64,000 nt of DNA, taken from positions 2,995,501 to 3,059,500 of the forward strand of contig NZ_JAUSVK010000001.1 in assembly GCF_030814655.1 (NCBI RefSeq), written 5' to 3'. This DNA comes from Labrys monachus. GTDB lineage: Bacteria; Pseudomonadota; Alphaproteobacteria; Rhizobiales; Labraceae. Of this stretch, positions 1 through 64,000 are shown in pieces (within the stretch, counting starts at the first letter, position 1; every line of letters starts with the position of its first letter). Position numbers and translations under genes: made by a program. The notes under the pieces are model-generated. The model saw only the letters and a program-made list of their open reading frames with translations, had not been told where the DNA came from and did not search any database.

Positions 1-22
1 CGGCGCGGCAGGATGCAGGACC

Positions 23-319
23 ATGTCCGGAACGATACGAACATCGGATGAACTCGACGCGCGGCGGCGGCGGATCGTCTACAGGGCGTGGCATCGCGGC
101 TTCCGCGAGATGGACCTGATCATGGGCCGGTTCTGCGACGCGGTGATCGTCGACCTCCCCGACAGCGATCTCGATGCCTTCGAAATGCTGATTGATGCGC
201 AGGATCACGATCTCTATAGCTGGATCACCGGCGCGGAGCCGGTCAGCGCCGAGTTCGACATGCCGCTGTTCCGGAAGCTGCGCGATTTCCACTCGTCCAT
301 GAAGCCGATGTTTGCATGA
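23..319 (+). CDS. sdhE: FAD assembly factor SdhE (succinate dehydrogenase assembly factor 2 family)
   Basis: A 98-residue acidic protein of the SdhE/CptB family, small cytosolic proteins that promote covalent flavinylation of the succinate dehydrogenase flavoprotein. The family signature is visible near residues 25-32 (RGFREMD, matching the RGxxE flavinylation motif), followed by an alpha-helical region ending in a Trp/Tyr-containing segment. Length is typical. The stop codon overlaps the start of mfd in an ATGA, so the two are probably cotranscribed and translationally coupled; sdhE-mfd adjacency is common in alphaproteobacteria. The start is the first ATG, and only 22 bases lie upstream in the window, so its promoter is not visible. 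Confidence 0.93.
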   Translation: MSGTIRTSDELDARRRRIVYRAWHRGFREMDLIMGRFCDAVIVDLPDSDLDAFEMLIDAQDHDLYSWITGAEPVSAEFDMPLFRKLRDFHSSMKPMFA

Positions 320-3300
320 AAGCCGCCGACCGGCTCGCCCAGGGCGGCCAAATTACCTTTTCCAACTGCGCGGACGGCCTCGATGGACTGGTACTCGCCG
401 ATCTCGCGCGCGGATTGGCGCGTCAGACGCGCGATCGGCCCGCCACGGTGCTGCACGTGGCGCGCGACGGCGCGCGTTCCGCCAGCCTGGAAGCGGCCCT
501 GCATTTCTTCGCGCCCGAAATCGACGTCCTGACCTTTCCGGCCTGGGATTGCCAGCCTTATGACCGCGTCTCGCCCAACGGGGCGGTGATCGCGCGGCGG
601 GTGACGGCGCTGTCGCGGCTGGCGACCACCCGCGGCGGCGATCGCCCGCGCATCGTGCTCACCACGGTCAATGCCGTCCTGCAGCGCATTCCCGCGCGCG
701 ACCTCGTCGCCGCCCAGTCGCTTTCGGCCGCGCCCGGCAACGCCGTCAACATGGACAGGCTGGCGGCCTGGCTGGAGAACAACGGCTATCTGCGATCCTC
801 CACCGTGAGGGAGACCGGCGAATACGCGGTGCGCGGCGGCATCCTCGATCTCTATCCGCCGGGGCTGGGCCAGCCGGTGCGCCTCGATTTCTTCGGCGAT
901 ACGCTCGAATCGATCCGCGCCTTCGACCCGGAAACCCAGCGTTCCTCGGCGCAGCTGCGCGTCCTCGACCTCGTTCCGATGAGCGAGGTCCAGCTCACCA
1001 CCGAGACGATCAAGCGCTTCCGGCAGGCCTATCTCATCGAGTTCGGCGCGCAGACCCGCGGCGATCCCCTTTACGAGGCGATCTCCGAAGGGCGCCGCTA
1101 TCCCGGGTTCGAGCACTGGCTGCCGCTCTTTCATACCAAGCTCGACACGCTGTTCGACTATCTGCCCGAGGTCCCGGTCGCGCTCGACGCGCTTGCCGAG
1201 GATGCCGCGGGCGAGAGGCTGGCGCAGATCAAGGATTACTACGACGCGCGGCGCGAGGGCCTGGGCAAGACGGGGGAGGGCGTTCCCTACAAACCTCTTG
1301 CCCCGGACAGGCTGTATGTCGCCCCCGCCGAATGGCGGCGCCGCCTCGATGAGGGGGCGGTGGTGCGCTTCTCGCCCTTCGCCCTGCCCGACGCGCAGGG
1401 ACGCGACATCGTCGATTGCGGCGGCAGGCAGGGACGCAGCTTCGCGGCGGAGCGAGCCGCCGAGGACACCAACGTGTTCGACGCCGTCGTGCGCCATATC
1501 CGCGACAGGCAGGCCGCCGGCCTGCGGGTGATCGTCGCCGGCTGGACCGACGGCTCGCGCGAGCGGCTCGGGGCCGTGCTCGCGGACCATGGCCTGACCC
1601 AGGCCAAGCCGGTGCCGGATTACGCCCGCGCTCTCGCTCTGCCGAAGAACGAGGTCGCTCTCGGCATCCTGCCGCTCGAAACGGGCTTCGAGACCGGCAC
1701 CATCGCCATCGTGTCCGAACAGGACATCCTGGGCGACCGGCTCGTCCGCCGGTCCGCCAAGCGCAAGCGGGCGCAGGATTTCCTGAGCGAGATCGCCACG
1801 CTCTCGCCCGGCGACGTGGTCGTGCATGTCGAGCACGGCATCGGCCGCTTCGTCGGCCTGCAGACGGTCACCGCCGTCGGCGCGCCGCATGATTGTCTCG
1901 AGATCCATTACGCCGGCGGCGACAAGCTGTTTCTGCCGGTCGAGAATCTCGAGCTGCTGTCGCGCTACGGCTCGGAGGAGACCGAGGCGCAGCTCGACCG
2001 GCTCGGCGGCCGCGGCTGGCAGGAACGCAAGGCGCGCATGAAGAAGCGCATCCGCGAGATGGCGGGTGAGCTGATCAAGGTTGCCGCGGCGCGCGCCATG
2101 CGCGAGGCCCCCCGGCTGGTGCCTCCCCAGGGCATCTATGACGAATTCGCGGCGAGATTCCCCTATACCGAGACCGAAGACCAGCAGATGGCGATCGATG
2201 CCGTCCTGGAGGACATGGCGTCGGGCCGGCCGATGGACCGGCTCGTCTGCGGCGATGTCGGCTTCGGCAAGACCGAGGTGGCCCTGCGCGCCGCCTTCGC
2301 CTGCGCCCTGTCGGGACGGCAGGTGGCCGTGATCGTGCCGACGACGCTGCTCGCACGCCAGCATACCAAGACCTTTGCCGACCGCTTCAAGGGCCTGCCG
2401 GTCAAGGTCGCGCAATTGTCGCGTTTCGTGCCGGCCGACCAGGCCCGGGCGACCAAGGCCGGCCTCACCTCGGGCGATATCGACATCGTCGTGGGCACCC
2501 ATGCGCTTCTGGCCAAGACCATCTCCTTCCGCGATCTCGGCCTGCTGATCATCGACGAGGAGCAGCATTTCGGCGTCGGCCACAAGGAGCGGCTGAAGCA
2601 GTTGCGGGCGGAGGTGCATGTGCTGACGCTATCGGCGACGCCGATCCCGCGCACGCTGCAGCTGGCGCTCACCGGCGTGCGCGAGCTTTCCATCATCGCC
2701 ACGCCGCCGGTCGACCGCCTCGCCGTGCGCACCTTCATCACGCCCTTCGATCCGGTGGTGCTGCGCGAAGCGCTGATGCGGGAGCGTTATCGCGGCGGCC
2801 AGAGCTTCTTCGTGGTGCCGCGCATCGAGGACATCGCCGACGCCAAGGCCTTCCTCAACGAATATGCCCCCGAGGCCAAGGTGGTGATCGGCCACGGTCA
2901 GATGGCGGCCGGGCAGCTCGAAGACGTGATGACCGCCTTCTACGAGGGCAAATATGACATCCTGCTCTCGACCACGATCGTCGAATCCGGCCTCGACATT
3001 CCCACGGCCAACACGCTGATCGTCTGGCGGGCCGACATGTTCGGCCTCGCCCAGCTCTACCAGCTGCGCGGGCGGGTGGGGCGGTCGAAGACGCGGGCCT
3101 ATGCCCTGTTCACGCTGCCGGCGAACCGCACCGTCACCCCCGGCGCCGAGCGGCGGCTCAAGGTGCTGCAGTCGCTCGACACGCTCGGAGCCGGCTTCCA
3201 GCTCGCCTCCCATGATCTCGACATCCGCGGCGCGGGCAACCTGCTCGGCGACGAGCAGTCGGGCCATATCAAGGAAGTGGGCTACGAGCTCTACCAGCAG

Positions 3301-3825
3301 ATGCTGGAGGAAGCCGTCGCGGCGCTGAAGGATGGCGGCGTCGAAGCCGAGGTCGAGGAACAATGGTCGCCGCAGATCACCATCGGCACGCCGGTGATGA
3401 TCCCGGAGGACTATGTGCCGGACCTGCAGCTGCGGCTGAACCTCTACCGCCAGCTCTCCTCCCTGGACACGGACAGCGAGATCGGCGCCTTCGGTGCCGA
3501 ACTCGTCGACCGTTTCGGCGAGCGGCCGCCGGAAGTCGACCAGTTGCTGCGGCTGATGTCGATCAAGGCGCTGTGCCGACGCGCCAATGTCGAGAAGGTC
3601 GACGCCGGGCCCAAGGGGGTCGTCATTTCCTTCCGCGAGAACAGCTTCGCCAATCCGAACGGTCTGGTGCGCTATATCGCCGAGCAGGGCTCCTTCGCCA
3701 AGGTCCGGCCCGACATGCGCATCATGTTCCAGCGCGACTTCGAGAACGCCGACGATCGCCTGAAGGGCACGGGCGTGATCCTGAAGAACCTGGCGCGGAT
3801 CGCCGAAAGCAAGAAGGCGGCTTGA
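316..3825 (+). CDS. mfd: transcription-repair coupling factor Mfd
   Basis: A 1169-residue ATP-dependent DNA translocase that removes RNA polymerase stalled at lesions and recruits UvrA. Visible in order: UvrB-homology module (about 1-340), CarD/RID RNA polymerase interaction domain (about 495-590, with VVHVEHGIGRF), helicase domain 1 with Walker A GDVGFGKTEVA (about 645) and DEEQ box (about 745), helicase domain 2 with the translocation region and QLRGRVGRS motif (about 820-950), and the C-terminal TRCF domain. Full family length. The start overlaps the sdhE stop by four bases. The partner uvrA lies about 54 kb downstream in the same window. Confidence 0.98.
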   Translation: MKAADRLAQGGQITFSNCADGLDGLVLADLARGLARQTRDRPATVLHVARDGARSASLEAALHFFAPEIDVLTFPAWDCQPYDRVSPNGAVIARRVTALSRLATTRGGDRPRIVLTTVNAVLQRIPARDLVAAQSLSAAPGNAVNMDRLAAWLENNGYLRSSTVRETGEYAVRGGILDLYPPGLGQPVRLDFFGDTLESIRAFDPETQRSSAQLRVLDLVPMSEVQLTTETIKRFRQAYLIEFGAQTRGDPLYEAISEGRRYPGFEHWLPLFHTKLDTLFDYLPEVPVALDALAEDAAGERLAQIKDYYDARREGLGKTGEGVPYKPLAPDRLYVAPAEWRRRLDEGAVVRFSPFALPDAQGRDIVDCGGRQGRSFAAERAAEDTNVFDAVVRHIRDRQAAGLRVIVAGWTDGSRERLGAVLADHGLTQAKPVPDYARALALPKNEVALGILPLETGFETGTIAIVSEQDILGDRLVRRSAKRKRAQDFLSEIATLSPGDVVVHVEHGIGRFVGLQTVTAVGAPHDCLEIHYAGGDKLFLPVENLELLSRYGSEETEAQLDRLGGRGWQERKARMKKRIREMAGELIKVAAARAMREAPRLVPPQGIYDEFAARFPYTETEDQQMAIDAVLEDMASGRPMDRLVCGDVGFGKTEVALRAAFACALSGRQVAVIVPTTLLARQHTKTFADRFKGLPVKVAQLSRFVPADQARATKAGLTSGDIDIVVGTHALLAKTISFRDLGLLIIDEEQHFGVGHKERLKQLRAEVHVLTLSATPIPRTLQLALTGVRELSIIATPPVDRLAVRTFITPFDPVVLREALMRERYRGGQSFFVVPRIEDIADAKAFLNEYAPEAKVVIGHGQMAAGQLEDVMTAFYEGKYDILLSTTIVESGLDIPTANTLIVWRADMFGLAQLYQLRGRVGRSKTRAYALFTLPANRTVTPGAERRLKVLQSLDTLGAGFQLASHDLDIRGAGNLLGDEQSGHIKEVGYELYQQMLEEAVAALKDGGVEAEVEEQWSPQITIGTPVMIPEDYVPDLQLRLNLYRQLSSLDTDSEIGAFGAELVDRFGERPPEVDQLLRLMSIKALCRRANVEKVDAGPKGVVISFRENSFANPNGLVRYIAEQGSFAKVRPDMRIMFQRDFENADDRLKGTGVILKNLARIAESKKAA

Positions 3826-3885
3826 ACCGGGCGCGTCCGGTCCGCCGGCACGACGCCCATCCGGTTGTGACGAAAGCAAATATCA

Positions 3886-4953
3886 ATGGAAACCACCGAT
3901 TTTCCCTCCGTCGAGACCCCCGCCGTCCTGGTCGATCTCGACATCGCCGCCCGCAACATCGCCCGCTACCAGGCCTATTGCGACGAACACGGGATCAGGC
4001 TCCGCCCGCATATCAAGACCCACAAGCTGCCCCGCATGGCCGGCCTCCAGCTTTCCGCCGGTGCCGTCGGAATCACCTGCCAGAAGCTGTCGGAAGCCGA
4101 TGCGATGACGGCGGGCACGCCGATCGACGACGTCCTGCTGACCTATGACATCGTCGGACCGGCCAAGCACGCGCATCTGCGGGCCCTCGCGGAAAGGATC
4201 AAGCTCAGCGTCGTCGCCGACAGCGGGGCGGTCGTCGAAGGCCTTTCCGCCGCCATGCGGGACGGGCGCCAGCCGCTGACGGTGCTGGTCGAATGCGACA
4301 CCGGAGCGCATCGCTGCGGCGTCGCCACGCCGGAAGCGGCGGCCGAGCTCGCCTTGCGCATCGACGGGGCGCCGGGCCTGCGTTTCGGCGGCCTGATGAC
4401 CTATCCGCCCGTCGGCGGCACCGGCGCCGTGCAGGCCTTCATGACCAGGGCCAAATCGCTGATCGAATCGCTGGGCCTGGCGGTCGAGACCATCACCAGC
4501 GGCGGTTCGCCCGACATGTGGCGCGCGCATGAGGCGCCCGTGGTCACCGAATACAGGCCCGGCACCTATGTCTATAACGACCGTTCGCTGGTCGAACGCG
4601 GCATTTGCGGCTTCGACGACTGCGCCTTGAGCGTGCTCGCCACCGTGGTTTCGGTTCCCGACCCGCATCGCGCCATCATCGACGCCGGCTCGAAGGTGCT
4701 GACGTCCGACCTGCTCGGCCTGCACGGGCACGGCCATGTGCTGGGCAGGCCCGACATCGCCGTCGACCAGCTTTCCGAGGAGCATGGCCGGCTGGTCAGC
4801 GAGCGTCCGGTCGGCTTCGCCGTGGGCGACAAGGTCCGCATCGTGCCGAATCACGCCTGCGTGGTCTCGAATATGCTCGACGAGGTCGTTCTGGTGCGGG
4901 GCGAAGCGGTGATCGGCAAGGAGCCGGTGGCGGCTCGGGGCAAGGTCTGGTGA
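3886..4953 (+). CDS. alanine racemase-fold PLP enzyme (D-threonine aldolase / D-serine dehydratase-like)
   Basis: A 355-residue fold-type III pyridoxal-phosphate enzyme. The PLP-lysine region is the segment RPHIKTHK near residues 42-49. The C-terminal domain carries PNHACVV (about residue 320), the His-x-Cys-type metal site of zinc-dependent D-serine dehydratase and metal-dependent D-threonine aldolase. A likely reaction is cleavage or dehydration of a D-3-hydroxy amino acid; the exact substrate cannot be read from sequence. It begins 60 bases after mfd, and its end faces the next gene with only 12 bases between them. No regulator is adjacent. Confidence 0.85.
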   Translation: METTDFPSVETPAVLVDLDIAARNIARYQAYCDEHGIRLRPHIKTHKLPRMAGLQLSAGAVGITCQKLSEADAMTAGTPIDDVLLTYDIVGPAKHAHLRALAERIKLSVVADSGAVVEGLSAAMRDGRQPLTVLVECDTGAHRCGVATPEAAAELALRIDGAPGLRFGGLMTYPPVGGTGAVQAFMTRAKSLIESLGLAVETITSGGSPDMWRAHEAPVVTEYRPGTYVYNDRSLVERGICGFDDCALSVLATVVSVPDPHRAIIDAGSKVLTSDLLGLHGHGHVLGRPDIAVDQLSEEHGRLVSERPVGFAVGDKVRIVPNHACVVSNMLDEVVLVRGEAVIGKEPVAARGKVW

Positions 4954-4965
4954 GGGAAGCGGAGG

Positions 4966-6375
4966 TCAGGCGGCTCCCGCCAGGGCTTCCTCATGCGCGA
5001 ATTCGCGGCGCTGCCTGGGACCGGCCAGCGTCCCGCCGATCGTTTCGGGCGGTTCGGCGGAGGGGCGCCGGGAAGCGGAGGACGCCGCGAAGCGCTCCCC
5101 GGTGATGAGCAGGCCGTCATCGGTCGGCACGGCCGGATAATGCGTCATCACCCAGCCGTCGGCGGAGATCGGGAAGGGCACGTTGCCGACACTCATGTCG
5201 ATGGCGGCCGGCGGTATCTGCGTGCCGCGCAAGCCGAGATGGCCATCCTGGCCCACGCGGGCTTCGACCAGGGGGCCGCTGTCCGACAAGGCGGAATCCT
5301 TCATGGCCGAGGGGAAGAACGCGGGCAGCTTCATGCGGCCGTCGGGATTCAGGCCGAGCGGCACGATGCCGATCTCCCCGATCGCCGCGAAGTAGCGCGG
5401 CGTATACGCCATCCTTGGCAGCACGACCGCGCGGTGCGGTTCCCGCGTGAGGCCGGCGACCGCCTGCAGCGTGCTCTCGTCGAGGAGCCGATCGGCGAGG
5501 GCAGCCTGCAGGACCGGGTCCGGCAGGACGACATGGGTGATGTCGTGCCGAGCCATCTGGACGCCGAGGACGATCGCATCGAAGGGCTGGTGCAGGACGA
5601 GCCGGCATCCGCTGACAAGCCAGGGCACCATGCCGCTCGCCAGCCCGGCGAGGCTCACCGGCATCATCGTCGACAGCAGCCTTGCGTTCCGCGACAGCCC
5701 CAGCCCGTCGACGAAGAGGGAGGCGGCCACGATCCATTCGGTATGGCTGCGCGCCACCGCGAAAGTGCAATCCGGACCGGGGTCGAAGGTGATGATGGCC
5801 AGATCGTCCTCGGGCGCGTCGAGCCGGGCGAGACGGGTGATCGACCCGCTGCGCGGGAAGGAGAGGCAATCCTCGAAAGAGACGATGCCGCTCGGCAGGT
5901 TCGGCCCGAAAGCCCCGACGAAGCGGATATCGGCGGGCGATTCCCTGGAAAGGTGCCACAACATGCGCAGAGGCTGGTCCTGGCCGAGCTTGCGCGCGCT
6001 CAATATCGCCTTGGCGTCGAGCCGCCCGGCCACGGCGACCACCGCATCCGCTTCGAACGTCACCGGCATGACCGCCGGCACCATGCCGGCGCGTATGCAG
6101 CCGAGAATGCCGATCAGCGTATCGGTGCTGTTGAGGCCCTGCACGCAGACGATGGCGTCGTTCGGCAAGCCCATCTCCACGAACCGGCTCGCGACGGCGG
6201 AGACCGCTGCGTCGACCTGGAGCCAGGTCATGCGGCGCGGAGGTCCGTCGGCCCAGAGCGGGCGATCCGGCGCATCGACCAAAGCGAGGCTATCCCCGAT
6301 GCGATGGGCGTTGTGCCGCACCATCTGGTCGAGAGTCCGCTTGGAGCCTGTGCGCGGGAGCATGTTCGGGATCAT
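4966..6375 (-). CDS. degenerate acyl-adenylate-forming enzyme homologue (AMP-binding family)
   Basis: A 469-residue protein resembling the N-terminal domain of acyl-CoA synthetases/AMP ligases, with an early segment typical of the family (GIxxCIRAGMVPAVMP, about residue 90). The phosphate-binding signature (Ser/Thr/Gly-rich followed by PKG) is absent: the aligned stretch around residues 185-200 reads ITFDPGPDCTFAVARSH. Only a vestige of the C-terminal tyrosine-threonine-glycine-aspartate hinge is seen near WVMTHYP...LLITGERF. It may therefore not activate a carboxylate. The ATG overlaps the stop of the upstream binding-protein gene (ATGA), so the two are coupled; a longer reading frame upstream lies inside that gene and was not used. 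Confidence 0.7.
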   Translation of the reverse strand: MIPNMLPRTGSKRTLDQMVRHNAHRIGDSLALVDAPDRPLWADGPPRRMTWLQVDAAVSAVASRFVEMGLPNDAIVCVQGLNSTDTLIGILGCIRAGMVPAVMPVTFEADAVVAVAGRLDAKAILSARKLGQDQPLRMLWHLSRESPADIRFVGAFGPNLPSGIVSFEDCLSFPRSGSITRLARLDAPEDDLAIITFDPGPDCTFAVARSHTEWIVAASLFVDGLGLSRNARLLSTMMPVSLAGLASGMVPWLVSGCRLVLHQPFDAIVLGVQMARHDITHVVLPDPVLQAALADRLLDESTLQAVAGLTREPHRAVVLPRMAYTPRYFAAIGEIGIVPLGLNPDGRMKLPAFFPSAMKDSALSDSGPLVEARVGQDGHLGLRGTQIPPAAIDMSVGNVPFPISADGWVMTHYPAVPTDDGLLITGERFAASSASRRPSAEPPETIGGTLAGPRQRREFAHEEALAGAA

Positions 6376-8216
6376 GGCGTCACGGGGGCTCTGGCGTGAG
6401 CGAGAATCGGGTCGGAAGCGAGCGTATCGCCATACGCCCCTACAGCCATAGCCGGTTTGTCGGGCCGGGTGGTATCGTTCCACCGCGCAATCCACATCTT
6501 CGGTGCATAAAAGAGCGGAATGACATAGCTGCCGGAAATGAGGACGCGGTCGAGCGCGCGCACCGCCGCGACGAAATCCTCCTGGCCTCGGGCCGCCAGC
6601 AGAGCGCTGATCATCGCATCGATGGCAGGACTGTCCGCACCGGCGAAATTGAAACTTCCCGGCTGGTCCACGTTGGAGGAGCCCCAGCGAAAGGACTGCT
6701 CCGAGCCTGGCGACAGCGAGTTTTGCCAGACGACCTGCATCAGGTCGAAATTATAGACCTGCTTGCGCTGCTGGTATTGCGCATCGTCGACGAGCCGGAC
6801 GCTGACGCCGATGCCGAGCTGCTGCGCGCTGTCCGCGTAGATGAGGGCGAGGCGCTCGGTCGCCTTGTCGGGCACCATGATCTCGAAGCGCAGGGGCCTC
6901 CCGTCCTTGCGCATGAGACCGCCGGCGATGTGCCAGCCTGCCTCGTTGAGCAAAGCGAGCGCCTTGCGGGCGACGAAGCGGTCGCGCCCGGTCCCGTCGC
7001 TGGCCGGAGGGCGCCACTGTCCGGCCATGACGTCCGGCCGCACGGCATCGGGAAACGGGGCGAGGAGGGCCTTTTCCCGGTCGTCCGCCGGCCGGCCGCA
7101 GGATGAAAGCATCGATCCGTCGAAATAGCCGCAGGGCCGCCTGTACAGCCCCAAATAGAGATTGGGATTGACCCATTGGAAGTCGAACAGCATGGCGAGG
7201 GCCTCGCGCACGCGCGGATCCCGGAGCAGCGGCCGGCGGGTGTTGAACACGAAGGCATTCATCGGCTTGGGCAGCCCGTTGCCGATTTCCTGCCGGAGCA
7301 CCCGTCCGTCCCGCGCCGGCGGAAAATTATAGTCCTGCGCCCATCGCGAGGCTTCGCCTTCGGCCCGCACGTCATATTGATGGGTCTTGAAGGCCTCGAA
7401 CATGGTGAAGGGATCGCGATAATATTCGTAGCGGATGCGATCGAAATTGAAGAAGCCGCGATTCGACGGCAGGTCCTTGCCCCACCAGTTCGGATCCTTG
7501 CGGAAGGAAATGCTGCGGCCGGGATCGATGCCGTCGAACATATAGGGACCGGACCCTATCATCGGCTTGAGCGTGGTCTGGTCGAAGGTGCCGGGGTCGA
7601 TCGCGTGTTTCGGCAGGACGGGCATGCCGGCCAGGAGAAGCGGCAGCTCACGGTTGGCGGCATCCTTGAAGATGAACCGGATGCGGTGCGGGTCCTTGAT
7701 CTCGATCTTCGTGATCTGCCCGTAATTCGCCCGGGCGCCCGGCCGCCCCTTGGCCGTCAGCAGTTCCACCGTGAATTTCAGGTCCTCCGCGGTGATCGGC
7801 TCGCCGTCCGAGAACCTCGCGCGCGGATCGAGCGAGAACTCCGCCCATGACCGGTCCGGCGGGGTGTCGATCGTGGTGGCGATGAGAGGGTAGAAGGTGA
7901 ACGGCTCGTCCGCCGAACGTGCCATCAGCGTCTCGACGACCAGAGGCGTCGTGCTCGGCGACGGTGCGCCGTTGACGATGAACGGATTGACGCTGTCGAA
8001 CGTGCCCAGCATCGCATAGGCCACGCTGCCGCCCTTGGGCGCATCGGCGTCGACATAGGGAAACGCCTGGAAACCGGACGGCAGCGCGGGGGCGCCGTGC
8101 ATCGCGATGGCCGGCACGGGATCGGCACGGGCGGCCGGCACCGCCAGCGCGGCCATACTCAGCAGGGCCATTCGGACAGCCACGGACACCTGCTCGTTTC
8201 TCCTCGGGGATTCCAT
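6372..8216 (-). CDS. periplasmic ABC-transporter substrate-binding protein, YejA-like (SBP_bac_5)
   Basis: A protein of about 614 residues, the size of YejA-type oligopeptide/microcin C binding proteins. The N-terminus is a signal peptide (basic start, hydrophobic MALLSMAALAV, cleavage after ARA near residue 32), followed by a mature sequence typical of the family (ALPSGFQAFPYVDADAPKGG). The ATG was chosen because GGTGGGAC lies just before it; an in-frame TTG lies six codons upstream. No permease or ATPase genes flank it, so it is an orphan binding protein relying on a transporter elsewhere. It is coupled by ATGA to the degenerate adenylate-forming homologue. Confidence 0.85.
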   Translation of the reverse strand: MESPRRNEQVSVAVRMALLSMAALAVPAARADPVPAIAMHGAPALPSGFQAFPYVDADAPKGGSVAYAMLGTFDSVNPFIVNGAPSPSTTPLVVETLMARSADEPFTFYPLIATTIDTPPDRSWAEFSLDPRARFSDGEPITAEDLKFTVELLTAKGRPGARANYGQITKIEIKDPHRIRFIFKDAANRELPLLLAGMPVLPKHAIDPGTFDQTTLKPMIGSGPYMFDGIDPGRSISFRKDPNWWGKDLPSNRGFFNFDRIRYEYYRDPFTMFEAFKTHQYDVRAEGEASRWAQDYNFPPARDGRVLRQEIGNGLPKPMNAFVFNTRRPLLRDPRVREALAMLFDFQWVNPNLYLGLYRRPCGYFDGSMLSSCGRPADDREKALLAPFPDAVRPDVMAGQWRPPASDGTGRDRFVARKALALLNEAGWHIAGGLMRKDGRPLRFEIMVPDKATERLALIYADSAQQLGIGVSVRLVDDAQYQQRKQVYNFDLMQVVWQNSLSPGSEQSFRWGSSNVDQPGSFNFAGADSPAIDAMISALLAARGQEDFVAAVRALDRVLISGSYVIPLFYAPKMWIARWNDTTRPDKPAMAVGAYGDTLASDPILAHARAPVTP

Positions 8217-8449
8217 GTCCCACCATCGAATCAACCGTCATTCGAATTTAGCACGGCAGCAGGGCCTCATGGACGCGATACGTCGCTTTCGAGGCTGGAA
8301 ACCCGCGGCCGCTTCGGCTATGGACCTTTCCGAAATTGTCTCGTGCCGCCGGTTTCGGCGGCAGGGGGCATTTGGCCTTCACCGGAGCGCCGCCAGATGC
8401 CGCCTACCAGCGCTGTCGGGTTGGGGAACCAAGGATTCAAGGATCTTGC

Positions 8450-9208
8450 ATGATGTCGTTTCGCCTCTTTGCGACTGCCGCCGTCGCGGCGCTCTGCCTG
8501 GCGGCAACGCCTGCTCTGGCTCAAGATAAGCCCGCCAAGCCGGCTGCAACCACGAAGCAGAAGCAGAAGCCGCCGGTCAAGCCGGCGGCGCCGGCCAAGC
8601 AGCCCGAATCGGCGGCCCGCGCCCCTGACGCCGGCGAAGAGGAGCCGCAGCTCGCCGGGGCCATAACGCCGCCTTTGTCCAGCTCGCAGCCGGAGTGGAT
8701 CAAGGTCTGCCAGAACGACCAGCAGACCAAGAAGGAAGTCTGCCTGACCAATCGCGCCTTGCGCTCCGAAACCGGCCAGACCCTGATGACCGCCGTCGTG
8801 GTCCAGCTGACCAGCGACAAGAAGCAGATCCTGCGTATGATCCTGCCCGTCGGCGTGCTGATCCCCAACGGTGCCGGCATCTTCCTCGACAATGCCCACT
8901 ATCTGTCCGGCAAGTTCCTCGTCTGCACGCCGGAAGGTTGCCTCGTCCAGATCGAGCTGAGCGACGCCGAGCTGGCGGCTCTGCGCAAGGCGCATACGAT
9001 GTCGGTCGCCCTGAAGACTCCGAACCAGCAGGTCGTGCTGCCGCTGAGCGTCGACGGGCTCGCCAAGGCTCTCGACAACCCGCCGCTCAATCCGCAGTCG
9101 GTGGTCGACGAACAGAAGAAGTTGCAGGAGGAGTTGCAGAAGGCGGCCGAAAAGGCTCGCTCCGATCTCAATTCTTCGGCTCCGGCGCCGGCCAAGCCCG
9201 CTCAATAG
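8450..9208 (+). CDS. invasion-associated locus B family protein (copy 1)
   Basis: A 252-residue exported protein of the IalB family, small periplasmic or membrane-associated proteins widespread in Hyphomicrobiales, first named in Bartonella. It has a clear signal peptide (MMSFRLFATAAVAALCLAATP, cleavage after ALA-Q near residue 25), then a low-complexity Lys/Pro/Ala-rich linker to about residue 65, then the IalB core. The core opens with PEWIKVCQNDQ and carries paired cysteines (CLTNRAL; CTPEGC). The C-terminus is Glu/Lys-rich and probably helical, ending in a Pro/Ala tail. Two adjacent ATGs (8450 and 8453) are possible starts. The paralogue follows immediately. Molecular function in free-living relatives is unknown. 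Confidence 0.88.
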   Translation: MMSFRLFATAAVAALCLAATPALAQDKPAKPAATTKQKQKPPVKPAAPAKQPESAARAPDAGEEEPQLAGAITPPLSSSQPEWIKVCQNDQQTKKEVCLTNRALRSETGQTLMTAVVVQLTSDKKQILRMILPVGVLIPNGAGIFLDNAHYLSGKFLVCTPEGCLVQIELSDAELAALRKAHTMSVALKTPNQQVVLPLSVDGLAKALDNPPLNPQSVVDEQKKLQEELQKAAEKARSDLNSSAPAPAKPAQ

Positions 9209-9235
9209 ATGCGCTCAGGAACAGGAACTCCGACA

Positions 9236-9904
9236 ATGCGAAATTATCTGATCGCGGGCCTGACGGCGGCGTTGATGGCATCGGGAGCGACATCGGCGCT
9301 CGCCCAGGATCAACCTGCGGCGGCTCCCGGCGCAGCCCAGGGCACCAATCAGCCGCCTCCGCCGCCCTTTCCGCAGCCCGACTGGACGAAGGTCTGTGCG
9401 CAGCTGCCGAGCGGCAAGCAGGGTTGCCAGACTCTGCGGGACCTCAGGGCTCCCAATGGCCAGCCGGTGCTGACGGTGCAGCTCAACCAGGTGAAGGGCG
9501 ACAAGCCCAGCCTTACCGTCTCGGTTCTGCCGGGCATGGTGCTGCAGGTCGGGGCGCGCGTTCGCGTCGACGACCAGACGCTGGACACCGCCAAGTACAA
9601 GATCTGCTACGGCACATTCTGCGCGGCTGAAATGCCGCTCACCGACGGCAATATCGCGGCGATGAAGAAGGGCAAGAAGCTGATCGTGCAGGTGGTCAGC
9701 ATCCAGGGGCAGGCGCTGGCGTTCCCCGTCAGCCTCGATGGCTTCGACAAGGTGTTCGACGGCCAGGGCATCGACGCCCAGACCTACCAGGCCAATCAGC
9801 AGGCCTATGAGAAGAAGCTCCAGGACATCTTCCAGGCGGCCGAGAAGGCAGCCGGGCAGCAGGCTCCCGCCGCGCCGAGCGCTCCGGCCGCTCCCGCCAA
9901 CTGA
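9236..9904 (+). CDS. invasion-associated locus B family protein (copy 2)
   Basis: A 222-residue second IalB-family protein, a tandem paralogue of the gene just upstream (27-base gap). Signal peptide MRNYLIAGLTAALMASG with cleavage after ALA-Q, a Pro/Ala linker, then the core PDWTKVCAQL with cysteines at CQTL, CYGTFC. The C-terminal helix and Pro/Ala tail resemble those of copy 1. The start is the ATG before the signal peptide; the frame is open for nine more codons back to the stop of copy 1. A strong hairpin follows the stop, so the pair probably forms a two-gene operon. Confidence 0.88.
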   Translation: MRNYLIAGLTAALMASGATSALAQDQPAAAPGAAQGTNQPPPPPFPQPDWTKVCAQLPSGKQGCQTLRDLRAPNGQPVLTVQLNQVKGDKPSLTVSVLPGMVLQVGARVRVDDQTLDTAKYKICYGTFCAAEMPLTDGNIAAMKKGKKLIVQVVSIQGQALAFPVSLDGFDKVFDGQGIDAQTYQANQQAYEKKLQDIFQAAEKAAGQQAPAAPSAPAAPAN

Positions 9905-9918
9905 TCGGGATCGTCAAC

Positions 9919-9948
9919 CCCTGTGCCGGTCCATAGGCCGGCACAGGG
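9919..9948 (+). terminator. stem-loop terminator after the IalB pair
   Basis: Perfect 11-bp inverted repeat CCCTGTGCCGG / CCGGCACAGGG with an 8-base loop, beginning 14 bases after the IalB copy 2 stop and followed by TAAAAC. There is no long T tract, so the termination mode is inferred. It also lies beyond the 3' end of the convergent hspQ and could serve both. Confidence 0.75.
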
Positions 9949-9993
9949 TAAAACATGAGCGAAGATGGCGGCGGCGGACCGACGCCCCGCTGC

Positions 9994-10326
9994 CTAATGC
10001 CGCACGGCCGGCTTCGGCCTGTATACGCCGTTCTTGTCGCGGTCGAACATCAGCTCGATCTGCGCGTTGCTCACCGGCTTGCCGCTGTCGTCCACCACCA
10101 GGTTCTGCTCCGAGACATAGGCCACATATTCCGTTTCGGCGTTCTCGGCGAACAGGTGATAGAAGGGCTGGTCCTTGGACGGGCGGACGTCCTCGGGGAT
10201 CGACTGCCACCATTCCTCGGTATTGGCGAATTCCGGATCGACATCGAAGATAACGCCACGGAACGGGTAGATGCGGTGCCGGACAACCTGTCCGATCGTG
10301 AATTTCGCTTCGCGTGGCTTGTTCAT
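9994..10326 (-). CDS. hspQ: heat shock protein HspQ (hemimethylated-DNA-binding YccV fold)
   Basis: A 110-residue protein of the HspQ family, which in enterobacteria acts as a specificity factor for Lon protease and binds hemimethylated DNA. Family hallmarks are FTIGQVVRHRIYPFRGVIFDVDP near residue 9, the WW pair (EEWWQSIPE) and YHLFAENAETEYVAYVSEQNL. ATG at 10326 was chosen over an in-frame TTG two codons upstream. It is convergent with the IalB pair and followed upstream by the lpxL-like gene after about 130 bases. No convincing RpoH promoter was recognised. Confidence 0.92.
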   Translation of the reverse strand: MNKPREAKFTIGQVVRHRIYPFRGVIFDVDPEFANTEEWWQSIPEDVRPSKDQPFYHLFAENAETEYVAYVSEQNLVVDDSGKPVSNAQIELMFDRDKNGVYRPKPAVRH

Positions 10327-10454
10327 CGGCAATCTTCAATGCGGCCGGGCCATATGCCCATCTCGGGCCGATATATAACAATTCGAAGCAAAATGCGTAC
10401 CAGCTTCTTTCGGACAAATGCGAATTCCCGTGCGGCACGCTCGAGCAAAACATC

Positions 10455-11366
10455 CTAACCCCAGCGGCGGTGGGCCCACATCCACTGCTCCGGATGCTCG
10501 CGCACCCACTGCTCGAACAAGGCGTGGATGCGGCGAGTCGCTTCGGCGATGTCGGCATCCCGGTCCGCGGTGCGCGGCACCTTGATCTCCTGCGCCTCGA
10601 TCATGAAATGCACCCCGCCGGTACGGACCGTGCGGGCGGCGACGAGGATGGCCTCGCTGCTGCGGCACAGCAGGGCCGGGAAGCTGGTAGAGGGTGCGGG
10701 GTGCCCGAAGAACGGCACTGAAATGCCGCGCCGGTCGCGCAGGTCGGCCAGGATGGCCACGGCGCCGCCCTCGCGGGCCACGCGCATCAGCTTGCGGGCG
10801 ACGTCGGCGCCTTTGGGATAGAGGCCGCGCGGATAACGGTCGCGCCGGGCCCGCGAGACATAATCGTCGACCTTGGGATTCTTGATCCGCTGATAGATGC
10901 CGGCGGCCTTGATGCCGCGCGCCGCCGCCGGCGTGATCACCAGTTCCCAATTGCCGATATGCAGGGACACGAAGACGATCCCCTTGCCGGCCCCCTTGAG
11001 CGAGTCGAGCACGGGGCCGGTGCGATCGTCGATCCTGCCGGCGCGATAGAGCCGCTTGAGCATCAGGTTCTCGGCGAAGGTCCGGCCGAGCTGCATCCAC
11101 ATCTCGCGGGCGATCGCCTCGATCTCGGCCGGGCTCTTTTCGGGATAGGCCATGGCGAGGTGGCGCAGCGCCCTCTCATGGCGCTTGAGGCGCGGAGCGA
11201 CCGAGCGCCAGACCACGCCCATCAGCCAGGAGGCGAAATCGAGCGGCATGAGATGAAGCAAGCCGATGAGGGCGCGCAGCGCTCCGTATTCGGCCGTGTA
11301 TTTCAGCCAGCGCCAGCGGCGTCCCGATGAGGTCTCGTCTGCGCCGCCAGCCACGCTCTCTTCCAT
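10455..11366 (-). CDS. lipid A biosynthesis acyltransferase (LpxL/HtrB family)
   Basis: A 303-residue inner-membrane acyltransferase that adds a secondary acyl chain to lipid A precursors. The catalytic HxxxxE motif is visible as LHIGNWEL (about residue 135), preceded by the amphipathic N-terminal segment (GALRALIGLLHLMPLDFASW) that anchors the enzyme. The C-terminus ends with the family's PEQWMWAHRRWG. Start at ATG 11366. The neighbouring gene toward higher coordinates (UbiH type) is on the same strand, about 45 bases away, so cotranscription is possible. Acyl-donor specificity (C12 versus very-long-chain) cannot be told. Confidence 0.92.
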   Translation of the reverse strand: MEESVAGGADETSSGRRWRWLKYTAEYGALRALIGLLHLMPLDFASWLMGVVWRSVAPRLKRHERALRHLAMAYPEKSPAEIEAIAREMWMQLGRTFAENLMLKRLYRAGRIDDRTGPVLDSLKGAGKGIVFVSLHIGNWELVITPAAARGIKAAGIYQRIKNPKVDDYVSRARRDRYPRGLYPKGADVARKLMRVAREGGAVAILADLRDRRGISVPFFGHPAPSTSFPALLCRSSEAILVAARTVRTGGVHFMIEAQEIKVPRTADRDADIAEATRRIHALFEQWVREHPEQWMWAHRRWG

Positions 11367-11411
11367 CGCTAAAGGGTCCGGCCCGCCTTTGACACCAAGC
11401 CGGCGCTGTTT

Positions 11412-12587
11412 TCAATGCTCGACAGAGCGGGCGAGGCCCTGGCGCATCATCGCCCGGCGCAACGGCCCGATGCGTTCGAGGGCGTAGAGGCCGAGGCCCC
11501 GCAATCCCTGCAGCGGAACCTGGCCGGAAAGCAGGGAGCGGTTGAGGAGATCGACCATGGAGCGCCGGGAGCTCGCATCGAAGGATCGGGCGCGGGCATA
11601 GGCGTCCAGCGCCGGCGCCGAGCCGGGATCGGCCCGACCGGCGACGGCATCGGCGAGCGCCGAGATGTCACGCAGCGTCAGATTGAAGCCCTGGGCGCCG
11701 ATGGGAGGAAACACATGGGCCGCCTCCCCGACGAGTGCGATACGGCGGCGGGCATAGCTGTCGGCCATGATGCTCGTCATCGGCCAGAACGAGCGCGGCG
11801 AGTCGATCTCGATCCGGCCGAGCAAAGCGTGGCTCTGCCGTTCGATGGCCGAGGCGAGCTCTTCGTCCGTCATCCGCTCGAGGGCTTCGGCCTTATCGGG
11901 CGCCATCACCCAGACCAGGCTCGCGCGCCGGCCGGGGAGGGGAACGAGGGTGAAGGGGCCGGCCTCGGTGTGGAATTCCGTGGAGACCTCTCGATGATCG
12001 CGGCCGATGCGCAGGTTCACCGCAAGCGCGGTCTGCGGGTAGTCGTGGCGCGTGGTCGCGATGCCGGCGGCCTCGCGCACGATCGAGTTGCGGCCGTCGG
12101 CGGCGATCACGAGGTCCGCGGTCAGGGCCTCGCCGCCATCCAGGGTGAGGCCGACCTCCTCGTCGCCGGGCTCGACGCCCGCGAGCCGGCCGGCGATATG
12201 GTCGATATCGGTGGCGGCGAGAGCCGCCGTCAGCGCCTGCGCCAGCGCGCCGTTGGGGATGTTCCAGCCGAAGGCGTCGAGCCCGATCTCGCGCGCCTCG
12301 AACCGGATGGGCCGGGCGCGCAGGAGACGCTGCGTTGCATCGACGATGGCCATGACGCGCAGGGGCGCCGCCGCCTCGTGGTCGGGGATGTCGATGCCCA
12401 GTCTCGCCAGGGCGTCGATGCTGCCGTCGAGCAGCGCCGTGGTCCGCGTATCGCCGGGATTGCCGGGATGACCGATGAGGGTCACGCGGCATCCCCGTGA
12501 CCTCAGGGCGAGCGCACAGGCGAGCCCGGCCAGACCTGCCCCGACGATGACGATGGAACGATGATTTGGTTTACGTTTCGGTGGCAT
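11412..12587 (-). CDS. UbiH/UbiF/Coq6-family FAD-dependent monooxygenase (ubiquinone biosynthesis)
   Basis: A flavoprotein hydroxylase of about 391 residues. It has the dinucleotide-binding GAGLAGL motif near residue 17, the second FAD motif AADGRNSIVR (about 170) and the third FAD motif as LVGEAAHVFPPIGAQGFNL (about 290). The GE in place of the canonical GD is, from memory, usual in rhizobial homologues. It probably hydroxylates the ubiquinone ring, but ring position (UbiH, UbiF or UbiL-like) is not decidable. The start is set at ATG 12587; ATG 12596 is an alternative, and the longer frame further upstream lacks family similarity. It is divergent from the DacF homologue across about 90 bases. 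Confidence 0.88.
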   Translation of the reverse strand: MPPKRKPNHRSIVIVGAGLAGLACALALRSRGCRVTLIGHPGNPGDTRTTALLDGSIDALARLGIDIPDHEAAAPLRVMAIVDATQRLLRARPIRFEAREIGLDAFGWNIPNGALAQALTAALAATDIDHIAGRLAGVEPGDEEVGLTLDGGEALTADLVIAADGRNSIVREAAGIATTRHDYPQTALAVNLRIGRDHREVSTEFHTEAGPFTLVPLPGRRASLVWVMAPDKAEALERMTDEELASAIERQSHALLGRIEIDSPRSFWPMTSIMADSYARRRIALVGEAAHVFPPIGAQGFNLTLRDISALADAVAGRADPGSAPALDAYARARSFDASSRRSMVDLLNRSLLSGQVPLQGLRGLGLYALERIGPLRRAMMRQGLARSVEH

Positions 12588-12676
12588 GATGCCCATCGAA
12601 TTATCCCGCCGTCGCGAGCGCGTCACCTTTTTTCGCATGCGATGTTCCGGAATGCCCCGAATGGAGCAAGCGGCCG

Positions 12677-13882
12677 ATGACGAGGCCCCCCGCCCGATAT
12701 CGTCCTCCCCGGACATCGGCCCGGCGCATGGCGCTCGCGCTCTGTTTCGTCCTCCTCTCGCCGGCCATCGGCCTCGCCGAGCCTTTCGCCACCAAGGCGC
12801 CCGTCGCCTTCCTGATCGACGAGACCAGCGGCAGCGTCATCCTGAGCAAGAATGCCGACCGGCCGGTCGAACCCGCCGCCATGGCGAAGCTCATGACCAT
12901 GGCCGTCGTCGGCCGGGCGCTCGGCCGCAACGAGATCGCGCTCGACACCGTCTATCCGATTTCGGTCGAGACCTGGCGCAAGGGCGGCGCGCCGTCGGGA
13001 AGCGCCACCATGTTCGCGCCGGTCAAGAGCCGGATCGCGGTCTCCGACCTCCTGCGCGGCGCCATCGTGCAGGCCGCCAACGACGCCTGCTATGCCCTCT
13101 CCGAGGGCATGACCGGCAAGCTGGACGGGCTCGTGCCGCGCATGAACGACCTCGCCGCCGAGATCGGCCTCAGCCACACGGTCTTTCGCAACGTCACCGG
13201 CTTTTCGGATCCCCAGCAGACCACGACGGCCCGGGACCTCGCGACGCTGCTCGCCTGGCTGCGCGACAACGAGCCGGCGATCTATGCGATCTATGGCGAG
13301 AAGGAGTTCACCTGGAACAAGATCCGCCAGACCAACCGCAATCCCCTGCTCACCGAGGGGCTCGGCGTCGACGGCGGCTCGACCGGGGCCTCGGACGGCG
13401 CCGGATACGGATTGGTGGTGTCCGCCATGCACGGCAACCAGCATTTCGTCCTGGTCCTGCACGGGCTGCAATCGGTCCGCGAGCGGGCCGAGGAGGCCAG
13501 GCGGCTCCTCGAATGGGCGGAGGGCTCGTTCGAACCGAAGATCGCCTTCGCGAAAGATGTCGTCGTCGCCCATGCTTCCGTGTATGGGGGCAACACGGCC
13601 GAGGTGCCGCTGGTCGCCGACCGCGACGTCAGCGTCCTCGCCCGCAAGGAGGCGGACGAACGCCTGGCGGCGCAAGTCGTCTATGACGGACCGGTGGAGG
13701 CTCCCATCCGGAAGGGCGACGTCGTCGCGCATCTGCAGATCACGCGTGACGGGCAGGTGTCGCAGGAGGTGCCGCTGCATGCCGCCGCCGATGTGCCGAT
13801 CGGAAGTCTTCCCAGGCGCGCATTCGGTGCTATCTACGAACTTGGAGTTGGTCTGGTACGGGGTGAACCAAGGAAGCGATGA
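12677..13882 (+). CDS. DacF-like D-alanyl-D-alanine carboxypeptidase homologue lacking catalytic residues (probable pseudoenzyme)
   Basis: A 401-residue exported protein with the full architecture of a low-molecular-weight PBP. A signal peptide lies within residues 1-36, the peptidase S11 domain at about 40-285, and the PBP5 C-terminal beta domain at about 290-380. All three active-site motifs are altered. The SxxK position is A68-M-A-K71, the SxN position is A133-A-N135, and the KTG position is S235-T-G237. The nucleophilic serine, the SxN serine and the KTG lysine are therefore missing, while the fold-specific surroundings are intact. It sits in the conserved place of dacF before tmk, to which it is joined by ATGA overlap. 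Hydrolysis is unlikely; a peptidoglycan-binding or scaffold role is inferred. Confidence 0.85.
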   Translation: MTRPPARYRPPRTSARRMALALCFVLLSPAIGLAEPFATKAPVAFLIDETSGSVILSKNADRPVEPAAMAKLMTMAVVGRALGRNEIALDTVYPISVETWRKGGAPSGSATMFAPVKSRIAVSDLLRGAIVQAANDACYALSEGMTGKLDGLVPRMNDLAAEIGLSHTVFRNVTGFSDPQQTTTARDLATLLAWLRDNEPAIYAIYGEKEFTWNKIRQTNRNPLLTEGLGVDGGSTGASDGAGYGLVVSAMHGNQHFVLVLHGLQSVRERAEEARRLLEWAEGSFEPKIAFAKDVVVAHASVYGGNTAEVPLVADRDVSVLARKEADERLAAQVVYDGPVEAPIRKGDVVAHLQITRDGQVSQEVPLHAAADVPIGSLPRRAFGAIYELGVGLVRGEPRKR

Positions 13883-14544
13883 GAGGGCGCTTTATCACGT
13901 TCGAGGGCGGGGAGGGGGTCGGCAAGTCCACCCAGATCCGCCGCCTCGCGGAGAATCTCGCCGGTGCCGGCGTCGATGCGCTCATCACCCGCGAGCCCGG
14001 CGGCTCGCCCCATGCCGAGATGCTTCGGGAGGTGCTGCTGTCTGGCGGCGCGCGGCAGTTCGGTCCCCTGGCGGAAACCATTCTCTTCAACGCCGCCCGC
14101 GACGACCATCTCGAGGTCACGATCCGTCCGGCGCTCGCCGCCGGGCGCTGGGTGCTCTGCGACCGCTTCGTCGATTCGACGCGGGCCTATCAGGGCGTGC
14201 TCGGCGAGGTCGGGCCGGACATCATCCGTTCGATGGAGCGGGTCATCGTCGGCGAGACGTGGCCGGATCTGACCGTGATCCTCGACATGCCCGCCGCGAG
14301 CGGCCTGGCGCGGGCCCGGGCGCGCAATGCCGCGGCGAATCGCGGCGAGGCGCCCGACCGTTTCGAAGGCGAGAGCCTCGACTTCCATGAGAGGCTGCGC
14401 GAGGCCTTCCTCGCCATCGCCGACGTCGAGCCGGACCGCTGCGTGGTGATCGACGCCGACGGCCGCCCGGACGACGTCGCCGCCGCCGTGTTCGCGGCGG
14501 TGCGCTCCCGTCTCGGCCTGGCCGGCACCGAGGTGCCGGCATGA
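13879..14544 (+). CDS. tmk: thymidylate kinase
   Basis: A 221-residue dTMP kinase (dTMP + ATP to dTDP + ADP), essential for dTTP synthesis. The P-loop FEGGEGVGKST lies at residues 7-17, the DR motif at CDRFVDST (about 93), and the LID region follows about residue 145. Length is typical. The ATG overlaps the upstream stop (ATGA) and its own stop overlaps holB (ATGA), so three genes are translationally chained. Confidence 0.97.
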   Translation: MRGRFITFEGGEGVGKSTQIRRLAENLAGAGVDALITREPGGSPHAEMLREVLLSGGARQFGPLAETILFNAARDDHLEVTIRPALAAGRWVLCDRFVDSTRAYQGVLGEVGPDIIRSMERVIVGETWPDLTVILDMPAASGLARARARNAAANRGEAPDRFEGESLDFHERLREAFLAIADVEPDRCVVIDADGRPDDVAAAVFAAVRSRLGLAGTEVPA

Positions 14545-15581
14545 GCGAGCGCCTGGAAAGCGACCAGCTCGCCGATGCGCCGCATCCGCGGGAGACCGCG
14601 ATTCTCGTCGGCCAGCACCAAGCGGAACAGGCCTTGCTCGGCGCCTACCAGTCGGGCCGCATCCACCATGCCTGGATCCTCGGCGGCCCCGAAGGCATCG
14701 GCAAGGCGACGCTCGCCTACCGCATGGCGAAATTCGTGCTCGCCAATCCCGATCCCCACCTGACGCTGGCGGCGCGCGACCTCGCCACGGCGCCGGACCT
14801 GCCGGCCGTTCGCCAGATCGTCTCGCGCTCCCATGTCGACCTCACCGTGCTCCGGCGTCTTCCCAACGACAAGACCAAGGGTTTCTTCAGCAATATCCGG
14901 GTCGACGACGTCCGCGACGTCGTGCGCTTCCTCGGTTCGACGGCCGGCGCCGGCGGATGGCGCATCGCGATCATCGACAGTGCCGAGGACCTGGCGCGGG
15001 AGGGCGCCAACGCCCTGCTCAAGGTGCTGGAGGAGCCGCCGCTCCGCACGCTGTTCCTGATCGTCTCCCACCAGCCCGCCCGCCTGCTGCCGACGATCCG
15101 TTCCCGCTGCCGCCTGCTCCCCCTCGCCACGCTGAGCGGGAGCGACGTCGTGGCGGCGGCCCGGGCGGCGCGGCCGGACCTGCCGGCCGGCGCGCTGGAG
15201 GCGGGCGCCTCGCTCGCCCGCGGAAGCGTTCGCCGCGCGCTCGTGCTCGCCGACGGCGAGGGCGTGGCGCTGCACGGCGCCTTGCAGGGTCTGCTCTCGC
15301 GGCTGCCGCAGATCGACGTCGCCGCGGCCCATGCCCTGGCGGACCGCTGCGCCAACAAGGCGGGCGAGGAGAACTTCGCCCTGTTGCTGGACTTCCTCGA
15401 TGAATGGCTGCACGAACGCCTGCTGGCCGAGCGATCTCAATCCCTGCGTCGCCTTGCACGCTGGGCGGAGGTATGGGAAAAAGCACGGGATGCGGCGCGC
15501 GACGTCGAGGCCTACAACCTCGACCGCAAGCCATTCGTGCTCTCAACCCTTTCCATGCTCGCGGAAGCGTCGGTCGCATGA
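14541..15581 (+). CDS. holB: DNA polymerase III delta-prime subunit
   Basis: A 346-residue clamp-loader subunit of the AAA+ superfamily. The N-terminal part shows the degenerate P-loop GGPEGIGKATLAYRMAKF (about residue 52) and the later segment IIDSAEDLAREGANALLKVLEEPP (about 150), characteristic of delta-prime. Zinc-binding cysteines found in gamma/tau are absent, as usual in alphaproteobacterial HolB. It overlaps tmk by four bases and is followed by a 109-base gap before metG. Confidence 0.95.
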   Translation: MSERLESDQLADAPHPRETAILVGQHQAEQALLGAYQSGRIHHAWILGGPEGIGKATLAYRMAKFVLANPDPHLTLAARDLATAPDLPAVRQIVSRSHVDLTVLRRLPNDKTKGFFSNIRVDDVRDVVRFLGSTAGAGGWRIAIIDSAEDLAREGANALLKVLEEPPLRTLFLIVSHQPARLLPTIRSRCRLLPLATLSGSDVVAAARAARPDLPAGALEAGASLARGSVRRALVLADGEGVALHGALQGLLSRLPQIDVAAAHALADRCANKAGEENFALLLDFLDEWLHERLLAERSQSLRRLARWAEVWEKARDAARDVEAYNLDRKPFVLSTLSMLAEASVA

Positions 15582-15690
15582 CGCCGAGCCGGGCCTTGTC
15601 TGCGGTCGAGGGACGGACCACAAGCCACTGATCTGGTGACGGAACCCGGCAGACCGCCGTGGCCGCCACCCGAAGGAAAAGCATTCATCG

Positions 15691-17250
15691 ATGGCCGACA
15701 AAGATACCTATTACGTCACGACTGCGATCTCCTATCCCAATGGCAGGCCGCATATCGGCCACGCCTATGAATTGATCGCGACCGACGCCATCGCGCGCTT
15801 CAAGCGGCTCGACGGCCATGAAGTGTTCTTCCTCACCGGAACGGACGAGCATGGCCAGAAGATGCTGCAGACGGCAGCGAGAGAGGGCCTGACGGCCCAG
15901 GCGCTCGCCGACAGGAATTCCCAGTATTTTCGCGAGATGGCGCAGGCGCTCAACGCCTCCAACGACGATTTCATCCGCACCACCGAGGAGCGCCATTATC
16001 GCGCCTGCCAGGAGATCTGGAGGCGGATGGAAGCGGCCGGCGACATCTATCTGTCGAAATATGCCGGATGGTATTCGGTTCGCGACGAGGCCTATTACGA
16101 CGACAAGGACCTGGCTCTCAATTCCGACGGCTCGCGCACGGTGATCGAGACGGGCACCAAGGTCGAATGGGTGGAGGAGGAGAGCTATTTCTTCAGGCTG
16201 TCTTCCTTCCAGGACCGCCTGCTGAAATTCTACGAGGACCACCCGGATTTCATCGGGCCGGCCGAGCGCCGCAACGAGATCCTCAGCTTCGTGCGCTCGG
16301 GGCTGCGCGACCTGTCGGTCAGCCGCACGACCTTCGACTGGGGCATTCCGGTGCCGGGCGATCCCAAGCACGTGATGTATGTGTGGGTCGATGCCCTGAC
16401 GAACTATCTCACGGCGACGGGCTTTCCCGACATCGACACCGAGCGCTCGGAGTTCTGGCCGGCCAACGCCCATATCATCGGCAAGGACATCGTGCGGTTC
16501 CACACCGTCTACTGGCCGGCGTTCCTGATGTCGGCGGGCCTGCCGCTGCCACGCCACGTCTTCGGCCACGGCTTCCTGTTCAACCGCGGCGAGAAGATGT
16601 CGAAATCGGTCGGCAACGTCATCGACCCCTTCACGCTCGCCGCCCATTACGGCGTCGACCAGCTGCGCTATTTCTTCCTGCGCGAGGTCCCCTTCGGACA
16701 GGACGGCAATTATTCGCACGAGGCGATCGTCAACCGCATCAATGCCGACCTCGCCAATGATTTCGGCAATCTCGCCCAGCGCTCGCTGTCGATGATCGCG
16801 CGCAATTGCGGCGGCAGGATCCCGAGTCCCGGCGACCTGCTTCCCTCGGATGCCGATCTCCTGCAGGCGGCCGACGGTCTCGTCTGGAAGGCGCGCGATT
16901 CCATCTACACTTTCGCGCTGCACATCATCCTCGCCGACATCTGGGGCGTCGTCGCGGAGGCGAATCGCTACTTCCAGGCCGAGGCGCCCTGGACGCTCAA
17001 GACGAGCGACCCGGCGCGCATGGAGACGGTGCTCTACGTCACCGCCGAGATCATCCGCCAGGTCGCCATCCTGGCGCAGCCGGTGATCCCCGAGGGCGCG
17101 GGCCGGATCCTCGACCTCCTCGCGGTGCCCCCGGAAGCGCGCGACTTCTCCTATCTGGGCGCCGACGGACGCCTGTCTCCCGACACCGAGCTTCCGCCGC
17201 CCCAGCCCGTATTCCCGAAATATGTGGAAGCGGCGAGCGAGCCGGCCTGA
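15691..17250 (+). CDS. metG: methionine--tRNA ligase
   Basis: A 519-residue class I synthetase charging tRNA-Met. The HIGH motif is PHIGHAYE (residues 20-26) and the KMSKS motif is EKMSKSVGN (about 305). This is the short type without the C-terminal tRNA-binding/dimerisation domain. The zinc-knuckle cysteines seen in the Thermus enzyme are replaced ([18 protein letters not shown]), consistent with the zinc-free form. The gene directly precedes tatD with a 2-base gap. Confidence 0.97.
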
Positions 17251-17252
17251 CC

Positions 17253-18053
17253 ATGGTGATCGACAGCCACTGCCATCTCGATTTCCCGGATTTCGAGAGC
17301 GAGATCGAGGACGTCGTCGCCCGCGCGCGATCCGCGGGCGTGGCGCGCATGATCACCATCTCCACGCGGATACGCCAGTTCGAGAAGATCCGGGCGTTGA
17401 TCGAGCGTTTCGACGACGTCTACGGTTCGGTCGGCACGCATTGCCTGCATGCGGCGGAGGAAGATGACGTGCCGCTGGAGACGATCCTGTCGCTGGCGAG
17501 CCATCCCAAGGTCGTGGCGATCGGCGAAGCGGGCCTGGACTATCACTACGATCATTCCCCGCGCGACGTGCAGGCGCGGGGCTTCCGCAAGCATATCGCC
17601 GCGGCGCGCCAGACCGGCCTGCCGCTGGTGATCCATGCCCGCCAGGCCGATGACGATATCGCCTCCATCCTGGAGGAGGAGATGGGGAAGGGCGCCTTCA
17701 CCGCCGTCCTCCATTGCTTCTCCTCGGGGGGCGGGCTGGCGCGGCGCGGCCTGGCGCTCGGCTTCTATGTCTCCTTCTCCGGCATCCTGACCTTCAAGAC
17801 GGCCGAGGAGATCCGCGAGGTCGCGCGCTTCGTGCCGCATGATCGCCTGCTGGTCGAGACCGATGCGCCCTACCTGGCGCCGGTGCCGTTCCGGGGCAAG
17901 CGCAACGAGCCGGCCTATGTGGTCGACACCGCCAGGGTGCTGGCGGAGACGATCGGCGTCAGCGCAAGCGAGATCGGCACTATCACCACCGCGAACGCCT
18001 TCCGTCTGTTCTCCAAGATGCCGCGTCCCGACGGCCTCGCTGCGGCGGCGTGA
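17253..18053 (+). CDS. tatD: TatD family hydrolase (metal-dependent DNase/hydrolase)
   Basis: A 266-residue TIM-barrel metal-dependent hydrolase. The first metal motif SHCHLD is at residues 5-10, and further ligands appear in GEAGLDYHYD (about 95), IHARQADDD (about 130), LHCFSSGG and ETDAPYLAP (about 205). Members are 3'-5' exonucleases or D-aminoacyl-tRNA deacylase-like enzymes. The start is the ATG two bases after the metG stop. The longer open frame upstream lies inside metG and was discarded. Position within metG-tatD-MBL is widely conserved in alphaproteobacteria. Confidence 0.93.
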   Translation: MVIDSHCHLDFPDFESEIEDVVARARSAGVARMITISTRIRQFEKIRALIERFDDVYGSVGTHCLHAAEEDDVPLETILSLASHPKVVAIGEAGLDYHYDHSPRDVQARGFRKHIAAARQTGLPLVIHARQADDDIASILEEEMGKGAFTAVLHCFSSGGGLARRGLALGFYVSFSGILTFKTAEEIREVARFVPHDRLLVETDAPYLAPVPFRGKRNEPAYVVDTARVLAETIGVSASEIGTITTANAFRLFSKMPRPDGLAAAA

Positions 18054-18057
18054 CGGT

Positions 18058-18858
18058 ATGACGCTCACCGCGACATTGCTGGGCTGCGGTTCCTCGGGCG
18101 GCGTCCCCCGCATCGGCTTCGGCTGGGGCGACTGCGACCCGGCCGAGCCGCGCAACCGGCGCCGGCGCTGCTCGCTGCTCATCGAGCGCGAAGGCGCGTC
18201 CGGCCGCACCACCGTGTTGATCGATACCGGTCCCGACATGCGCCAGCAATTGCTGGACGCCGAGGTCGACTGGGTCGACGGCGTGCTCTACACCCATGAG
18301 CACGCGGACCATACCCACGGCATCGACGATCTGCGCGTGCTGGCCATCAATCGGCGGCGGCGCGTCGACGTCCATGCCGATCCGCAGACGGCGGCGCTGC
18401 TGCGCAGCCGCTTCAGCTATTGCTTCGAGACGCCGAAGGGCTCCAACTATCCGCCCATCCTCACTATGCACACGATCGACATCGGCATCGAGACCGTCAT
18501 CGACGGTGCCGGCGGCCCGGTCGCGGCCCTGCCCTTCGATCAGGACCACGGCGACATCCATTCGCTTGGCTTTCGAGTCGGAAACTTCGCCTATTCGAGC
18601 GATATCAATGGCTTGCCGAAAGAAAGTGAAGCGATGCTGCAGGGCCTCGACGTCTGGGTCGTCGACGCCCTGCGTCCGCAGCCCCATCCCAGCCACTGGT
18701 CCCTGACGGACGCGCTGCACTGGATCGCCAAGCTCAAGCCGAAACGTGCGATCCTGACCAACATGCACACCGACATGGACTACCGGACATTGACGCGCAC
18801 GCTGCCACCCGGCGTCGAGCCCGGCTTCGACGGCATGCGCATCGGCATCGCCGAATAG
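18058..18858 (+). CDS. MBL-fold metallohydrolase (PhnP-like)
   Basis: A 266-residue metallo-beta-lactamase fold hydrolase. The metal motif is [10 protein letters not shown] (about residue 78), preceded by the [11 protein letters not shown] strand. A [11 protein letters not shown] opening typifies the PhnP/phosphoribosyl cyclic phosphodiesterase-like group. The start is four bases after the tatD stop; the upstream open frame overlaps tatD and was not used. It is conserved next to tatD in Hyphomicrobiales. The substrate is unknown; a cyclic phosphodiester is plausible by family. Confidence 0.9.
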
Positions 18859-18938
18859 CGGGCGGCGTCTGCCCACACCATCGGTCATCACGCACGGCCC
18901 GGCAGGCCTCACCGTGCCGCGATACGGGAGAGCCTCGC

Positions 18939-19769
18939 ATGACGGCGCCGATCAGGATCGCCATTGCCGGAGCGCAGGGCCGCATGGGCCGAGCGGTCGC
19001 CGAGACAATCGCCGCCGACCCCGCCTTCACCCTCGTCGCCCGTGTCGGACGCGCGGATGCCGAGGTGGACGGGCTGGTTCGTATCGATACGGCGCTGGCC
19101 AGTGCCGACGTCATCATCGATTTCACCACCGGGCGGGCCTCCTCCGCGCTGGCGCGGCGCTGCGCAGCCCGCGGCGGTCCTGCCCTGGTGATCGGCGCGA
19201 CCGGATTCGAGGCTGACGACCTCGCCGGCATCGCCGAAGCCGCCCGGCGGATCGCGATCGTGCGTTCGGGAAATTTCTCGCTGGGCATCAACATGCTGGT
19301 CGGATTGGTCGCCCGCGCAGCCCGGGCCCTTCCAGCCGCGGCCTGGGATATCGAGATCGCCGAAGCCCATCACCGCCGGAAGGTGGACGCGCCGTCCGGC
19401 ACCGCCCTGATGCTGGGCGATGCGGCCGCGAGAGGCCGGGGCGTTTCGCTCGCCGCCGTCGAACGCCGCACCCGCGACGGCATCACCGGTGAGCGCCCGA
19501 CGGGAGAGATCGGCTTCTCCGTGCTGCGCGGCGGCGGCATTGTCGGCGAGCACAGCGTCGTCTTCGCCGCCGAGGAGGAGATCCTCACCCTTTCGCATTC
19601 GGCGCGGGACCGGGGCATGTTCGCCCGGGGAGCGGCCGCGGCCGCGCGCTGGGTGGCCGATCGTGCACCCGGCGAATACGACATGCAGGACGTGCTGGGC
19701 TTCGCCGGCGAGGCCGGTCGGCCGGCGGGATCCGTTCCCCCCGGCGCGGTTCCTCCTTCCGCCGTCTGA
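18939..19769 (+). CDS. dapB: 4-hydroxy-tetrahydrodipicolinate reductase
   Basis: A 276-residue NAD(P)H-dependent reductase of the lysine/meso-diaminopimelate pathway. The nucleotide-binding [10 protein letters not shown] lies at residues 11-20, and the signature [15 protein letters not shown], containing catalytic His and Lys, lies near 145-160. The [11 protein letters not shown] and GATGF strands are also as expected. The C-terminus carries an unusual Pro/Ala-rich extension of about 15 residues. A GGGAG ribosome-binding site precedes the ATG. It is transcribed with the upstream run, and an 80-base gap separates it from the MBL gene. Confidence 0.96.
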
Positions 19770-19785
19770 GAGAGGGCGGGAGGAG
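19753..19785. terminator. hairpin between convergent dapB and the catabolic operon
   Basis: Inverted repeat CTCCTTCCGCC / GGCGGGAGGAG (one G-U pair) spanning the dapB stop codon, located just beyond the 3' end of the convergent minus-strand operon. A bidirectional terminator is inferred from position; there is no T tract. Confidence 0.55.
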
Positions 19786-19797
19786 CACGGCGCTTGT

Positions 19798-21438
19798 TCA
19801 CACCAGGCCCGGGATGCGCCTTTCCTCGCGCGTTACGCATTCGACCAGGGCCGGACGCCCTTCCTCGATGGCGGCGATGGCGCGCCGGAAGGCCGGCACG
19901 AGGTCGCGCGGGGCCTCGACCCGTTCGGCGTGGCCGCCGAGCGCCCGCGCCACGCCGACATAATCGCCCGTCAGCCGATCGACGCCGAAGCGTTCGGAGG
20001 CCTGCGGCAGATATTGGCCATATCCGCCCATGATGCCGTTGCGGAACAGCACCACCATGATCGGCAACTGGTGGCGCGTCGCCGTCTCGAAGTCCATGCC
20101 GACCATGCCGAAGGCCGCCTCTCCCATGACGGCGATGCAGAGGTGGTCGGGCCGCGCCAGCCTCGCGCCGATCATCAGGCCGAGACCCGAGCCGAGCTGC
20201 GTGCTCTTGCCCCAGCCGACATAGCCGTGCGGGATCGGCGTCTTCCAGAACGGCAGCATCTGGTCGCGAGGATGGCCGGCGTCGTGGGTGGCGATGGTCT
20301 TCCTCAGGTCGACGGTGCGGGAAAGGTCGCGCAGCACGCGATAGGGCGACATCGGGCTGGCGTCGTCGTCGACCAGCGGTGCCCATTTCGCGGCAAAGGC
20401 GTGGTGGAGGGCGGCGATTTCCGCCGCGACCGGGCTTTGCGCCCGCTCCTCGGCGAGGCCCCGCCGGCTGCGCGCTTCCTCCAGCAACTGGCCAAGCACC
20501 GCCTTGGCGTCGGCGACGACCGCCATGTCGACCGGATAGTCCTTGCCGATGTCGGCGGGGGCGAGCGTCACCTGCGCCAGACGGCAGGCGGCCGGCAGGG
20601 GCGTGATGTAGAGCGAACGCGTGAAGCTCGTGCCGACGCCGAGGATGAAATCGGCCTTGCCGTAGAACGCGCCGATGGCGGAAGCGTAGGATTTGCCGCC
20701 CGTTCCGAGCGACAAGGGATGATCCTCCGGGAAGGCGCTCTTGCCGTTCAGCGTGGTGACCACCGGGATCTGCAGGAGCTCGGCAAGGGCAAGAAGCTCT
20801 TCGCATCCGTCGGCATAGAGCACGCCCTGGCCGGCGAGCAGGAGGGGACATTCGGCGGCGAGCAGCGCATCGAGCATGCGCCTGATGTCGACGGGGTCGG
20901 CGCAGGGCGAGGAACGCCGAGGGGGGACATAGGCGTCCGGATTCCAGGGCGCCGGCGCCTGCAGGATGTCGGTCGGCAGTTCGATCATCAGGGGGCCCGG
21001 CGTGCCGTTGCGGGCACGGGCGAAGGCGTTCTGGAAGAGCTGGGGCAGGGCATCGCCCCGCTCGCTGCGGACGGACCAGCCGGTCACATGGGCGAAGCTG
21101 CGCAGCGCCTCGAAATTCTGCGGAACGGCATTGCGTCCGAGCGGATGGCCGGTCGGCAGGAAGAGCAGGGGCGTGTTGTCGCTATAGGCCTGGGCGACGG
21201 CACCGAAGGCGCATTCGGCGCCCGGCCCATATTGCACCGTGACGGCGGCGAGGCGCCTGGCGCCGCTGACCCGGGTGAAGCCGTCCGCGATGTTGACCGC
21301 GATGCGTTCCGTGCGGGTGATCAGCGGCGGCATGCCGAGCGCGGCGGTGGTCTCGATCAGCTCGCTGTGCGGAAAGCCGATGATCCGTTCGACGCCCTCC
21401 CGCTTCAGGATTGCTGCTACGACTTCTGCGCCGTTCAT
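19798..21438 (-). CDS. thiamine-diphosphate-dependent enzyme (acetolactate synthase / oxalyl-CoA decarboxylase-like)
   Basis: A 546-residue three-domain ThDP enzyme. The cofactor-activating glutamate is present in ITRTERIAVNIADGFTR (about residue 45), which argues against glyoxylate carboligase, whose glutamate is replaced. The central FAD/NAD-like domain follows at 190-330. In the C-terminal pyrophosphate-binding motif the canonical GD(G/S) is GEA (VMGEAAFGMVGMDFETA, about 445), closing with LFRN. The family includes 2-oxoacid decarboxylases and carboligases, and the substrate is not predictable. It is the last gene of the nine-gene operon, overlapping the epimerase gene by ATGA. Confidence 0.85.
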   Translation of the reverse strand: MNGAEVVAAILKREGVERIIGFPHSELIETTAALGMPPLITRTERIAVNIADGFTRVSGARRLAAVTVQYGPGAECAFGAVAQAYSDNTPLLFLPTGHPLGRNAVPQNFEALRSFAHVTGWSVRSERGDALPQLFQNAFARARNGTPGPLMIELPTDILQAPAPWNPDAYVPPRRSSPCADPVDIRRMLDALLAAECPLLLAGQGVLYADGCEELLALAELLQIPVVTTLNGKSAFPEDHPLSLGTGGKSYASAIGAFYGKADFILGVGTSFTRSLYITPLPAACRLAQVTLAPADIGKDYPVDMAVVADAKAVLGQLLEEARSRRGLAEERAQSPVAAEIAALHHAFAAKWAPLVDDDASPMSPYRVLRDLSRTVDLRKTIATHDAGHPRDQMLPFWKTPIPHGYVGWGKSTQLGSGLGLMIGARLARPDHLCIAVMGEAAFGMVGMDFETATRHQLPIMVVLFRNGIMGGYGQYLPQASERFGVDRLTGDYVGVARALGGHAERVEAPRDLVPAFRRAIAAIEEGRPALVECVTREERRIPGLV

Positions 21439-22463
21439 GCCGGGCCTCCCCTCAACTCGTTGTCTCTACGCCAATCGATGTATTCGGCCAGGCGGACCGC
21501 GAGGGGCAGCGGCGTCCAGCCGAACTCCTCCTGCATCCGGCCGATGTGGTAGCCGCCCCAGCGGCCGGCCTCCCGCCCGGCATCGGGCAGCACATTGGCT
21601 TCGGCCGGATCGACCGACCATGCCGTGCCCGGCACCAGGTCGGCCGTCAGCGCCGCCAGCCGGGCCAGCGTCTCGGCCCGGCCGGAGGCGATGTTGTAGG
21701 CGTCATGGCGCAGCGCCTCGGCGTCGAGCAGCATGAGGAGGGCCGCCGCCACATCCGACACGCTGATCCAGTCGCCGACGCCCTCGGCGCTGCCGAGCCG
21801 GATCGCCTCGCCGGCGAGAGCCAGCGCCGTCACCTTGTTGGGCGCGCAGACGATGTGCCGCGACGCCAGCATGCGGTCCATCGGGCCATAGACGGCCGCC
21901 AGGCGCGCCACCACCACGGGGAGCCCGTAGAGTTCGGCGAAGCGCCGGGCCGTCAGTTCGGCCGCATGCTTGGAGATGGCATAGAGCGACCGCGGCGCGG
22001 CCGGACCGTCCTCGGCGATCGGCTCGCCCGCGCGCGGCGCTTCGCCATAGACGGCGCCCGTGCCGATGATCAGCAGGCGCCGGCAGGCCGGCAGGCCGCG
22101 GGCGAATTCGAGCACGCCGAGCGTGCCGCCGAGATTGACGTCGAGGACCCGGCCCGGCGCCTCGCGTTCGGGGTCGTGTTCCTTCCTTGCCTCGTCGATC
22201 CAGGGAAACGGCGTGAGCGCCGCGCCATGGACGATGCGGTCGATGCCGTGCCGGCGCGCTTCGTCGTGCCAGGCGCCGGGATCGAGGATGTCGGCGGCGA
22301 TCCAGCGGATGCGGTCCTCGACGCCGGCGAAGAAGCGGCGCGCCGCCTCGTCCGGGCGGTCGCGGTCGAGGATCGTCACCCGCTCCTGCGGATGGCGATC
22401 GAGCCAGAGGCGCGCGAGATTGCTCATGACGAAGCCGTGGCCGCCGGTGACCAGCAGGCTCAC
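21435..22463 (-). CDS. NAD-dependent epimerase/dehydratase (extended SDR)
   Basis: A 342-residue extended short-chain dehydrogenase. The Rossmann glycine motif is TGGHGFVMSN (about residue 7), and the catalytic YxxxK is YAISK (about 150), in a Ser/Tyr/Lys arrangement. It begins with GTG; that GTG overlaps the dihydropyrimidinase stop (GTGA), and its own stop overlaps the ThDP gene. It could act on a nucleotide-sugar or a hydroxy-acid intermediate of the pathway; nothing in the sequence decides the substrate. Confidence 0.85.
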   Translation of the reverse strand: MSLLVTGGHGFVMSNLARLWLDRHPQERVTILDRDRPDEAARRFFAGVEDRIRWIAADILDPGAWHDEARRHGIDRIVHGAALTPFPWIDEARKEHDPEREAPGRVLDVNLGGTLGVLEFARGLPACRRLLIIGTGAVYGEAPRAGEPIAEDGPAAPRSLYAISKHAAELTARRFAELYGLPVVVARLAAVYGPMDRMLASRHIVCAPNKVTALALAGEAIRLGSAEGVGDWISVSDVAAALLMLLDAEALRHDAYNIASGRAETLARLAALTADLVPGTAWSVDPAEANVLPDAGREAGRWGGYHIGRMQEEFGWTPLPLAVRLAEYIDWRRDNELRGGPA

Positions 22464-23869
22464 GGCAGCGGCCTCGCCTTCGAGGGGACGAAGCGTCCGC
22501 GCCCGGGCATGCCGAGGATGCGGCCGTCATCGACGATCACCTCGCCGCGCGAGATCGTCGTCACCGGCCAGCCGCGGATGCGCATGCCTTCATAGGGCGT
22601 GTAGTCGACGCCGTCATGGAGCAGGGCGTGGGTGACCGTGATCTCGCGGTCCTGGTCCCAGATCACGAGATCGGCGTCGCCGCCGATCACGATCGATCCC
22701 TTGCGCGGCGCGAGGCCGTGCAGTTCGGCGGCGTTGGTGGAGGAGACGGCGATGAACTGGGCGAGGCTGATGCGGCCCTGCAGATATCCCTCGCTGAACA
22801 GAAGCGGCAGGCGCAGCTCCAGCCCGGGCAGGCCGTTGGCGATCTGATCGAAACGCGCGCCGCTTCCGTGACGCAGCTTGCCGTCGGGCCCGGCGAAGCG
22901 GTAGGGCGAATGATCGGAGGAATAGACCGCGAGGCTGCCCTGCGCCATGCCGTCCCACAGCGCGTCCTGGTCGGCCGTAGTGCGCATCGGCGGGCTGCAC
23001 ATGAATTTTGCGCCCTCCAGGCCCTCGCGGTCGAGATCCTCCTCGGTGAAGAGCAGATATTGCGGGCAGGTTTCGGCGTGGATGCGAACGCCGCGCCGCT
23101 GCGCCCGGGTGACTTCCTCCAGCCCTTCGCGGCTCGACACATGGACGATCAGCACTTCGGCGCCGGTCGCCTCCGCGAAGGAGGCGATGCGATGGATGGC
23201 CTCCCTTTCGGCGAGCACCGGCCTGGCCTCGGCATGGAAGCGGGGAGCGTGGCGACCGCGCTCGACGAGGTCCCGCGTGAGCATCGCGATGATGGCGTCA
23301 TTCTCCGCATGCACCATGACGAGGGCGCCGTGCCGTGCCGCCACCTGCAGGATGTCGAGGATCTCGCCGTCGCCCAACCTGAAACCCTCATAGGTCGTGA
23401 AGATCTTGAGGGAGGCATAGCCGGCGCGAATGAGGCCCGGCAGGTCCTGGTCGAGCGTCTGGGCGCTGGCCGCCTGGATGGTGGGATGGATCGCATAATC
23501 GATCATCGCCTGGCCCTGGGCCCGCAGGCGATAGGCTGCCACGGTCGCCGCGAGGGGATCGGAGGGCCCCGCCATCGCGAACGGCACGATGGTGGTGTTG
23601 CCGCCGCAGGCGGCCGAGAGCGTGCCGCTTCGGAAGTCGTCGGCGCATACGGCGCCGTAGACCGGCTGGTCCATGTGGCAATGGGCGTCGACGCCGCCCG
23701 GCAGCACGAGGCGGCCGCGAGCGTCCACCATCTGCGCGGTGTCTTCCAGCCGTTCGGCGATGGCCTGGATGCAGCCGTCACGAATACCGAGATCCACCGT
23801 CGAGACGGCGTTGCCGGTGGCGACGAGGGCGTCGCGCACCACGAGATCGAAACGGGCGCCGGTCGTCAT
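22460..23869 (-). CDS. dihydropyrimidinase / D-hydantoinase family cyclic amidohydrolase
   Basis: A 469-residue amidohydrolase with a binuclear metal centre. The first ligands are in VDAHCHMD (about residue 60), the bridging carboxylated lysine is in SLKIFTTYEG (about 150), and other ligands are MVHAEN, HVSSREG and YSSDHSPY (about 185, 240, 315). Dihydropyrimidinases open 5,6-dihydropyrimidine or hydantoin rings. Start at ATG 23869, one base overlapping the GntR gene stop. Its place beside a PuuE-like deacetylase and an importer suggests use of an imported cyclic amide (inference). Confidence 0.92.
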   Translation of the reverse strand: MTTGARFDLVVRDALVATGNAVSTVDLGIRDGCIQAIAERLEDTAQMVDARGRLVLPGGVDAHCHMDQPVYGAVCADDFRSGTLSAACGGNTTIVPFAMAGPSDPLAATVAAYRLRAQGQAMIDYAIHPTIQAASAQTLDQDLPGLIRAGYASLKIFTTYEGFRLGDGEILDILQVAARHGALVMVHAENDAIIAMLTRDLVERGRHAPRFHAEARPVLAEREAIHRIASFAEATGAEVLIVHVSSREGLEEVTRAQRRGVRIHAETCPQYLLFTEEDLDREGLEGAKFMCSPPMRTTADQDALWDGMAQGSLAVYSSDHSPYRFAGPDGKLRHGSGARFDQIANGLPGLELRLPLLFSEGYLQGRISLAQFIAVSSTNAAELHGLAPRKGSIVIGGDADLVIWDQDREITVTHALLHDGVDYTPYEGMRIRGWPVTTISRGEVIVDDGRILGMPGRGRFVPSKARPLP

Positions 23870-24678
23870 CAGGCTTCTCCGTCCTCGGCGAACCAGACGC
23901 CATGCTCATCCATATGGGCGAGCAGCAATTGCTTGGAATGCAGGATGTGGTCGCGCATCAATTGCTGGGCGGCCGCACCGTCGCGCGCCCGTATCGCGGC
24001 ACGGATGGCGTCATGCTCGTCGACCTGCACGACCTTGGCCTCGCCCGAGAGGTCGATCTCGTGGCAGCAATAATTGCCCGGGAAGGAGGTCTCGAGGTCC
24101 CGGATCATGCGGACGAGACGTTCGTTGCCGGCACAGTCCTGGATGATGTGATGGAAGCCGCGGACCGCGACCGAAACGTCGATGCTGAGCCCGGGATCGC
24201 TGGCGGGCGGCGCATCCTTGCGGGAGCCGCGCCGGCGGCGCAGCGTGCCCATCGCCGCCGCCAGGGCCCGGTCCGTCTCGGTCGAAGCGCGCGCGCAGGC
24301 GCAGCGGGCCGCATAGCCCTCGAGCTCGGCCCGCAGATCGTAGACCTCGACGATCTCGTGCCGCGTCGGAACGCGGACGATGGTGCCGCGGTTGGGCACC
24401 ATGGTGACCAGCTGCAGCGCCTGGAGCTTGCGCAGCGCTTCGCGCACCGGTGTGCGGCTGACGTTGAAGCGCCTGCACAATTCCTCCTGGCGCAGGCGCT
24501 CGCCCGGACGCAGCGTCCGGGCGACGATCGCGGCCTGCAGCCGGAAGGCGATCTCGTCGGCGAGGCTGGTGGTCTCAAGCGGCGCTTCCTCGACGGGCGC
24601 CTCGACGCGCGCCGTCTTGCGGGGCGCCCGGGCGCGGGCAAGCGGCTCCTCCGAGGGGCGTGGGACGCGGCGCGTCAT
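23869..24678 (-). CDS. GntR family transcriptional regulator (FadR/FCD subfamily)
   Basis: A 269-residue regulator with an unusually long, basic and Ala/Pro-rich N-terminal tail of about 35 residues. The winged helix-turn-helix occupies about 37-105 (RLRQEELCRRFNVSRTPVREALRKLQ is the recognition region), followed by an FCD effector domain with helical repeats and His residues (GFHHI, about 185). The gene lies mid-operon, overlapping the deacetylase gene by ATGA and dihydropyrimidinase by one base, so its level follows that of the enzymes. The likely targets are the two palindromes upstream of the operon at 31158-31236. Confidence 0.92.
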   Translation of the reverse strand: MTRRVPRPSEEPLARARAPRKTARVEAPVEEAPLETTSLADEIAFRLQAAIVARTLRPGERLRQEELCRRFNVSRTPVREALRKLQALQLVTMVPNRGTIVRVPTRHEIVEVYDLRAELEGYAARCACARASTETDRALAAAMGTLRRRRGSRKDAPPASDPGLSIDVSVAVRGFHHIIQDCAGNERLVRMIRDLETSFPGNYCCHEIDLSGEAKVVQVDEHDAIRAAIRARDGAAAQQLMRDHILHSKQLLLAHMDEHGVWFAEDGEA

Positions 24679-25603
24679 GACGGCAACCCTTCGGTCGGAA
24701 ACAGCGAAAGCCAGTAGCGGGCGATGTCGTTGCGGCGCATGAAGGCGGCTTCCGGCCGCGAGAGCACGGTCTCGAGGACGCCTTCGAGGGCCGCGGCCCG
24801 GTTCGGCTGCCCGCTCCAGCGGACATGGACGGCGATCGTCATCATGCGGCCGCCTTCCTCCTTCGCCTCACGGATCAGGAAGTCGAGATAACTGCGCACA
24901 TTGTCGACGAAATCCTGCGGCGTGACATAGCCCGGGCTGACCAGATAGCGGCTGTCGTTCAGGGTTTTGGAGTAGGGCACCACCAGCAGGGAGCCCGCTT
25001 TCGTCGGCACGAAATAGGGCAGGTCGTCGTTGCAGGGATCCGAATCGTAGACGAAGCCGCCTTCCTCGACCAGGAGGTCGCGGGTATTGACGCTCGGGAA
25101 GGAGCGGCTGTTCCAGCCGATGGGACGCTCGCCGAGCAGGTCCTGGAACAGGGCTACGGCGCGGCCGATATGGTCGCGTTCCTCCTCGCGGCTCTGCGTC
25201 CATTGTTCGGTCCAGCGCAGCCCGTGCCCGAGAAGGTCGTGATCCGATTCGCGCAGCCAGGCCGCGACTTCGGGATTGCGCCGCAGCGCTTCCGCGCAGC
25301 CCGAAATGGTGGCGTCGACGCCATGCCGCTCCAGCAGGCGCGCGATGCGCCAGATGCCGATGCGGCTGCCATATTCGAAATGGGTCTCGGTGCCGAGATC
25401 GCGGACGCCCGCGGGTGCGGAGAGCGCATATTCGCCCCATCCGTCGCTGCGGGAATCGCCTTCGTAGAGTGAATATTCCGACCCTTCCTCGTAGCAGACG
25501 ACGAGGTTGACCGCGACGAGGCGGCCGCCCGGCCATGTGACCCGCGGCGGCCGGCGGCCATAGCCGACGAAATCGCGTGGCGGACCGAGACGAGATTGTG
25601 AAT

Positions 25604-25607
<4 letters not shown>
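24675..25607 (-). CDS. polysaccharide deacetylase-family protein, allantoinase PuuE-like
   Basis: A 310-residue protein with the NodB-homology barrel in the PuuE arrangement. It opens with RDFVGYGRRPPRVTWPGG and CYEEGSEYSLYEGD, then YGSRIGIWRI (about 85), GHGLRW (about 135), and EEGGFVYDSDPCNDDLPYFV (about 180). PuuE enzymes are cofactor-independent or weakly metal-dependent allantoinases; this homologue may open a hydantoin or similar ring. The start is ATG 25607, overlapping the ATPase stop; the longer frame to 25796 lies inside that gene. Function by homology only. Confidence 0.85.
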
Positions 25608-27684
<2,077 letters not shown>

Positions 27685-27688
<4 letters not shown>

Positions 27689-28542
27689 CGGGGAGCCCTC
27701 TCTTCGAAGGCCTCGGCGATCAGGTTGATACCGATCACCAGCGAGGCGAGGGCGAGCGCCGGCACGGCCGTCATCCACGCCGACACCGAGAGCCAGCGCA
27801 CGCCGCTGTTCACCATGCCGCCCCAGTCGGGATCGGGGGGAGGCGCACCGAGGCCGAGGAAGCCGAGCGTGCCGATCGAGAAGGTCGCGTAGCCGAGGCG
27901 CAGGAGCGTGTCGACCAGCAGGGGCCGCCGGGCATTGGGCAGCAATTCGACCAGCAGCACGTACCAGAGCCTTTCCCCCCGCATCTGGGCCGAGAGGATG
28001 AAGCCGCGCGAGCGCAGGCCGACCACGACGCCCCTGACGATGCGCGCGATGCCGGGGACCGACGCGGCGGCGATGGCCAGAACGACGTTGACCCGGGAGG
28101 GACCGAGCGCGGCGATGATCAGGAGGTAAAGAAGGATGGTCGGGAAGGCGATCAGCGCATCGTTCAGCCGCATCACGACCTGGTCGAACACGCCGCCGAG
28201 ATAGCCCGACGCCAGGCCGATGGCCGCGCCCACGGCCTCGGCGAGCAGGACGGCGATCGGGGCGAGGACCAGCACGCTGCGCGTGCCACAGACCAGGCGG
28301 GAGAGCACGTCGCGTCCGAGATCGTCGGTGCCCAGCCAGAATTGCGCCGTGGGGCCCTGCGTCGCCGGGCCGACGAGATCGTTGGGCGGGTAGGGCGCGA
28401 TCAGGGGCGCGAAGACCGCGATCGCGATCCAGAACAGCACGATCGCGCTGCCGAACAGGCCGGCCTTGCTGCGGCCGAGACGCCGGAAGATCGCCGGCAG
28501 CAGCGGGACCGCTCCCTTGCTGCGGTGTTCGATCGCGCTCAT
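27685..28542 (-). CDS. ABC transporter permease (DppC type)
   Basis: A 285-residue inner-membrane permease with an N-terminal transmembrane helix (GLFGSAIVLFWIAIAVFAPLIAPYPP), the periplasmic segment FWLGTDDLGRDVLSRLVCGTR typical of DppC/OppC, and about six hydrophobic segments overall. The EAA-like loop is near AAASVPGIARIVRG. The start is ATG 28542, overlapping the DppB-type permease stop (ATGA). It pairs with that permease and the fused ATPase. Confidence 0.93.
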
Positions 28543-29489
28543 GCCGAGGCGCTCCTCAGCCGCGGCTGCAGCCAGGCCTGGAGGAGGTCGGCGAGAAGCT
28601 GGGTGGCGGCGGCGACGAGGGCGAAGAGCAGCGCCCCGGCTTCGAGCACCGGCACGTCCTTGGCCGAGGCCGCCGACAGCATCAGCTGGCCGAGCCCGGG
28701 ATAGCCGTAGATCGCCTCGATCACCACGATGCCGCCGATGAGCCAGTTGATATGGATCATGATGACGGTGATCGGGGTCACCATGGCGTTGCGCAGGGCA
28801 TGGCGGAACACGATGCGGGCCGGGGAGAAGCCGCGCAGCCGCGCCGCGCGGATATAGGGCGAGGCCATGACCTCGATCATGCTCGCGCGCATCATGCGGG
28901 CGATATAGCCGACATCGACGAGGGCGAGGGTCACCGCCGGAAGCACGAGCTTCAGCGGCGCGGCCAGCGGCGATGCCGCGCCGATCAGCGCGCTGGAGCC
29001 CGGCAGCAGCCGCCAATGCACCGCGAAGACGAGGAGCAGCAGCACGCCGACCACGAATTCCGGCGTCGAGGTCAGGATCAGGCTCACCACCGAGATCACC
29101 CTGTCCGTGGCCTTGCCGGCGGTGAGACCGGCGATGGTGCCGAGGACGAGGGCGATCGGCAGGATGAGGACCAGGCCGGCAAGGGCGAGCACGGCGGAAT
29201 TGGCGGCCCGCCGGAGGATGAGCGGGCCGACCGGCAGGTGCTGGGAAGTCGAATTGCCGAAATCGCCGGTGACGGCCTTGCCGACCCATCGCCCATAGCG
29301 CTCGACCATCGGCAGGTCGGTGCCAAGCTGGTGATTGAGCGCGTCGACGGCCGCCTGCGGCGCGAACGTGCCGAGCATGTTCCTGCCGACATTGATCGGC
29401 AGGACCTCGCTCGCGAGGAAGATCAGCACGGAACTCACCACGATGGTCAGCGCGAAGAACGGAAGGCGAAGGAGGGCGAGGCGCAGCAT
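28539..29489 (-). CDS. ABC transporter permease (DppB type)
   Basis: A 316-residue permease with six predicted membrane segments. Family landmarks are the first helix (RLPFFALTIVVSSVLIFLASEVLP), the periplasmic region RYGRWVGKAVTGDFGNS, and the C-terminal EAIYGYPGLGQLMLSAA. It starts 7 bases after the binding-protein stop and overlaps the DppC-type gene. It imports peptides or other polar solutes, with specificity set by the upstream binding protein. Confidence 0.93.
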   Translation of the reverse strand: MLRLALLRLPFFALTIVVSSVLIFLASEVLPINVGRNMLGTFAPQAAVDALNHQLGTDLPMVERYGRWVGKAVTGDFGNSTSQHLPVGPLILRRAANSAVLALAGLVLILPIALVLGTIAGLTAGKATDRVISVVSLILTSTPEFVVGVLLLLVFAVHWRLLPGSSALIGAASPLAAPLKLVLPAVTLALVDVGYIARMMRASMIEVMASPYIRAARLRGFSPARIVFRHALRNAMVTPITVIMIHINWLIGGIVVIEAIYGYPGLGQLMLSAASAKDVPVLEAGALLFALVAAATQLLADLLQAWLQPRLRSASA

Positions 29490-29496
29490 CGACGGA

Positions 29497-31122
29497 TCAG
29501 GCGTCGAGCCAGGTGTCGCTGAACGTCCCGTAGCGGAAGGCCGTCGGCACGAAACCTTTCACCTTGGGGCTCTGCGCCGCCAGCGCGTACATGAAGAGCG
29601 GATCGGCGAAGGGGCCGTCCTCGCGCAGGCGGGCCTGTATCTTCGCATAGACCTTGCGGCGCGCCTCGACCTCGACGATGCCATTGACCTCGTCGAGCAG
29701 GGATTCGAAGGTCGGATCGGCGTAGCGCGTCTCGTTCCAGGCGGCGCCGGGGCGCAGGCACAGTCCCATCGTCATCGTGGCGAGCGGGCGGTGGCTCCAT
29801 TGCGGCGCCGCGAAGGTCCAGTCCGTCCATTTGGCCCAGTAGGAGTCGGGCGGCATCGGCACGAGATCGAGCTGGACGCCGATGTCCCGGCATTGCTGGG
29901 CGTAGACCTGCGCCGCCGTGGCGATGAAGTCGGGGGAGGTGGGATAGCGGAATTCCGTACGGAAGCCCTGCCCGAGCCCGGCCTCGGCGAGAAGCGCCTT
30001 GGCCCGCTCGACATCCCGCTTCGGCGTGTCCAGCGGCGCATAGGCCGGATCGACATCCGGCGCGACCAGATCGTCATTGCCGACGAAGCCTGTGTCGCCG
30101 AGCGAGAGCTGGGTGATCTGGTTGCGGTCCTGGACCAGGCGGAGCGCGAGGCGCACGCGCGGATCGTCGAACGGCTTCTGATCGACGCGGGCGCGGAACA
30201 GCACGGTGCCGGCGCTCTTGATGCGGCTCATGACGAGATCAGGCTCGGCGGCGAGTGCCTTGTAGGCGGCATAGTCGATGCCCAGCGCGAGGTCGAACTG
30301 GCCGCTCGTCAGGCCCGCCACCTGCGCGGAAGCCTGGCTGCGCACGTCGATGCAGACCACCTGGTCGAGATAGGGCAGCTTCTGGCCGTCGGCCCCGTCG
30401 CGCCAGTAATCCTTGCGGGCCTTGAGCGTGAAGGACTGGTTCGGAACATATTCGACCAGTTCGAACGGCCCCGTTCCCCAGGGCTGCTTGAGGAAATCGC
30501 CCTCGAATTCGCGGGGCACGACGGCACCGGCATAATGATAGAGGTCATAGGCGAGGGTGCTGCTGGGCGCCTTCAGGTGCAGGCGGACCGTGTGGTCGTC
30601 GATCTTCTCGACGCCGCTGGCATCCAGATATGGACTGAGCAGTCCATTCATCGACGAGCCGAGCTTGGGATCGAGCCAGCGCTTGAAGTTGAACACGACG
30701 TCGTCGGCGTCGAGCGCCCGCGGCGTCGGCGTGTTGAAGACGGGTCCCTTCCGGACCACCAGCGTCCAGGTCTTGAGATCCTCCGAGGAGGTCAGCGTTT
30801 CCAGGAGGTGAGGATGGGGCAGGTTGTGCTCGTCGACCTCGGTCAGGAACTCGGCGCAGCCGCGCACCGCATCCGAGGGGCCGAGCGCGTCGACCGTCGC
30901 CGGGTCGACCAGTGGCTTGAGCGTATCGGTGTTGGCATAGCGGATGGTGCCGCCGCGCTTGGGCATTGCGGCGCCCCAGGCCCGCGCGGGACGCAGCGTG
31001 GGGGCAAAGCCGCACATCATGGCGAGCACGCCGGCACCGATGCCGGCGCTGCCATGCAGGAAGGTCCGCCGGCTGAACAGGGGCGGCCGACTCGACGAGT
31101 GGACGGGGCCTTTCAAAAGCAT
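29497..31122 (-). CDS. ABC transporter substrate-binding protein (SBP_bac_5) with Tat-type signal
   Basis: A 541-residue periplasmic binding protein of the DppA/OppA family. The N-terminus has a twin-arginine motif (SRRTFLHGSAG, about residue 18) followed by a hydrophobic segment and an A-x-A-type cleavage region near residue 50, so export as a folded protein by Tat is inferred. The solute-binding domain covers about 60-540 (opening with KRGGTIRYANTDTL). It is the first gene of the nine-gene operon, and the operon's palindromes lie 36-114 bases upstream of its ATG. Confidence 0.9.
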   Translation of the reverse strand: MLLKGPVHSSSRPPLFSRRTFLHGSAGIGAGVLAMMCGFAPTLRPARAWGAAMPKRGGTIRYANTDTLKPLVDPATVDALGPSDAVRGCAEFLTEVDEHNLPHPHLLETLTSSEDLKTWTLVVRKGPVFNTPTPRALDADDVVFNFKRWLDPKLGSSMNGLLSPYLDASGVEKIDDHTVRLHLKAPSSTLAYDLYHYAGAVVPREFEGDFLKQPWGTGPFELVEYVPNQSFTLKARKDYWRDGADGQKLPYLDQVVCIDVRSQASAQVAGLTSGQFDLALGIDYAAYKALAAEPDLVMSRIKSAGTVLFRARVDQKPFDDPRVRLALRLVQDRNQITQLSLGDTGFVGNDDLVAPDVDPAYAPLDTPKRDVERAKALLAEAGLGQGFRTEFRYPTSPDFIATAAQVYAQQCRDIGVQLDLVPMPPDSYWAKWTDWTFAAPQWSHRPLATMTMGLCLRPGAAWNETRYADPTFESLLDEVNGIVEVEARRKVYAKIQARLREDGPFADPLFMYALAAQSPKVKGFVPTAFRYGTFSDTWLDA

Positions 31123-31157
31123 GGCATCATCTCCACGAGGAAAGCAGCCGCTGTATC

Positions 31158-31169
31158 CTTGGATCCAAA
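31158..31169. promoter_or_regulatory. candidate GntR operator, proximal copy
   Basis: Perfect 10-bp palindrome TTGGATCCAA (31159-31168) located 37 bases upstream of the first gene of the operon. Palindromes of this kind are typical binding sites of FadR/VanR-subfamily GntR regulators, and one such regulator is encoded inside the operon. Confidence 0.6.
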
Positions 31170-31224
31170 ATTACGCGCATGGGCTGCGGCTTGGCAAGAG
31201 CAAGCGGCGTGCCAATTGTGGATT

Positions 31225-31236
31225 CTTGGATCCAAG
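31225..31236. promoter_or_regulatory. candidate GntR operator, distal copy
   Basis: Perfect 12-bp palindrome CTTGGATCCAAG. It shares the 10-bp core with the proximal copy, and the two centres are 67 bp apart. Two sites flanking or overlapping the promoter fit repression by a dimeric GntR protein. Confidence 0.6.
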
Positions 31237-31468
31237 GACCCATGGATGGCGGACGCCCCCCCGCCGGTGCGGGCTACGCCCTGCCGGGGAGGGCGGCATG
31301 CCGCATGAGAAAGGATGATTGTGGAGGCGGCTGCTCAAATATACGGCATCGGAACGGCATTCGATCGATGTCATGCCGACGTCCAACCGGGGCGATCGGG
31401 CGCCTGCACGAGGCGATCCGAGCCGAGGCAATCCGAAACGGCTGTCGCGGTTCCGAACGGCGGGCCGT

Positions 31469-32164
31469 TCAGGATTGCCAGTCGATCTTGCGCACCCCTT
31501 GGGTGGCGGCGAGATCGGCGACCAGCGGCGGGGACTGATGCTCCCCCGGCTTGGCGTGGCGCATCAGCTGGAAGGTCACCGTCTGCTCGTCCGCTCCGAC
31601 ATCATGGACGATCCGCGATTTGGCGACATGCATGCCCGCTTCCCGCAGCCTCGCTCGCATCGAGGAAGCCGAAAGCGTCGTTCCTGTCCAGGTGACGGTC
31701 AATTCGGCCAGCTGTTCCTGCACGAGGCGGTATTCGAGCAGCTTGAAGAGGCGCAGCACGATCAGCCCGAGGCTGAGGCCGCACAGACCCAATCCGAGCT
31801 GGCCGCCGCCGAAGCACAGCCCGATCACCGTGACGAACCAAAGCGTCGCCGCCGTGGTGACGCCGACCACGATGTTGTCGCGCCGCAGGATCGCGCCGCC
31901 CCCGATGAAGCCCATGCCCGAGAGGATGCCGAGCGGCAGTCGCATGACGTCGAGCGTGATGAAGGAGGAGGGGTCCTTGCCGGCCGTCGCCAGGAGAAGG
32001 TTCGCTTGGATCATCGCCAGCGCGGCGGCGAGCGCCACCAGGATCGTCGTCCGCAGTCCGGCAATATGGCCGTGTACGCCACGGTCGAGCCCGAACAGCG
32101 CCCCGGCCAGGAAGGTGAGGCCGAGACGCAGGGCGATGTCGGACCAGTCGAGAACAAGAGGCAT
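31469..32164 (-). CDS. MgtC/SapB-family membrane protein
   Basis: A 231-residue membrane protein with the MgtC N-terminal domain: several transmembrane helices, with LGLTFLAGALFGLDRG near residue 15, GLRTTILVALAAAL, and the conserved GILSGMGFIGGGAILRR (about 78-95). A cytosolic C-terminal ACT-like domain follows (about 150-231). Homologues influence magnesium homeostasis and F-ATPase in intracellular bacteria. It lies 53 bases downstream of the YciF-like gene on the same strand, so cotranscription is possible. Confidence 0.9.
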   Translation of the reverse strand: MPLVLDWSDIALRLGLTFLAGALFGLDRGVHGHIAGLRTTILVALAAALAMIQANLLLATAGKDPSSFITLDVMRLPLGILSGMGFIGGGAILRRDNIVVGVTTAATLWFVTVIGLCFGGGQLGLGLCGLSLGLIVLRLFKLLEYRLVQEQLAELTVTWTGTTLSASSMRARLREAGMHVAKSRIVHDVGADEQTVTFQLMRHAKPGEHQSPPLVADLAATQGVRKIDWQS

Positions 32165-32217
32165 GAGGGATTTCGCCTTCTACGGGCCCTCCGTGGCAGC
32201 AAGGCGCCAGCGGGCCG

Positions 32218-32721
32218 TCAGGCCGCGTGATAATTGAGCTGCGTCTCCGCCACCTCCGTAAGCCTCCTGTCCATCGCCTTCTCGTCTTCCAGGGTCTGGC
32301 GCAGGATCGCGGCGCAGTCGTTTCGGCCGAGTTGCCGCGCCCACGCGACCAGCGTCCCGTAACGCGCGATCTCATAATGCTCCACGGCCTGGGCGGCGGC
32401 GGCGAGGGCGGCGTCGAGCACGGCGAAATCCGCAGTGTCGCCGGCAACCTCGTCGGCCTCCCTCAGGATCCCGTCGATGGCGGGGCAATCCACCGCCTTG
32501 ACCTGGGTGTCATGCATCTCGAACACTTTTTCGAGCCGCTCGATATGGATCTTCGTCTGCTGCAGATGGCCCGCGAGATCCTGCTTGAGCTGGGGATTGC
32601 CGACCTTCTCCACCATGGCGGCCAGGCTCTTGGCGATCTGCTTCTCGGCATAATAGATGTCCTGGAGCTGATGCACGAAGAGATCGTCGAGCGTTTCGAT
32701 GCCCTTGGAAAAAATACTCAT
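32218..32721 (-). CDS. YciF-like ferritin-fold protein (DUF892)
   Basis: A 167-residue four-helix-bundle protein of the DUF892/YciF family, stress-induced proteins with a ferritin-like di-iron fold. Visible landmarks are DLFVHQLQDIYYAEKQIAKSL (about residue 12), HLQQTKIHIERLEKVFE (about 52) and AVEHYEIARYGTLVAWA (about 113), each contributing Glu/His ligands. The start is the ATG before MSIFSKG; the upstream frame has no similarity. Upstream, GGGAAC followed 16 bases later by CCATT loosely resembles an EcfG promoter but misses the CGTT. KGG and DUF3175 stress genes lie elsewhere in the window. Confidence 0.9.
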   Translation of the reverse strand: MSIFSKGIETLDDLFVHQLQDIYYAEKQIAKSLAAMVEKVGNPQLKQDLAGHLQQTKIHIERLEKVFEMHDTQVKAVDCPAIDGILREADEVAGDTADFAVLDAALAAAAQAVEHYEIARYGTLVAWARQLGRNDCAAILRQTLEDEKAMDRRLTEVAETQLNYHAA

Positions 32722-32793
32722 GGCCTTGTTTCCCGGCTGGACGGCGGCATGAACCGCGAGATATCGCGGGATTAATGGCGCCGCAGCCGGCAA

Positions 32794-32828
32794 GGTTCCC
32801 GCCCCCCTGCAGCGCAGCGGCGGGAACC
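32794..32828 (-). terminator. hairpin after the aldehyde oxidoreductase operon
   Basis: Perfect 10-bp inverted repeat GGTTCCCGCC / GGCGGGAACC with a 15-base loop, four bases past the stop of the large subunit gene on the minus strand. A second small hairpin (CCGCGA-GATA-TCGCGG) lies at 32754-32769 before the YciF-like gene. Termination is inferred from position. Confidence 0.55.
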
Positions 32829-32832
32829 AACG

Positions 32833-35112
32833 TCAGAGCAGCTTCTCGATGCGGATCGGCAGATCGCGGATGCGCCGGCCGGTCGCGTGGTAGACGGCAT
32901 TGGCGACGGCCGCGTTGGTGCCGACATTGCCGAGTTCGCCGAGGCCCTTCACGCCCATCGGGTTGACCTCGCTGTCCTCTTCGGGAACGAGGATGACGTC
33001 GATGGACTGCACGTCGGCGTTCACCGGCAGGAGATAATCGGCCAGGTTGTCGTTGACGTAGCGGGCCGTCCTCTCGTCGATCTCCGTCGCCTCGTGCAGG
33101 GCAGAACTCAGGCCCCAGATCATGCCGCCCATGAGCTGGCTGTGCGCCGTGCGCGGATTCATGATATGGCCCGCCGCAAAGGCGCCGACGGCGCGCGGCA
33201 CGCGCACCTCCCGGGTGCGGGCATTGATGCGCACTTCGACGAATTCGGCACCGAAGGCGAACATCAGCTTCTCGCCCTTCGGGCCGCCGACCATCGACAT
33301 GCGGCCCTTGTAGAGGTTGCTGACCGCGTCGGGGCCGAGCGAGGGCGGGAAGGATTCGGCATATTCCTCGATCGCGCTCTCGCCCAGCTGCCGGAAAGCA
33401 TCGTCGAGGCGCTGCGAGACGTCGCCGGCGACGAGGTGGCCGTCCCGAATGTCGAGAGCCTCGAACGGCTTGCCGGCGAACGGCCCGCCATTGGAGGTGA
33501 TGGCGGAACGAAAGAGCCTTGCCCGGACGGCATCGCACGCCTTGAGGACCACAGAGGTCGCGCTCGCCGTGGTGTTCGAGCCGCCGGCCACGGGCGCAGG
33601 CGGCAACGCGCTGTCGCCGAGCTCGACGGTGACGCGGTCGGGCGCGACGCCGAGGCGGTTCGCGGCCGCCTGGCCGATCACCGTATAAGCACCGGTGCCG
33701 ACGTCATGGGCCGCGATCTGCACGCGCACCGTGCCGTCGGACGCCAGGGCGATGCGCGCCGCCGCCGGTCCGATCTGGGTCGGATAGGTCGCGGTGGCGC
33801 AGCCCCAGCCGATCAGCCAGTCGCCGTCGCGCATCGAGCCCGGCTCGGGTGAACGTTTCGACCAGCCGAAGGCCTGCGCCGCCGCATCGTAGCATTGCAT
33901 CAGCGAGCGGCTGGTATAGGGCCGGCCGGTAGCGGGATCCTTCATGGTGTCGTTCACGCGGCGCAGCGCGACCGGGTCCATCTTCAGCGCCGCCGCCAGT
34001 TCGTCCATGGCGCTTTCCAGCGCATACATATAGGGGACCTCGGGCGGCGAGCGCATGAAGCCCGGCGTATTGCGGTCCGCGTTGACGACGTTCACCCGCG
34101 TCGCGATGGAGCCGTAGTCATACATCACGGCCGTGCTCGTCGTGCCCGAGACGTTGTAGTCGTCGGGCCGGGAGGACAATTCCCAGGCCTCGTGCAGATA
34201 GGCCGCGATCCGGCCGTCCCGGCCGGCGCCGAGCTTGACGCTGTGCCTGGTCTCCGCGCGATAGGTGGCGATGGTGAACCCCTGGTCGCGGGTCGCCACC
34301 AGCTTGACCGGCCGCCTCAGGCGCCGCGCGGCCAAGGCCACGATCGCAGTGCGCGCCGTCAGCGATCCCTTCGAACCGAACGCGCCGCCGACGAAGGGGC
34401 TGACGACATGCACATCCGCCGGGTCGATGCCGAGCTGCGTCGCCACCCCGGCCTTCATGCCGTAGACGAACTGGCTGGGCTCGTGCACGGTGAGCCGGCC
34501 ATCGGTCCACAGGCAGGTCGTGGTGAACAGCTCCATCGGATTGTGGTGCTGGGCGGGTGTCGAATAGTCGGCCTCGACCTTCACCGCGGATGCCGCGAAG
34601 GCCTGCGGCGCATCGCCGAAGGTGGGATCCTTGTGCGCCTTGCTGACCTTCGCCACCGGCTTGGTCTCGACGCCGGCCGAGCCGAACGTCGCGCTGGGCT
34701 TCTCAGCGTCATAGGCGATGGCGATCCTGTGGCCCGCTTCGCGCGCCGCTTCATAGGTCTCGGCGACGACCATGGCGAGGATCTGGCCGTCATGCCAGAT
34801 CCTCGCCGAGTCGAGGGGCACGATCGAACTGCCGGCCTGCCCGCCCGAGGAGAACGTCTTGAGCGGCCTGATCTCGCCCGCGTTCTCATGGGTCAGGATG
34901 TCGAGGACGCCGGGAACCGCCTTGGCCGCTCCCAGATCGAGGGAACGGATGCGGCCCCGTGCGATCGCGCTCGTCACCAGGAAGGCATAGGCCGGATCGG
35001 CGACAGGAACGTCGGAGGGGTAGCGAGCGGCACCGGTCACCTTCAGGCGCGCATCGACGCGCGGTATCGGATCGCCCATATTGGCTTTGCGTTCGGGAAC
35101 AGCTCCGTCCAT
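32833..35112 (-). CDS. molybdopterin-binding (large) subunit of a PaoABC-type aldehyde oxidoreductase
   Basis: A 759-residue molybdenum-cofactor subunit of the xanthine oxidase family, PaoC/YagR-like. The N-terminal domain opens with RVDARLKVTGAARYPSDVP. Mo-pterin contacts are suggested by FVGGAFGSKG (about 245) and GGSNTTASATS (about 525). The catalytic base glutamate is retained in GVKGLGELGN (about 720). It oxidises aldehydes, probably aromatic, in the periplasm. It lacks its own signal peptide and would ride out with the Tat-tagged small subunit. One base separates it from the FAD subunit gene. No dedicated XdhC-like maturation gene is adjacent. Confidence 0.93.
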   Translation of the reverse strand: MDGAVPERKANMGDPIPRVDARLKVTGAARYPSDVPVADPAYAFLVTSAIARGRIRSLDLGAAKAVPGVLDILTHENAGEIRPLKTFSSGGQAGSSIVPLDSARIWHDGQILAMVVAETYEAAREAGHRIAIAYDAEKPSATFGSAGVETKPVAKVSKAHKDPTFGDAPQAFAASAVKVEADYSTPAQHHNPMELFTTTCLWTDGRLTVHEPSQFVYGMKAGVATQLGIDPADVHVVSPFVGGAFGSKGSLTARTAIVALAARRLRRPVKLVATRDQGFTIATYRAETRHSVKLGAGRDGRIAAYLHEAWELSSRPDDYNVSGTTSTAVMYDYGSIATRVNVVNADRNTPGFMRSPPEVPYMYALESAMDELAAALKMDPVALRRVNDTMKDPATGRPYTSRSLMQCYDAAAQAFGWSKRSPEPGSMRDGDWLIGWGCATATYPTQIGPAAARIALASDGTVRVQIAAHDVGTGAYTVIGQAAANRLGVAPDRVTVELGDSALPPAPVAGGSNTTASATSVVLKACDAVRARLFRSAITSNGGPFAGKPFEALDIRDGHLVAGDVSQRLDDAFRQLGESAIEEYAESFPPSLGPDAVSNLYKGRMSMVGGPKGEKLMFAFGAEFVEVRINARTREVRVPRAVGAFAAGHIMNPRTAHSQLMGGMIWGLSSALHEATEIDERTARYVNDNLADYLLPVNADVQSIDVILVPEEDSEVNPMGVKGLGELGNVGTNAAVANAVYHATGRRIRDLPIRIEKLL

Positions 35113-35113
35113 G

Positions 35114-36139
35114 TCAGATCTCCATCGCGGCCGTCTCGATCAGCGCCCGCACGAGCGTGCGCTTGCCGAGCGTCACCTTGAACGCATTGTCCCCGGCCGG
35201 CCGGGCTTCTGCGAAAGCCGCCTCGGCCGCCTCTTCGGCCAAGGCTTCGTCGAACCGCCTGCCGGCCAGGACGGCCTCGGCCGGCCGTGAACGCCAGGGC
35301 ACCGTCGCGACGCCGCCGAGGGCGATGCGGGCATCCCGCACCCGGCCGTCCGGTCCGAGGTCGAGCGCGACGCCCGCCGAGGCGAGCGCGAACTCGTAGG
35401 ATTCCCGGTCGCGTATCTTGAGGTATCGCGAACGCCGGAACCACGGCGCCGACGGCACGCGGAAGCCGGTGATGATCTCGTCCGGCGCCAGTTCCGTCTC
35501 GATGTCCGGCCGATCGCCGGGGCGGCGATGGAGCCGTTCGAAGGCGAGCGTCCGGCTGCCGCCGCGGCCGCTGATCTCGATTTCCGCCTCGAGGGCGACC
35601 AGCGCATTGGCGAAGTCGCCGGGATAGGTGGCGATGCAGCTGCCGCTGGTGCCGAGCACGGCGTGCATGCGGTTGAAGGCTTCCAGAGCCGCACAGCCCG
35701 AACCGGGATTGCGCTTGTTGCAGGCATCCCAGCTCGTATCCCTGAAATAGGGGCAGCGCGTGCGTTGCAGCACATTGCCGCCGAGGCTGGCCATGTTGCG
35801 CAACTGCGCGCTGGCGGCCAGCGTGAGGCTCTGCGCGAGGACGGGGTAGTTCCTGACGACGAGCGTGTGCGAGGCGGCCTCCGCCATCCGCGTCAGGGCA
35901 CCGAGATGCAGCCCGGCCTCCGTCGCGCGGATGCTGTCGAGGCCGGGGACGGCGTTGATGTCGACGAGATCGCGCGGACGCATCACATCGAGCTTCATCA
36001 GGTCGAGCATCGTCGTTCCGCCAGCGATGAACTGACCGCCCGCGGCGGTCGGCGGCATGTTCCGCCGGGTCTCCGACGCGGCCGCAGCGGCGATCGCATC
36101 CTGCATCGTGCCGGCGTGATGGTAGAGGAAAGGACGCAT
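35114..36139 (-). CDS. FAD-binding subunit of a PaoABC-type aldehyde oxidoreductase, with extra iron-sulphur cysteines
   Basis: A 341-residue PaoB/YagS-like flavoprotein. The FAD site is QFIAGGTTMLDLMK (about residue 35) with LGGNVLQRTRCPYF (about 115). The inserted cysteines typical of PaoB, which bind a 4Fe-4S cluster, are all present: C in RTRCPYF, DACNKRN, SGCAAL and GSCIATY (about 120-160). The CO dehydrogenase flavoprotein C-terminal domain follows. It lies between the 2Fe-2S gene (3-base gap) and the large subunit gene. Confidence 0.93.
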   Translation of the reverse strand: MRPFLYHHAGTMQDAIAAAAASETRRNMPPTAAGGQFIAGGTTMLDLMKLDVMRPRDLVDINAVPGLDSIRATEAGLHLGALTRMAEAASHTLVVRNYPVLAQSLTLAASAQLRNMASLGGNVLQRTRCPYFRDTSWDACNKRNPGSGCAALEAFNRMHAVLGTSGSCIATYPGDFANALVALEAEIEISGRGGSRTLAFERLHRRPGDRPDIETELAPDEIITGFRVPSAPWFRRSRYLKIRDRESYEFALASAGVALDLGPDGRVRDARIALGGVATVPWRSRPAEAVLAGRRFDEALAEEAAEAAFAEARPAGDNAFKVTLGKRTLVRALIETAAMEI

Positions 36140-36142
36140 GGC

Positions 36143-36781
36143 TCACGCTCCCTTCATGGCGTGCCGCGCCTGTTCGATGGCGGCGACGATGTTGGGATAG
36201 GCGGCGCAGCGGCAGAGATTGCCGCTCATATATTCCCGGATGTCGGCGGGATTGTCGGCATGCCCCTCATGCACGCAGGCCACGGCGGACATGATCTGCC
36301 CCGGCGTGTAATAGCCGCATTGAAGCGCATCCTTGTCGATGAAGGCCTGCTGCATGGGATGGAGGCCTTCCATGCCTTTCGCCAGCCCCTCGATGGTTGT
36401 GACAGGCCGGTCGCCGACCATGGTGGCGAGGGTGAGGCAGGAGAGCACCCGCCGCCCGCCGACATGGACCGTGCAGGCGCCACACTGGCCGTGATCGCAG
36501 CCCTTCTTGGTACCGGTGAGACCGACATGCTCGCGCAGCGCGTCGAGGAGCGTCGTCCGACTGTCGAGCGCGAAGCGGTGGTGCTGCCCATTGACGCGCA
36601 GGTCCATGCTCTGCGGCCCGAAGGCGTCGGGTAGGGCCGAGGCAGCCTTCGCCTGCGCCGGGACGGCAGGAACAGTGCCTGCGAGCGGTAACGCGGCGCC
36701 GGACATCGCGGCCTCCAGGAAATGACGCCGGCTCACGCCGGCAGGTGGAGCGGCCAAGCCGCTGGATGGGTCCCTGATCAT
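36143..36781 (-). CDS. 2Fe-2S subunit of a PaoABC-type aldehyde oxidoreductase, with Tat signal and one altered cluster ligand
   Basis: A 212-residue PaoA/YagT-like electron-transfer subunit. A twin-arginine signal (SRRHFLEAA, about residue 17) and hydrophobic stretch export the folded trimer. The plant-type cluster site CDHGQCGAC (about 97) with a later Cys is intact. In the second, helical cluster site the usual C-G-Y-C is C-G-Y-Y (codons TGC GGC TAT TAC, about residue 155), followed by the normal CRC pair (about 190), so one of four ligands is tyrosine. The start is ATG 36781; the longer frame upstream lacks similarity. Confidence 0.9.
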   Translation of the reverse strand: MIRDPSSGLAAPPAGVSRRHFLEAAMSGAALPLAGTVPAVPAQAKAASALPDAFGPQSMDLRVNGQHHRFALDSRTTLLDALREHVGLTGTKKGCDHGQCGACTVHVGGRRVLSCLTLATMVGDRPVTTIEGLAKGMEGLHPMQQAFIDKDALQCGYYTPGQIMSAVACVHEGHADNPADIREYMSGNLCRCAAYPNIVAAIEQARHAMKGA

Positions 36782-37183
36782 CGCTTGCCTTTCGAATGGA
36801 CACGGCAGGGGATCGACGCGCGCAGGCCGATATCCGTAGCTCGTGGTACCGGACCGACTGTGCCGGGATCCTCGCGGACCTCTCTCGTCGATGGGGACAA
36901 GAGGCACGCAGGCGTCTCTCGCGCGGATTTGCCTATCGAGAACAGCATCCGCCTGCCTTTGTTCCGGCCTCCAGCGTGACCGGCAAAGGCGAGGGGATGC
37001 CGGTGCGTGGTGAGATCCGGGACCGGGGACGAACGGCTTTCGCGCGGCCGGCGAGAACTTTCGGCGATCTCAGACGTTGGGAAGGCAAGTCACCGCTCGC
37101 TTCCTGATGCCGGCGGTTGCGGCGGGCGGCTCCGCCATGCAGGTCATGGCGAGGCCTCCGCCGTCTCATTCCAGGAGAATGCC
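36782..37183. other. intergenic region between aldehyde oxidoreductase operon and DUF3175 gene
   Basis: About 400 bases separating divergent genes; promoters for both must lie here. Short open frames on both strands show no recognisable product. A possible EcfG-type promoter for the DUF3175 gene is listed separately. Confidence 0.5.
37054..37078 (+). promoter_or_regulatory. possible EcfG-type promoter upstream of the DUF3175 gene
   Basis: AGAAC, 16 bases, then CGTT. This differs from the alphaproteobacterial general stress consensus GGAAC-N16/17-CGTT by one base. It lies about 105 bases upstream of the start codon. Weak evidence alone, but the product belongs to a family often grouped with stress genes. 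Confidence 0.35.
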
Positions 37184-37501
37184 ATGCAACCCAAGCGCAA
37201 GACCCGACGATGGTCCGCGGACGTCACCGAACACAGCGATGCGCTCGATCTTCAGAAGGGCGTCTTCAAATCGGACAGCCCCGATGCGATCGCGAAATCA
37301 CTCAAGCGTTCGGCTGAGCAAAGCCACCGCCGCAAGGCCGACCCTTTCCGCTCCGCTCTGTCGATGTTGACCTTCTACATGAACCGGGCGGGCAAGAACC
37401 TCACAGCCGGCCACCGCCGCACGCTGATGGCTGCGAAGGATCGGCTCCGCCAGCTCTTCGGCCGCAAGCCGGCGGCCAAGCGGCGGCTGAAGCATCAGTA
37501 A
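37184..37501 (+). CDS. DUF3175 domain protein
   Basis: A 105-residue basic protein of the DUF3175 family. The conserved pattern is RRWSADVTEHSDALDLQKGVF (residues 7-27), then SLKRSAEQSHRRKADPFRSALSMLTFYMNRAG. The rich Lys/Arg content suggests nucleic-acid association, but no function is known. AGGAGA lies 7-8 bases before the ATG, which fixes the start; the upstream extension of the frame is not part of the family. A 43-base gap precedes the acyl-CoA dehydrogenase-like gene. Confidence 0.85.
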   Translation: MQPKRKTRRWSADVTEHSDALDLQKGVFKSDSPDAIAKSLKRSAEQSHRRKADPFRSALSMLTFYMNRAGKNLTAGHRRTLMAAKDRLRQLFGRKPAAKRRLKHQ

Positions 37502-37544
37502 TTGCCCGCCACAGGCTAACAACAGGGCGCTGCCCGGAGTCCAG

Positions 37545-38717
37545 ATGTTGAAAATCGTCGAGTTCCCCCGGCCTCGGTCTGAGCCGGGGGGCGAGGGGCA
37601 GCATGCGCCCCTGGCGGAACGGGTGCGGGACTTCGCCGCGCTCGCCGCCGGGAAGGCCGAGCAGGCGGATGCCGACGGCTTCCTCTCTCCGGACGTCATG
37701 GCGGCGCTTCATGACCAAGGCCTCGCCATGGCACCCTTTCCACCGATGTATGGCGGGGAAGGCCTGAACGAACCCGAACGGCACGGCCAGCTCTGCGCGA
37801 CGCTGCGCGCGATCGGTGCGGCGGACCTCTCCGTCGCCCGCCTGTTCGAGGGCCATGTCAACGCGGTCGCCCTGGTGTGCCGCTACGGAACGGCGCCTCA
37901 GGTCAGCGTCCTCGCACGGAAGGTCGAGAGCGGAGCGCTTTCGGGGGTATGGGGGGCCGACGACGCGAAGGGCTTGCGCGCGGTCGAGGACGGCGACAGC
38001 GGCCAATGGCGCCTCGAAGGCCGCAAGATCCTCGCCTCCGGTGCCGGCTTCGTGACGCAGCCTCTCGTCACTGCGACGAGCGAGGCGGGGCAGATCCTCT
38101 GCCTGGTGGACTTGTCGCCGGGCGAGCGTTCGGATACGGCGGGTTGGACGGCCCAGGGCATGCGCTCCAGCGCGACCGGAACGGTCGATTTCTCAGGCCT
38201 CGTCCTGCCCGCCGGCCGCATCATCGGTTCGCCCGGGGACTTCACCCGGCAACCGCATTTTTCGGGCGGGGCATGGCGCTTCTGCGCCGTGCATGTCGGG
38301 GCCATGGAGCGCCTCGCCGACCTGTTTCGCGACCACCTGACGTTCCGCAGGCGGGAGGGCGATCCCTATCAGATGCAGCGCGTGGCGCAGTGCGTCGCGG
38401 CGGTGACGACGGCTCGTTTCTGGGTCGAGGCGGCAGCCTGCGGCCTCGCCAGCCCGCAGGGCGATGCGGACCGCATTGTCGCCTTCGCCAATCTCACGCG
38501 CATGGTGACGGAGCGGGCCGCGCTCGACGTGATGGAGGCGGTCCATCGGGGCGTCGGCCTGGGTTCGTTCATGCGGCCCAGCCCCATCGAACGGATCAGC
38601 CGGGACCTGGCGACCTATCTGCGCCAGCCGGTGCCTGACCTGGCGATGGCCGATGCCGCACGAAGCGTGCTGGCGTCCGAACAGCCGACCAGTGCGCTGT
38701 GGGAGCCCGTCGGATGA
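37545..38717 (+). CDS. acyl-CoA dehydrogenase-fold flavoprotein
   Basis: A 390-residue protein with the acyl-CoA dehydrogenase fold. N-terminal helices come first, then the beta domain with LSGVWGADDAKGLRAV (about 130) and GRKILASGAGFV, then the C-terminal helices ending in GSFMRPSPIERISRDLATYLRQP. That terminus resembles the flavin monooxygenase branch of the superfamily more than fatty-acid beta-oxidation enzymes, and no catalytic glutamate in the usual place was recognised. Substrate unknown. It overlaps the PIG-L gene by ATGA, giving a coupled trio with the methyltransferase. Confidence 0.8.
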   Translation: MLKIVEFPRPRSEPGGEGQHAPLAERVRDFAALAAGKAEQADADGFLSPDVMAALHDQGLAMAPFPPMYGGEGLNEPERHGQLCATLRAIGAADLSVARLFEGHVNAVALVCRYGTAPQVSVLARKVESGALSGVWGADDAKGLRAVEDGDSGQWRLEGRKILASGAGFVTQPLVTATSEAGQILCLVDLSPGERSDTAGWTAQGMRSSATGTVDFSGLVLPAGRIIGSPGDFTRQPHFSGGAWRFCAVHVGAMERLADLFRDHLTFRRREGDPYQMQRVAQCVAAVTTARFWVEAAACGLASPQGDADRIVAFANLTRMVTERAALDVMEAVHRGVGLGSFMRPSPIERISRDLATYLRQPVPDLAMADAARSVLASEQPTSALWEPVG

Positions 38718-39454
38718 ACGTCCGGTCCTATCTTGGCGCCATACGGGCCCTGCCGGAGAGCTCCGGCGAGGCGATGACCGGAGGCCTGCCCTTCATCGTC
38801 CTCTCGCCGCATCCGGACGACGAATCGCTCGGCATGGGCGGGCTGATCGCATCGGCTACCGCCAGGGGGCAGCACGCGGAGATCGTCGTGCTGACGGACG
38901 GGGCGGGGTCGCATCCCGCCTCGCGGTGCTTTCCGCATGACCGGCTGGTCGCCCTGCGAAAAGCCGAGACGGAAAGGGCGGCGGCCGAGCTCGGCCTTCC
39001 CGCCGGACGCGTCACCCATCTCGACCTTCCCGACACGCAGGCGCCGTCCGCGGGGCCGCTGTTCGAGCAGGCGGTCGACCGCATCCTGCAACTCGCCGAC
39101 CGGGCCGGAGCGGGACATGTCTTCGTGACATGGGAGCGCGATCCCCATTGCGACCACGAGGCCGCCGCGGCGATGGCCCGCGCCCTCCGCCGCCGGCGGC
39201 CCGGCCTCCGCTTGTGGTTCTATCCGATCTGGGGATGGCATCTCGATCCCGAGGCGCCGCTCGCCGCTTCGCCGCCCAGGGGATACAGGATCGACATCTC
39301 GCCCTGGCTGTCGGCCAAGCATGCGGCGATCGGGGCCCATCGATCGCAGATGACCGACCTCATCGACGACGACCCCGGGGGCTTTCGGTTCGACGAGCGG
39401 ACCCTTGCGCCGTTCCTCCAGCCGAACGAGTATTATTTCGAGGTGCCCGCATGA
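38714..39454 (+). CDS. PIG-L family N-acetylglucosaminyl deacetylase
   Basis: A 246-residue LmbE/PIG-L zinc deacetylase. The metal/catalytic motif HPDDE is near residue 34 (LSPHPDDESLGMGG), and the third ligand region is HCDHEAA (about 145). Members remove acetyl from GlcNAc-containing conjugates (GlcNAc-phosphatidylinositol, mycothiol, bacillithiol precursors). Start at ATG 38714 inside the overlap with the dehydrogenase-like gene; five codons upstream are open but unlikely. Its stop overlaps the methyltransferase start. Confidence 0.9.
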   Translation: MNVRSYLGAIRALPESSGEAMTGGLPFIVLSPHPDDESLGMGGLIASATARGQHAEIVVLTDGAGSHPASRCFPHDRLVALRKAETERAAAELGLPAGRVTHLDLPDTQAPSAGPLFEQAVDRILQLADRAGAGHVFVTWERDPHCDHEAAAAMARALRRRRPGLRLWFYPIWGWHLDPEAPLAASPPRGYRIDISPWLSAKHAAIGAHRSQMTDLIDDDPGGFRFDERTLAPFLQPNEYYFEVPA

Positions 39455-40032
39455 CCAGGGCCGCTGCCACGCTGCCGGCCGATTATTTCGACCGGCTGTA
39501 TCGGGAGAACGCGGACCCCTGGGGTTTCCGCTCGAGCCCCTATGAAAAGGAAAAATATCAGGCCACCCTGGCGGCGCTGTCCCGGAAACGATATGGGCGC
39601 GCTCTCGAGGTGGGGTGCTCGATCGGCGTGCTGACCGGCATGCTGGCCCCGCGCTGCGAAAGGCTTCTCGCCATCGACGGCTCGGAACGCGCGCTCGGAG
39701 TTGCCCGGGAAGCTTGTCGGGATTGGGCCAACGTCACCTTCGAGGCGAGAATGGTTCCGGCCGGCTTCCCCGATGGGCGCTTCGAGCTGATCGTGCTCTC
39801 GGAGGTCCTCTACTACCTGCAGGAGAGCGACCTCGACCGGCTCGCGGCCCAATGCGCCGACGCGCTGTCGCCCGGCGGCGAAATCGTGCTCTGCCATTGG
39901 CTCGGCGAGACGGACTACCCCCTGCCGGGCCGCGAAGCGAGCGATCGCTTCGCCCGCACCATGCTCATGCGGCTTCCGGCTCGAACCATCCTGAGAGAGG
40001 GAACATATCGTCTGGAGCAGCTGTCCGGCTGA
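39451..40032 (+). CDS. class I SAM-dependent methyltransferase (NodS-like)
   Basis: A 193-residue methyltransferase. It opens with DYFDRLYRENADPWGFRSSPYE, shared with NodS-type N-methyltransferases. The SAM motif ALEVGCSIGVLTGML is at about 50-65, and LIVLSEVLYYL lies at about 110. NodS methylates the glucosamine nitrogen of chitin oligosaccharides, so an amino-sugar product of the neighbouring deacetylase would be a sensible substrate (inference). The last 68 bases overlap the 3' end of the opposite-strand glycosyltransferase gene. Confidence 0.88.
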   Translation: MTRAAATLPADYFDRLYRENADPWGFRSSPYEKEKYQATLAALSRKRYGRALEVGCSIGVLTGMLAPRCERLLAIDGSERALGVAREACRDWANVTFEARMVPAGFPDGRFELIVLSEVLYYLQESDLDRLAAQCADALSPGGEIVLCHWLGETDYPLPGREASDRFARTMLMRLPARTILREGTYRLEQLSG

Positions 40033-41260
40033 CGTCCGCCGGCACGCGCCGCAGGTGGCGGAGCAGCATGCCGGCGCGCTCGATCTGCCGCGGGAGATCG
40101 GAGGGGCGCAACGCGATCCTCTCGCCAAGCACCGGACTGGCCTTGGCGAGTTCCCGCCAGAATTCCTCGAAGCCGCGCCGATTGCAGAGCTCGGCCAGGG
40201 CCGCAGCCTGCGGGTCCGTCAGCCCGAGCCGCCCGGCCCATTGTCCGTGCGCGAGTTGCGTGCCCTCGAAGAGCCGGCGCAGATATCCCTTGTACAAGGC
40301 GCGCCGCGCGACGTGGAAGGCCGGCTCGATGTCCTCGTCGCAGGGTGCGTCGGGAGCGATGTGCCTCAAGCTCATCGTATCTGCCGCCCCGCCCTTTGCG
40401 CGCCCGTCGAGACGGCATGACGTCGTCACGGTGACATCCATCGCGTGCCGGACCTTGAAGCCGGCGCATTCCAGCGCATGAGCCAGCGCGCCGTCCTCGC
40501 CGACCGGCACGGGCGGAAGCCCGCCGATCGCTTGGTAGGCGCAAAGCGTGACGGCAAGGCTCGCGCCCGAGGAAACGCGATGGTTCGGCCAGGGGTCATG
40601 GGGTCTTGGATCGCAGCGCGCATAGATCTCGGCCACCGCCGCGAGGTAGCGATCTTCCAGGCGGCCGCGGCGGAGAAAGGCCGGTCCCAGGCGAAGCAGC
40701 TCCGAGGGATGGCCGTCGACATAGCCCGCCACGCAATCGGCGCCGTCCCCGACGGCTCGCAGCGATGCGGCGACCCAGGTCGGCGCGACGCAGCTATCGG
40801 CGTCGGTGGTCAGGATCACGCCGTCGAAGCAGCGCCGTTCGATCAGGCGTGCCGCGGCGAGATCCATCGCCCGCTTGCGAGCCCAGCCGGCGTTCGAATG
40901 GTCGGGCGACAGGGTTTCGGTGACCACGCTCACCGTCTGGGGCATGCCTTCGGCGAGGACGGCGACCCGTTCCGCCGTTCCGTCGCTGCAATTGTTGGCG
41001 AAGACGAGGATCTCGAACAGCGTCTCCGCCAGGGGCGCGCCGCATCGATCCCGCTGGCCGGCGAGCGCGGCGAGGCAGGCTTCGATGCGCTCGGCTTCGT
41101 CGCATGCGGGAATCGCCACGACGGCCGCCCGGCGCCGCTTGCGATCCAGCAGGCGGCGTGGAGGCCCGCGATGCCGGGCATGCGTCGGAATGGGCCCGTC
41201 CTCGCCCGCTCGCAGCATGCGGGCGGGGCTGCTCCCGGGGGGCGGCGACATCTGTGACAT
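39965..41260 (-). CDS. glycosyltransferase family 2
   Basis: A 431-residue GT-A glycosyltransferase. The nucleotide-sugar domain begins at about residue 45 (AAVVAIPACDEAERIEACLAAL). The metal-binding DxD is TTDADS (about 150), with acceptor-side GGLPPVPVGEDGALAHAL (about 245). There are no obvious membrane helices, unlike NodC. It is transcribed toward the trio on the other strand and overlaps the methyltransferase end. ATG 41260 or 41251 could be the start. Sugar donor and acceptor are unknown. Confidence 0.88.
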   Translation of the reverse strand: MSQMSPPPGSSPARMLRAGEDGPIPTHARHRGPPRRLLDRKRRRAAVVAIPACDEAERIEACLAALAGQRDRCGAPLAETLFEILVFANNCSDGTAERVAVLAEGMPQTVSVVTETLSPDHSNAGWARKRAMDLAAARLIERRCFDGVILTTDADSCVAPTWVAASLRAVGDGADCVAGYVDGHPSELLRLGPAFLRRGRLEDRYLAAVAEIYARCDPRPHDPWPNHRVSSGASLAVTLCAYQAIGGLPPVPVGEDGALAHALECAGFKVRHAMDVTVTTSCRLDGRAKGGAADTMSLRHIAPDAPCDEDIEPAFHVARRALYKGYLRRLFEGTQLAHGQWAGRLGLTDPQAAALAELCNRRGFEEFWRELAKASPVLGERIALRPSDLPRQIERAGMLLRHLRRVPADVSRTAAPDDMFPLSGWFEPEAA

Positions 41261-41340
41261 TGCAGGGATTTTCCTGTTGATGCCTGATCAACTTTCGGAA
41301 AGGCCCAATAGTTCCAGGACCGGAAGGCCCCGGCAAAGTA

Positions 41341-42405
41341 TCAATGCTCTGCGCCATGAATAAGATCGTGGATATATTGAAGCTTCACCGTCACGGGATG
41401 CGAGAGCACGAAGGGATAGAGGTCCGGCTGGCCCATGCTGCGGTTGACGCCGTTGATGGCGATGGTGAGCGGCACCCAGGCATTGATCAGTTCGTCGACG
41501 CTCCCGGCGGCGTAAGGCTCGAAGCGGGCATCGATCTTCCGCGTGTTCGCGGGGCCAAAGCGCGATTTCACGTCGATCCCATAGGCGAGGGCGGTCTCGA
41601 TGGCGTCGACCATGTGGATGTAGTGGGCCCAGCTTTCGGCGAAGTCCTCCCACGGATGGGCGGTCGCATAGGCGCTGATGAAGGAGTCCTGCCAGTCCGC
41701 CGGCGGACCGCTTTCGTAATATCGCTGCAGGGCAGCGCCGTAATCGTCCCTTTCGTCTCCGAAGACCGCCCGGAACGATTCGAATTCCTGGCCATCCCGC
41801 ACCAGCCTGTCCCAATAATAATGCCCGACCTCGTGGCGGAAATGGCCGAGCAGGGTGCGGTAGCTTTCGCCCATCGACCGCCGGCGGCTTTCGCGTTCGA
41901 CATCGTCGGCCTCCGCGATGTTGAGGGTGATGACACCCTCGTCATGGCCGGTCATCACCCGTTCGACGGTTCCGTCGGGGCGGACCACGTCGGCGACGAA
42001 ATCGAAGACGAGCCCGGAATCGGGGTCCTCCGCGCGGCTGCGGGTCGGCAGGTGCCAGCGCATGAGCGAGCGGAAGAGATAGCGCTTCGCCAACTCGATC
42101 TTCTGCCATTTCAGGTGGTTCTCGGGAAAGGAGAGATCCGGAATCGTGCGGTTGTGGCGGCAGGATTCACAGAAGGTCTCGCCTCCCTCCGGCACGAGCC
42201 AGTTGCACACGTCATATTTCTCGTTCTCGCAGAAGAAATAGCGCTTCTCCGGGTCGGCGAGCGCCCGCCACGCGTCTCCGTCGGGTTCCAGCGCGGTCAT
42301 CTCGAAGCGATCCTGCAGGTAGCCGATGCGATGATGGCAGTTCACGCAGAACGTGTTGTCGAAATGCACGGCGAGGCCGCAGTGCTGACATTGGAAGAGC
42401 TTCAT
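41341..42405 (-). CDS. zinc-ribbon putative metallopeptidase
   Basis: A 354-residue protein with an N-terminal zinc ribbon (FQCQHCG...FCVNCHHRIG, residues 4-28) and a second Cys pair (FCESCRHN, about 90). It has a zinc-peptidase HExxH as RHEVGHYYWD near residue 210. This matches a family annotated as putative zinc-binding metallopeptidases, common in alphaproteobacteria and of unknown role. The start is the ATG before the zinc ribbon; the open frame upstream runs through the glgX terminator and was rejected. Confidence 0.85.
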   Translation of the reverse strand: MKLFQCQHCGLAVHFDNTFCVNCHHRIGYLQDRFEMTALEPDGDAWRALADPEKRYFFCENEKYDVCNWLVPEGGETFCESCRHNRTIPDLSFPENHLKWQKIELAKRYLFRSLMRWHLPTRSRAEDPDSGLVFDFVADVVRPDGTVERVMTGHDEGVITLNIAEADDVERESRRRSMGESYRTLLGHFRHEVGHYYWDRLVRDGQEFESFRAVFGDERDDYGAALQRYYESGPPADWQDSFISAYATAHPWEDFAESWAHYIHMVDAIETALAYGIDVKSRFGPANTRKIDARFEPYAAGSVDELINAWVPLTIAINGVNRSMGQPDLYPFVLSHPVTVKLQYIHDLIHGAEH

Positions 42406-42414
42406 GGTCGAAAA

Positions 42415-42448
42415 TCCAAAAACAGGCCCGGCCCGAGAGGGGCCGGGC
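42415..42448 (-). terminator. intrinsic terminator of glgX
   Basis: Nine-bp stem GCCCGGCCC / GGGCCGGGC with a 5-base loop (42426-42448), 25 bases after the glgX stop on the minus strand. It is followed on that strand by TGTTTTTGG, a T run. It separates glgX from the metallopeptidase gene. Confidence 0.85.
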
Positions 42449-42472
42449 ATATGAACACCGCCGAATGGGCGG

Positions 42473-44563
42473 TCACACGAACAGCACGATCGAGCGACCC
42501 GCGAGTTCGACCGAATTGCCGTCTTCCCCCGCCCGCGGATCGGCATCCTCGGGCAGGTTGGTGTCGACGACCGCCTTCCACGGCCCCCGCTCGCGCTCGG
42601 GGAGGGTGAAGACCACCGGTCCGTCATGGGCATTGAAGGCGATGATGGCCTCCTGCCATTCCTCGGTGCCCTCGTGCCAGGGGTGGTTGGAGAGATAGAC
42701 GGCGATCGAGCGGGCGGCAGGATCCTCCCACTGTTCCGGCGTCTGGTCCTCTCCGCCGGGATTGAGCCAGCGGACGATCATGCCGTCGCGGAAATTGGCG
42801 CGCCGGAGCAGGGGCTGGGATTGCCGCAGCGACACGATGCGGCGCACGAAATCGGTAAGCGCCCTGCCGTCCTGCGTGATGCCCGACCAGTCGACCCAGG
42901 AGATCTCGTTGTCCTGGCAATAGGCGTTGTTGTTGCCGTGCTGCGTCCGGCCGAATTCGTCTCCGGCCAGGATCATGGGGGTTCCGTGCGAAAACAGCAA
43001 GGTCGTCAGGAAATTCCGCTTCTGGCGCTCGCGCGTGGCGCGAATGGCCTCGTCGTCCGTCGGTCCTTCGGCGCCGTAATTGTAGCTGCGGTTGTCGCTG
43101 TGGCCGTCCCGGTTGTCCTCGCCGTTGGCCTCGTTATGCTTGTCGTTGTAGGAGACGACGTCGTTGAGCGTGAAGCCGTCATGGGCGGTGACGAAATTCA
43201 CGCTCGCCCAAGGGCGCCGGCCGCGAATGTCGTAGACGTCGCCGGAGCCCGTGACCCGGGCGGCCAGCTCGCTGAGCTGGCCCGGCGTTCCCTTCATGTA
43301 TTCCTTCACGGTGTCGCGATATTTGTCGTTCCATTCGGCCCAGCCCGGGGGAAAGCCGCCGACCTGATAGCCGCCCGGCCCGATGTCCCAGGGCTCGCCG
43401 ACCAGCTTGACGCCGGACAGGACGGGGTCCTGCCCGACCGCGTCGAAGAAGCCGCTCCTCTGATCGAAGCCCGCCGGCTCGCGCCCGAGGATGGTGCCGA
43501 GATCGAAGCGGAAGCCGTCGACATGCATGTCCGTCGCCCAGTAGCGCAGCGAATCCAGGACCATCTGGAGCACGCGCGGATGGGAGGTGTTGACCGTGTT
43601 GCCGGTACCGGTGTCGTTGATGTAGTAGCGGGGCTCGCCCGGCATGGTGCGGTAATAGCTGAAATTGTCGATGCCCTTGAAGGAAAGGGTCGGCCCCAGT
43701 TCGTTGCCCTCGGCCGTATGGTTGTAGACGACGTCGAGGATCACCTCGATGCCGGCCTCGTGGAAGGCGCGCACCATGTCGCGGAAGCCGGCGAGCCCCC
43801 TGGGGCCGAGATAGCGCTGCTCCGGGGCGAAGAAGGCCATGGTGTTGTAGCCCCAGAAATTCGACAGGCCCCTGTCCATCAAATGCTGGTCGTCCGGGAA
43901 GGCGTGGATGGGCATCAGCTCGACCGATGTGATGCCGAGGCTGCGGATGTAGTCGACGACCGCCTTGTCGCCCATGCCCTCGAACGTCCCCCTGAGCGCC
44001 TCGGGAATGGCGGGGTGAAGCTTGGTGAAGCCGCGGACATGGGTCTCGTAGAAGATCGTCCTGGTCCAGGGAATGCGGGGTTTGGCATCGCCCTTCCAGT
44101 CATATTCGCCGGGGTCGACGACGATGCATTTGGGCATGCCCCCGGCACTGTCCTCCTCGTTGAAGGAGAGATCCTTTTCCTCCGCATCGAAAAGATAGCC
44201 GAACTGGGCGGACGACCATTCGAGTTCGCCGTGGAGGGCCCGGGCGTAGGGATCGATCAGCAGCTTGTTGGGGTTGAAGCGATGGCCGTTCTCGGGCTCG
44301 AAGGCGCCATGCACGCGGTAGCCGTAGAGCGTGCCCGGGCCAACGCCGGGAAGATAGCCGTGCCAGATCTCGTCGGTATATTCAGGCAGCGTGATGCGCT
44401 CGGTTTCCTTCCCGCTGCGCGGGTCGAACAGGCAAAGCTCGACGCTGTCGGCATGTGCGGAGAAAATCGCGAAATTCGTTCCTTCACCATCCCAATTGGC
44501 CCCAAGCCTGATCGAAGACCCGGATTCGACCGTCCGGGAAGTACATTTTTCATACGCCATCAT
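42473..44563 (-). CDS. glgX: glycogen debranching enzyme GlgX
   Basis: A 696-residue GH13 isoamylase-type enzyme that trims alpha-1,6 branches of phosphorylase-limited glycogen. The N-terminal CBM48 domain starts at SSIRLGANWDGEGTNFAIFS. The catalytic residues sit in MHVDGFRFDLG (nucleophile Asp, about 350), KLVGEPWDIGPGGY (acid Glu) and NFVTAHDGF (Asp). CCAGGA precedes the ATGATG start; the longer upstream frame is discarded. It is divergent from treZ-treY, consistent with feeding maltodextrins to the trehalose route. Confidence 0.95.
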   Translation of the reverse strand: MMAYEKCTSRTVESGSSIRLGANWDGEGTNFAIFSAHADSVELCLFDPRSGKETERITLPEYTDEIWHGYLPGVGPGTLYGYRVHGAFEPENGHRFNPNKLLIDPYARALHGELEWSSAQFGYLFDAEEKDLSFNEEDSAGGMPKCIVVDPGEYDWKGDAKPRIPWTRTIFYETHVRGFTKLHPAIPEALRGTFEGMGDKAVVDYIRSLGITSVELMPIHAFPDDQHLMDRGLSNFWGYNTMAFFAPEQRYLGPRGLAGFRDMVRAFHEAGIEVILDVVYNHTAEGNELGPTLSFKGIDNFSYYRTMPGEPRYYINDTGTGNTVNTSHPRVLQMVLDSLRYWATDMHVDGFRFDLGTILGREPAGFDQRSGFFDAVGQDPVLSGVKLVGEPWDIGPGGYQVGGFPPGWAEWNDKYRDTVKEYMKGTPGQLSELAARVTGSGDVYDIRGRRPWASVNFVTAHDGFTLNDVVSYNDKHNEANGEDNRDGHSDNRSYNYGAEGPTDDEAIRATRERQKRNFLTTLLFSHGTPMILAGDEFGRTQHGNNNAYCQDNEISWVDWSGITQDGRALTDFVRRIVSLRQSQPLLRRANFRDGMIVRWLNPGGEDQTPEQWEDPAARSIAVYLSNHPWHEGTEEWQEAIIAFNAHDGPVVFTLPERERGPWKAVVDTNLPEDADPRAGEDGNSVELAGRSIVLFV

Positions 44564-44943
44564 TATTCCTGGAGAGTATTTTTTCGAAAGGCCGCAACGA
44601 AAACGAGGCAGGAACACAATTGTTGCAGGCGTTTCTGACAAAATGTTCACTTGTGCCGGGACGGGATTGAGAGCCGACCTCGGCGAAGGCGGAACATTCG
44701 CGCGGCATCTTCGTTGACAGGGCGCCTTGCGCCTGTCGGGTCCGTCGTCGAACCCCGCGGGAGACGTGTACGGATATCCGCGAACCTGCATTCGGAGTTG
44801 CTGGTGACGATCCCTACGGAACTTTTCAGACCCTTCGGCCGAAGGTATCATGTCACCGGCCTTCTCCTCTCGGTTCCCCCATGGCCGAGCCTCGTTCGGG
44901 AGCCGAGCGCGGATCGTATCTCGCTTTCGATGGAACCCTGCGT
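44564..44943. other. divergent promoter region between glgX and treZ
   Basis: 380 bases (317 if treZ starts at 44881). It contains an AT-richer stretch just upstream of glgX and the palindrome ACAATTGT at 44616-44623. No confident sigma factor site was recognised. Confidence 0.5.
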
Positions 44944-46773
44944 ATGAACATGCACTTTGCCGGAGAGCGCCGCACCTTTCCGAAGTCCTGGGGCGCTGAA
45001 TTTCTTCGCGAAGGCGAGGTGCGTTTCCGCGTATGGGCGCCCGGAACCGACAGTCTTTCGCTCCGGCTCGGCGGCGTCGATACTCCGATGTCCGAAGCGG
45101 GGGAGGGCTGGTTCGAGCTTCTCGCCACGGGCGTGGAACCCGACGCGCCCTATGCCTTCGTTCTCCCCGACGGACTGGCGGTGCCCGATCCCGCCTCCCG
45201 GGCGCAGGCGGGCGACGTGCACGGCCAATCCCTCGTCGTCGACCCGACGCGCTATCTCTGGCAGGACGTGGACTGGCGGGGGCGGCCCTGGGAAGACGCC
45301 GTCATCTATGAGCTTCATATCGGGACATTCACCCCCGACGGCACATTCCGCGCGGCGATCGAACACCTTGCCCATCTGGTCGAACTCGGCGTCACGGCCG
45401 TCGAGATCATGCCGGTCGCCCAGTTCTCCGGCGAGCGGGGCTGGGGCTATGACGGCGTGCTTCTCTATGCGCCGCATCGCGCCTATGGCACGCCCGACGA
45501 CATGAAGGCCTTCATCGATGCCGCCCATGGCCATGGCCTGATGGTGCTGCTCGATGTCGTCTACAATCATTTCGGACCGGACGGGAACTATCTGCCGGCC
45601 CTTGCCCCCGCGTTCTTCCATCCGGAACGCAGCACCCCGTGGGGTGCCGCGATCGCCTATGAAAAGCAGCCCGTGCGGCATTTCTTCATCGAGAATGCGC
45701 TCTACTGGCTTGAGGAATTCCACCTCGACGGGCTGCGGTTCGATGCCATCGACCAGATCCGGGATACCGAATCGGAGACCGAAATCCTGATCGAGATCGC
45801 CCGACGCATCCGTTCGGAATTTCCCGGCCGTCACATTCATCTGACGACCGAGGACAGCCGCAACATCACCGCCCTGCACGAGCGGGGCGACGGCAAAAAG
45901 GTCGTGCACTTCACGGCCGAGTGGAACGACGATTTCCACAATGCCGCCCATGTCGTCGCCAGCGGCGAGGTGGACGGCTATTACGAAGACTTCGCGGAGG
46001 ATCCCTGGGGAAAACTCGGCCGGGCGCTGGCCGAAGGCTTCGTCTACCAGGGAGAGCGTTCACCCCATGCCGGCGGCAGCCCGCGCGGGAAGGCCAGTGC
46101 GCATTTGCCGCCGCTCGCCTTCATCGACTTCCTCCAGAATCACGACCAGATCGGCAACCGTGCCTTCGGGGAGCGTCTGTTTTCCCTGGCGTCCCCCGAG
46201 CTTCTCAGCGGACTGTATGCGATCCTGCTCCTGTCGCCGCACGTCCCCCTGATCTTCATGGGCGACGAATGGGGCGAGACGCGCCCGTTCTGCTTCTTCA
46301 CCGATTTCCATGGCGAGCTCGCCGAGAAGGTGCGGGAGGGCCGTCGCGCGGAGTTCACGAAATTCGCGGTGTTCGCCGATGCCGGCAAGCGCGATACCAT
46401 CCCGGACCCCAACGCCGTCGAAACTTTCCTGGCCTCGAAGATCGATTGGGAATGCGCGAACAGCGCGACGGGCAAGGCGTGGCTGTCCTATGTGACGGCC
46501 CTTCTCGATCTGCGCAGGCGGCGCATCGTGCCGTTGCTGGGCGCCGGCACGGGACATGCCGGCACCCTCCTGCGCGCCGCGGACGGCGTGATCGCCGTGG
46601 ACTGGACCCTGGGCGAAGCCCTCGTCCAGCTGCGCGCCAACCTGCGCGACGAGGAGAGGGAAGTGCCGCCAACCAGCGGAGAAGTCGTCTTCGCGGGTTC
46701 GGAAAGCGCCCGCGACACATTCGGCAGACGCGACCGGCTGCCCGCTCATTCTGTCTTGCTTGCCATCGAGTAG
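44944..46773 (+). CDS. treZ: malto-oligosyltrehalose trehalohydrolase TreZ
   Basis: About 609 residues (630 if the first ATG at 44881 is used). This GH13 enzyme releases trehalose from maltooligosyltrehalose. It has an N-terminal E-set domain (GAEFLREGEVRFRVWAPG), catalytic Asp in HLDGLRFDAIDQI (about 255), Glu in HLTTEDSRN (about 290) and Asp in LQNHDQIGNR (about 380). Start 44944 was chosen because similarity to the family begins soon after, but neither start has a strong ribosome-binding site. It is followed by treY on the same strand. Confidence 0.93.
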   Translation: MNMHFAGERRTFPKSWGAEFLREGEVRFRVWAPGTDSLSLRLGGVDTPMSEAGEGWFELLATGVEPDAPYAFVLPDGLAVPDPASRAQAGDVHGQSLVVDPTRYLWQDVDWRGRPWEDAVIYELHIGTFTPDGTFRAAIEHLAHLVELGVTAVEIMPVAQFSGERGWGYDGVLLYAPHRAYGTPDDMKAFIDAAHGHGLMVLLDVVYNHFGPDGNYLPALAPAFFHPERSTPWGAAIAYEKQPVRHFFIENALYWLEEFHLDGLRFDAIDQIRDTESETEILIEIARRIRSEFPGRHIHLTTEDSRNITALHERGDGKKVVHFTAEWNDDFHNAAHVVASGEVDGYYEDFAEDPWGKLGRALAEGFVYQGERSPHAGGSPRGKASAHLPPLAFIDFLQNHDQIGNRAFGERLFSLASPELLSGLYAILLLSPHVPLIFMGDEWGETRPFCFFTDFHGELAEKVREGRRAEFTKFAVFADAGKRDTIPDPNAVETFLASKIDWECANSATGKAWLSYVTALLDLRRRRIVPLLGAGTGHAGTLLRAADGVIAVDWTLGEALVQLRANLRDEEREVPPTSGEVVFAGSESARDTFGRRDRLPAHSVLLAIE

Positions 46774-46942
46774 AGCGTTGCCTGAAGGGGTGACGGGTTA
46801 TCTCAGCCGATAAATCGCTCGAAGACAAAAAGTCAGAGCAAAGTTGCGGTTCGAGAGAACCGTAATTTCGCCGGGCCGGCACCGCGTGGCGGGCCGCGCC
46901 GCTCGGTGCGCGGCCTCCCGGCCCCGCCGCCGGATCTCGATA

Positions 46943-49633
46943 ATGCTGGAAACCGACATGACGCTGCCGCTCGCCACCTATCGCCTCCAATTCCGCAACG
47001 GGATGACATTCGACCGCGCCGTCGAACTGGTGCCCTATCTGAAGCGGCTCGGGGTGAGCCATCTCTATGCCTCTCCCATTTTTACCGCGACGCAGGGCTC
47101 CACGCATGGCTACGACGTCTGCAGCCATCTCGAATTCGATCCGGCTCTCGGCGGCCAGGCAGGATTCGATCGGCTGAGCGAGGCCCTCAAGCGCGCCGGC
47201 CTCGGGCTCGTCCTCGATATCGTACCCAACCACATGGCCGCGTCGCTGGAAAACGACTGGTGGCGGAGCGTCGTCGAATGGGGCGGCAGAAGCCCCTATC
47301 GCTTCCATTTCGATATCGACCGCGACGAGAAGCTCACCCTTCCGATCCTCGGCTCCTCCTTTGCCGACGCCCTCGCCAGGGGCGAGTTCGCCGTGCGGCC
47401 GGATGGCGGCACGGGAAGGCTTGTCTTCGCCTATTTCGACCACGCTTTGCCGCTCGATCCCGCGAGCTATGACGACATCCTGCGTCTGACCGGCGAGCCG
47501 CTCGGCGCCATGATCGCGGCATGCGCCCGGCAGGCAGAGCCCGCGTCCGAGCACCGGATGCACCGGGACATAAGGGCGCTGCTGGCGGACGAGCCGGCCG
47601 CGGCCCGGCTCGAACAGGCCCTCGCGGCGCTGTCGAAGGAGCCCGGCTTCCTCGACGGCGTCCATGCCGCGCAATCCTGGCGGCTCCTGTTCTGGAAGGA
47701 CGCCCGCCGGCATCTGAGCTACCGGCGCTTCTTCGAGATCACCGGGCTCGTCGGCGTGCGGGTCGAGGACGCGCAGGTGTTCGACGATGTGCACCGTTTC
47801 ATCCTCGACCTCGTGCGCTCCGGCCGCGTGGATGGCCTGCGGGTCGATCATGTCGACGGCCTGGCCGATCCCACCGGCTATCTCGAGCGCCTGAGGCGGG
47901 AAATCGGGCCGGATGTCTACCTCACCGTCGAAAAGATCCTCGGGGAGGGGGAAGACCTTCCCTCGGAATGGCCGATCGCGGGCACGACCGGCTATGAATT
48001 CATCGCGGCGCTGGCCGACCTGCTCGTGGACGGCGGCCGCAAGGCGGCCCTGGACGAAAGTTACGCCTTGGCCGTCGGCGCGGTGCCCGATCTGGAAGCC
48101 GAGAGGCTGCAGGCCAAACGCCTGATGACCGGGCGCAATTTCGAGACCGAAATGACGAAGCTCGTCCGCCTCGCCGCCGCCGCGGCAGCGAATGACGTCA
48201 TTTCGCTGGGAGCGGACAGCCTGTCTCGGGCGATCGCCGGCTTGATCGCCGCCTTTCCGGTCTACCGCACCTACGGCACCGAGGCGGGCATGCCGGAGCC
48301 TGATCGCTATCTCCTCGATGAGGTCGCCCGGCGCGTCCCGATCGGGGAGGGGAACGATGGCGAGGCGTTGCGTTTCGTGCTTGGCCTTCTGAAGGGGGAG
48401 GCGTCCGGCAAAGACGCCGGCCGCGCGGCGGAGTTCCGGCTCCGCTTCCAGCAGCTGACCGGCCCGGTCACGGCAAAGGCGGTCGAGGATACGCTGTTCT
48501 ACCGTTGCAACCGCTTCATCGCGGCCAATGAGGTCGGATGCGATCCGGCGGTAGCCTATGGCTCGCTCCAGCGCTTCCACGAGGCGATGGTCCGCCGCGC
48601 GCGCCTGCAGCCCCTGGGCATGTCCACCACGGCGACGCATGACACCAAGCGCGGCGAGGATGCACGGGCCCGGCTCTATGCGCTCAGCGAGGCGCCGGAT
48701 GCCTGGGGCGGCGCCGTCGCACGCTGGCGCGGCATGCATGCCGGGCTGGTGCGTGCGCTTGCGGGCGGACCGGCGCCCGAGCCGGAGACCGAATGGCTTC
48801 TCTACCAGGCGCTCGCCGGTGTCTGGCCGGAAGGAGCCGAAAGCGCTGGCAGAGCAGCCCTACAAGATCTCTCCGCGCGTTTCATCGGCTATGTCGAAAA
48901 ATCGCTGCGGGAGGCCAAGCGCCGCACGAATTGGGAGGACGTCGACGAAGTCTATGAGGACGCGGTCAAATCCTATGCCGGACGGCTGGTCTCGGACGAG
49001 AACCGTGCTTTCCTCGTGGATTTCGCGGCGGCCCTCGCCCCCTTCATAAAGGCAGGGACGCTCAACAGCCTCACCCAGACGCTGGTCAAGATGACGGCGC
49101 CCGGCATTCCCGACATCTATCAGGGAGCCGAGATGCAGGATCTGAGCCTCGTCGATCCCGACAACCGACGGCCGGTCGACGTCCGCGAGCTGTCCCGCGG
49201 GCTCGACGACGACGCTTCCCATGCCGCCGGCGAGCCTTGGCTCGGCTTCAAGCAGCATCTGATCGCGCGATGCCTGGAATTGCGCCGTGCCCATCCGACC
49301 CTCTTCGAAGCGGGCAGCTACGTTCCGCTCGAGGTCACCGGCCCCGGCAGCGGCCATGTCGTGGCGTTTGCCCGCGTCCTCGGCGAGGAAGCGGCGATAT
49401 CCGTCGCGCCGCGGCTCGCCTTCGGCTTCGCGGGGAGGGGAGAGACGCCGCCATGGACTGAAGCCGTGATCGATCTTGGCGCGTTGGGCCGGGAGCGCAT
49501 GCTGACCGACGTCCTGACGGGACGGCGTTTCGATCCGGCCTCCCGCCTTTCCGTCGCCGCCGTGCTGCAGGCCGGTCCGGTGGCGCTGCTCACGACGATG
49601 GGGAGCGGCGCCATCCCTTCGGAGCCATCCTGA
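46943..49633 (+). CDS. treY: malto-oligosyltrehalose synthase TreY
   Basis: An 896-residue GH13 intramolecular transglycosylase converting the reducing-end maltose unit of maltodextrin to a trehalose unit. It opens with LPLATYRLQFRNGMTFDRAVELVPYLKRLG. The catalytic Asp is in VDGLRVDHVDGL (about 295), Glu in VEKILGEGEDLP (about 330), and a third motif is TTATHDTKRGEDAR (about 565). Family-specific long insert present. ATG 46943 (or 46958) fits the family start; the more upstream frame does not. With TreZ it completes glycogen-to-trehalose conversion. Confidence 0.95.
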   Translation: MLETDMTLPLATYRLQFRNGMTFDRAVELVPYLKRLGVSHLYASPIFTATQGSTHGYDVCSHLEFDPALGGQAGFDRLSEALKRAGLGLVLDIVPNHMAASLENDWWRSVVEWGGRSPYRFHFDIDRDEKLTLPILGSSFADALARGEFAVRPDGGTGRLVFAYFDHALPLDPASYDDILRLTGEPLGAMIAACARQAEPASEHRMHRDIRALLADEPAAARLEQALAALSKEPGFLDGVHAAQSWRLLFWKDARRHLSYRRFFEITGLVGVRVEDAQVFDDVHRFILDLVRSGRVDGLRVDHVDGLADPTGYLERLRREIGPDVYLTVEKILGEGEDLPSEWPIAGTTGYEFIAALADLLVDGGRKAALDESYALAVGAVPDLEAERLQAKRLMTGRNFETEMTKLVRLAAAAAANDVISLGADSLSRAIAGLIAAFPVYRTYGTEAGMPEPDRYLLDEVARRVPIGEGNDGEALRFVLGLLKGEASGKDAGRAAEFRLRFQQLTGPVTAKAVEDTLFYRCNRFIAANEVGCDPAVAYGSLQRFHEAMVRRARLQPLGMSTTATHDTKRGEDARARLYALSEAPDAWGGAVARWRGMHAGLVRALAGGPAPEPETEWLLYQALAGVWPEGAESAGRAALQDLSARFIGYVEKSLREAKRRTNWEDVDEVYEDAVKSYAGRLVSDENRAFLVDFAAALAPFIKAGTLNSLTQTLVKMTAPGIPDIYQGAEMQDLSLVDPDNRRPVDVRELSRGLDDDASHAAGEPWLGFKQHLIARCLELRRAHPTLFEAGSYVPLEVTGPGSGHVVAFARVLGEEAAISVAPRLAFGFAGRGETPPWTEAVIDLGALGRERMLTDVLTGRRFDPASRLSVAAVLQAGPVALLTTMGSGAIPSEPS

Positions 49634-49861
49634 CGAAACGCGGCGCCGATGAAGCGATCGACAAGCGGGCGCGCTTCGAGGATGTTGTGCAGGATCTTCT
49701 CTTCGATCCCATCGGCCGCGAAAACGCAGGACAGATCCTGGCGGGTATCCGGAAGGGCGGTGGAGAGGTCGGCCCTCGGGGCAAGGTCGCCTCGTCGTCA
49801 CCGGATCCGGGCCGGCCGATCCGCGAACGCCGGCCTTCACCGCGATGGAGCCTGAACGCCC

Positions 49862-50851
49862 ATGATGATCGTGCAACGCCTCGTCTCCGCCGGCAGCGGC
49901 GACAAGCTCGAACGCCATTTGATAGAGCCCGGCGAGCAATTGCCGGCCGATGCCCGCTGGATCGATCTTCTCGAGCCGACGCGGGAAGAGGACCGGCATG
50001 TCGAGGAACTCCTCGGCATCGCGGTGCCGACGCGCGACGACATGGTCGGGCTGGAGCCTTCCGAGCTGCTATGGACTGAAAATCGAGCCCGCTACATGAT
50101 CGCCCGGTTGCTGGTGAAGCCGGATGCCGGCGAGCCCGAGATGGCGGCGGTCACGTTCATCCTGACGGACAATACGCTGGTCACCGTCCGATACAGCGAG
50201 CCGAAATCCTTCGACATGTTCCTCAATCGGGCCACCAAGCCGGGCGGCTGCGGGAGGACGGCCGAAGCCCTCCTCGCCGGCCTGGTCGAGGCCATCATCA
50301 ACCGCGCCGCCGACATGCTGCAGGAGGCAGGCTCCCAGATCGATGCCGTCTCGGAGGCGGTGTTCAGGGAAACGGTGAGGCCGGGTGACCGCAACGCCTC
50401 GTTGCAGCGGACATTGCGCCTGCTGGGACGCCATGGCGACTTCGTCTCCAAGGCGCGCGAAAGCTTCGTATCGCTGGAGCGCATGCTGCTGTTCCTGTCG
50501 GCGAATTTCGACGCGGACCACGTCGCCCCGGAACTGCGCGAAGCGATCGGGACGACGCTGCGCGACCTCCAGTCCCTGGAGGAGCATGCGAGCTTTCAGT
50601 CCAACAAGATCCAGTTCCTGCTCGACGCGACACTGGGGCTCGTCAATCTCGAGCAGAACAACATCATCAAGCTGTTCTCCGTGATGGCGGTGATCTTCAT
50701 GCCCCCGACGCTGGTCGCGTCCGTCTACGGCATGAATTTCGAACATATGCCCGAACTGAAATGGGAGTATGGCTATCCCATGGCGCTCGGCATGATGGTG
50801 ATCGTCGCGGTCGCGCCCTATTTCCTGTTCCGCTGGAAGAACTGGCTCTGA
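49862..50851 (+). CDS. corA: CorA-family magnesium/divalent cation transporter
   Basis: A 329-residue CorA-type channel subunit. The long cytoplasmic N-terminal alpha/beta domain and stalk helix (about 1-265) precede two C-terminal transmembrane helices. The first ends in the diagnostic YGMN motif (ASVYGMNFEHMPEL, about 290), and the last is MALGMMVIVAVAPYFLF with a basic tail (RWKNWL). The 228 bases between treY and this gene contain no recognisable gene. Two consecutive ATGs at 49862 and 49865 are possible starts. Confidence 0.93.
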   Translation: MMIVQRLVSAGSGDKLERHLIEPGEQLPADARWIDLLEPTREEDRHVEELLGIAVPTRDDMVGLEPSELLWTENRARYMIARLLVKPDAGEPEMAAVTFILTDNTLVTVRYSEPKSFDMFLNRATKPGGCGRTAEALLAGLVEAIINRAADMLQEAGSQIDAVSEAVFRETVRPGDRNASLQRTLRLLGRHGDFVSKARESFVSLERMLLFLSANFDADHVAPELREAIGTTLRDLQSLEEHASFQSNKIQFLLDATLGLVNLEQNNIIKLFSVMAVIFMPPTLVASVYGMNFEHMPELKWEYGYPMALGMMVIVAVAPYFLFRWKNWL

Positions 50852-50865
50852 GGCAAGCCTGGCCC

Positions 50866-51363
50866 TTACGCGCCGCTCGTCTGGCCGCTCGTTTCCTGTG
50901 ACGCCTTCACCACGAGAACGGGCACCGATTTCGACGCCGGCACCTTGCTGCCTTCGGCATGGTGCCAGAGTGGCACCAAGGCGTTGAGCTCGGGATAATA
51001 GCCCGCGACGCATCCGCGCGGGATGGCATAGGGCACGACGCGCAGGCCCCGGACGATGCGCTCGACGCCATCCTGGGCGCCGGAGACGCGCGAAACCGTG
51101 TCGGCGTCGGCAAGGCCGAATACGTCCATGTCGGCAGGATTCATCAGGCAGATGTCGCGCGTGCCGCGGATGCCGCGGAAGCGATCGTCATAGCCATAGA
51201 CGGTGGTATTGAACTGGTCGTTGCTGCGCAGGGTGATGAGGCGAAGCGAGTCCGGCCGGATGCAGCCGTCGTCGAATCCGGTGGCGACGATGGCGCGCGC
51301 GGCTGCCCGCGCGCCGAAATATCGTTCTACGATTGAAAGCCATCGGCATCGCATCCATACCAA
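50866..51363 (-). pseudogene. 3' remnant of a formate dehydrogenase/YdeP-type molybdopterin oxidoreductase alpha subunit
   Basis: An open frame of 165 codons. From about codon 35 onward it matches the C-terminal molydopterin dinucleotide-binding domain of FdhF/YdeP-like oxidoreductases: SLRLITLRSNDQFNTTVYGYDDRFRG, RGCVAGYYPELNALVPLWHHAE and SKVPASKSVPVLV are characteristic. The family is usually about 750 residues, so some 80 percent, including the catalytic Cys/Sec and iron-sulphur parts, is missing. The first 30 codons look unrelated, placing the break near 51260-51300. It is convergent with corA. Confidence 0.82.
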
Positions 51364-51778
51364 ATAGCATTTCCTCGACTAAACAATGTCTTACCGGCGA
51401 CAATTCCGACACCGGTTTCATTCCGTTGATGGCTCGCCGGGCGGTCGTTTCTATCTATAATCTGGGCAAGACCGCGAAGGGGGGTATCGGCTGCAGGCTT
51501 TCGCCCGGGGCGGGGCATCATGGGGCTCGGCGGTGCCTTACAGCCTCATTTCACTGGTTTCATATTGCTCGACAACTGTTTGCCAAACCTCACATTTCAG
51601 GCCTGGATGGCGACCGTCTGAAAGCCGGCAAGGGCGAACCGATGGGCGGGAGAGGGGGCATGACGGCCATCGAGGCACGCCTGATCGACGAGGGGCGGCC
51701 GAAGGGCCGCCCCTGCTGCCGAGATCCGGACGCCCTCGGGGAGCGGCGAACGGATCGCGGAGGACGGGCGAACCGCCG
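51364..51778. other. gene-free stretch beyond the oxidoreductase remnant
   Basis: About 415 bases with no supported gene. Composition is mixed. It holds the hairpin listed at 51692-51713. No fragment of the missing oxidoreductase or of a transposase was recognised here. Confidence 0.5.
51692..51713 (-). terminator. hairpin downstream of the KGG gene
   Basis: Nine-bp GC stem GGGGCGGCC / GGCCGCCCC with loop GAAG, 66 bases past the KGG gene stop on the minus strand. There is no T run; the terminator role is inferred. Confidence 0.5.
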
Positions 51779-52093
51779 TCAGCGATTGCCGCCGTGGGAC
51801 GCTTCGCCGCCCTTGCGGCCGGCTTCGGAGGCCCGGGTGCGGTCATTGGCGAAATTGCCGCCGGACGCCTGTCCGCCCTTGCGGCCGGCCTCGGATGCCA
51901 GCCCCGGATTGCGGGAAAAGCTCCGGCTCTCATTCGGCACGTTCTCGCCGCCCTTGCGCCCCGCTTCGGCAGCCAGGCCCGGATCCCGGGAGAAGCTGCG
52001 CTTTTCGGCCGGAACGCTCTGTCCGCCCTTGCTTGCGATACCGCGCTGCTTTTCGTCATCCATGGACGCAAATCCGCGATTGGATGTGCTCAT
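51779..52093 (-). CDS. KGG-repeat general stress protein
   Basis: A 104-residue hydrophilic protein made of KGG-motif repeats like GsiB/YciG-type stress proteins. The units are GIASKGGQSVPAEKRSFSRD, then PGLAAEAGRKGG, PGLASEAGRKGG and RASEAGRKGG, giving four KGG units. Such proteins are glycine-rich, probably disordered and desiccation- or starvation-induced. AGGGAG lies 5-6 bases before the ATG. A perfect EcfG-type promoter lies about 50 bases upstream, indicating general stress regulon membership. Confidence 0.92.
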   Translation of the reverse strand: MSTSNRGFASMDDEKQRGIASKGGQSVPAEKRSFSRDPGLAAEAGRKGGENVPNESRSFSRNPGLASEAGRKGGQASGGNFANDRTRASEAGRKGGEASHGGNR

Positions 52094-52143
52094 GACAATC
52101 TCCCTTCATCGCCTCACCTCGATGTGCCGAGGCACGAGCGACA

Positions 52144-52168
52144 AACGACCTGAGACTTTCCGGGTTCC
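52144..52168 (-). promoter_or_regulatory. EcfG-type general stress promoter of the KGG gene
   Basis: On the minus strand, GGAAC, 16 bases, CGTT: an exact match to the alphaproteobacterial EcfG (PhyR-NepR-EcfG cascade) consensus. The -10 element is about 50 bases upstream of the KGG start codon, with no other gene between. Confidence 0.8.
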
Positions 52169-52914
52169 GTAAGAAATGGGCCACCACAAGAAATGCCGAG
52201 CCGACGCTTCGCTGAAATTCAGTCATATCCAGTTATTTTGAGAGATATACGTTTGATATATACGAAATATAAGGCTATTTCAACCAAAATACATTATGTA
52301 TTTATGAAATATTCACCCAGTAACTCTTTTTGATTTTCGGTATTATTTCAAGCACGTAAGCCATTCCGTATTTGCGCCAACCGACGCTTGACGATGGCGG
52401 GGCCGGTTGGGTGCGCGCGAGGGCTTGGATAACCCCCGCAATCGCGTGCGGGCCGGCACCCGCCGTCCCAGAGGCCTGCGAGAGAAATTCGGCTTCGACG
52501 CATTGCGATTTTTGCATAACCTATTGTTCGGACTATTTTTTAATCAAAACCTCCGTCGATGTTTCCGAATTCTCCATCGGCTCGATGCAGGACGGGACAT
52601 CGGAGCTTATGCGCGTCGAAGCCGGACATGCCGCTGCGCCGGCCCAACAGGGTGCGGTGCCAAGCCACAGTTTCCGGAGACTTCACTTCGAGACCACACG
52701 CCCGGCACCGATCCCGGATCGTTCCAGCCCCACGCAATGGCAAGCCTAAAATATTCCATAATATATCTTATGCGAATAAAGCCTTGACCCTTCCGGCACG
52801 ATTCCGAGGCCTCAGCCGCCGCGTTCGCCGCTCTCGCCTCCTTTCGGCTTGCCGCATGTGCGGCATGGCGCTATCGCCCGTCGCTTCGGTTTCATCGCCT
52901 ATGTCGAGAGCGTC
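52169..52914. other. AT-rich, gene-poor island
   Basis: About 750 bases with no recognisable gene. Bases 52200-52350 and patches at 52510-52560 and 52745-52785 are strikingly AT-rich against the roughly two-thirds GC background. Short open frames on both strands have no family features. It may be a transferred remnant or a silenced regulatory region; there are no terminal repeats or transposase pieces. Confidence 0.55.
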
Positions 52915-53857
52915 ATGCTGACCCGTCTTTTCCCCCTGTGGGCCGTGCTGGTTTCCATCGCCGCCTATGCCGTGCCCGCGGCGTTCCTGCCGATTGCGCC
53001 AGCGGTGACATGGCTGCTCGCCCTGATCATGTTCGCCATGGGCGTCACGCTCCAGCTCGCGGACTTCCGGCGGATACTGTCGCGCCCGGCGCCGGTGATC
53101 GCCGGCCTCTTGCCTGCACTACCTGATCATGCCGCTCGCGGCGTGGCTGATCGCCAAGGCGCTGCAGATGCCGCCGGAGCTGTCGGCCGGGATGATCCTG
53201 GTGGGCAGCGTCGCCAGCGGCACGGCCTCGACCGTCATGGTTTATCTGTCCGGCGGCGACGTGGCGCTGTCTGTGACCATCAGCGCGCTGTCGACCTTCG
53301 TCGGCGTGGTGGCGACGCCCCTGCTGACGCGGCTCTACGTCTCCGCGGAGATCGCCGTCGACATCGGCGGCCTACTGTGGAGCATCCTGCAGATCGTCGC
53401 CATCCCGGTCGTGCTCGGCGTCGTCGTCAACCACCTGCTGCATCGCGCGGTCAAGCGGGTCGAGCCGGCCTTGCCCCTGATCTCGATGGCGGCGATCCTC
53501 GCGATCATCGGCACGGTGGTGGCAGGCGCCCAGGGCAGCATCGCCACGGTCGGCCCGGTGGTCCTGGTCGGCGTCGTCCTGCACAACGGCCTCGGCCTGC
53601 TCGGCGGCTATTGGGGCGGCCGGCTGCTGGGCTTCGACGAGTCGGTCTGCCGCACGCTCGCCCTCGAAGTCGGCATGCAGAACTCGGGACTGGCCGCGAC
53701 CCTGGGCCGGGTTTATTTCTCGCCACTGGCGGCTTTGCCCGGCGCCCTGTTTTCGGTCTGGCACAATCTCTCGGGGTCGCTGCTGGCCGGATGGTGGTCG
53801 TCCCGTCCGCCCGTGCGCGGGCCTTCGGCGTCCGACGCGGCGTCGCGGCTATCCTGA
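52915..53857 (+). pseudogene. bile acid:sodium symporter (BASS) family transporter, single-base frameshift
   Basis: The first part (from ATG 52915, [21 protein letters not shown]..., [24 protein letters not shown]) is in one frame. The continuation ([52 protein letters not shown]...) is in another. Removing one C at 53113-53114 (CTCTTGCCTGCAC) rejoins them as [11 protein letters not shown], giving about 313 residues with the expected ten-helix pattern and [12 protein letters not shown]. It is either a recent inactivation or a sequence error; no internal start with a good ribosome-binding site was seen. Confidence 0.85.
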
Positions 53858-53875
53858 GCACCCGATCTCCGGCCA

Positions 53876-53934
53876 AAATAGTTAGGCAAATACAAAACTA
53901 TTTCTTGCATCCCGATCGGGATCGAGATAGTTAG
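53876..53934. promoter_or_regulatory. candidate ArsR-family operator region
   Basis: Inverted repeat AAATAGTT (53876-53883) / AACTATTT (53896-53903), spaced 12 bases. A second copy of ATAGTTAG lies at 53927-53934 just before the ArsR start at 53939; the first copy is at 53878-53885. Autoregulation by the adjacent gene is inferred. Confidence 0.5.
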
Positions 53935-53938
53935 TCAT

Positions 53939-54286
53939 ATGCCTAACCAACAAACGCCGCTCGATCTCGTCTTTCACGCCCTCTCCGATCCGACGCGCCG
54001 TGCCATCGTCGAAAGGCTGAGCCTCGGCCCGGCATCGGTGAGCGAACTGGCGCAGCCGGTTGCAATGTCGCTGCCTTCGGTGATGCAACATCTGCAGATC
54101 CTGGAGAGCAGCGGCCTCGTGCGTTCGGAGAAGGTCGGCCGCGTCCGTACCTGCCGCGTCGAACCGACAGCGCTTCAGGCCGTCGAGCGATGGGTGAACG
54201 AGCGGCGGCAGCGTTGGGAACAGCGTCTCGATCGGCTCGGCGATTATCTCGCTGCGCTTCCCGATGAACCCAGCCGGAAGGAATGA
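53939..54286 (+). CDS. ArsR/SmtB-family winged-helix regulator
   Basis: A 115-residue helix-turn-helix repressor. It opens with PLDLVFHALSDPTRRAIVERLSLGPASVSELAQPVAMSLPSVMQHLQILE, the standard ArsR fold, with recognition helix at about 50-62. No metal-binding Cys motif (ELCVCDL) is seen, so it belongs to the non-metal group that is commonly paired with SRPBCC/AHSA1 proteins. It lies 3 bases before such a gene and is probably cotranscribed. Confidence 0.92.
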   Translation: MPNQQTPLDLVFHALSDPTRRAIVERLSLGPASVSELAQPVAMSLPSVMQHLQILESSGLVRSEKVGRVRTCRVEPTALQAVERWVNERRQRWEQRLDRLGDYLAALPDEPSRKE

Positions 54287-54289
54287 TCC

Positions 54290-54763
54290 ATGTCCCAGCG
54301 TTCCGTCACCCACGCGACCTTCGCCCTGGAACGTCTCTATCCCGCCTCGCCTGCACGCGTGTTCAACGCCTTCGCCGATCCGCAGGCCAAGGCCCTCTGG
54401 TTCGGCGGGCCTGATGAATGGGTGAAGGGCGAGAGGACCTTCGATTTCCGCGTCGGCGGACGCGAGACCAGTTCGGGTGGCCCTGTCGGCGGCCAGATGC
54501 ATGCGTTCAACTGCCTCTACCAGGACATCGTGCCGAACGAGCGCATCATCTATACCTATGACATGGCCCTCGACGGCGTCAGGATATCGGTATCGCTGGC
54601 CATCATCGAGATCAGGGCGGACGGCGCGGGCACCCGGCTGGTGCTCACCGAACACGGCGCTTTCCTGGACGGCTACGACGATCCGGCCGGCCGGGAGCAC
54701 GGGACGGGCTGGCTGCTCGACAAGCTCGGGAAATCCCTCCAAGCCGATGCACCCGCCGCGTGA
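54290..54763 (+). CDS. SRPBCC family protein (AHSA1/activator-of-Hsp90-like)
   Basis: A 157-residue START-like lipid/hydrophobic-ligand cavity protein. Landmarks are LERLYPASPARVFNAFADPQAKALWFGGP (residues 13-41), FDFRVGG and YTYDMALDG, with TEHGAFLDGYDD near the end. ArsR-SRPBCC pairs are very common; ligand unknown. It directly follows the ArsR gene. Confidence 0.9.
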   Translation: MSQRSVTHATFALERLYPASPARVFNAFADPQAKALWFGGPDEWVKGERTFDFRVGGRETSSGGPVGGQMHAFNCLYQDIVPNERIIYTYDMALDGVRISVSLAIIEIRADGAGTRLVLTEHGAFLDGYDDPAGREHGTGWLLDKLGKSLQADAPAA

Positions 54764-54803
54764 TAGGCTGGAAGCATATGCGCCCCTCCTGCCCCGGCTC
54801 CCG

Positions 54804-55292
54804 ATGACCACCACAGCACCTTCCGGCACCGCATCGGCCGATCTTTCCGTCGATGCGGCCTTCTGCCGTCTTCTCTGCGGCAGTTTCGCCCGCATCGTCG
54901 GCGGCTTGCTTGTTCCCGCCTCGCTCCCCGAGGCCCAGGCCGCCGCCTGGCTTTATCGCGAAGCCCCCTTCTGCCTGCTCGCTCACGACACCGGCGACGA
55001 TCCAAAATTCATCTATGGAAACATGGCTGTGCAGCGATGTTTTGAATATGGATGGGAGGAGTTGACCCGGCTGCCGTCGCGTCTTTCCGCCGAGCAGCCG
55101 GACCGCGCCGAACGCCAGCGCCTGCTCGAGATGGTGCTTCGGCAGGGCTATATCAGCGATTATCAGGGCATACGCGTCGCCAGGTCCGGACGGCGCTTCC
55201 GGATCGAGGGGGCGACGGTCTGGGAATTGCGGGACGCCGACGGCCTGCGGCACGGCCAGGCCGCCATGTTCCGCTCGTGGCGGGATCTCTGA
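54804..55292 (+). CDS. MEKHLA domain protein
   Basis: A 162-residue protein with the PAS-like MEKHLA domain: AAAWLYREAPFCLLAHDTGDDPKFIYGNMAVQRCFEYGWEELTRLPSRLSAE (about residues 45-98) and a closing FRIEGATVWEL near 140. Bacterial members are single-domain and of unknown role. The start is ATG 54804, 40 bases after the SRPBCC stop; the longer open frame overlapping that gene is a shadow. It may be the third gene of the ArsR operon. Confidence 0.85.
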   Translation: MTTTAPSGTASADLSVDAAFCRLLCGSFARIVGGLLVPASLPEAQAAAWLYREAPFCLLAHDTGDDPKFIYGNMAVQRCFEYGWEELTRLPSRLSAEQPDRAERQRLLEMVLRQGYISDYQGIRVARSGRRFRIEGATVWELRDADGLRHGQAAMFRSWRDL

Positions 55293-55319
55293 GAAGCGCG
55301 ACGGGCGGGGAGCGGGGTC

Positions 55320-55799
55320 CTACCGGACGATGAGCGCCGTTCCGTAGAGTCCGATGGCGAAGACGGTGTGGCCGATGAGGTTCAGAGCGCGGACCTGCAT
55401 GGCATTCGGCAGTTTGGAGGCGGCCCAGCCGATGCCGAGGCCCGGCTGGAGAAGAAACCACCCGGCCCCGACCGTCACGATCCCCAGGATCCAGGCCGGG
55501 ATGAAGCTCGGCTCGGCCAGCCACCCGCTCCCCATCACCGCGACGAGGATGATGCCGTAGAGGATGCCGACGGCATAATGCCCGATCCAGCCTAGAGCGA
55601 GTTCATGCGCATAGGCGGGCGACCGGGCGATGTCGTCGTGGAAAACCTGGCCATGGCGCAAGTGCCAGAACCATCGGCCGACCATGCCCCAGTTCGGCAA
55701 GGCGAACCCGAAGACCTTGTTGAGGAGGATCGCCCAGATGTCCAAGAGGACGGTGGCCCCGATGCCGATCGCCACGGCGCGCCATAAAATGTCAAACAT
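55320..55799 (-). CDS. DUF2938 family membrane protein
   Basis: A 159-residue integral membrane protein with four hydrophobic segments: RAVAIGIGATVLLDIWAILL, WIGHYAVGILYGIILVAVM, IPAWILGIVTVGAGWFLL and LNLIGHTVFAIGLYG. The FWHLRHGQVFHDDIARSPAYAHELALGW loop lies between the first two. Function unknown. ATG 55799 starts just before the first helix; an upstream in-frame start adds nine residues. It is convergent with the MEKHLA gene (27-base gap). Confidence 0.85.
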   Translation of the reverse strand: MFDILWRAVAIGIGATVLLDIWAILLNKVFGFALPNWGMVGRWFWHLRHGQVFHDDIARSPAYAHELALGWIGHYAVGILYGIILVAVMGSGWLAEPSFIPAWILGIVTVGAGWFLLQPGLGIGWAASKLPNAMQVRALNLIGHTVFAIGLYGTALIVR

Positions 55800-55856
55800 A
55801 TCGCTGTCCCCCAGAGGTTGAAACAAAGACGAGGCATATCAAAGGGAAACAGGGTT

Positions 55857-56414
55857 TCACTTCGTTATTTCATGAACTCGGCCGTCGTCGGCGGCCAGGG
55901 ATTCGGCTTCCTCGGGCGCCGCCGTGACGATCCTCCTCGCCAGGGAGGCGGAAAATCCGCCGCGCACCATGACGGCGACCTCCTTGTGCGGGTCGAATTC
56001 CCTGTCGGGGCGCCGCCACGGGCCGATCCTGCGCCGGCGGGCCAGCCGTGCGGCGGCGACCTCTTCATGTCGTCGCCGCTCATCCGCGTCCAGGGCCTCG
56101 GCGACCAGCGTACGATCCACCCCTTTGGCGCCGAGGGCGGCTTCGATCCGACGCACCGAAAGGCCGCGGCTGCGTCCCGAGCGGATCTTCATCTCGACGA
56201 AGGCCGCGTCGTCGACGAAGCCGTTGCGCGAGCAATAGTCGATGGTGCGCTCGATCATGGCGGCGGCGTCTGCATCGGGTGCGAGCCGGCGCTGCGCCCT
56301 CCGCGCCAGCACTCGCCGGAGACTGGCGATATTGCTGGCGCGCTGGCCGAGATAGTGCATGGCCGACTTCCGCATCCAGATCTCGTCCCGGCTGAGGGAT
56401 GTGTCGCCCGCCAT
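55857..56414 (-). CDS. RecX-like regulatory protein
   Basis: A 185-residue basic, helical protein with RecX repeats: SAMHYLGQRASNIASLRRVLARRA (about residue 18), DYCSRNGFVDDAAFVEMKIRSGRSRGLSVRRIEAALGAKGV (about 60-100), and a third repeat ending FSASLARRIVTAAPEEAESL. RecX modulates RecA filaments. The gene is not next to recA here. The start may be ATG 56414 or further upstream (frame open to 56516). It is divergent from the cupin gene. Confidence 0.85.
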   Translation of the reverse strand: MAGDTSLSRDEIWMRKSAMHYLGQRASNIASLRRVLARRAQRRLAPDADAAAMIERTIDYCSRNGFVDDAAFVEMKIRSGRSRGLSVRRIEAALGAKGVDRTLVAEALDADERRRHEEVAAARLARRRRIGPWRRPDREFDPHKEVAVMVRGGFSASLARRIVTAAPEEAESLAADDGRVHEITK

Positions 56415-56535
56415 CTCGCTTCCTGCCCGGACCGCGAGACGCCGCGGTACGATTCGCCTTCCTTTTGAAAGGAAACTTGCCGCATATTGCCCGGCGGCGC
56501 CATCGTCTCCTTTCATTTTTCAGAGGGTTCCCGCA

Positions 56536-57018
56536 ATGACCGACACGGATGGACATTCTACGCAGGCGCACCCGTGGAAGCATGACGGCGTGCGCGTCAT
56601 TCCCGGCGGCGAACTCGATCCCAACACCGCGCAGACGCCGGGCATGGACCGCAAGGCAGCGATCAATTTCGCCCGTGTGGGCGCCCAGAAGATCTGGGCG
56701 GGCACCGTGACCATCCACCCGAACGCCAAGACCGGCGCGCATCATCACGGGCACCTCGAAAGCGTGATCTATGTCGTCAAGGGCCGCGCCCGCATGCGGT
56801 GGGGCGAGCATCTCGAATTCGCCGCCGAGGCCGGGCCGGGGGACTTCATCTACGTTCCGCCCTATGTGCCGCATCAGGAGATCAATGCCAGCCCGGACGA
56901 GGTGCTCGAATGTGTCCTGGTCCGCAGCGACGGCGAGGCCGTCGCGGTCAATCTCGACATCGAGCCGGTCGAAAAGCCCGAGGCCGTGCGCTGGATCGAT
57001 CCGATTCACCGGACGTGA
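56536..57018 (+). CDS. cupin domain protein
   Basis: A 160-residue single cupin barrel. Motif 1 metal ligands are visible in TGAHHHGHLESVIYVVKGRARM (about 66-87), and motif 2 in GDFIYVPPYVPHQEIN (about 101-116). A small-molecule binding or dioxygenase/isomerase role is possible; the substrate is unknown. A GAGGG-type ribosome-binding site precedes the ATG. Small hairpin sequence around the stop (CCGGAC/GTCCGG). Confidence 0.88.
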   Translation: MTDTDGHSTQAHPWKHDGVRVIPGGELDPNTAQTPGMDRKAAINFARVGAQKIWAGTVTIHPNAKTGAHHHGHLESVIYVVKGRARMRWGEHLEFAAEAGPGDFIYVPPYVPHQEINASPDEVLECVLVRSDGEAVAVNLDIEPVEKPEAVRWIDPIHRT

Positions 57019-57103
57019 TGCCGGTGTCCGGCAGCGAGGAGCGGCTTGACAAGGCATGCCCGGGCCGGGCACCTGACACGGCTCTTCCAGCCAGGCGGTT
57101 TGC

Positions 57104-57760
57104 ATGTCCCCTTCCCTTGTCATCTTCGATTGCGACGGCGTCCTGGTCGACAGCGAAATCCTGTCGGCCGAAGTGGAGGCCGAAGCGCTGCAGGCCCTCG
57201 GCGCCGAGGTGACGCCACAGGACGTGATGCGCCTGTTCCTCGGCCTCACCCAGGCCGACATGGAAAAGCGCGTCGAGAAGGATTACGGTATCAAGCTGCC
57301 GGAGGACCATGCCTGGGTGACCAGCCAGATGCTCCGCAAGGCCTATCTCAGCCGTCTCAATCCCATTCCGGGGATCCGGGAAGTGCTCGAGGGCCTCGAA
57401 ATTCCCTTCTGCGTCGCGTCCAACAGCCCGCCGGCCAAGCTCGGGCTCGGGCTCAGCGTCACCAATCTCTACGAATTGCTCTATCCCAACATCTTCTGCT
57501 CGAAGCTGGTCGCCCGCGGCAAGCCTGCGCCCGACCTCTTCCTCTACGCCGCCAAGACGATGGGGGTGGCTTCATCCGATGCCGTCGTCGTCGAGGACAG
57601 CGTGGTCGGCATCAGGGCGGCGAAGGCGGCGGGCATGCGGGCCATCGGCTTCGTCGGCGGCCTCCATCACATGCCGCCGAGCGAGAGCGCCCTCACCGCA
57701 GCCGGCGCCGACGACATCGCCTACACGATGGCCGAAGTGCGGAACCTGATCGGCGCGTGA
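57104..57760 (+). CDS. HAD-superfamily phosphatase/phosphomutase (subfamily IA)
   Basis: A 218-residue haloacid dehalogenase-like hydrolase. Motif I FDCDGVLVDSE is at residues 8-18, motif II is CVASNSP (about 103), motif III is the KPAPDLF lysine (about 140), and motif IV is VVVEDSVVGIRAA (about 163). Subfamily IA cap domain lies at about 20-85. Substrate probably a small phosphorylated metabolite such as phosphoglycolate or a sugar phosphate; not resolvable here. Confidence 0.92.
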   Translation: MSPSLVIFDCDGVLVDSEILSAEVEAEALQALGAEVTPQDVMRLFLGLTQADMEKRVEKDYGIKLPEDHAWVTSQMLRKAYLSRLNPIPGIREVLEGLEIPFCVASNSPPAKLGLGLSVTNLYELLYPNIFCSKLVARGKPAPDLFLYAAKTMGVASSDAVVVEDSVVGIRAAKAAGMRAIGFVGGLHHMPPSESALTAAGADDIAYTMAEVRNLIGA

Positions 57761-57779
57761 GCCTCGCATGGCAGGCCGG

Positions 57780-58205
57780 TCAGTCGTCTGAAATCCGCCC
57801 TCCCCGCATCGACTTCACGCTGGAGCGGCGTGCCTTCGAGTCGAGACGCCGGGCCTTCGCCGCCCTCGACGGGCGGGTGGCCTTGCGAGGGGGCGGCGGC
57901 GGTATCGCTGCTTCCCGCAGCAGGGCCACCAGCCTGTCGAGCGCGTCCTGTCGATTGCGCTCCTGCGTGCGGAAGCGCTGGGCGAGGATGACGACGACGC
58001 CGTCCTGCGTCAGCTTGCGGCCGGCCAGCTTCTGCGCGCGTATGGCGACGTCGTTGGGAAGCGACGGCGAGGTGCGGATATTGAAACGCAGATGCACCGC
58101 CGTCGACAGCTTGTTGACGTTCTGGCCTCCCGGTCCCGAAGCGCGCACGAATTCTTCCTCGATCTCGCGCTCGTCGATGGAGATATGGGGCGTGATCTCG
58201 ATCAT
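57780..58205 (-). CDS. arfB: alternative ribosome-rescue factor / peptidyl-tRNA hydrolase ArfB
   Basis: A 141-residue ArfB/YaeJ protein that releases stalled ribosomes. The class I release-factor GGQ motif is in [14 protein letters not shown] (about residue 24), and a long basic C-terminal tail ([22 protein letters not shown], about 110-135) fits the mRNA channel. Start at ATG 58205 ([12 protein letters not shown]). The longer frame to 58376 would overlap the uvrA promoter and was rejected. It is divergent from uvrA. Confidence 0.93.
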
Positions 58206-58253
58206 GGCCGTCCATAACGCGGAATGCTGCGCCGCCGCAAATATCTGGGAACG

Positions 58254-58268
58254 GTTCATGGATTGTTC
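58254..58268. promoter_or_regulatory. LexA (SOS) box upstream of uvrA
   Basis: GTTCATGGATTGTTC: an exact GTTC-N7-GTTC, the alphaproteobacterial LexA-binding consensus. It is 78 bases upstream of the uvrA start and within the divergent arfB-uvrA spacer. Confidence 0.88.
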
Positions 58269-58345
58269 TTGTGTTTTCCAGTCCCCCGCTTCAATCTTGC
58301 GGTACGAACACCTATCTTCCGGTGAAATCTCACAGGATCGTCCGA

Positions 58346-61273
<2,928 letters not shown>

Positions 61274-61352
61274 CTTGAGCCATGCATGTCTGGGTGGTCA
61301 CCATCTGAGATGCGGCCTTATTCCTCCTTTATGAACGATTTTCTCAAGAAGA

Positions 61353-61368
61353 CATGCATTTATGCATG
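61353..61368. repeat. palindromic element upstream of DUF1127 copy 1
   Basis: CATGCATTTATGCATG: 7-bp arms around TT. It lies 112 bases before the DUF1127 copy 1 start. A matching element occurs 114 bases before copy 2. Confidence 0.6.
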
Positions 61369-61479
61369 CCTGAGGCGCCATCAAACCCCTACCTCACGCT
61401 TGGCGCATACGTCATAAGACAGGGGTGAACGGCGACGGAGCAAGGGCTTCGAAGCGCGTTCGGACGAAGGAATAGGATC

Positions 61480-61635
61480 ATGTTGTTTGCTGCTTTGATT
61501 GAACGTGTCTACGCTTGGCGCCGCGAGCGCGTGACGTTGACCGCACTCAAGCGTCTGAACGAACGCGATCTGGCCGATATCGGCGTCAATGCTGACGAGC
61601 TTCGCGCAGTCGCTCGCCAGGCCGCCCGGGCCTGA
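61480..61635 (+). CDS. DUF1127 mini-protein, copy 1
   Basis: A 51-residue basic protein of the DUF1127 (YjiS-like) family: MLFAALIERVYAWRRERVT at the start, then the conserved LKRLNERDLADIGV and a terminal ARQAARA. These small proteins in Hyphomicrobiales are arginine-rich and linked to stress and phosphate or RNA metabolism. It is too short for usual gene finders. GAAGGAAT lies before the ATG. A T-tract terminator follows. It is a paralogue of the gene at 62575, with similar leader sequence. Confidence 0.9.
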   Translation: MLFAALIERVYAWRRERVTLTALKRLNERDLADIGVNADELRAVARQAARA

Positions 61636-61680
61636 TCGCTACCGACCAGACTGAGGACCCCGAATAGGGGGCCGAGACAC

Positions 61681-61702
61681 AAGCCGCCGGTGGCGGCTTT
61701 TT
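61681..61702 (+). terminator. intrinsic terminator after DUF1127 copy 1
   Basis: Stem AAGCCGCC / GGCGGCTT with loop GGT, running into TTTTTG. It lies 45 bases past the DUF1127 stop and also just beyond the convergent cupin gene, so it could act on both strands. Confidence 0.88.
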
Positions 61703-61724
61703 GTTTGTGGCCGCCGGCCCCGGC

Positions 61725-62249
61725 CTATTCGCCCTCCCAATAGGGAAGGCTGTCGCGGGCCCGGCCCATGAAGCGGAACGCGTTGGGCTCCCCCTTCGCT
61801 CCCGGCGGCTGTTCGACCGAGACGCCGAAGCGGCCGGTCCGCGGATAGTCGCAGACTTCCGGCGAGATCTTGGTGCTGACGGCGAGATATTTGAGGTCCG
61901 CGTCCGAGGTGTTGACGATCTGATGCGCCGTTTCCGGTCCACCGGCAGGGCATGAGATGACGTCCCCCTGCCGAATCGGAAAGCTCTCGTCGCCGATGGT
62001 GACCTCTCCCCGGCCTTCGAGAACGAAGAACATCTCCTCGTTCGCGCGGTGGCTGTGGAAGGGGAAGGCTCGCCTTCCGGCCGGTACCACCGTGAGATTG
62101 CAGCCGAGCTGACGTGCGCCCACGCGGGTGCCGATCATGCCGATGCGCGCCTGATACGATTCGTCGGCGTCCCCGGCGCCCGGATAGGCCACGCCGTGCC
62201 CGAATTCCATGAAATCGAGATCGTCGAGATTCAGGATCTTGCCACCCAC
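61725..62249 (-). CDS. cupin domain protein
   Basis: A 174-residue cupin. Motif 1 is FPFHSHRANEEMFFVLEGRGEVTIGDE (about residues 62-88), and motif 2 is GDVISCPAGGPETAHQIVN (about 95-112). The C-terminal YPRTGRFGVSVEQPPGAKGEPNAF is shared with a group of phosphomannose-isomerase-like cupins. The start is GTG 62249, preceded by GGGAG at about 7 bases; an overlapping ATG is out of frame, and the open frame upstream runs through promoter-like DNA. It lies between two DUF1127 genes. Confidence 0.88.
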   Translation of the reverse strand: MGGKILNLDDLDFMEFGHGVAYPGAGDADESYQARIGMIGTRVGARQLGCNLTVVPAGRRAFPFHSHRANEEMFFVLEGRGEVTIGDESFPIRQGDVISCPAGGPETAHQIVNTSDADLKYLAVSTKISPEVCDYPRTGRFGVSVEQPPGAKGEPNAFRFMGRARDSLPYWEGE

Positions 62250-62574
62250 ATGCTTCTCCCTGACGCCGGGCGTCCCTCGGGACGTTCCGTTCTCATGAGA
62301 GTACCGCAAGGGCATTCCGGAATCGAGACAGCCTGCCGACTCGACCGCATGCCAAGGATCGAGCGGCCAGCGAAAACCATGAGCTATGTCAATTTCGCAT
62401 GCAACTTGGCGAAAATGTCTAAATCGCACGTTTTTATGACAGAGCGATGCATTTATGCATGGTTGTTGTGCGCTGCAGCATCTACCAGCGCAGCGCAACA
62501 TGGGGCATTCTCCAGTCCATCAGCCATGACGGAGAATGTGCTCCGAAACAGGTTCGACGAGAAGGAACCCGATC
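62250..62574. other. divergent promoter region between cupin and DUF1127 copy 2
   Basis: 325 bases. It holds the palindromic element at 62446-62461 and a leader similar to that of DUF1127 copy 1 in its last 35 bases (GTTCGACGAGAAGGAA before GATCATG). Nothing else was recognised. Confidence 0.55.
62446..62461. repeat. palindromic element upstream of DUF1127 copy 2
   Basis: GATGCATTTATGCATG, sharing ATGCATTTATGCATG with the element before copy 1, 114 bases ahead of the start codon. Confidence 0.6.
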
Positions 62575-62730
62575 ATGTTGTTCGCTGCTCTGATCGAGCG
62601 TGTCCGCATCTGGCGCCGCGAGCGCGAGACGCTGGCTGAGCTCCGGCGCTTGAACGAACGCGATTTGTTCGACATCGGCATCAATCCGGCCGACGTGCGG
62701 GCGATTGCGCGCCAGGCCGCCCGCTCCTGA
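62575..62730 (+). CDS. DUF1127 mini-protein, copy 2
   Basis: A 51-residue paralogue of the protein at 61480: MLFAALIERVRIWRRERET, then LRRLNERDLFDIGI and ARQAARS, about 70 percent identical by eye. AAGGAA precedes the ATG; the open frame 13 codons upstream is ignored because the family starts at MLFAA. A large GC hairpin follows. Confidence 0.9.
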   Translation: MLFAALIERVRIWRRERETLAELRRLNERDLFDIGINPADVRAIARQAARS

Positions 62731-62738
62731 AGGCAAGG

Positions 62739-62790
62739 CTTCGGTCCGGGCCCGCCTGCGGCTTTCACCGCCGGGCCCGCGAGACCGAAG
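62739..62790 (+). terminator. large hairpin after DUF1127 copy 2
   Basis: Stem of 16 pairs in two blocks, CTTCGGTC-CGGGCCCG against CGGGCCCG-(3-base bulge)-GACCGAAG, with an 18-base loop. It begins eight bases past the stop codon. There is no adjacent T run, so it could be a Rho-independent variant or a mRNA 3' stabiliser. Confidence 0.55.
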
Positions 62791-62882
62791 TGCCGCCGCA
62801 AGCGCAGCCGGCAGGGTGGGTTTTTGCCGCCGCCGGCGCATGAATGCTTCAACCGGCGGCCCTCATGCTCTAGAAGCGGGGC

Positions 62883-64000
62883 ATGACATCCTCCCCCGTT
62901 CATATCGTCGGCGCCGGTCTCGCCGGCTCCGAAGCCGCCTGGCAGCTCGCCCAGGCTGGAATCCCCGTCATCCTGCACGAGATGCGGCCGGTCCAGCCCA
63001 CCCAGGTGCACAAGACCACCGATTTTGCCGAACTCGTCTGTTCGAACTCCTTCCGCTCCGACGATGCGCAGACCAATGCCGTCGGCCTCCTGCATGAGGA
63101 AATGCGGCGGCTGGATTCGCTGATCATGGCATGCGGCGACGCGCATCAGGTCCCGGCCGGCGGTGCGCTGGCGGTCGACCGCGACGGGTTTTCCGCGGCG
63201 GTGACGGCCAGGCTCTCGGCCCATCCCCTCGTCGAGGTCCGGCGCGAACAGGTCGATTCCCTGCCGCCGGAATGGGACAATGCCATCATTGCGACGGGCC
63301 CCCTCACCTCGCCCGCCCTTGCCGAGGTCGTCGCCGGCCTGACCGGCGAAGCGTCCCTCGCCTTCTTCGACGCGATCGCCCCGATCGTTCACCGCGATAC
63401 CATCAATATGGACATCGCCTGGTTCCAGTCGCGCTACGACAAGCCCGGCCCCGGCGGCAGCGGCGCGGACTACATCAACTGTCCGATGACCAGGGAGCAA
63501 TATGAGGCGTTCCTCGACGCCGTCATTGCCGGCGACAAGACGAGCTTCAAGGACTTCGAGGGCACGCCCTATTTCGACGGCTGCCTGCCGATCGAGGTGA
63601 TGGCCGAGCGCGGCCGCGAAACCCTTCGCTTCGGCCCGATGAAGCCGGTCGGGCTGACGAACCCCAGGGATCCCACCGTCAAGCCTTACGCCATCGTGCA
63701 GCTGCGACAGGACAACGCGCTCGCCACGCTGTACAATATGGTCGGCTTCCAGACCAAGCTGAAATATGCCGAGCAGACGCGGATCTTTCGCATGATCCCC
63801 GGCCTGGAGAGCGCCGAATTCGCGCGGCTCGGCGGGCTCCACCGCAACACCTACATCAATTCCCCCCTGCTGCTCGACGGCTCCCTGCGGCTGAAATCGA
63901 TGCCGCGGCTGCGTTTCGCCGGCCAGATCACCGGCTGCGAGGGCTATGTCGAAAGCGCCAGCATCGGCCTGCTCGCCGGGCGCTTCGCCGCCGCCGAACG
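62883..64000 (+). CDS. trmFO: tRNA (uracil-5-)-methyltransferase TrmFO (folate-dependent), 3' end outside window
   Basis: The first 372 codons of a flavin- and methylenetetrahydrofolate-dependent enzyme that makes m5U54 in the tRNA T-loop. FAD-binding [15 protein letters not shown] is at residues 9-23. Family motifs are [14 protein letters not shown] (about 33), [28 protein letters not shown] (about 51-78) and [11 protein letters not shown] (about 200), with [24 protein letters not shown] (about 345) near the window edge. The frame is intact to the last base. The full protein is expected to be about 460 residues. Confidence 0.96.

Follow-up and report, generated by a model that had tools for sequence, protein, structure and literature searches.

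The window, that is the whole stretch of 64,000 nucleotides analysed here from Labrys monachus, carries a dacF ortholog of the S11 (PBP5-type) family followed directly by tmk. The features to which the text refers are the following:

12677..13882, + strand: dacF ortholog without catalytic residues, 401 aa (translation, Pfam, codons)
12728..12778, + strand: probable signal peptide MALALCFVLLSPAIGLA, residues 18-34 (by eye)
12788..13459, + strand: Peptidase_S11 domain, residues 38-261 (Pfam)
12878..12889, + strand: former SxxK motif, now A68-M-A-K71 (translation, codons, genus comparison)
12974..13015, + strand: loop WRKGGAPSGSATMF, residues 100-113 (alignment of the main pseudo group)
13073..13081, + strand: former SxN motif, now A133-A-N135 (translation, codons, genus comparison)
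13313..13351, + strand: WNKIRQTNRNPLL, residues 213-225, conserved, preceding the KTG strand (alignments)
13379..13387, + strand: former KTG motif, now S235-T-G237 (translation, codons, genus comparison)
13529..13795, + strand: PBP5_C beta domain, residues 285-373 (Pfam)
13808..13861, + strand: C-terminal helix, residues 378-395, where PBP5 has its membrane anchor (AlphaFold2)
13879..14544, + strand: tmk (open reading frame; name from the preliminary description)
14541..15581, + strand: presumably a holB-like gene, after tmk (open reading frame)

The frame at 12677-13882 (+) translates into 401 amino acids with zero internal stops. The region of the probable signal peptide aligns with the N-terminus of the same-genus orthologs, and M18 (12728) may be the start codon of dacF. 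An active enzyme of this family has SxxK with a nucleophilic serine, SxN and KTG, and the window protein lacks all three: codon gcc at 12878-12880 gives A68, so that the nucleophile is gone while K71 is retained; gcc at 13073-13075 gives A133 beside a retained N135; and tcg at 13379-13381 gives S235 with G237 retained. D136 is also retained. Translation and codons thus confirm the preliminary description, which had reported the loss of all three motifs in an intact frame. Its further claim, that the S11 fold and the C-terminal beta domain are kept, agrees with the Pfam matches (Peptidase_S11, E 1.7e-54, 185.3 bits against a cut-off of 27.6; PBP5_C, E 5.4e-19, 68.6 bits against 21.2), with the AlphaFold2 model, which has a complete PBP5-type fold (mean pLDDT 90.6, pTM 0.85), and with Foldseek, for which the best solved match is E. 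coli PBP6 (3it9, E 2.1e-36), PBP5 being also among the closest. In this model, the C-terminal helix would correspond to a membrane anchor. Note that Foldseek also matched 9a4z, an integrative model titled YXKC-DACA and presumably of Bacillus origin, which indicates that a protein of the PBP5 type can associate with another protein.

The last four bases of dacF, ATGA at 13879-13882, are also the first four of tmk (a gap of -4), and the downstream row presumably continues with the holB-like gene and a metG-like gene. The window protein has both marks of a DacF ortholog, a tmk-linked locus and the best match among S11 paralogs, and tmk directly follows dacF in 292 of 298 orthologs; among the six others, four have less than 500 bases of DNA past the gene, while in two from other orders (L239 and L269) no tmk match was found in the ~1.2 kb after it. 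One rival reading is that dacF is kept solely as a translational lead-in to tmk, the protein itself being unimportant. The 4-base ATGA overlap found in 4/5 genus members speaks for this reading, but only 24/298 orthologs overlap tmk, genomes without dacF still have tmk, and purifying selection acts at the amino-acid level (see below), so that we regard it as scarcely credible. Upstream of the window dacF lies a monooxygenase-like frame on the opposite strand, named by eye. RlpA was considered as a neighbourhood partner and rejected, since the rlpA matches of the window genome lie elsewhere, the nearer ~200 kb off; the longer RlpA-type frame of this genome lies ~200 kb from dacF (L317; G000:C1:3209995-3210279).

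All five sampled genomes of the genus, which is the single genus representing its family in the samples drawn, lack both serines and the KTG lysine. Indeed, AMAK and AAN occur in 5/5, while the third motif reads STG in the window, VTG in three members and ATG in one. Sequencing error or chance is ruled out by these five members sharing the losses, and since the four other proteins are only 59-67% identical to the window protein, the dead state must be old. Moreover, position 235 drifts between S, V and A within the genus, which argues against a single new ligand in that pocket. Within the close trio L005-L007, dacF has a dN/dS of 0.06-0.09, and tmk, compared across the same three genomes, one of 0.07-0.08. 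This tightness is not seen when the window protein or L008 is one of the pair (0.25-0.43), and such pairs carry little weight because their dS of 0.85-1.08 is near saturation; between tmk of the window genome and that of the trio, the value is 0.18-0.19, below the dacF pairs of the window protein and L008. The preliminary description had proposed a selected pseudoenzyme rather than decay, and had named as the opposing case relatives that are intact at this locus, with this one alone degenerate at neutral rates. The opposite was found: the four same-genus relatives (4/4) are degenerate at the same motifs, and selection on the protein is purifying, which within the genus is clear for the close trio. 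The pseudoenzyme part of the claim is thus well supported, and a selected non-catalytic state is very probable for the window genus.

At a larger scale, ortholog detection with E up to 1e-45 in 199 Hyphomicrobiales genomes gave an ortholog in 181, the 18 others being without a match at this threshold. The motifs were read in 180 of the 181 (G090 was left out), and at least one of S68, K71, S133, N135 and K235 is lost in 55/180 genomes (called dead below), a count from which 80 named loci, picked by similarity to the window protein, were kept apart. These losses fall in 13/41 families, in seven of which every sampled member is affected. The loss is thus not peculiar to this genome and is a trait of much of the order. 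Conversely, none of 40 sampled orthologs from other alphaproteobacterial orders has a loss, these 40 being part of 126 matched and taken mostly from the top of the list. In the deduplicated set, 88/229 rows of the order have losses versus 0/40 rows from other orders, the former proportion being biased upward, since some of these loci were picked for their likeness to a dead query, and the partial row L311 being counted as intact. Among 297 complete rows (the 40 from other orders included), K235 is lost in 90, S133 in 79, S68 in 20, K71 in 13 and N135 in 9. The affected genera include Mesorhizobium, Rhizobium, Sinorhizobium, Shinella, Brucella and Ochrobactrum, as well as Phyllobacterium, Aurantimonas, Kaistia, Ancylobacter, Chelatococcus and Hansschlegelia. 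Many members outside the window genus have an intact SxxK and have lost KTG and/or SxN alone; residual acylation is therefore possible there, and normal activity has likely been lost in these lineages, judging from their motifs.

Most losses belong to one main dead clade, which holds Rhizobium, Mesorhizobium, Brucella, Kaistia and the window genus, and several independent ones occurred besides. In a 65-row tree built with a mixture model after removal of the motif columns, 27 dead rows form one clade (support 89/83), and five changes are needed, four of which are forced by well-supported branches. The separate losses in this tree are the SxxT forms (f35 and Chenggangzhangella), the MTG form of Ancylobacter, Chelatococcus and the f31 family, while the f14 form (L011) branches next to the large clade at an open fork. 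Larger quick trees gave 8 changes (269 rows), 9 (298 rows) and 8 (176 rows); the large dead clade is also single in another tree (SH-aLRT 96) and is split in two on the 298-row tree. The main dead clade may thus have one or two deep origins. Within it, the KTG lysine is absent in 67/67 rows, and S68 is lost in sub-lineages only (the window genus, the kin of Kaistia, Phyllobacterium, the NFAK form and L010), which suggests that the KTG lysine was probably lost first and the nucleophile later. Two of the other lineages deserve mention. In the f31 family (G034, G072, G125 and G165), the SxN serine and the KTG threonine were lost independently (NAN, KPG), and this lineage is MreB-negative and nested among MreB-containing relatives. 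In five loci of f35, Chenggangzhangella and Hansschlegelia (L013, L043, L055, L064 and L074), the SxxK lysine is lost (SMAT, SVAT) and KTG is kept, the reverse of the main clade.

Our comparison of substitution rates showed that dead and intact orthologs are under the same constraint. Using disjoint pairs of the same state with 78-97.5% identity and dS of 0.02-1.2 (pairs beyond these limits being dropped), the median dN/dS was 0.083 for 27 dead pairs versus 0.098 for 27 intact pairs (Mann-Whitney p 0.49), and relative to tmk, for which values were available in 25/27 dead pairs, dead and intact did not differ either (p 0.97). In addition, no broken frame was found among 269 orthologs, each checked from the middle of its match up to 60 bases before the 3′ end.

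The preliminary description had suggested looking for a second, catalytically intact DacF in the window genome; none was found by our ortholog search, and the genome has three S11 genes in all, the two others being intact and 28-32% identical to the window protein. More generally, 42/42 sampled S11 paralogs (32 from 13 dead-DacF genomes and 10 from five intact-DacF genomes) have intact SxxK, SxN and KTG, so that in these genomes catalysis was lost at the dacF locus only. Each dead-DacF genome has two or three other S11 genes, and at least four S11 genes are present in 21/55 dead-DacF versus 12/125 intact-DacF genomes. Fifteen of these 21 genomes belong to families f24 and f42, where redundancy may therefore have aided the loss. 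Note that f24 and f42 have four or five S11 genes in 15/16 sampled genomes, the usual number being three. Compensation by gene duplication was rejected as a general cause, as 34/55 dead-DacF genomes have just three S11 genes. As for the 18/199 genomes without an ortholog, they indicate that the function is dispensable in some families. In six of them, from three families, tmk could be located: L278, L279, L281, L282 and L283 have an RlpA-like frame (named by eye) before tmk and no S11 frame between the two, L280 being less clear. The absence of dacF between the RlpA-like frame and tmk in L278-L283 (f18, f46 and f4) suggests deletion at the locus.

Such absences, together with the two or three further S11 genes of each dead-DacF genome and the more frequent fourth one, are what would be expected of plain decay, in which a redundant enzyme is caught early on its way out. 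However, dN/dS of the dead orthologs matches that of intact ones and tracks tmk, all checked frames are unbroken, and the dead clade covers many families; decay is thus largely refuted, and we consider it highly improbable.

A link with the loss of MreB was also considered. MreB was found in 24/199 genomes, in agreement with the statement, in an excerpt of PMC8546619, that Rhizobiales lack MreBCD, RodA and PBP2. A dead DacF occurs in 0/23 MreB-positive versus 55/157 MreB-negative genomes (naive Fisher p 0.00016). On the tree, four supported independent pairs are available and MreB differs in about one of them (sign test p ~1). An association between MreB loss and dead DacF does not survive correction for descent and is retained as a lead only.

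Among 354 columns, the one that relaxed most in the dead clade is 235, followed by 133, the positions of the KTG lysine and the SxN serine, whereas T111, W213, V78 and G52 vary less there than they do in intact relatives; this comparison was matched in sequence number and not in identity (0.47 dead, 0.54 intact), and mean entropy is 1.51 in the dead versus 1.28 in the intact set, the dead set being also more diverse. Across the main pseudo group (80 sequences), the residues W100, R101, G103, G104, M112, F113, N214, I216 and Q218 are invariant, and conservation at T111, W213 and E388 exceeds that of intact orthologs, although it may partly reflect shared descent. T111, W213 and E388 are candidate positions of a binding surface.

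Two readings keep the old active site in use. In the first, the protein would bind stem peptides or nascent peptidoglycan without cutting them, thereby shielding or sensing them, in line with the near invariance of K71, N135, D136, WRxGGA, TMF and WNxIxQxNRN in the same 80 sequences. In the S11 family, however, it is the KTG lysine that holds the substrate carboxylate, and this lysine, essential for the activity of PBP5, is gone from a position that is now free (V36, A30, G15, S7 and M6 percent); in addition, 22 percent have K instead of R221, and R186 is less strictly kept (61 against 92 percent). Substrate binding of this kind is rather unlikely. The second reading is an altered enzyme, in which another nucleophile, e.g., T111, would act with K71 in a new hydrolase or transferase. 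K71 is kept in 96 percent and N135 in 98 percent of the pseudo group, and T111 reaches 98 percent there versus 57 percent in intact orthologs, but K71 itself has disappeared from one sub-lineage (SMAL, SLTL) and, separately, from the SxxT group, and we know of no precedent; this makes a new chemistry very unlikely.

Altogether, the fold, a probable export and anchor and the selection were kept while the chemistry was lost, which suggests that the protein most likely acts by binding. We therefore favour, with a probability of roughly 0.6, an ancient selected pseudo-carboxypeptidase that would be anchored in the membrane and serve wall enzymes in the periplasm as an adaptor or regulator; this mechanism, taken by itself, stands at even odds. 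As to partner, site and mechanism, we infer the following. In a lineage that very probably gave up D-Ala-D-Ala carboxypeptidase catalysis and retained the DacF protein, this protein would be exported and held by its C-terminal helix at the inner membrane, facing the periplasm. There, it would bind wall enzymes to link or regulate them, and the contact is likely made by the conserved sequences WRxGGA..TMF and WNxIxQxNRN or by PBP5_C. The other S11 enzymes, and possibly M15 proteins, would then take over the trimming of pentapeptides. In S. meliloti, as an example, four annotated serine DD-carboxypeptidases and RgsC, with an M15 domain, are described in an excerpt of PMC7327166.

Extending this reading to the order, we tentatively propose, at somewhat less than even chances, that the protein annotated as the DD-carboxypeptidase DacF across a large Hyphomicrobiales clade, rhizobial genera included, is a pseudoenzyme of ancient origin. 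A single conversion, through loss of the KTG lysine, would have made it an adaptor without catalysis that serves the wall machinery in bacteria lacking MreB, and the same conversion would have taken place again several times. Judged by its domains alone, the gene would pass for a DD-carboxypeptidase. If DacF is dead in about a third of the sampled order and yet equally constrained, its conserved part was never only catalysis; and repeated independent conversions at one locus would, if true, provide a clean comparative system, which could reveal what PBP5-type proteins do apart from catalysis where MreB is absent. Our searches of open-licence papers showed no report of an inactive DacF of this kind. 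Two studies mention related genes: depletion of the regulator RdsA in R. etli lowers dacF, among other genes (PMC9022086), and in A. tumefaciens, a gene called dac, which may or may not be the DacF ortholog, shows synthetic lethality with the loss of group 3 LD-transpeptidases (PMC11527210).

Compared to known systems, the window protein resembles E. coli PBP5 and PBP6 (DacA and DacC, S11) in fold and two-domain layout, with 31-37 percent identity in structural alignments. PBP5 has a C-terminal membrane anchor, and the C-terminal helix of the window protein lies at the same position. Unlike PBP5 and PBP6, the window protein has other residues in place of the two serines and the KTG lysine, and judging from this the acyl-enzyme route would be impossible. 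The intact DacF proteins of other Hyphomicrobiales and other Alphaproteobacteria are similarly tmk-linked, share the same domains at ~29-47 percent identity and are under equally strong selection, but they carry SxxK, SxN and KTG (154 in-order rows, one of them partial, and 40/40 sampled rows from other orders). Non-catalytic relatives of wall hydrolases kept as regulators are represented by the degenerate LytM factors (EnvC, NlpD), which also occur in Agrobacterium according to an excerpt of PMC8416486, and other pseudopeptidases, namely homologs without catalysis acting by binding, are treated in a review on metallopeptidases (PMC11266112, likewise in excerpt). By analogy, DacF may be compared to the degenerate LytM regulators of amidases, as a relative of a wall enzyme without catalysis; unlike them, it is of a different fold and enzyme family.
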